Positions 1-24,354 of a stretch of DNA of 24,354 nt are shown here, one piece after another. The stretch is from the IMG/VR virus record IMGVR_UViG_3300020174_000072, positions 1 through 24,354 of that record; one strand, given 5' to 3'. A program made the translations under genes and the position numbers. Source of the DNA: a virus. How positions within the stretch are numbered: position 1 is the stretch's first letter; each line of letters starts with the position of its first letter. The notes under the pieces are model-generated. The model did not search any database. It worked only from the letters and a program-made list of their open reading frames with translations, and was not told the DNA's origin.

Positions 1-607
1 GGTCGATCTCAGCAGTAATTTCTTGTGCTAATGCCGCCATTACTTCTGCTTCTACGTCAATACCGTGTTGTGATTGAGCGTCTTGAGCCGCTTCAAATGT
101 CCAACGTGCTTGTAATTTACGTGTTTTTGCTTCAACAGCTTGTTTAAGAATTTGTACTGAAATCTTACGACCGCCTGTACCTTCTTTACCTGCTGTAGAG
201 TCAGCTTTACCAGCAGTTCCGTCACCAGCGTATGCTGTTGAGATTTGGAATGGTGATAATGCTTCGTCACCTGCTGTTGTATCATTTGCTGAACCTGTTG
301 CATCTAATGTTTCAGCATAACGTACACGTAATGTATGAATTTGGCCTACTGGGCCTGTCATTGGTTGTACACCAACGATTTCGTTAGCAATAACTGTTGG
401 CATAACTCGACGAATAACTGGAAGAATTACACGGTTTAGTGTTGCTACGTTACCTGCCGCTGATGCGCCTGATGTTGCCGCTTCAGCTAAGTAGTTTTTT
501 GTGTTTTCTAAAATAACACCCATTGAGTTGCGTTTGTTGCCTTGTAGACCTTCTAATAAAGCGTCTTTAGTCTCACCCCAACGGCTTTCAAGTAGTTCTT
601 GTGACAT
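1..607 (-). CDS. 23: Major capsid protein gp23, N-terminal part (runs off the window)
   Basis: This is the first 202 codons of the T4-type major capsid protein, which forms the hexamers of the head shell. The start ATG lies at 607-605, seven bases after a clear AGGAGA ribosome site. The protein opens MSQELLESRW and has the region typical of gp23, including VILPVIRRVMPTVIANEIVG and QPMTGPVGQIHTLRVRY. In T4 the gp21 protease cuts gp23 after an (I/L)-x-E site near the N-terminus; here L40-A41-E42 followed by an Ala/Ser/Gly-rich stretch is the obvious candidate, which would give a shorter propeptide than the 65 residues of T4. The gene follows gp22 by 18 bases in the head operon. The C-terminal part lies outside the window, so intactness cannot be judged. 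Identification is by recognised sequence and by gene order 20-67-21-22-23. Confidence 0.95.
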   Translation of the reverse strand, partial: MSQELLESRWGETKDALLEGLQGNKRNSMGVILENTKNYLAEAATSGASAAGNVATLNRVILPVIRRVMPTVIANEIVGVQPMTGPVGQIHTLRVRYAETLDATGSANDTTAGDEALSPFQISTAYAGDGTAGKADSTAGKEGTGGRKISVQILKQAVEAKTRKLQARWTFEAAQDAQSQHGIDVEAEVMAALAQEITAEID

Positions 608-625
608 AATTATCTCCTAATGTCT

Positions 626-1723
626 TTAAATACCAGCAAGTTTGCGTAAGTCGATGATGTTGCCATCTTCGTCTTTTTTAACTTCTTCAACTTGCTTGTT
701 TTTATCTCCAGTTACTTCCTTAACAGATTCTGTAAGTGTCGCTTTTTTAGACTTCACTACATTCTCGTTAAGCACCGCTGGAAGATATTTGTTAAAGGCC
801 GCTTCTAATTTCTTAGTAGCAACACCCTCTAATAAATTAGTCATAACTTCTGCTTTCTCATCATTAAGATTAGAAAGTAGTTCATCTAATTTTGCTTCAC
901 GCTCATTAGACTCTTTGATCATGACAATCTCATTTTCTTTTGACTCAACCAACTTGGTAGTTTCGTTGAGCTTATCGGTTGCTTCTGCAATTTGTTGATC
1001 TTTTTCTGCGATAGCGTCAACTAGTTTACGAATTTCTGCGTTCTCATTTAAATGAGTTGCGCCAAATTCACTAGCAAATGCTTCAAAGATTTTTCTACCA
1101 AAGGTGTTCTCACGAGCAACTTTGATATCTTCTTGTAATTGCGAAAGTTCTGCTTTCAAATGCTTGGCAACTGCGTTAGTCATTTTCTCACTTGATTCTG
1201 TAACGAACTTAGTTTTAAGTTCTTCTAGTTTCGCACGAGCTTCTGCAACAAGTTTAACTTTAGTCTCAACAACGTCCTGTTTGTCTTGTGCAAATTCTTT
1301 AATTTCTTCTGCTAACGCTTTAACCACAAACTGTTCCAATTTTTCAACTGATTCAGCTTGTACCTTTCTGTCTGATCGAAGATCTTTGAGTTCTTCAGCT
1401 AATTTAGTAACCATAAAGTTATTAAATTTTTCTGCTGATTCTTTCATTTTGTTAACTTGGTTAACACGGTCTTCTGCTAATTTGGCTTTTTCTTCCTGCA
1501 TTTCAGCCATTTCAGTTTTCAAACTTTCTGTTACCATGCGATCGATTGCTTCAACCATTGTTTGTTTATCGTGTTCATACTTCTGAGCGAACTCTTCACG
1601 TAATTCAGCACGAACAGACTCACGAGCTTCGTTTAACTTAGCGTCCCATGCTTCTGATATTTCAGCACGAGTTTCTTCGTTAACTAGATCGCTGTCTAAT
1701 AATGGTTTTAGTACATCTAGCAT
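626..1723 (-). CDS. 22: Prohead core scaffolding protein gp22
   Basis: The 365-residue protein is almost entirely charged alpha-helix, dominated by Glu, Lys, Ala and Leu, with long heptad-like stretches and no hydrophobic segment. That and its place between the gp21 protease and the gp23 capsid gene identify it as the main internal scaffold of the prohead, which is cut to small peptides by gp21 during maturation. Several (L/I)-x-E sites that could serve gp21 are visible, for example in KLAED, KLAEE and ALAEE. T4 gp22 has 269 residues, so this one is longer. The ATG at 1723-1721 follows AGGAGA at good spacing. The C-terminus ends NIIDLRKLAGI. The gene starts 12 bases after the gp21 stop. Sequence similarity to T4 is low, as usual for scaffolds, so the call rests on composition and gene order. 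Confidence 0.9.
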   Translation of the reverse strand: MLDVLKPLLDSDLVNEETRAEISEAWDAKLNEARESVRAELREEFAQKYEHDKQTMVEAIDRMVTESLKTEMAEMQEEKAKLAEDRVNQVNKMKESAEKFNNFMVTKLAEELKDLRSDRKVQAESVEKLEQFVVKALAEEIKEFAQDKQDVVETKVKLVAEARAKLEELKTKFVTESSEKMTNAVAKHLKAELSQLQEDIKVARENTFGRKIFEAFASEFGATHLNENAEIRKLVDAIAEKDQQIAEATDKLNETTKLVESKENEIVMIKESNEREAKLDELLSNLNDEKAEVMTNLLEGVATKKLEAAFNKYLPAVLNENVVKSKKATLTESVKEVTGDKNKQVEEVKKDEDGNIIDLRKLAGI

Positions 1724-1735
1724 GCCATTCTCCTA

Positions 1736-2365
1736 TTAAGCCTTAAGATCTTTGATGAGTCTTAAAACTTCACTCTTCAAATATCGTTGTACTTTAGCAT
1801 CACCACTAGCCTCTCTTGCCATCTCTAAAACATTATGACCATGTCTCATATTCATAAGACCTTCATAAATTGCTGTAGGGTAAGCATTCGGAGCACTTGG
1901 TTGCGATACGATGTCGACAGTGATAATTTCAAAATCACTGACTTGTCCTGAGTCCTCGTTAACGTTTCCGCTACCGCGACTCGAAACTCCTAACTTCACA
2001 CCTGACTCTAACATAGTTTTAACTAGTTGACCCATCGGTGTAGGTAGAATCTTTAATTTACCACATCCATTTGGACCATCCATCCACATATTTTCAATCA
2101 TATGTGATACACGGTCAAGGTTGATTTTTAAATCATCTGGGTGATCAACTTCGCCTAAAACGCTATATCCACCTGTAACTTGTTCGTTCAGTGTTTTAAC
2201 TGCACTTTCAATTTCAGAAACTGGATATACACGTTCATTAGCGTTTTTTACACCACCCTGGATGCAGATACCTTTCATATATAAATCTTTACCATCGTTT
2301 GCTGACTCAACAATCATGTTGGCCATTGAATGGTTAAGATGTTCTTTTAAGTATATGTTTGACAT
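1736..2365 (-). CDS. 21: Prohead maturation protease gp21
   Basis: This 209-residue serine protease matches the length of T4 gp21 (212). It cuts the scaffold and the gp23 N-terminus inside the prohead. The expected catalytic parts are present and well spaced: His75 in GEVDHPDD, Ser128/Ser129 in LGVSSRGSG, and an Asp at 151 in TVDIVSQPSAPNAYP. The N-terminal GICIQGGVKNANERVYP region is typical of the T4-type prohead protease family. The ATG at 2365 has only a weak AGGT ribosome site. It lies between the gp67-like core gene and gp22 on the same strand, as in T4. Nothing suggests damage. Confidence 0.95.
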   Translation of the reverse strand: MSNIYLKEHLNHSMANMIVESANDGKDLYMKGICIQGGVKNANERVYPVSEIESAVKTLNEQVTGGYSVLGEVDHPDDLKINLDRVSHMIENMWMDGPNGCGKLKILPTPMGQLVKTMLESGVKLGVSSRGSGNVNEDSGQVSDFEIITVDIVSQPSAPNAYPTAIYEGLMNMRHGHNVLEMAREASGDAKVQRYLKSEVLRLIKDLKA

Positions 2366-2396
2366 ATTGTAAGGTACCTATATAATAAAGTTTAAA

Positions 2397-3152
2397 TTAA
2401 ACTTTTTTAAGATCTGGCTCAGTAGTACCGCCTTGATCTTCTGCTTTAGGTGTTGCAGAACCTTTTTCTTCACCTTTTGATGCTTGTGGCTTAGCCTCTG
2501 CACCTTTAGCACCGGCATTAGCCGCTACTGGTGATTTAGTCTGGTCTGCACCTTCTTTTGTTTCTGGCTTAGTAGCTGGTTTAAGATCAGCACCTTCTTC
2601 AAGAGCTTCTTCTTCTTCTGCTACTTCTTCTTCAGCTTCAACAACTTCTTCAGTTGCTTCTTCAGATTCCATAGGTACTTCCATTTCTTCTGGTTCACCC
2701 ATTTCTTCTTCTGCTTCTGGTTCGCCCATTTCTTCTTCAGCATCACCGTCAGCCATTAAGCCTTCGAACTCAGCCATTAATTCGTCTAATTTGTCTTCTA
2801 AGTCAACTACACGGTCTTCTAAGTCTTCATCTTCTTCAGACTCTTCTTCACCTTCGTCTTCTTCTTCTGTAACGCCTTCTTCGTCAGCTTCAATGTCAGC
2901 AATTAAATCGTCTGCTTCGTCGCCACCAACTTCTTCTTCTGTTTCGATTGATTCTTCAACTTCTTCTTCAGCTGATTCTTCAACTTGTTCGTCTTCAGAT
3001 TCAACAACTTCTTCAGTTGCTTCTTCTTCTGCCATTAACTCTTCATAGATGTCACGTGATTTTTCAACCACTACATCATGGAAAAGCTCTTTAGCTTTGT
3101 CTTCTTCGTCGTTAATGATATACTCAATTAACTGTTCAAATTTATTTTCCAT
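2397..3152 (-). CDS. 67: Acidic prohead core protein, gp67-like
   Basis: A 251-residue, extremely acidic protein. Residues 1-45 form a helical head with FEQLIEYIINDEEDKAKELF, which resembles the opening of T4 gp67 (LIE..I......A..LF). Next comes a long Glu/Asp-rich stretch with many EE pairs, a short coiled coil (LEDRVVDLEDKLDELM), more acidic sequence and an Ala/Lys/Gly/Pro tail ending EPDLKKV. T4 gp67 is a small acidic core protein that gp21 cuts to internal head peptides; this one is about three times longer. I chose ATG 3152 because GGAGAA sits seven bases upstream; the in-frame ATG at 3167 overlaps that ribosome site, and the longer frame to 3236 runs back into the terminator region. It could be called gp68-like instead; core scaffold is the safer statement. 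Confidence 0.75.
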   Translation of the reverse strand: MENKFEQLIEYIINDEEDKAKELFHDVVVEKSRDIYEELMAEEEATEEVVESEDEQVEESAEEEVEESIETEEEVGGDEADDLIADIEADEEGVTEEEDEGEEESEEDEDLEDRVVDLEDKLDELMAEFEGLMADGDAEEEMGEPEAEEEMGEPEEMEVPMESEEATEEVVEAEEEVAEEEEALEEGADLKPATKPETKEGADQTKSPVAANAGAKGAEAKPQASKGEEKGSATPKAEDQGGTTEPDLKKV

Positions 3153-3184
3153 GTTTTTGTTCTCCATATATGGCTTTGTGAGTG

Positions 3185-3192
3185 TATTTACA
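3185..3192 (-). promoter_or_regulatory. Possible late promoter for the gp67-like gene
   Basis: The minus strand reads TGTAAATA followed by C, one base off the T4 late box TATAAATA. It lies 33 bases before the chosen start of the gp67-like gene and downstream of the terminator at 3225-3250, so a promoter is needed here if that terminator works. The single mismatch makes this weaker than the other late boxes in the window. Confidence 0.4.
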
Positions 3193-3224
3193 CGATTTTT
3201 CTTAATATTGGAGTTTTTTATGCG

Positions 3225-3250
3225 AAAAAGGCCCAAAAAGGCGCCTTTTT
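3225..3250 (-). terminator. Intrinsic terminator after the 73-residue gene
   Basis: On the minus strand AAAAAGGC (3250-3243) pairs with GCCTTTTT (3232-3225), an eight-base-pair stem with a ten-base loop and a run of T on the 3' arm. It lies eleven bases past the stop of the 73-residue gene. The same segment holds the perfect palindrome AAAAAGGCGCCTTTTT at 3235-3250. It divides the head cluster into an upstream unit (gp20 and the 73-residue gene) and a downstream unit (gp67-like to gp23). Confidence 0.6.
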
Positions 3251-3260
3251 TAGGAATTTC

Positions 3261-3482
3261 TTATAATTGAGGTGCTTCTGCTGGTGTTCCGTACTGCTGT
3301 TGAACACGTTTTGCTTTTTGTGTTTGTTCGTATGATCGAACATCATTCATGATACGTAACTTGTTTAACTGCTTAAGAGTTAGTTTAGTTTTACGTAGAT
3401 CACCAATACGAGCTTTGCTGTGATCCTGGTCAGCGTCTTGATAACCTTCTGGTTGTTTGTCGTAGAGTTCGTTAAGTATCAT
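3261..3482 (-). CDS. Small conserved-type protein between gp20 and the prohead core gene
   Basis: The 73-residue protein is basic and hydrophilic, opens MILNELYDKQPEGYQDAD, has a central helical part (LTLKQLNKLRIMNDVRSYEQ) and a Gln/Pro-rich tail. I do not recognise a domain. It starts eight bases after the gp20 stop and ends before a terminator. In T4 the interval between genes 20 and 21 holds the core genes 67 and 68, so a minor prohead or portal-associated role is plausible by position only. The start region has no clear ribosome site, and a late box TATAAATA lies only five bases before the ATG, so a late message starting there would have almost no leader. Confidence 0.7.
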   Translation of the reverse strand: MILNELYDKQPEGYQDADQDHSKARIGDLRKTKLTLKQLNKLRIMNDVRSYEQTQKAKRVQQQYGTPAEAPQL

Positions 3483-3487
3483 GTTAG

Positions 3488-3495
3488 TATTTATA
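3488..3495 (-). promoter_or_regulatory. T4-type late promoter box TATAAATA
   Basis: A perfect TATAAATA followed by CT on the minus strand, overlapping the gp20 stop codon. It is the exact T4 late box recognised through gp55, whose gene is in this window. The following ATG of the 73-residue gene is only five bases on, at about where transcription would begin. Confidence 0.55.
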
Positions 3496-5188
3496 CTTCT
3501 TCGCCACCTTCTTCAGTGCCTAGATCTACATCTGGTGCTTCTAGGTTTGCATCAATTTCTTCACCTGTAGTCAGGTCTGCATCAATATCGCCAGGGCTAA
3601 TACCAACGGATCTTAGATCACTGCCTGATGCTCCTTGTGATTCCATGTTGTCTGACTCTTCTGACCATAGGTCTTCGTTCTGTCTTAGTTCTTCTTCGGA
3701 CAAGCCTAAGAAACGTTGTAGAGCAAAACGCTTACTGATATATGGAACACCTTCTAGTGCTGTAAACACATTAACACGCTGAGCATCTAACTCTGCTTGT
3801 CTGTATGACGCAAAGTTTTGTGGTGGATTAAATTTTAAGTTAAACAGTGATGAGTCAATATTAAAGCCTCTAAAGCGTAGGAACATTTTAAATTCATCAT
3901 CTAGTTTATTAATAATTTGATTCTGCAATCTCATGCAGTATTGATTAAATCTATATTCTTGAATAAGTGCTGTACCAACTCTACCATCACTCAATGCCTG
4001 TGCTGATTCATCTGGACCAGTAGGCAAGTATGAACTTGGTACTCTTAAGCCACGTGATAGTTTGTTGTTAAAGTATTTTAAGTCATCAATCTCACCAAGG
4101 TTTTGTCCACCTGGTAATGTGTCTACACTAGAACCTCTACCGTCTGCTGTTACTGGGAAGAAGTAATCTTCGTTAATTGATAACGGATTGTATGTAGCGT
4201 CTACTACACTTTGTCCACCGCCACTCTGTGTTGGAATACGGCGTTGATGAATTTCGTTTTTAATACGTTCTACAAAGGCCATTGCCATATGACTTGGCAT
4301 ATTACCTACGTCAATTTTGAAGATTCTACGCTCTGGTGCACGTTGCACACGGTATATCAATATAGCATCTTCTAACAGTTCTTTTTGCTTGTAGACCTTG
4401 TAAATGTTTTCTAATACACTTGTACCAAATGGCCATTTAAAGTCTAGGCCTTCTGATAATGATAAGTGTACTACGTGACCTGCTTCAATAGCACTTTCAT
4501 TCATGGCCTGTCCAAATCTTCCACCACCTGCTCCAGCGGCCGCATTAGGTGCTGTAAAGTTATTAGGTGGAGTATATCCGCCCTGTGTTGGTGGATTAGT
4601 GTTAGCATCTTGTGCTGTTTTAGCCGCTACTGTCAAGTTCTCAAAGTTAGGATTAATATCTCTAACCACATATTGTTCTGGTTTTTTGCCTTCTGCTTCG
4701 TTGACAATAACTCTTGAAACTTTTGACATGTCAACCCAGTACAGTTCAAATGTTTCTGGATCACGGATGAATACTTGATCACCATACTTGATAGTATTTC
4801 TAAATAGTTTAAAAATACGTTGATCAAATTGATTTAGTTTGGTCCACTGTTGTAGTTGTTTTTTAATAATGTCAACTTCGTGGTCTGTTGGTTTTTCTGT
4901 AAAGTCTATTTCAAATGCTGTACCGTTTTGATCATTTACCTGTGTTGAGAATTCTGCGATAATATCTAAACAAGCATTGATCTCTGAATCCATATCCATA
5001 GCTTCATATTGGTTATAACGTTCAACACGATTAGGGTGTCCTGAGTAGACTTCTGGTAAACTTGATTGATAATTACGGAAAGCAAAGTCGTCTGAGGCTC
5101 CGCCTTGTGGTCTATTCATACCACTGATAGGACTCATTGATCCATCTGTACGATCTGCTACTTTAAAATATTTTTTCCAACTTGCCAT
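3491..5188 (-). CDS. 20: Portal vertex protein gp20
   Basis: A 565-residue portal protein (T4: 524). Twelve copies form the ring at the head vertex through which DNA is packed and to which the neck binds. Recognised stretches include MASWKKYFKVADR at the start, NQYEAMDMDSEINACLDIIAEFS, NTIKYGDQVFIRDPETFELYWVD, VFYRVQRAPERR-type sequence (IYRVQRAPERRIFKIDVGN) and LSRGLRVPSSYLPTG in the centre. The C-terminal 60 residues are acidic and low in complexity, beyond the conserved body. A Gly/Ala/Pro/Asn-rich insert near residues 195-230 is probably a surface loop. The ATG at 5188 follows an AAAGGTT ribosome site. A late box at 5214-5221 precedes it. Upstream, on the same strand, is the tape measure gene rather than tail tube gene 19 as in T4. 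Confidence 0.96.
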   Translation of the reverse strand: MASWKKYFKVADRTDGSMSPISGMNRPQGGASDDFAFRNYQSSLPEVYSGHPNRVERYNQYEAMDMDSEINACLDIIAEFSTQVNDQNGTAFEIDFTEKPTDHEVDIIKKQLQQWTKLNQFDQRIFKLFRNTIKYGDQVFIRDPETFELYWVDMSKVSRVIVNEAEGKKPEQYVVRDINPNFENLTVAAKTAQDANTNPPTQGGYTPPNNFTAPNAAAGAGGGRFGQAMNESAIEAGHVVHLSLSEGLDFKWPFGTSVLENIYKVYKQKELLEDAILIYRVQRAPERRIFKIDVGNMPSHMAMAFVERIKNEIHQRRIPTQSGGGQSVVDATYNPLSINEDYFFPVTADGRGSSVDTLPGGQNLGEIDDLKYFNNKLSRGLRVPSSYLPTGPDESAQALSDGRVGTALIQEYRFNQYCMRLQNQIINKLDDEFKMFLRFRGFNIDSSLFNLKFNPPQNFASYRQAELDAQRVNVFTALEGVPYISKRFALQRFLGLSEEELRQNEDLWSEESDNMESQGASGSDLRSVGISPGDIDADLTTGEEIDANLEAPDVDLGTEEGGEEV

Positions 5189-5213
5189 AGGTTAACCTTT
5201 TGTATATGGATAG

Positions 5214-5221
5214 TATTTATC
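5214..5221 (-). promoter_or_regulatory. T4-type late promoter box GATAAATA before gp20
   Basis: The minus strand reads GATAAATACT, one base from the T4 late consensus and identical in ten bases to the box before gp6. It ends 25 bases before the gp20 ATG, leaving room for a short leader with the AAAGGTT ribosome site. Confidence 0.7.
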
Positions 5222-5268
5222 GCTATTCTAAACTTTAGCAAATAAAAGTCAAAAGGTCAATGCGGATT

Positions 5269-5283
5269 TAACCAAAAAGGTTA
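5269..5283 (-). other. Small hairpin at the end of the tape measure gene
   Basis: TAACC and GGTTA flank five T on the minus strand and overlap the tape measure stop codon. The stem is only five base pairs and the T run is in the loop, so termination here would be weak. A similar AACC-T6-GGTT element stands at 14768-14781. Confidence 0.25.
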
Positions 5284-7353
5284 TTGTAGTGCTGATGCTG
5301 TGCGTTCTTGTGTTGATAATGAACGTTTCATTATAGTAATAAGTTCATCAAGTTTGTTATTTTGCGATAACATAAGCTCGTCATTTTTTGTATCTGTTGT
5401 TGTCTTATTTGATGAATCAGATAGTAAACTTGCTTCTAATTCATTTTGGATTTGTTTTTCTCTAGCCTGTGCTGTTTCTGTTTCAAATGTTTTTAAATAG
5501 TTTTCTAGATTAGAACCACTTTCTAGTCTAGGTAAAGCAGGTCCAGTGGTATTACCCATTGCTGTTGAAGTCAACGGTCCATTATATGATTGTATGCCGT
5601 GTATAAAATCGTTCAATTCTTGTCTCTTAGTGTCATCCAGCGAAACAATAGTTTTATTGCCAGTATCACCAAGCTGTGAACCTAAGCGAAGCACTTGTTT
5701 CTTTCTTTCCCGTTCATCTGCGTATGTCAATGCTTGTTTAGGATTCATTGATAAATGATTAGGTATTATGTCTCCTGCAACTTTAGGTACAAATACTTCT
5801 GGACCTTTTTCACCAACAATGTAAGGTGTTTTAGCAGTAACTGATCCACCATCCGCCATCATATGATGTAACGGTACATCATTTTTAACAGCATCGTCAT
5901 ACATTTTTGATGACGCTTCGTTAAAATTTTTAGGTGCTTGTATTACACCATTTACAAACTTTGAATATGCGGCTAATGCGTCTGTTGCTGGGCTTATTCC
6001 TTTAGCGATTAAATCTTGGAAAGCATTTCTTGCTTCGTATTGTAAACCAATTGTTGCTTGTGTAAACTTAGCAATACTACTTTCCTGATTAACTATTTGT
6101 TGATCAATTACTTTTCTTAAATTTTCTTCAGACAATGACCTAGCACGTATTCCTGCATCTAATGCCTGTGCTGTATTACCAAATATGCCACTAATATCTG
6201 CTCCTGCTTTGGCCGCTGTTAAAAATCTTTGTTGAGTCTCAGCGGCTGATATTGAAACTTGTTTAACACTTTCGAGCGAAGACAAACTCGAGTCGTTGAG
6301 TATTCGCTGTATCTCAGGAACCGAACGATAGATCTGCATTGACGATTCACTAGTTCCAATAAAGCCTGTTGATGCGTCAGCTACACCTTGTGCTAGATCT
6401 TCAGCACCAATAGATGTGTAGTAAGTGTACATGTCCATAGCTTTCTGCATTTTAGCCATACGTGCAGTATCACCACTCAATCGTGCTTCTTCATATGCGG
6501 CACGGAAACGTTGTTGTCCCATTACCTTATCTTGTGCGGCCTGTTGTTGTTCAACACTAGCACCTGTCAATCTACTTAATAGGTTTAAGTTTTCTAAATA
6601 ACCATAAGTGCTTCTAGTCAACTCTTCGTTGCTCATTGACTGTGTGAATCCAAGTCTAGTTTGTAGTTTTGTATATCTTGCTGAGGCTTCTTGTATTTCC
6701 CCAATACTTAAACCCATATTCTGTAATCGTTCGCCCAGTCTACCATAAACCAATGGTTCTACCATAGAACTAAACTGTCTAGTACCGTCTACTACTGACC
6801 CACCAAACATTGATAACGCACTAGCATTCTGTCTAATCAATGCCGAATATTGTTCAAGTTGTTCTAGACCAAATCCAGCTTGTTGTGCTGTTTTAGCAAG
6901 ATCCTCAAGACTTGTCCCAAAGCCTCCGCCTACGGTACCAATCTGTTGGAATGTATCGTATAATTTTTGTGCCTTATCAACTGACTCTTTACCAAATAGT
7001 TTTGCTAGTTGAACAGCTACAACGCCAATTAACCTACCAAGTTTGCCAAATGGCCCTGCAAGGGCAATTAACACTGTTAAAACATCGGCCGCTTGTTCAA
7101 TGGCAATAGCAAACTGTTTACCTGCTTTTTCACCTCGATAGGCCGCAGAAATATTTCTGCCAATTGTTTTTTCATAAAGTGCCAGAGCTTTATTAACTTC
7201 ATGGGTTGCTTTAGTGTTATTATCTTTAGAAGAAGTATTTTTTTCTGTAGAATCTCTTTCAACACGACGCACTCCAGAGAGCTCTCTAAGAGCGTTAGCG
7301 GCTTCTCGGGCCTGTCGCCCTAATTCTTCTAAATCTTGGTCTGTGTCTGCCAT
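5281..7353 (-). CDS. Tail tape measure protein (gp29-like role)
   Basis: A 690-residue protein that should set tail length by lining the tube lumen during assembly. A hydrophobic segment at residues about 81-120 (ALAGPFGKLGRLIGVVAVQL) and long Ala/Gln/Ser-rich helical stretches are typical. Residues about 497-531 carry the well known tape measure motif MADGGSV...PYIVGEKGPEVFVPK with DIIPN following. The C-terminus is a heptad-like helix. T4 gp29 has 590 residues; at the usual 0.15 nm per residue this gene would suggest a tail of roughly 100 nm, which is inference. Unusually for a T4-type phage it precedes portal gene 20 on the same strand and is divergent from gp26/51. The ATG at 7353 has AGGT upstream. 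Confidence 0.88.
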   Translation of the reverse strand: MADTDQDLEELGRQAREAANALRELSGVRRVERDSTEKNTSSKDNNTKATHEVNKALALYEKTIGRNISAAYRGEKAGKQFAIAIEQAADVLTVLIALAGPFGKLGRLIGVVAVQLAKLFGKESVDKAQKLYDTFQQIGTVGGGFGTSLEDLAKTAQQAGFGLEQLEQYSALIRQNASALSMFGGSVVDGTRQFSSMVEPLVYGRLGERLQNMGLSIGEIQEASARYTKLQTRLGFTQSMSNEELTRSTYGYLENLNLLSRLTGASVEQQQAAQDKVMGQQRFRAAYEEARLSGDTARMAKMQKAMDMYTYYTSIGAEDLAQGVADASTGFIGTSESSMQIYRSVPEIQRILNDSSLSSLESVKQVSISAAETQQRFLTAAKAGADISGIFGNTAQALDAGIRARSLSEENLRKVIDQQIVNQESSIAKFTQATIGLQYEARNAFQDLIAKGISPATDALAAYSKFVNGVIQAPKNFNEASSKMYDDAVKNDVPLHHMMADGGSVTAKTPYIVGEKGPEVFVPKVAGDIIPNHLSMNPKQALTYADERERKKQVLRLGSQLGDTGNKTIVSLDDTKRQELNDFIHGIQSYNGPLTSTAMGNTTGPALPRLESGSNLENYLKTFETETAQAREKQIQNELEASLLSDSSNKTTTDTKNDELMLSQNNKLDELITIMKRSLSTQERTASALQ

Positions 7354-7379
7354 TTAATTTTTACCTGGTTTTATACGTA

Positions 7380-7387
7380 TATAAATA
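7380..7387 (+). promoter_or_regulatory. T4-type late promoter box TATAAATA before gp26-like gene
   Basis: A perfect TATAAATA followed by TTAG on the plus strand, 35 bases before the gp26-like ATG. It faces the minus-strand box at 7404-7411, so the first bases of the two divergent late messages overlap. Confidence 0.7.
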
Positions 7388-7403
7388 TTAGTGTTATATA
7401 ACA

Positions 7404-7411
7404 TATTTATC
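7404..7411 (-). promoter_or_regulatory. T4-type late promoter box GATAAATA before the tape measure gene
   Basis: GATAAATA on the minus strand, 50 bases before the tape measure ATG and 17 bases beyond the plus-strand box. The gap between genes is only 69 bases and carries both promoters. Confidence 0.55.
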
Positions 7412-7422
7412 GGAAAAAAACC

Positions 7423-8259
7423 ATGGCTGAAAATCAAGCAAATCCGTTGTCTAAGTTTTTTAGACAACCTGCAATTTATGTAAAATTACCTAGTGAAGGT
7501 AAAGGATATCCCCAAGGTGTTATTGATATGCCACCCAATGGCGAATTACCTATATATCCGATGACTGCTTTAGATGAGATTATGTCTAGAACTCCGGACG
7601 CACTGTATAATGGTTCTGCAACAACTGAAATCTTTAGAAGTTGTGTACCTAATATTAAAGACCCATGGGCTATATTACAAACTGATGTTGATCTATTACT
7701 GGTTGCTATTAGAATTGCTAGTTACGGCCACGAAATGGAAATGGGTAGTACTTGCCCTGAATGTAAAGAACGATCAGATTTTACTCTTGATTTAAGAAAT
7801 GTTTTAGATAAAATTAAAACAGTTGACTACACCGATCCACTAACAACATCGGGCATGACTATATATTTCAGTCCAATGTCATATAAACAACTAAATGAAA
7901 ATGCTACACGTCAGTTTGAAGAACAAAAAGCATTGTCAATGGCCGATAATCCAGATGTATCTGAAGAGGACAAAGCATCTTTATTACAGAGAAGTTTAGC
8001 TAATATTACAAATTTGACTATTGATAGTTTAGTTAATAGCATCAATACTATTCAACTAGACGATACTCCTGTAACAGATAAACAGCAGATACGTGAGCTT
8101 TTAGTAAACTGCGATAGAAAATTGTTTAGTCAAATTAGAGATCATGTTGTTGCTCTTAGAGGTCAAGGGGAACTTGAACCACTACAGTTAACATGTCCAG
8201 AATGTAAACACGAGTTTATTCAGGCATTCACTTTGGATCAAGCAAATTTTTTCGGATAA
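7423..8259 (+). CDS. 26: Baseplate hub / tail assembly protein gp26-like, zinc ribbon
   Basis: A 278-residue protein of the family annotated as gp26 baseplate hub subunit in marine T4-like phages. It opens MAENQANPLSKFFRQPAIYV and has the typical LPSEGKGYP and LPIYPMTALDEI stretches. Two CPEC knuckles, C111/C114 and C258/C261, should together bind one zinc. The second lies only fourteen residues before the slippery site at 8244-8250. The gene stands directly beside the tape measure gene, where other long-tailed phages keep their tail assembly chaperones, and it is followed by the gp51-like frame at -1. I infer that it acts as a G-type chaperone or hub assembly factor, with a longer frameshift product. 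The ATG has only a weak ribosome site (CGGAA). A late box at 7380 precedes it. Confidence 0.85.
   Translation: MAENQANPLSKFFRQPAIYVKLPSEGKGYPQGVIDMPPNGELPIYPMTALDEIMSRTPDALYNGSATTEIFRSCVPNIKDPWAILQTDVDLLLVAIRIASYGHEMEMGSTCPECKERSDFTLDLRNVLDKIKTVDYTDPLTTSGMTIYFSPMSYKQLNENATRQFEEQKALSMADNPDVSEEDKASLLQRSLANITNLTIDSLVNSINTIQLDDTPVTDKQQIRELLVNCDRKLFSQIRDHVVALRGQGELEPLQLTCPECKHEFIQAFTLDQANFFG
8244..8250 (+). other. Probable -1 ribosomal frameshift site AAATTTT
   Basis: The gp26-like frame reads GCA AAT TTT TTC GGA TAA. The bases A AAT TTT form an X XXY YYZ heptamer in exactly the right phase. A slip to AAA TTT enters the frame of the gp51-like domain, which is open without a stop from here to 8483. 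A small AAGG/CCTT stem begins seven bases downstream (8258-8272). The joined product would have about 353 residues. Confidence 0.65.
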
Positions 8260-8270
8260 GGCTTCTCTCC

Positions 8271-8483
8271 TTGGATTCTGATGAGATTGCCAAACTCGTC
8301 GATGACATGGAAAAGGATGTAGGAGCCATAAGAGAAGAAAGTCTAAGGCTAACATGGTATATGAGGGGAGGACTCACATACACCGAAGCCATGCAACTAT
8401 CACCAGAGGAAAGAAGCACTGTTTCTAAAATTGTTAAAGACAATATGGAAACAACCAAAAAAACCAAAATGCCGTTCTTCTAG
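8271..8483 (+). CDS. 51: gp51-like baseplate hub assembly domain, probably made by frameshift
   Basis: The frame encodes about 70 residues: DSDEIAKLVDDMEKDV, LRLTWYMRGGLTYTEAMQLS and the C-terminal NMETTKKTKMPFF, which I recognise as the short gp51 (hub assembly catalyst) of marine T4-like phages. The only start near the beginning is TTG at 8271, with AAGG eleven bases upstream, a poor ribosome site; the first ATG (residue 13) would cut into the conserved part. The frame is open back to the slippery site at 8244, so the likelier product is a gp26-gp51 fusion made by -1 frameshift, like gpGT of lambda. The stop at 8481-8483 is followed almost at once by a host-type promoter. Separate translation from TTG remains possible. 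Confidence 0.8.
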   Translation: MDSDEIAKLVDDMEKDVGAIREESLRLTWYMRGGLTYTEAMQLSPEERSTVSKIVKDNMETTKKTKMPFF

Positions 8484-8491
8484 ACTAGATC

Positions 8492-8520
8492 TTGACAAAA
8501 TAATCAAAATATGCTATATT
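8492..8520 (+). promoter_or_regulatory. Near-consensus sigma70 promoter with extended -10
   Basis: TTGACA (8492-8497), a 17-base spacer and TATATT (8515-8520) preceded by TGC, the extended -10 element. Transcription should begin near 8527. It starts eight bases after the gp51 stop and drives the attenuator-like hairpin and the 77-residue gene. Confidence 0.85.
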
Positions 8521-8537
8521 ACTATGTAGGCTTGAGT

Positions 8538-8588
8538 AATAACCCAATATTATGAATGGCTGTAGTTATGCCAATTGGGGTATTTTTT
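8538..8588 (+). terminator. Attenuator-like terminator close behind the promoter
   Basis: AATAACCCAAT (8538-8548) pairs with ATTGGGGTATT (8574-8584) over ten of eleven positions, with one A-G mismatch, and is followed by T to 8588 (six T in a row at 8583-8588). An inner TGGC/GCCA pair (8557-8560 with 8570-8573) closes a nine-base loop. Transcription from the promoter at 8492 would give an RNA of about 60 bases ending here, with read-through needed to reach the 77-residue gene. Confidence 0.6.
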
Positions 8589-8631
8589 ATAACTATGTAG
8601 ATTATACTACGCTCAGAGTCTAAATAAAAGA

Positions 8632-8706
8632 ATGTTACGCTAAAAATGTAACATACTAGATCCAAGCAAGACTTGGAAATTTAAGATTAAGTTGAAATAC
8701 TTAATC
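8632..8706 (+). other. Chain of three leader hairpins
   Basis: Three perfect stems follow each other in the 5' leader of the 77-residue gene: ATGTTAC/GTAACAT (8632-8638 with 8648-8654), TCCAAG/CTTGGA (8661-8666 with 8672-8677) and GATTAAG/CTTAATC (8685-8691 with 8700-8706). They occupy most of the leader between the attenuator and the ribosome site. They may stabilise the message or bind a protein. Confidence 0.55.
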
Positions 8707-8713
8707 ACTTTTT

Positions 8714-8739
8714 AGGAGGTAATACTTATGAAAGTATTA
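8714..8739 (+). promoter_or_regulatory. Consensus ribosome site with start codon in a hairpin loop
   Basis: AGGAGGT (8714-8720) is a perfect ribosome site seven bases before ATG 8728. The bases TAATACTT (8720-8727) and AAGTATTA (8732-8739) form a perfect eight-base-pair stem with the loop ATGA, so the start codon sits in the loop. Opening the stem, or leaving it as a presented loop, would set translation of the 77-residue protein. Confidence 0.6.
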
Positions 8740-8961
8740 GAAAACGTAAAGAAGTGGGCTAAAGAGATTGCTCATTTAGCAGTGACTTTAATGGCAATGT
8801 TCATCGCTTTAGAAATTTTATTTGGCGGTAACACAGTACCATTTCTTCCAGGAACAGATGTAATTGGTTCTGTAACTGGCATCGTTAAATCACTAGGCAA
8901 CGAAGGCTTGGCTGGTTTAATCGCAGTATGGGTTTTATATACAATCTGGGAAAAGAAGTAA
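8728..8961 (+). CDS. 77-residue two-helix membrane protein of unknown function
   Basis: The protein begins with a short basic amphipathic stretch (MKVLENVKKWAKE), then a membrane segment at about residues 14-33 (IAHLAVTLMAMFIALEILFG), a Gly/Pro/Val-rich middle with PFLPGTDVIGSV, a second membrane segment at about 58-73 (GLAGLIAVWVLYTIW) and a basic end EKK. I do not recognise the family. Two membrane segments, small size and charged ends fit a holin or another small inner-membrane protein; a minor virion membrane-active protein is also possible. The gene stands alone, not in a lysis cassette. Its near-consensus promoter, perfect AGGAGGT site and strong terminator point to high expression, while the attenuator and start-codon hairpin point to control. 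No signal cleavage site is evident. Confidence 0.85.
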   Translation: MKVLENVKKWAKEIAHLAVTLMAMFIALEILFGGNTVPFLPGTDVIGSVTGIVKSLGNEGLAGLIAVWVLYTIWEKK

Positions 8962-8967
8962 CATTCT

Positions 8968-8979
8968 GAATCTAGAGTA
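8968..8979 (+). repeat. 12-base inverted repeat shared with the structured RNA
   Basis: GAATCTAGAGTA lies six bases after the 77-residue gene and again, on the other strand, at 9300-9289 inside the predicted minus-strand RNA. ACAT precedes both copies, with three extra bases in the first. Next to it, ACTAACTAAAA at 8982-8992 recurs in direct orientation at 9239-9249. Confidence 0.6.
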
Positions 8980-8988
8980 AAACTAACT

Positions 8989-9022
8989 AAAAAGGATCAT
9001 GAGGAAAGATGGTCCTTTTTTT
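8989..9022 (+). terminator. Strong intrinsic terminator, probably bidirectional
   Basis: AAAAAGGATCAT (8989-9000) pairs with ATGGTCCTTTTT (9009-9020) over twelve positions, including one T-G pair, around the loop GAGGAAAG, and is followed by more T. It ends the 77-residue gene message. On the minus strand the same stem has one A-C mismatch and a T run, so it can also end transcription coming from the structured RNA side. Confidence 0.85.
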
Positions 9023-9492
9023 ATGATCTGATTTTCTCCTAGAACATTAATGGGTTAAGTTAAGATGTCTTTGACATCTACTTCTTCGCTTTCGCTCGAA
9101 GTTCTTTTCTTTTAGTCTAATTAAGATTAGTTAACAGTGATACTTACTAACCCTATCGTGCATCATCCAGATATAAGTCATAATTCACCTATCCGCAGGC
9201 AAATTATAACCTAGTACATCATCCGAGTACTGCGTCATACTAACTAAAAGAGATTTCTTACGAACGGAAGCGGTCACCCGGTACTCCCTACTCTAGATTC
9301 ATGTGGCGGATGCTTGATAATCCCTAGTTAGCGAAATTACCTAAGCACGTAGGTTGCTTTTTCTCAGAGCCTACATCATTTAGCTTTTAAACTTATTTGC
9401 CTGGTGTCGTCCCGAGTACAAGTCTAGTCTTGTACGTTCCACGTGTTTTACACGATCTCCTCATAGGACACAGAATACATCTGCATCAGTGA
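9023..9492 (-). ncRNA. Candidate structured non-coding RNA (about 400-470 bases)
   Basis: There is no credible gene in this interval. Counted by line, 9181-9480 is about 42-45 percent GC against about 32 percent in the neighbouring gene. Many stems can be drawn on the minus strand: 9473-9467 with 9408-9401 (one bulge) enclosing CGTGT/ACACG (9454-9442) and GTACAAG/CTTGTAC (9435-9416); an eleven-pair stem with one bulged A, 9347-9336 with 9321-9311; GGGAG/CTTCC plus CGG/CCG closed by a GTGA tetraloop (9288-9266); AGTAC/GTACT (9231-9213); a GAAA-capped stem near 9098-9081; AGATGTC/GACATCT near 9079-9063. Several stems contain G-U pairs that would be C-A on the other strand, which favours minus. 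It follows the GIY-YIG gene with no visible promoter and runs toward the terminator at 8989-9022. I could not match it to tmRNA, RNase P RNA or a group I intron core. Confidence 0.6.
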
Positions 9493-9933
9493 CTAATTTA
9501 AATCTTCTTTTAATATGCCTTTGACTGAGCCTACGCCTAGTCTTATATTGATTATGCCGTTATAATTGTCTTCACGGAGTAACACATTCTCTTTAAACTG
9601 ATAATATGCCTCCATGTAATTTGTTATGCCTCTTGTTTTACATAAATGGATTATTTCGCGAGTGAATTTATCTGTGCCTAATTGTTCGATATCCTGTTTC
9701 AGCCGATCACTAGATCCCCAGTAGGTCTTCCAGTCCGTTTCTACAGTTTCTCGTCTTTTGTTTTTCTTGCCTTTGAGTGGCGGGCGTTTCTTTACTGTCC
9801 AGAAAAATTTCCGTCCAACATAGTCATGCCCGTTTGTGGAATTAGTAATACGATAAACAAAACCGTAGTTGTCCCCGATGTCTTCTGTATCAAAGACTTT
9901 TCCGTTATACTGCCAAGGGTTTTCGTACGACAA
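9493..9933 (-). CDS. GIY-YIG nuclease, small stand-alone type
   Basis: A 146-residue protein with the GIY-YIG nuclease core: GFVYRIT at residues 24-30, DYVGRKFFW at 37-45 with the conserved Arg41, a basic KGKKNKRRE loop, DWKTYWGSS, and Glu108 in YMEAYYQF as the likely metal-binding residue. These enzymes make single- or double-strand breaks in DNA. There is no extended DNA-binding domain as in T4 Seg homing endonucleases, so it may be a minimal nuclease; similar short proteins occur in marine T4-like phages. The start is TTG at 9933, with AAAGGAA upstream; no ATG suits. It follows the radical SAM gene by 15 bases and lies just upstream of the structured RNA. Whether it is a homing element or a resident repair nuclease cannot be told from sequence alone. 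Confidence 0.8.
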   Translation of the reverse strand: MSYENPWQYNGKVFDTEDIGDNYGFVYRITNSTNGHDYVGRKFFWTVKKRPPLKGKKNKRRETVETDWKTYWGSSDRLKQDIEQLGTDKFTREIIHLCKTRGITNYMEAYYQFKENVLLREDNYNGIINIRLGVGSVKGILKEDLN

Positions 9934-9948
9934 TGTGTTCCTTTCGAA

Positions 9949-10962
9949 TTACCATTCAGTTGCGTAGTCAAGATCGACTACTGACATATTACATTTAGTC
10001 TTACATTCCGTCCATGGGAAATTTTCAAACCGATTTTCCCAAAACGGATCTGCTAAGACTTCTGTAAGTCTATGTTTATTAAGATTAAAACTACTACCTA
10101 GTTCTAACCATTCATTGTTATGGTTGTACCTATTAGCGACCCAACAACAAGGAAATAAATGTCCTTGACTATTGAGAAATAAACCTTTGTTACCAATCTC
10201 ACATAAAGGTTTAACATCTTGATAGGTGTTAGAGTTTTTATATAATTCAACGTTGGTGTTGTAACCTATTTGACTAGGCTGTCTGCCTGATAAGTTACGA
10301 AGTTCACGTGTAAATCTATACTTATCACTGATGCCTAAATCGCTAGGTTGTAGTGGATCGTTTATAGGATAGATAGGATAAACTTTATTAAACTTTGTAC
10401 TGCGTGTTATTTGAAATTCATCAAAGCCTAATTTTCTTGCTTGTTGTTCCATAGAGTCTAACATTGATTCGTTAAACTTAAACACAATACAATCCCATGT
10501 CATGTAAACATCGCTGACCTGTCTTAATGTTTGTACACCAAGCATGATGCTATCCCAATTAGAATTTACTCTATATTGTTCATTACTATCTTGATCCCAC
10601 CCATCTAAACTAAAGTGTATGTGATCATTTTCATCTAACACTGCGCCAAGTTGAAACCACCAGTCTGCTTTTTTATAACTGCCATTGGTAACAATAACAA
10701 ACTTAACAGGTTTAATTGATTTAAAATATTCAATAACATCTATTAAGTCATGGGCATATATAGGATCGCCATCATCGCCGCAGAAAGTAATCTTTTCTAC
10801 ATTGTCTCTGATAAAGTCTGGAGTAAAGTTTTTTTTGAAAAAGTCTAGTCTAAGTTCAGTATTAACCAGCGTATCGGGTACTTCTTCTCTAGCACACCTA
10901 GAACACTTTAAAGTACACTTGCTAGATATCTCTATATGCCAATGCCAAGTTGCTAGTTTCAT
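9949..10962 (-). CDS. Radical SAM enzyme with SPASM-like C-terminus
   Basis: A 337-residue radical SAM protein. The iron-sulfur cluster motif is CTLKCSRC (C16, C20, C23), preceded by WHIEISSK. TFCGDDGDPIYA fits the strand that follows the first helix, VTNGS the next, and HFSLDGWDQ the later barrel strand. The C-terminal part has more cysteines: one near 254 (PLCEIG), a pair near 271-272 (FPCCW) and two near 319 and 323 (CKTKC), as in SPASM or twitch domains that bind extra clusters. Such enzymes usually modify peptides or RNA; the substrate here is unknown and no small precursor peptide gene is beside it. The ATG overlaps the gp46 stop by one base (TAATG), so it is translationally coupled to the recombination genes. 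Confidence 0.88.
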   Translation of the reverse strand: MKLATWHWHIEISSKCTLKCSRCAREEVPDTLVNTELRLDFFKKNFTPDFIRDNVEKITFCGDDGDPIYAHDLIDVIEYFKSIKPVKFVIVTNGSYKKADWWFQLGAVLDENDHIHFSLDGWDQDSNEQYRVNSNWDSIMLGVQTLRQVSDVYMTWDCIVFKFNESMLDSMEQQARKLGFDEFQITRSTKFNKVYPIYPINDPLQPSDLGISDKYRFTRELRNLSGRQPSQIGYNTNVELYKNSNTYQDVKPLCEIGNKGLFLNSQGHLFPCCWVANRYNHNNEWLELGSSFNLNKHRLTEVLADPFWENRFENFPWTECKTKCNMSVVDLDYATEW

Positions 10963-12731
10963 TACACGCTATCTACGTCAGTACCGTATGTGGTAAATCC
11001 GTTCTCTTTGGTCACAGTCATGATATTGTTGACACGTCCTGACAGTTCGTCTTTGTGTGACACTAGCCATATTGACTTGTTTTGCTCACGACTCATTTTC
11101 TTGAGGATTGCTAGTGCTGATTCAACACCGCTGGAGTCCATACCAGAGTCAATCAACTCATCAATGAATAGTAAGTTAATAGGGTCGTAGAGGCTTTCAT
11201 AGACGTCTCTGAAACTCCATGACAGTGAAAGTATCAGTCTATTACGTTCACCTCTACTTAAATTGTCAAAATCTAATTCACGACCAAGTTCTGTAATTTC
11301 CACTGACAGATCGTTAAGGAAGGTCACTGTGTGTGGAAGACCGATCTTGTCAAGGTAATAACTTAGTCGTGCATTTAGATAACTTAGATTTTGATCAATT
11401 ATTCGTTTTCTAATAAAACTATCTTTGTTGGTCAATAGTTTTTGTAAGAATTCTTGATGTTCTCTTAGTTTAACCAGATTATTAATTTCTTCATAGTTAA
11501 GTTCTTGTTCAGCAGTTTCTTCCATTTCTTGAATTTGTTCTTCATATGGGTCTGCTTCTTCATATTTTGATTTTAATTGTGCTTCTAGTGTTGTAATTGA
11601 GTTTTTATGTTCAAAAGCATCAGATTCGTTTGGGTAGAATACTTCAGGTGCAAAGCCAACATCACCAAGCTCTGTTAATGCGTCTGTGAGTTGCTGTAAG
11701 GTCGCTGTGTGCGTTTCTACATCTTCTTTGACTCTAACTAGCGTACCTTGTTTTTCTTTTAACTGTGCTAGGTGTTTGTCGTCGTGTATTTCCTGCCCAC
11801 AACTGTGACACTTGTGTTCTTTTAATAATTGTATGTCTTGTTCTAGTTTAACTACATTACCTTGTTCACGTTTAAGATCACGTTCTGTTCTTGCAATAGC
11901 ATCTGTAATGTCATCATGATCTTTTTTACTTTGATTAAACTTAGCCAACTCTTTATGACTAGCAAGTTCTAAATCAATATCAATCTTTTCTAAGTTTTCA
12001 ATAGCACTGGTTAAACTATCTATGTCTTCTTGTTTTTTGTTAGCCCACATAGTTTGTCTACGCTTCATAGACTCAACCTGTGCTTTCATTTGTTCGTTAG
12101 CGTCCTTTTGAGCATCAATTCTTATTTCTTCTTCTTTGATTTTATCCTTAGTTTCTTTTAAGCGTTCTTTAAGATTAGTTGCCTTTTCTGAAAGCATGGT
12201 AATACCAAGTAACTGCTCAATGATATCCTTTTGATCGTTTGCTCTTAAGTTAAGGAATGGTTCTGTATAAGTGTTTAACGCTACTAAGTGTTTGAACATT
12301 TCATGACTCATGCCTAGCATGTGTTCAATAGCCTTTTGTGTTTCTCGACTATCGCCCTGTGCCATGTCTGTGATTTCTTGCTCGTCGTCACCTACAAAAA
12401 AACGCATGACATTTTTCTTACGTCCACGTTCTATTTTATATGTTTGTCCTTCATGTTCAAAGTCTAAACTAACCAACATGCCTTTTGAGTTAGTTTTATT
12501 GATCAAGTTATCACGTTTAATATTAGTCAGTGCTTGACCAAACAATGCGTATGAAAGGGCATTGATGATAGTGGTCTTACCAGTACCGTTCCTAGCGCCA
12601 CTATCATCGCCTCCGAGATCAATATTAACACCCAATACCAGTGTTAAGTCTCTGCGGTCAAAGTTAACTGCTTGTGTGGCATTACCCACACTCATAAAGT
12701 TTTTAACTGTTAGTGTTTTTAGTTTGAACAA
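10962..12731 (-). CDS. 46: Recombination nuclease ATPase subunit gp46 (Rad50/SbcC type)
   Basis: A 589-residue SMC-like ATPase (T4 gp46: 560) that pairs with gp47 to process DNA ends for recombination-dependent replication and repair. Walker A is GARNGTGKTT (about 47-56), a zinc-hook CHSC sits near 305-308 between two coiled coils, the ABC signature is NLSRGERNRL (about 485-495) and Walker B is LLFIDELIDSG (about 515-525). Start: TTG at 12731 lies directly after the gp47 stop (TAATTG), and the resulting N-terminus FKLKTLTVKNFMSVG aligns with that of T4 gp46 as I recall it, so TTG is preferred to an internal ATG. There is no strong ribosome site, consistent with coupling to gp47. The radical SAM start overlaps its stop. 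Confidence 0.96.
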   Translation of the reverse strand: MFKLKTLTVKNFMSVGNATQAVNFDRRDLTLVLGVNIDLGGDDSGARNGTGKTTIINALSYALFGQALTNIKRDNLINKTNSKGMLVSLDFEHEGQTYKIERGRKKNVMRFFVGDDEQEITDMAQGDSRETQKAIEHMLGMSHEMFKHLVALNTYTEPFLNLRANDQKDIIEQLLGITMLSEKATNLKERLKETKDKIKEEEIRIDAQKDANEQMKAQVESMKRRQTMWANKKQEDIDSLTSAIENLEKIDIDLELASHKELAKFNQSKKDHDDITDAIARTERDLKREQGNVVKLEQDIQLLKEHKCHSCGQEIHDDKHLAQLKEKQGTLVRVKEDVETHTATLQQLTDALTELGDVGFAPEVFYPNESDAFEHKNSITTLEAQLKSKYEEADPYEEQIQEMEETAEQELNYEEINNLVKLREHQEFLQKLLTNKDSFIRKRIIDQNLSYLNARLSYYLDKIGLPHTVTFLNDLSVEITELGRELDFDNLSRGERNRLILSLSWSFRDVYESLYDPINLLFIDELIDSGMDSSGVESALAILKKMSREQNKSIWLVSHKDELSGRVNNIMTVTKENGFTTYGTDVDSV

Positions 12732-13748
12732 TTATAAATCTCTGTAAATTTCTAGTAATAGTTTAGGATCGTAATGATCACTTTCTATTGATGTTAACTG
12801 ATTTGTCACTATTGTGTCAACTGATTCGAACTTCAACTCCCCAGGTTCTGCCACCGATTCCATAATATCTTTTTTAACTGGTATCAGTGTAAGTTCTCTA
12901 AGATTATACTTGCCTACAAATGTTTCACGAATAAAACTTGCTTCTTCATATGATATATCAATATTCAAGTTTACACGAATGTGCATTTTTTCTTTTAATA
13001 ATTCATCAGGATTGTTTAACATTTCATCTAAGTTGTAAACACGATATCTAGGCTGTTGAGGCCAAGAATGATACACAGGATCTTTACCCCATTCAATAAT
13101 GGTCATACCTCTGTCATCATCACCTGCGTCAGCATAGTTGTGAGGAAAGCAATTACCAGTATAGATAATGTTGTTATGGCTTTGACGTTTATGGAAGTGT
13201 CCTGTATAAACCTGTTCTAAGCCACGAAAGTCTTCACGCTGTATCTCGCCTGTGTCAGGCATCTGCACCATAGCATTCATAAAGAAGTGAGGTAACTCTA
13301 GATGTCCAAACGCATAACGTCCTTCCATCTTTTTAACTTTCTTTGCTTCGTCACCTACTAGCCAAGGTATAAACTGTACATCACCTTCAGAATAAAAGTC
13401 ATTCATAATGTGTACGTTTTTGATATGTTTAGCCCATGACGCTGACTGTATGTCGCGTTTGTCTCTGTAGTATAAGTCGTGATTACCTGGAATGAAGAAC
13501 ACACGATCAAAAGCATCGCCTAATAATTCTAATGCTGTAAGACTATAGTTTAATGTAACAATGTTGATTGCCGCACGGTTGTTGTGCCAATCACCCATCA
13601 TGATACAGGTTTCGCAACCTTCTGCCTTGGCTTTTTCAATAAACCATTTTACAAAATTTAAACAGTCTTCGTTGTGTGTAGTTGAATTGGATTTTAATCC
13701 AAAATGTATATCTGTAAGGACAGCCGCCTTTTTAAATAAATTACTCAT
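12732..13748 (-). CDS. 47: Recombination nuclease subunit gp47 (Mre11/SbcD type)
   Basis: A 338-residue metallophosphoesterase-type nuclease, almost the same length as T4 gp47 (339). All metal-site motifs are present: D13 and H15 in LTDIHFG, D53 in MGDWHNN, N89-H90-D91 in PGNHD, H149 in FGHLE, and H184/H186 in TGHFHKR. With gp46 it forms the end-processing complex. Order 47-46 with stop and start directly adjacent matches the usual operon. The ATG at 13748 has AAGGAAGG immediately upstream. It follows gp55 by 59 bases that contain a strong hairpin. Confidence 0.96.
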   Translation of the reverse strand: MSNLFKKAAVLTDIHFGLKSNSTTHNEDCLNFVKWFIEKAKAEGCETCIMMGDWHNNRAAINIVTLNYSLTALELLGDAFDRVFFIPGNHDLYYRDKRDIQSASWAKHIKNVHIMNDFYSEGDVQFIPWLVGDEAKKVKKMEGRYAFGHLELPHFFMNAMVQMPDTGEIQREDFRGLEQVYTGHFHKRQSHNNIIYTGNCFPHNYADAGDDDRGMTIIEWGKDPVYHSWPQQPRYRVYNLDEMLNNPDELLKEKMHIRVNLNIDISYEEASFIRETFVGKYNLRELTLIPVKKDIMESVAEPGELKFESVDTIVTNQLTSIESDHYDPKLLLEIYRDL

Positions 13749-13775
13749 ACCTTCCTTGAATGAATAAAACTAATA

Positions 13776-13800
13776 CAGACTAGTTTACAGGACTAGTCTG
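13776..13800. other. Perfect hairpin between gp55 and gp47
   Basis: CAGACTAGT (13776-13784) pairs perfectly with ACTAGTCTG (13792-13800), nine base pairs with a seven-base loop. On the minus strand it is followed by ATTAGTTTTATT, too poor in T for a confident terminator. It may be a partial terminator, processing site or message stabiliser that adjusts gp46/47 against gp55. Confidence 0.5.
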
Positions 13801-13807
13801 CTGTTGT

Positions 13808-14710
13808 CTACTTTTTTGGCTTGATAGTTGTTACTTTGCCTGGACCTTGTGGATCTGAGTCAGTAACACCTTCGTTCTGTCTTGTCCAACTTGGATTAAG
13901 TCCATTCATTTCTAAGATATCATCTCTAATGCTTTGATTTTTCTTTTCAATGTTAAGCACACGAGTAAATGAATTGGTAATGGCCGCAGTGTAATAAGCA
14001 AATGGATTGTCTGATTTTGACTCATCAAACTGTAGACCAATTTGTGATAGTTGAAGTAGCGCCTGTCCACGCATTTCTTCGTTGTAGGTATAACCACGCC
14101 AGTTACTACGTGTAGCATAACGCTCACATAATTTGACGAACATATGGGCTAGTTTATTGGTCATTTGTCCGTGATCTTTTGAAAACTTACCGTTATCAAG
14201 GGTGCCCTTCCAATGGCTCTTAGCAACTAGGTATGGTTTACCCTCGTCGTCAACTTTAAAATGTTGGAACGGTGGAAAGTTAACCTTGGCATGCACTTTG
14301 TCATCAATTCCATAATCTTCTTGTTCTCGAGCTTCTTCAATATCATCAAACATTTCCTCAATCTTAGCACGTTTTTTTAACTGTGCTTTGGTAGGTTTTT
14401 TAGGAACCTTTGGAATGTGATCCCATGTCATTACACGGAATACCAAATCTGTGTCTGCTATTGTCTTTGGATCTAATTCCTCACCGTACTCTCTCTTGTA
14501 ATTGAGACACTTTAGATCTCTTGCTTCTTTAAGGCGAGTTTTGTTAATTTTCTTAATGTCATGTATGATGATATCAAAGTCAGAATCAGTATCAAAGTTC
14601 TTGTAAGCACAATAACTCTTCTTTGACTTGTGTATTTCCTTTAATATATCTCTATTATTAAGATAATTTACTCTACGTCCTGTCCTGGTAATTACTTTAT
14701 CTTCTGACAC
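13808..14710 (-). CDS. 55: Late transcription sigma factor gp55
   Basis: A 300-residue protein with the sigma-like region of T4 gp55, seen at about residues 215-265: EEMRGQALLQLSQIGLQFDE, KSDNPFAYYTAAITNSFTRV and NIEKKNQSIRDDIL. gp55 joins host RNA polymerase and recognises the TATAAATA late box, of which several copies lie in this window. T4 gp55 has 185 residues; the extra N-terminal part (TRTGRRVNYLNNRDILKEIH, later FRVMTWDHIPK) resembles that of marine T4-like phages and is probably real. The start is GTG at 14710 behind AAGGAGAA; the next in-frame ATG, near residue 94, would remove half of the conserved N-terminal part. A consensus sigma70 promoter lies 30 bases upstream, so it should be made early by host polymerase. 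Confidence 0.92.
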   Translation of the reverse strand: MSEDKVITRTGRRVNYLNNRDILKEIHKSKKSYCAYKNFDTDSDFDIIIHDIKKINKTRLKEARDLKCLNYKREYGEELDPKTIADTDLVFRVMTWDHIPKVPKKPTKAQLKKRAKIEEMFDDIEEAREQEDYGIDDKVHAKVNFPPFQHFKVDDEGKPYLVAKSHWKGTLDNGKFSKDHGQMTNKLAHMFVKLCERYATRSNWRGYTYNEEMRGQALLQLSQIGLQFDESKSDNPFAYYTAAITNSFTRVLNIEKKNQSIRDDILEMNGLNPSWTRQNEGVTDSDPQGPGKVTTIKPKK

Positions 14711-14739
14711 TTTAGGGTTCTCCTTGTTTGATACTAATA

Positions 14740-14767
14740 ATTATACAGCCGATTAGCCACCTGTCAA
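14740..14767 (-). promoter_or_regulatory. Consensus sigma70 promoter for the gp55-47-46 operon
   Basis: On the minus strand TTGACA (14767-14762), a 16-base spacer and TATAAT (14745-14740), both hexamers perfect. The expected start is near 14733, giving a leader of about 22 bases that contains the AAGGAG ribosome site of gp55. Confidence 0.88.
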
Positions 14768-14773
14768 CCTTTT

Positions 14774-14802
14774 TTGGTTTAGCAATTATATACTACTATA
14801 AT
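14774..14802 (+). promoter_or_regulatory. Possible weak sigma70 promoter for the baseplate run
   Basis: TTGGTT, a 17-base spacer and a perfect TATAAT (14797-14802) on the plus strand. The -35 is poor. It overlaps the divergent control region and lies just before the late box at 14810, so it may be only AT-rich background. Confidence 0.3.
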
Positions 14803-14809
14803 AGGTTGA

Positions 14810-14817
14810 AATAAATA
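14810..14817 (+). promoter_or_regulatory. Late promoter box AATAAATA before gp48
   Basis: AATAAATA on the plus strand, one base from the T4 late box, ends 18 bases before the gp48 ATG. A good GGAGAA ribosome site lies between. It should start the long baseplate message. Confidence 0.55.
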
Positions 14818-14835
14818 GTATAAACGGAGAACAAT

Positions 14836-15897
14836 ATGGCAACACGAGAAGAAGCGATAGAGAGACTGATTGCTCAGGGACTGTCTAGATCACAGGCTGA
14901 ACAAATTGTGGCCAACGATGACGGCCTTGAAACTAATGTCACGCCTATCCTCGGTGGTTTAGCACTTGGTGGTGCCACACAGCGTAACCCCACTCCTAAC
15001 TTAGAGGGATATAACACTGTTGAGGAAGAAGTGATAACACCCGTAGAGCCTAACAGCAATCAGGGAGAGCCTGGCGGGTTTGATCCTGAACTATTTAAGC
15101 AACAGGCCAACATCAGAGATATCGAACACACCACTGATGATTGGAGATTCCGCATGCGATTGGCTCCTAGAAGCCAGGACTTATACAAGTCTGGTGATCC
15201 AGGCATACTACGACCATTGGTAGAGACAGACGGTGTAATATTTCCATATACACCTCAGATACAGATCAACTATCAGGCAAATTATTCAGAATCACAGCCC
15301 ACACACAGTAATTACAAACAATTATTTTATCAAAACAGTGCTGTTACAGACATTAACTTAACAGCCACATTTACAGCACAGAGCACTAGAGAAGCAGACT
15401 ACTTATTGGCCGCAATACACTTCTTTAAGTCCTGTACCAAAATGTTTTATGGACAGGATCAGAATAAGGGAGCACCGCCACCGTTGGTGTATTTAGATGG
15501 GTTTGGTGAACATCAATTCAACGAAATGCCTTGTGTTATAAATCAATTTAATTATATGTTGCCAGGAGATGTTGATTATGTGAGAACCAGTGGTGACTCA
15601 GGTGCCGCATCTATAGATTTATCTGAAAAGAGAGCATCAACAACATCATATAAATCTCCACTCTCAAGATTATTTGATCTCTTTAGCCAAGGAATAGGCA
15701 AAGGAGGAGGTCCTCGCAACTCACAACGTGTCAACCCCATTGGCAGTTTAAGCCAAGGTAAGCAGGATTATGTGCCTACTAAGATAGAATTCACGTTGAT
15801 ATTGTTACCAATAGTAACACGTAAGAGACAGGCCACTGAATTCAGTCTAGAGAAATACGCATCCGGCGAATTGTTAAGCAAAAGAGGTATGTGGTAA
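14836..15897 (+). CDS. 48: Baseplate tail tube cap protein gp48
   Basis: A 353-residue protein (T4 gp48: 364) of the tube cap family that sits on the hub and starts tube polymerisation. The conserved body runs from about residue 100: DWRFRMRLAP, FPYTPQIQINYQANYS, ADYLLAAIHFFKSCTKMFYG and FNEMPCVINQFNYMLPGDVD. The first 30 residues (EEAIERLIAQGLSRSQAEQI) look like a small helical UBA-like unit, which I do not know from T4 gp48. Residues 36-50 (VTPILGGLALGGATQ) recur almost exactly near the C-terminus of the 922-residue baseplate protein downstream. Start: ATG 14836 behind GGAGAA. Its stop overlaps the gp53 start (TAATG). Confidence 0.88.
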   Translation: MATREEAIERLIAQGLSRSQAEQIVANDDGLETNVTPILGGLALGGATQRNPTPNLEGYNTVEEEVITPVEPNSNQGEPGGFDPELFKQQANIRDIEHTTDDWRFRMRLAPRSQDLYKSGDPGILRPLVETDGVIFPYTPQIQINYQANYSESQPTHSNYKQLFYQNSAVTDINLTATFTAQSTREADYLLAAIHFFKSCTKMFYGQDQNKGAPPPLVYLDGFGEHQFNEMPCVINQFNYMLPGDVDYVRTSGDSGAASIDLSEKRASTTSYKSPLSRLFDLFSQGIGKGGGPRNSQRVNPIGSLSQGKQDYVPTKIEFTLILLPIVTRKRQATEFSLEKYASGELLSKRGMW

Positions 15898-16205
15898 TGG
15901 CAACAGAAACGCAATATACATCACGCTCTCCCTATTTTACTACCGCTAAGGTAGATGGATATTTGGAAATCAGAAATGATCGCAAGATACCCAAGTATGC
16001 CAGCGATCGAAAATTTAGGATAACAGCAAAATATCAATATCGTCCAGACATGCTGGCGAATGATCTGTATGACGACCCACAGTTATGGTGGGTGTTCGCA
16101 CAGCGTAACCCAAACACGATACAAGATCCTATATATGATTTCGTAGTAGGCAAGACGATATACCTACCTACATTAGACACGCTAAAGAAAGCACTGGGCT
16201 TTTAA
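15897..16205 (+). CDS. 53: Baseplate wedge protein gp53
   Basis: A 102-residue wedge protein. It has the core of gp53: SPYFTTAKVDGYLEI, YQYRPDMLANDLYDDPQLWW, FAQRNPNTIQDPIYDF and the LysM-like end VVGKTIYLPTLDTL. T4 gp53 has 196 residues, so this is a short form limited to the conserved part. In T4 it joins wedges around the hub. I chose ATG 15897, which overlaps the gp48 stop by one base and has GAGGT eight bases upstream, rather than GTG 15891 inside gp48. The next gene starts three bases after its stop. Confidence 0.88.
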   Translation: MATETQYTSRSPYFTTAKVDGYLEIRNDRKIPKYASDRKFRITAKYQYRPDMLANDLYDDPQLWWVFAQRNPNTIQDPIYDFVVGKTIYLPTLDTLKKALGF

Positions 16206-16208
16206 TAA

Positions 16209-18977
16209 ATGGCTACTAGTCAAGAAATCAATGCCATCAAGACACTGGCGCAGATCAATGTTGATCGATCTAAGGAGTTAGTCACACAGAGTGATGATCT
16301 CACAGAACCTTATTTCATAGGACTTAACAAGAATAAAAGTCCCAAGTCAGATCAAGTGGTGTTTGCCAAACAACAATCAGCAGTAGAACTTCAGATACAG
16401 TCTAACGAACAGAGTATATTAGACATTCAGCAAGTTGTTACCGACGGCAGTGCTAACTATCAAGTGCTAAACCTTAGACAACAGAACAGAGATCTAGCAG
16501 AAGCCAAAGACAAGATTGAGGATGCTAGATCATTGGCTGGCGACGACACTATAACAAGTCAATTTAGTGTTGGTGAGGTCATTGATGAGGAAAAAGAAGC
16601 CCGCAAAGAAAACGCAACAGTACAGACACCTCCTATAGAGAATGTACCTACAGCAAATACTCCTGTTACCAGCAACGCAAATGAGACTATTGCTGATAAC
16701 GATGGCAACGATATTAATTTCCAAACATCAGATGATCAGGGAGCGATCAGCAACGATAATGCTTCAGGGTCTACAGGACAAGGAACCAGTACTGGTGATC
16801 GAACATCAGATGATGTTGATATGGGACAAACAGTGTCAACAGCGGAAAAAGGCATAACAATACCAGACAATTATACTAAACCATTTGATGCTCAGCCTAA
16901 CGTACTAAGAGAATTAGGGCATTATACCTATCAGATATCAATATATCTACAGAGCAAAGATGAATATGTACAGTTAGTCTCATCAAAAGAAAAAATACCA
17001 ACAGGGGATCTCATAATACAAAGTGGCGGAATATCCTTAGACGAAAGAGTTGAAGAGTTTAAAGATTATGATTACTACATTGATGACCTAGAGATAGAGT
17101 CTCTAATGCCACAAGAAGTGGGCGGAGCAACTAATGCGACTAGCCTATCATTTAAAATAACAGAGCCATATGGTTTTACTTTCCTCTCAGCACTAAAGAA
17201 GGCCGCACTGCGTAAGATGGACGGCGAAAGCAGTGATTTCCTTAAACAACACTATCTTATGGTAATTAGATTCTTTGGAGAGGATGACGACGTTCAACAG
17301 GCAGGGGGAACAACAGCAGGAGGTTCAGCTACTCCAGCTACATTAGTAGAAAAATTTATTCCTTTTAGAATAAACAAGATAACCTCAAAGGCTACAACTG
17401 GTGCTGTTGAATATAACGTAGAAGGACTATCAGCCAATCATAATGAGGGCTTTGGCCAGAAGAGAGCCGCGATACCCTTCCAGGTTGAGATCAAAGGCCA
17501 AACACTAAATGATCTGTTTAATGGCACAGACGATACTAGAGAGATAACAACTGTGAATGCCGCAACAGGTGGCAGAGAGAACCAACCGGCGGTGTTGACA
17601 CAACCAGCAGGGGTTAATACAACCAGCAAGACTTCCATCAGTACAGGATTAGTTACAGCAATGAATAACAGAATGAAAAAACTTGCTGATGAAGGCAAGA
17701 TAGGAATTGCTGACAAATATAAAGTAACATTTGATATTCCCTCAGGTATGGCATCAGCAAGGATTAAACCACCAGGCACGGTTAAAAAAGAAAAAACAGC
17801 GATGTCAGATCCAGGACTTGGAGCCAGCGTATATCTATCATCCCGAGGTCAGGTAGACGGTGAAACATTTTTGATTAGCGCCAATGCTGGTCAACAGTTT
17901 CAGCAGTTCATTGATACCGTAACCAGGACTAGCACTTATATTACAGATCAACAGACATTTCATCTTGATCCAAATACTGGAGACCCTAAACAAAATGAAA
18001 AGAGTAATGAGGTCATGGCATGGTTCCGTATTGGAGTCAACACTAAACCTATAGGGTGGGACGAGATAAGAAACGATTGGGCATACGAAATTGAATATGT
18101 TGTAGTACCATCTCAGGTCAGTGATCTTAAGAGTGAATTCTTCCCCAAATCTAAGTTTTACGGAGTACACAAGAAATATAATTATTGGTTTACAGGAGAA
18201 AACACAGAAGTATTGAGTTATGAGGTTGACTACAATGCTCTATATTACATAGGTATAGGACAGGAAGTTCCTAAGTTGCCCACAGACAGTGCTAACAAGG
18301 ATGATCAACATGCTAAGGTTGTAGAACCACCCACAGCAAGTTCAGGAGGTGTTGATGCTAAATCATCAGAACCTGCGGCCAGAGGTGCTAGTGTACTGTA
18401 TTCACCTACAGACTATGCTCAACTGCGTATGGAAATATATGGTGACCCAGCCTACATCGTACAGAATGATGTGTTCTATGGATTGGGAGAATATAACGAC
18501 AGATTTCTACCTGACGGAACTATCAACATGGATGGCTTTGAGACATTGGTAGAAATTAATTGGAACACCATTGAAGACTACAATGATGAGACTGGTACAG
18601 TTGAAATCAAAGCAATAGAGAAGAAATCTACCAAACAGAGAGACATCACAGGCACCGACGGTATGATATACTGTCTTACAAAAGTAACAAATAAATTTAA
18701 TAATGGCCAATTCACTCAAGAGGTAAACGGAATTATGCGTGAGTTCCAAGAATCAGGTGTGGCTAATAGTACCAAAGAAACCAATGGGGATAATGTAGGT
18801 AGAGATGAAACATTATCAATAAGATCTCCGGTAGTCAATGTAGTAGGACGTTCTTCATCAGCTTCTACTCCTAGACTAGGAACAACTAGTTCTGGACCAA
18901 CAAGGGTAACTCCGGTTCTAGGTGGATTGACCTTATCAGGTGCGACTTTCCAAGCACCAGATGATGATGCGAGTTAA
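16209..18977 (+). CDS. Large baseplate structural protein, possibly hub (gp27-like role)
   Basis: A 922-residue virion protein not clearly related to any T4 protein by eye. Residues 1-130 are helical and charged; 130-225 are low in complexity (Asn, Asp, Ser, Thr, Gly). A folded part begins near 228 with NVLRELGHYTYQISIYLQ, continues through the ITEPYGFTFLSALKKAAL and VEKFIPFRINKI regions, then MAWFRIGVNTKPIG, EYVVVPSQVSDL and KYNYWFTGENTEVLSYEVDY. Near 810, the stretch MEIYGDPAYIVQNDV with FETLVEINWN recalls the beta domains of tail hub proteins. Near the C-terminus VTPVLGGLTLSGATF repeats a motif of gp48. Position between gp53 and the gp5 spike gene suggests the hub that carries the spike, as gp27 does in T4; this is inference. 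Confidence 0.75.
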   Translation: MATSQEINAIKTLAQINVDRSKELVTQSDDLTEPYFIGLNKNKSPKSDQVVFAKQQSAVELQIQSNEQSILDIQQVVTDGSANYQVLNLRQQNRDLAEAKDKIEDARSLAGDDTITSQFSVGEVIDEEKEARKENATVQTPPIENVPTANTPVTSNANETIADNDGNDINFQTSDDQGAISNDNASGSTGQGTSTGDRTSDDVDMGQTVSTAEKGITIPDNYTKPFDAQPNVLRELGHYTYQISIYLQSKDEYVQLVSSKEKIPTGDLIIQSGGISLDERVEEFKDYDYYIDDLEIESLMPQEVGGATNATSLSFKITEPYGFTFLSALKKAALRKMDGESSDFLKQHYLMVIRFFGEDDDVQQAGGTTAGGSATPATLVEKFIPFRINKITSKATTGAVEYNVEGLSANHNEGFGQKRAAIPFQVEIKGQTLNDLFNGTDDTREITTVNAATGGRENQPAVLTQPAGVNTTSKTSISTGLVTAMNNRMKKLADEGKIGIADKYKVTFDIPSGMASARIKPPGTVKKEKTAMSDPGLGASVYLSSRGQVDGETFLISANAGQQFQQFIDTVTRTSTYITDQQTFHLDPNTGDPKQNEKSNEVMAWFRIGVNTKPIGWDEIRNDWAYEIEYVVVPSQVSDLKSEFFPKSKFYGVHKKYNYWFTGENTEVLSYEVDYNALYYIGIGQEVPKLPTDSANKDDQHAKVVEPPTASSGGVDAKSSEPAARGASVLYSPTDYAQLRMEIYGDPAYIVQNDVFYGLGEYNDRFLPDGTINMDGFETLVEINWNTIEDYNDETGTVEIKAIEKKSTKQRDITGTDGMIYCLTKVTNKFNNGQFTQEVNGIMREFQESGVANSTKETNGDNVGRDETLSIRSPVVNVVGRSSSASTPRLGTTSSGPTRVTPVLGGLTLSGATFQAPDDDAS

Positions 18978-18985
18978 ATAGAAAC

Positions 18986-21229
18986 ATGGCAGAAAATATA
19001 CAAAGAAATATAGGGCGAGGAAAGGCCTACAAATACGATAAAGAGGGAGTACCCTCGGAGTTTGGGCCGTTTATAGGAACGGTCAAGAACAACGTAGATC
19101 CTACAAGGAAAGGCAGGCTTCAAGTCTATATAGAACAATTTGGTGGCGAAAATCCAAATGACGAAAGCAACTGGAGAACCGTCAACTACGCATCTCCCTT
19201 CTATGGTGACATAGGCAGGATGGATGAAAGTATGCGTAACAGTGTAGATGGCACGGGCGAGTTCGTTGGCAACAAGCACACCTATGGCATGTGGTTCACA
19301 CCACCAGACATAGGCACAAGAGTTATTTGTATATTCATAGGTGGCAGTCCGGACGAAGGTTACTACATAGCCTGTGTTCCAACCAGAGGATTGGGTCACA
19401 TGTTACCAGCGATTGGAGCATCGACCAAGTATGTACAAAATTCATCAACTTCAAAATACCTAGCAGGCGCTAGTCAAGTACCAGTAACAGAGATCAATGA
19501 CATGAATAACTCGGTCATTGAGAATCCAAGATATTATGATCAAGCTAAACCAGTACATGAAGTGTTGGCGTATGAATTGTTTCAACAGGGGCTGATAACT
19601 GACACAACTCGTGGACCCATAACGAGTTCCAGCCATAGAGAATCGCCTAGCAAGGTGTTTGGTCTCAGTACTCCGGGCCTTCCTATATATGAGGGAGGGA
19701 TGTCTGAAACCACTATTAAGACACAGTTAGAAAAGGGAGAGATCACTTCTGATCAGATCAAGGTAGTTGGCCGACGTGGTGGGCACAGCGTTGTCTTAGA
19801 CGATGGTGACATATCAGGTAAAGACCAAGTTATTAGAATTAGAACTGCCAAAGGTCACCAAATCACAATGAGTGATGACGGTGATTCATTCTATATCATA
19901 CATGCTAACGGACAGACATGGCTCGAGCTCGGCAAGGAAGGTACTGTAGATGTATTTTCCACAAACTCTGTCAATGTGAGGACACAAGGCAGTATCAACC
20001 TACATGCTGACAAGGAAATTAATATGTCAGCAGGCACCAAGATCAATATGTATGGTAAGCAAGAAATAAATTTAGAATCGTTGACATTAAATCAACGAGG
20101 AGACACAGATATCAAGTTATACAGCAAGTCTAGGATATCAGCTAGGTCTGATGGTGTCATCGCACTTCAGGCAGACAAGACAACCAGTATTAAGGCAGGT
20201 GATTCTGTTCCAATTGAAGCAGGATGTATAAATCTTAACGGAGGCGGTGGTTTACCAGCAACACCAGTTAAAACCATACGTAAAAATAAACTACCTGACA
20301 CTAAATTTAATGATCAAACAGGTTGGCAAGTTGAAACCGGCACGTTAGAAACCATTACAAGCAGAGCACCAACACACGAACCTTATCCATATCACGGACT
20401 AGGAATAGAAAATTCAGCAGATCTAGGAGCAGAAACAGTTTCGTCAGCACCCGCTAAAACACAGGCTAAAATTGAGCAGGCACTGGCCAAGACACCTGAC
20501 GGAATAGGACTGGACCAATATACAGCACAGGCCAAAGCAACTAAAGGCATAGGTACTTTAAATGTTGACCAGACCACAGGAATAATGGCACAGTTAGGCA
20601 AAGAGACCAATCAACGCTTTGACGAATTTTCTATAGAAAACGGTCTAGGTAAGTTTGGACTCAGTCCAACGCAGTTAGAAGAAACAGGTTATCTCAAACC
20701 AGGAACAACAGCAAACTTCTTATCAGACCCATCAAGAACATCAACTGACGCATTTGGTCGGACTAAAACTGACTTTGAAAAAGTGCTGTCAAACACCAAT
20801 GTCTGGACCAACAAAGGAGGAGCAGAAAATCTCACAACATTCCTCAATTCACAGAGTACACAGGATAGAGTAATACAAGATGTGTATTCAAATGACCTTA
20901 GCAAATTAAAAGCTAATGGAGTCCTTAAAGGAACTGAATCGCCAGAGGATATTGCCGGTATTCTTAATGCTAGTGCCAGGTACGGTAATGACAAGGTGAT
21001 AGCGTGGACTAACAACAGTCAGGATATCTCCCAATCATTGTCAAACGACATGAGCCAAACTTTGAGAAATGCTCAATACTCAACAAAATTCGTTGACACT
21101 AAGATAACACCTGATCTCAGTGGCTTTAGTTCACCCGGCGGGTATGCTAATACGACACAGAGAAGCGGTATTGACAGTGCCGCCGAGGCATTTAGCAGTA
21201 GCGGCAAGGTTCCGTACCCTAAATTTTAA
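18986..21229 (+). CDS. 5: Tail spike / baseplate hub protein gp5 with C-terminal domain
   Basis: A 747-residue spike protein. Residues about 20-140 form the OB-fold of gp5 (FGPFIGTVKNNVDPTRKGRL, MWFTPPDIGTRVICIFIGG). Residues about 260-420 are the triple beta-helix spike, with runs such as GSINLHADKEINMSAGTKIN and SRISARSDGVIALQAD. In T4 the lysozyme lies between these two domains; here the space of about 120 residues has no lysozyme motif. Instead the C-terminus, about 520-730, has FSIENGLGKFGLSPTQLEET, GYLKPGT and NVWTNKGGAENLTTFL, a pattern I associate with phage muralytic or transglycosylase-like tail domains. The catalytic residue is not certain; a Glu in KETNQRF or SIENG is possible. 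It follows the 922-residue gene by eight bases, without an evident ribosome site. Confidence 0.88.
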   Translation: MAENIQRNIGRGKAYKYDKEGVPSEFGPFIGTVKNNVDPTRKGRLQVYIEQFGGENPNDESNWRTVNYASPFYGDIGRMDESMRNSVDGTGEFVGNKHTYGMWFTPPDIGTRVICIFIGGSPDEGYYIACVPTRGLGHMLPAIGASTKYVQNSSTSKYLAGASQVPVTEINDMNNSVIENPRYYDQAKPVHEVLAYELFQQGLITDTTRGPITSSSHRESPSKVFGLSTPGLPIYEGGMSETTIKTQLEKGEITSDQIKVVGRRGGHSVVLDDGDISGKDQVIRIRTAKGHQITMSDDGDSFYIIHANGQTWLELGKEGTVDVFSTNSVNVRTQGSINLHADKEINMSAGTKINMYGKQEINLESLTLNQRGDTDIKLYSKSRISARSDGVIALQADKTTSIKAGDSVPIEAGCINLNGGGGLPATPVKTIRKNKLPDTKFNDQTGWQVETGTLETITSRAPTHEPYPYHGLGIENSADLGAETVSSAPAKTQAKIEQALAKTPDGIGLDQYTAQAKATKGIGTLNVDQTTGIMAQLGKETNQRFDEFSIENGLGKFGLSPTQLEETGYLKPGTTANFLSDPSRTSTDAFGRTKTDFEKVLSNTNVWTNKGGAENLTTFLNSQSTQDRVIQDVYSNDLSKLKANGVLKGTESPEDIAGILNASARYGNDKVIAWTNNSQDISQSLSNDMSQTLRNAQYSTKFVDTKITPDLSGFSSPGGYANTTQRSGIDSAAEAFSSSGKVPYPKF

Positions 21230-21231
21230 TA

Positions 21232-21239
21232 GATAAATA
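21232..21239 (+). promoter_or_regulatory. Late promoter box GATAAATA right before gp25
   Basis: GATAAATA on the plus strand ends five bases before the gp25 ATG. The whole string GATAAATATTAGCATG closely matches TATAAATACTAACATG before the 73-residue gene at 3495-3480. No ribosome site fits between box and ATG. Confidence 0.45.
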
Positions 21240-21244
21240 TTAGC

Positions 21245-21619
21245 ATGGCTACTTATATTGGATTCAATACTATAGGAAAGAAGAGAAAGTTTACTCTCAC
21301 GGATTATGATCTCGTGGTGCGTGACGTTCTCAATAGTCTATTGATTAGGAAAGGCGAGAAGTTAGGACGTCCAGATTACGGAACAGATTTATGGGGTCTA
21401 ATATTTGAGCCATTAACTGACCAAGTACTTAAACAGTTACAACAGGAACTAAGAGAGACCATCCAACAAGACCCTCGTGTTAGATTTGAAGACGCACAGG
21501 CGTATACTCAGCCTAATGGCATTCTAGTGGAACTATTCATAACAGTTCTTCCAACATCAGAACAACAACGACTAAGTTTGTTTTTTAACAAAGACGAACA
21601 GACACTACAACTAATATAA
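21245..21619 (+). CDS. 25: Baseplate wedge protein gp25
   Basis: A 124-residue wedge protein (T4 gp25: 132) of the family also found in type VI secretion systems. The signature IRKGEKLGRPDYGTDLWGLI at residues 35-54 and FEPLTDQV after it are diagnostic, and the C-terminus ends as a beta-rich ELFITVLPTSEQQRLSLFF. In T4 it joins the sheath start to the wedge by forming the same fold as a sheath handshake domain. It stands between gp5 and gp6, with 15 bases from gp5 and 69 bases to gp6. No ribosome site is evident; see the late box at 21232. Confidence 0.95.
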   Translation: MATYIGFNTIGKKRKFTLTDYDLVVRDVLNSLLIRKGEKLGRPDYGTDLWGLIFEPLTDQVLKQLQQELRETIQQDPRVRFEDAQAYTQPNGILVELFITVLPTSEQQRLSLFFNKDEQTLQLI

Positions 21620-21660
21620 TATCTCCGTATTAAATTATAAAGTACGCAGTTATCTAAGGT

Positions 21661-21668
21661 GATAAATA
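21661..21668 (+). promoter_or_regulatory. T4-type late promoter box GATAAATA before gp6
   Basis: GATAAATACT on the plus strand, identical in ten bases to the box before gp20, ends 20 bases before the gp6 ATG. AGAGAGA lies between as a purine-rich ribosome site. Confidence 0.65.
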
Positions 21669-21688
21669 CTGGATAACAGAGAGACACT

Positions 21689-24354
21689 ATGGCTAAGACT
21701 ACAAGACAAACAGCAATATTTGGTGCGGAGGATTGGAAGAAGTTATACCAAACATTCCGTGAAGCAGACCTTCAGAGCTACGACTATGAGACCTTAAGAA
21801 AGTCAATGGTTGACTATCTCAGATTGTACTACCCTGAGACATTCAATGACTATGTGGAGTCATCAGAATTCGTAGCATTATTAGATCTCATAGCATTTAT
21901 GGGACAGGGCCTGTCGTTCCGTAGTGACCTAAATACCAGAGAAAACTTCCTTAGCACTGCCGAACGTAGAGATTCAGTAGTCAAGTTAGCAGAGCTTGTT
22001 GGATATACACCCAAACGTAACACCAACTCAGAGGGGTATCTAAAGGTAACCAGTGTCACAACTACCGAAAGCGTAATAGATTATAATGGTTTTAATCTAT
22101 CCGGACTAACAGTTAATTGGAATGATCCAACAAACGTTGATTGGTATGAGCAATTTGTTTCAATAATGAATGCGGCATTTGTCTCTGGACAACGTGTAGG
22201 TCGATCAGCCAACCAACAAGAAATATTAGGTATCACAACAGACGAATATGAATTTAACGTAGCGGCCGGATATCTACCAGTGATACCATTCCAACAAGAA
22301 GTAGATGGTAGAAGCATGGCATTTGAAGTAGTGTCGGCAACATCGGTAAACAAAACATTCATATATGAACCAGCACCACAGACGAACGGTCAGATGAACG
22401 TGCTGTATCGCAACGACAAACTAGGGTTTGGCAGTGCTAAAACTGGTTTCTTCTTTTACTTTAAACAAGGTTCATTGATCAGCCAGGACTTTACTGTACA
22501 GGAAAGGATAGCCAATAGGTCTGTAGATATTGACTTAGATGGAGTTAATAATAACGACGTCTGGCTTTTTGAAGTAGAGAATGAAGGACGAAGCCTAACT
22601 GAATGGAACAAGGTAGACAACATCTTTGGAGTGGGAGCGACACCAAGCACGAACAACCAATTAAGACGTGTGTTCTCTGTCAAGTCTAGAGGCAACGACC
22701 AAATTAGTTTAGTATTCGGAGACGGAGTTTTTGCTAAACAACCAGTAGGAACATTTAGAACGTTTCTACGTTCGTCAAACGGACTAGAATATGTCATAGA
22801 CCAATCTGATCTACAGAACGTACAGATATCATTGCCTTATGTCAGCAAGAACGGACGTAACGAAACATTATCATTTACATTAAGTCTAGAGACAACAATC
22901 ACAAATGCCAAGTTTAGAGAGAACTTGAACGAGATCAAAACCAGAGCACCTTCAAGTTACTACACACAGAACAGGATGGTCAATGGTGAGGATTATAATA
23001 ATTTTCCATACACACAATTTACTTCGATATTAAAATCAAAGGCAGTAGGAAGATCAAGTATTGGTCTGTCAAGATATCTTGATTTGTTAGATCCTACAGG
23101 GAAATATTCCAGCACAAACACATTCTGTTCAGATGGTATGATATATAGAAATTATGAGGATCCTAATTTTACATTTACATTTGTTGACAACAATGATATT
23201 TCAAACGTATTAGTAAATCAATTAGAGCCAGTGCTATCATCTAGGGCATTTACACACTTCTATCATGACAAGTTTGTAAGACCAAGCCTAACCAGTATTG
23301 ACATATTATGGCAACAAGCAACATCAACAACAAACCAGTCAACTGGATACTTTAAAAATAGTTTAGAGAACACCGTTCCTGTTGGTGGTACAGTTTCAAA
23401 CAATGCTAAATTTATTGATCAGGGAAGTTTAATTAAATTTGAGCCACCAACAGGATATTTCTTTGACAGTAACAATAGATTAAAAGCAGGCACACCAAGT
23501 GGAGCGAACGAAAAATTGGTCTTATGGTCAACAATCTCAGCGTTAACACTGGACGGTACTAATTTTGGTAACGGTAATCTAAGTGACGGATCCGGACCGG
23601 TAACATTGAATCAATTTGTTCCAACAGGAGCCATACCCACAGAAGTCATTGCCAAATTGGTCACTGATTTGCCGTCAGCATTTGAAACATCAATGATCGA
23701 ACAGGTTGAGCTATATAGAGATTTTGGCATAGGTTACGACAACGCAACATCATCATGGTATTTAATAACAGCTGACAACCTTGACAAGGATGCCGCTTGG
23801 TCATCATCATTTGCTAAGAATATTGACAGATTACAGCGTGACGCAAGTTGGTTAGTTCAGTTTACCACAGATGGTGAGACATACACTGTAAAATATAGAA
23901 ATCTAAACTATTATTTTGCGAGTGTACAGGAAAATAGATTCATATATGATACGAAAGATAAGATATTTGATCCTAAGACAGGCAAAACTGTTAATGATCT
24001 TGTTAATGTATTAAAAATGAACAGCAAACCTGATGTAAGTTCCAATCTTACCACAGATCTTAAATTAGATATCATTGGTCAGGAAGTGGAGACAGATGGT
24101 TTTATTGACAATTTTAAAGTGTTGGTCAGTTACGCAGACAGCGACAGCGACGGAGTGGCAGACGATCCGGATGTCTTCAAACAAATTGTTGCGCCAACGG
24201 TGAATGCTTCATCTAAAGTGATCTTCTTAGAGAAAACAACAGACTTTGACAATTTAGAAAGATACTTACCGGTAGCATCGGGTGTGATCAACACACTCTA
24301 TGCTGATTTAGATGCTATAGAACTAGCAAAGACAGAATATCTAAACGGTCAGGT
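21689..24354 (+). CDS. 6: Baseplate wedge protein gp6 (runs off the window)
   Basis: An open frame of 888 complete codons from ATG 21689 to the window end, without a stop. gp6 dimers form the inner ring of the baseplate that links the wedges. Recognised regions: DYETLRKSMVDYLRLYYPET, SSEFVALLDLIAFMGQGLSF and the following RSDLNTRENFLSTAERRDSV, KLAELVGYTPKR, ISLVFGDGVFAKQPVGTF, and VNGEDYNNFPYTQF near residue 431. T4 gp6 has 660 residues; this frame is already much longer, as in marine T4-like phages. A short aspartate run, YADSDSDGVADD, near residue 814 looks like a calcium-binding loop. It begins 69 bases after gp25 with a late box in the gap. Confidence 0.93.
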   Translation, partial: MAKTTRQTAIFGAEDWKKLYQTFREADLQSYDYETLRKSMVDYLRLYYPETFNDYVESSEFVALLDLIAFMGQGLSFRSDLNTRENFLSTAERRDSVVKLAELVGYTPKRNTNSEGYLKVTSVTTTESVIDYNGFNLSGLTVNWNDPTNVDWYEQFVSIMNAAFVSGQRVGRSANQQEILGITTDEYEFNVAAGYLPVIPFQQEVDGRSMAFEVVSATSVNKTFIYEPAPQTNGQMNVLYRNDKLGFGSAKTGFFFYFKQGSLISQDFTVQERIANRSVDIDLDGVNNNDVWLFEVENEGRSLTEWNKVDNIFGVGATPSTNNQLRRVFSVKSRGNDQISLVFGDGVFAKQPVGTFRTFLRSSNGLEYVIDQSDLQNVQISLPYVSKNGRNETLSFTLSLETTITNAKFRENLNEIKTRAPSSYYTQNRMVNGEDYNNFPYTQFTSILKSKAVGRSSIGLSRYLDLLDPTGKYSSTNTFCSDGMIYRNYEDPNFTFTFVDNNDISNVLVNQLEPVLSSRAFTHFYHDKFVRPSLTSIDILWQQATSTTNQSTGYFKNSLENTVPVGGTVSNNAKFIDQGSLIKFEPPTGYFFDSNNRLKAGTPSGANEKLVLWSTISALTLDGTNFGNGNLSDGSGPVTLNQFVPTGAIPTEVIAKLVTDLPSAFETSMIEQVELYRDFGIGYDNATSSWYLITADNLDKDAAWSSSFAKNIDRLQRDASWLVQFTTDGETYTVKYRNLNYYFASVQENRFIYDTKDKIFDPKTGKTVNDLVNVLKMNSKPDVSSNLTTDLKLDIIGQEVETDGFIDNFKVLVSYADSDSDGVADDPDVFKQIVAPTVNASSKVIFLEKTTDFDNLERYLPVASGVINTLYADLDAIELAKTEYLNGQ

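Follow-up and report, generated by a model that had tools for sequence, protein, structure and literature searches.

Large ornate RNAs are, to our knowledge, few, and we know of none from phages whose function is known. GOLLD and ROOL RNAs often lie near tRNA islands and form a homo-oligomeric RNA cage. As large ornate RNAs of phages and prophages, they represent the closest known kind (PMC12286853). Phage ICP1 carries a non-coding RNA of ~800 nt between gp139 and gp140 that is reported to be the most abundant ICP1 transcript (PMC7567579). Group I introns and the freestanding SegE-type GIY-YIG genes of T4-like phages offer a further comparison, in that a structured RNA adjoins a GIY-YIG gene.

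The RNA described here was found in a 24,354-nt stretch of viral DNA (the window; IMG/VR record IMGVR_UViG_3300020174_000072, positions 1 to 24,354). Like GOLLD and ROOL, it is a large, multi-pseudoknotted, phage-encoded non-coding RNA, but it has no match to their Rfam covariance models, carries a duplicated unit with two identity-coupled strands (X1 and X2), and has no tRNA near it in the 24-kb window (ARAGORN, run on the window only). It resembles the ICP1 RNA in coming out of a gene-free gap, but the phage lineage and the location are different, and the two are set apart by description rather than by sequence. Unlike group I and group II introns, it matches no Rfam intron model, does not lie within a gene (the RNA follows a stop codon, and the preceding gene varies between loci) and can do without the GIY-YIG gene.

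Searches of Rfam at gathering score gave no match for the 9023-9492 stretch of the window or for 11 relatives; searches of three relatives to E = 5 gave chance matches at most, and a search of window positions 8480-10000 to E = 10 gave just two chance matches near the terminator (E 1.2 and 8.3). tmRNA was rejected using ARAGORN, which also called no tRNA, and Rfam; RNase P RNA was rejected for want of a match to the Rfam RNase P models. A reading made from the sequence alone (the sequence-only reading) had been unable to fit the RNA to tmRNA, RNase P RNA, group I or group II cores, in agreement with the covariance search. No description of such an RNA in T4-like or jumbo phages was found in a literature search whose coverage excluded most preprints and subscription papers. 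The RNA class and its coupling rule are new; that phages carry large RNAs without an assigned function was already known.

Extent, strand and fold of the RNA

Positions 9023-9492 are gene-free, as the sequence-only reading had stated for about 470 bases. Those coordinates were nearly right, although the conserved RNA actually occupies 9063-9495 on the minus strand. Among homologues its similarity, delimited using blastn and MAFFT, extends from the GIY-YIG stop codon (9495) to the end of a terminal hairpin (9063). The locus is arranged as follows.

9063-9495, minus: whole conserved RNA, ~430 nt, delimited by blastn/MAFFT of homologues, with strand assigned from the minus-strand z of -3.82 and the asymmetry of G-U over A-C
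9493-9933, minus: SegE-type GIY-YIG endonuclease gene (Pfam PF19835, E = 5e-39), a neighbour and not an obligate part
8994-9029, strand not assigned: terminator-like inverted repeat past the RNA 3' end (plus-strand match), bordered by T runs at one flank and by A runs at the opposite flank

To judge from its sequence, the terminator-like repeat probably faces both directions. No convincing promoter sequence was seen ahead of the window-family RNA, which begins right at the preceding gene's stop codon, so it may be a 3' UTR released by processing.

The minus strand folds better than 100 of 100 dinucleotide shuffles (z -3.82), and the plus strand only weakly so (z -1.60). Covarying pairs hold far more G-U than A-C cells (370 against 108 in the core, 29 against 0 in the 5' domain), which identifies the minus strand as the RNA strand, the same strand to which the sequence-only reading had been led by G-U pairs. 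The GC content, noted in that reading as higher than in the neighbouring sequence, exceeds that of the flanks in 90 of 101 homologous loci. Each of 102 RNAs has stops in all three of its forward frames, so this is not a protein gene. Several relatives show only modest fold energies relative to shuffles (z -0.5 to -4.5), and the argument is therefore carried by covariation rather than by energy.

Core statistics were obtained for 57 sequences and 57 named pairs, using as controls the same pairs with one partner slid by 1-3 columns and 500 shuffles. Core pairs were 84.9% paired, against 40-51% when slid, and contained 492 cells with two-sided changes, against 59-120 when slid; none of the 500 shuffles reached any of these measures. 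Across 34 sequences of the 5' domain, pairing held in 99.3% of cells, against 26-46% when slid, with 132 two-sided changes, and none of 500 shuffles matched either the pairing or the two-sided count. The elements of the fold, from 5' to 3', are listed below.

9406-9493, minus: 5' domain, with helices P1 (9491-9493/9406-9408), P2 (9481-9483/9471-9473), P3 (9465-9469/9409-9413), P4 (9451-9454/9442-9445) and P5 (9430-9435/9416-9421)
9349-9374, minus: helix P7, two-sided changes in all 5 outer pairs
9316-9341, minus: helix P8, two-sided changes in 9 of 9 pairs, covariation high-ranked; its loop (9325-9331) is strand 1 of PK1
9325-9331 (CUAACUA) with 9240-9246 (UAGUUAG), minus: pseudoknot PK1, 7 bp, two-sided changes in all 7
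9304-9306 with P10 loop 9274-9276, minus: kissing pseudoknot PK2, two-sided changes in the window family
9291-9294/9249-9252, minus: helix P9, 100% paired, two pairs changed on both sides
9284-9288/9266-9270, minus: helix P10, 100% paired, two pairs changed on both sides
9177-9210, minus: long hairpin H12 between the X strands, 85% paired, two-sided changes in 10 of 15 pairs
9080-9102, minus: 3' hairpin with GAGCG..AGCGA loop and a covarying stem (9098-9102/9080-9084)
9063-9079, minus: terminal hairpin AGAUGUC/GACAUCU, the RNA 3' end, a single stem position taking as many as 6 pair types; conservation stops here

PK1 joins the P8 loop to a strand ~80 nt downstream, which reads UAGUUAG in the window; elsewhere the two strands read CUUAACA/UGUUAAG or UCUAUUC/GAAUAGA, with 86-100% standard pairs (weighted) and up to 6 pair types at one position. 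In PK2, the letters after a conserved CCG pair with the P10 loop as CAC/GUG, CAG/CUG, UUGA/UCAA or UCAU/AUGA. Two stems proposed by the sequence-only reading showed compensatory changes when checked: 9266-9288 is P10, and 9311-9347 contains P8. Its two GNRA loops did not survive. The GTGA loop is really one side of the kissing pseudoknot and reads CUGA, UCAA, AUGA or GCAA elsewhere, changing with its partner, and the GAAA loop is not conserved. On this comparative evidence, 9063-9495 (minus) is a structured non-coding RNA gene, large (~430 nt) and multi-pseudoknotted.

The X1/X2 identity pair

The 3' half of the RNA contains the unit AUGAC-N5-AYYY-X twice, around the long hairpin. X is a 7-nt element, GGAUGAU in the window and GGAUAAU, AGAUAAA, AGAUGAU, AGAUAAU, AGAUGAA and others in relatives.

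9218-9224, minus: element X1 (GGAUGAU), directly preceded by ACUC, identical to X2
9162-9168, minus: element X2 (GGAUGAU), directly preceded by AUCU, identical to X1

Covariation in RNA nearly always means complementarity. X1 and X2 are instead identical in 101 of 102 aligned RNAs, in parallel register and not complementary, and the covariation of their identities (z 15-22) ranks with that of the best base pairs. When the X columns are left out of tree building, the resulting tree requires at least 42 changes of X; position 1 changes 20 times, position 5 changes 19 times and position 7 changes 12 times. An identity coupling that has come through at least 42 joint changes is a structural puzzle by itself, and we know of no other natural RNA in which two strands follow such a rule. 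Gene conversion is not a likely cause, because the letters before X1 and X2 (ACUC and AUCU) remain different. An antiparallel internal loop formed by X1 and X2 was rejected, as positions 1 and 7 vary independently. The complement of X is not in excess elsewhere within the RNA. Within the flanks, neither X (154 found, 135 expected) nor its complement (94 found, 118 expected) was enriched over the X of other phages, and X was rejected as an antisense seed on this comparison, which covers the flanks only. A 302-kb phage has two paralogues of the RNA with different X (AGAUGAA and GCAUGAA), each doubled faithfully, which favours a contact within the RNA or within its homo-oligomer rather than a single partner serving the whole genome.

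The second base after X1 and the first after X2 (window 9216 and 9161, minus) covary as U-G, C-A, U-A and A-U (z 13.5), and this covariation suggests that the two X strands end near one another in space. One arrangement, which we put forward tentatively and consider rather unlikely as it stands, is a direct parallel like-with-like contact (A-A, G-G, U-U, C-C) between X1 and X2, within or between molecules, with the duplicated unit forming a pseudo-two-fold. If true, this contact would give a naturally occurring RNA interface in which pairing follows identity.

Distribution, neighbouring genes and cultured relatives

RNA homologues were present in nearly 190 of the viral contigs examined, and in almost every case they lie between the gp46 and gp26 genes of phages related to T4. 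Using the GIY-YIG protein as query, 80 viral loci were collected, of which more than 70 contain the RNA (about 69-100% identical). A pattern made from the most conserved RNA segment retrieved at least 120 stretches, a few of them on contigs already counted, and all pattern-matched stretches listed gave a profile match to the RNA. Almost everywhere, including on contigs of 302 and 347 kb, gp55, gp47 and gp46 lie on one side and gp26 on the other. Covariance model R1, built from 57 diverse sequences, matched strongly in every one of 20 long contigs; a second match in one contig (G002) is a genuine paralogue (L228), and a second match on the opposite strand of another (G018) overlaps the RNA and was discarded as an artefact. 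Three loci (L087, L094 and L129) have the RNA and none of the window's proteins nearby, so the RNA occurs also at other places; the gene before it is there MazG-like, tail-fibre-like or another ORF. In bacterial genomes, the pattern matched five times and R1 backed none of these. By this sequence survey, well over a hundred phages, T4-related and giant ones, have retained the RNA.

Neighbouring genes were tallied at 155 loci with enough upstream DNA, absence being scored when the upstream DNA covered held no GIY-YIG gene. That gene lies less than 450 nt from the RNA core at 118 loci, further off at 23 and is absent at 14; another conserved ORF, a MazG-like gene or a tail-fibre-like gene may take its place. 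The GIY-YIG gene is thus a frequent neighbour of the RNA and not a required partner. An OMEGA-type RNA-guided nuclease was rejected on the same counts, as the linkage is not constant. In the window, a radical SAM/SPASM-like gene (9949-10962, minus), scoring slightly under Pfam cutoffs, lies between gp46 and the GIY-YIG gene, and it recurs at that place in many relatives.

Window-family RNAs gave no blastn match to isolate phages, and cultured relatives were reached solely via gp46 synteny. Among isolates, the nearest gp46 genes are those of PA5oct, Phosso, Atu_ph07 and the RaK2-like phages. In the RaK2-like records examined, ~800 bases, mostly unannotated, separate endonuclease VII from gp26 (RaK2's own gap is shorter), and these gaps align into one conserved structured RNA of ~600 nt (phages 121Q, GAP32, CBB and BF). 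Each RaK2-like genome has 4-5 dispersed copies by blastn, located in BF at about 30, 93, 174, 259 and 335 kb. The cultured phages with the RNA, in which it is mostly unannotated, infect E. coli, Salmonella, Serratia, Erwinia and Cronobacter; the record of phage Sharanji lists E. coli K-12 MG1655 as host. An RNA that is widespread in T4-related metagenome phages is thus also present, in 4-5 copies, in cultured ones, which makes the purpose of giant phage RNAs directly testable with a laboratory strain. In KY630187.1, NC_041878.1, NC_019401.1 and others, the copies are fairly evenly spread and all on one strand, and some records annotate small hypothetical ORFs over them.

The aligned RaK2-like copies have in common an upstream TGAAAC/TATAAT-type promoter sequence. 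It matches the 'second promoter' of CBB and GAP32, a TGAAACG/TATA motif near DNA-synthesis genes (PMC5259590). Across 30 RaK2-like copies, the PK2 kissing helix and P10 are 100% paired, with two-sided changes in 4 of 4 PK2 pairs, and the set repeats the R1-hairpin-R2 layout, its identity-coupled positions being offset by ~55 around a hairpin. (A GGATGAT..CCAGATGAA similarity first noticed in the CBB gap proved to be an ordinary stem and not X.) Model R1 gave weak core matches to several RaK2-like records at the same place and strand. Model R2, built from RaK2-like copies only, matched the window core at 13.6 bits (E 0.22) and the cores of relatives more strongly (E 3e-4 to 0.02), and 8 of its best 9 matches lay in the core. 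Based on these reciprocal core matches, the same PK2 and P10, and the shared R1-hairpin-R2 layout, the window RNA and the RaK2-like RNAs are taken as one superfamily, the single scores being weak and consistent in place and strand.

The gaps between gp46 and gp26 of PA5oct and Phosso hold no convincing genes and have folds much stronger than those of shuffles (z -6.87 and -4.66, respectively); neither R1 nor R2 matched at either syntenic gap, and both gaps are candidates for the superfamily. In PA5oct (L209, 9149-10500), a TTGACA-17-TATAAT sequence lies ahead of the ~1-kb structured gap (z -6.87), and ORFs gp338-gp339 inside it may be spurious.

Possible functions

The RNA probably represents a phage RNA gene, located between gp46 and gp26 and present in 4-5 copies in some lineages, whose product would act in trans as a pre-folded scaffold. 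Its transcription would fall in the middle phase of infection, and the scaffold, an RNA-only assembly or an RNP, would be of the general GOLLD/ROOL kind; both scaffold function and oligomerisation we infer by analogy with these RNAs. A trans-acting scaffold is the best guess for an RNA that is large and pseudoknotted, occurs in several autonomous copies and is tied to no fixed neighbour. The duplicated unit would bring X1 next to X2, either touching it directly or bound with it to a common partner, and through this placement selection would keep them identical.

It is possible, without being likely, that the RNA instead binds one phage or host partner (a protein, or an RNA by pairing) at both X1 and X2, as a sponge or guide, with X tracking that partner. 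Two identical, fast-varying strands in like contexts are what such binding would leave, but the flank counts for X and its complement, and the lack of excess of the complement within the RNA, speak against a pairing partner; at least 42 changes of X would each need a third molecule to change as well, and the two paralogues of one genome differ in X. An unlikely reading assigns the RNA to the gp47-gp46-(GIY-YIG) operon as a structured 3' UTR or cis element that acts on mRNA stability or on control of the preceding genes. The start of the window-family RNA at a stop codon, its position on the gp55-gp47-gp46 strand and the terminator-like repeat behind it would fit. The preceding gene is interchangeable, however, and in RaK2-like phages the syntenic copy is preceded by a gene on the opposite strand while copies elsewhere carry their own promoter sequence; known stabilising 3' ends are also far smaller and less elaborate than this RNA.

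The sequence-only reading had suggested a phage regulatory RNA, which is possible, or a mobile RNA-nuclease pair, in which RNA and GIY-YIG enzyme would act or spread jointly, intron-like or RNA-guided. For the pair, the proximity of the gene at 118 of 155 loci and the annotation of related families as homing endonucleases are in keeping, but at 37 of the 155 loci the enzyme gene is absent or further off, the RaK2-like copies examined have none adjoining, no intron family matches and the gp46-gp26 location is stable, which makes the pair highly improbable. We regard as equally improbable an element acting at the DNA level (a replication origin or packaging signal that would need to fold while single-stranded): the fairly even spacing of the RaK2-like copies, as in BF, and the recombination genes adjoining the syntenic copy would suit it, but the pairs tolerate G-U far more than A-C, and the copies all have the same orientation, behind a promoter sequence.

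On the plus strand of the window, beside the RNA locus, positions 8492-8590 contain a strong promoter-like site (TTGACA, 17, TATATT, with TG ahead of it), followed by a hairpin and T run at ~8543-8588 and then a leader before a 77-aa ORF; the site with its hairpin and T run is possibly a small RNA or an attenuator. The ORF (8728-8961, plus) encodes a hydrophobic protein without a Pfam or PHROG match, and it recurs by the RNA in the close relatives L083, L105, L109, L123, L134, L154 and L190.
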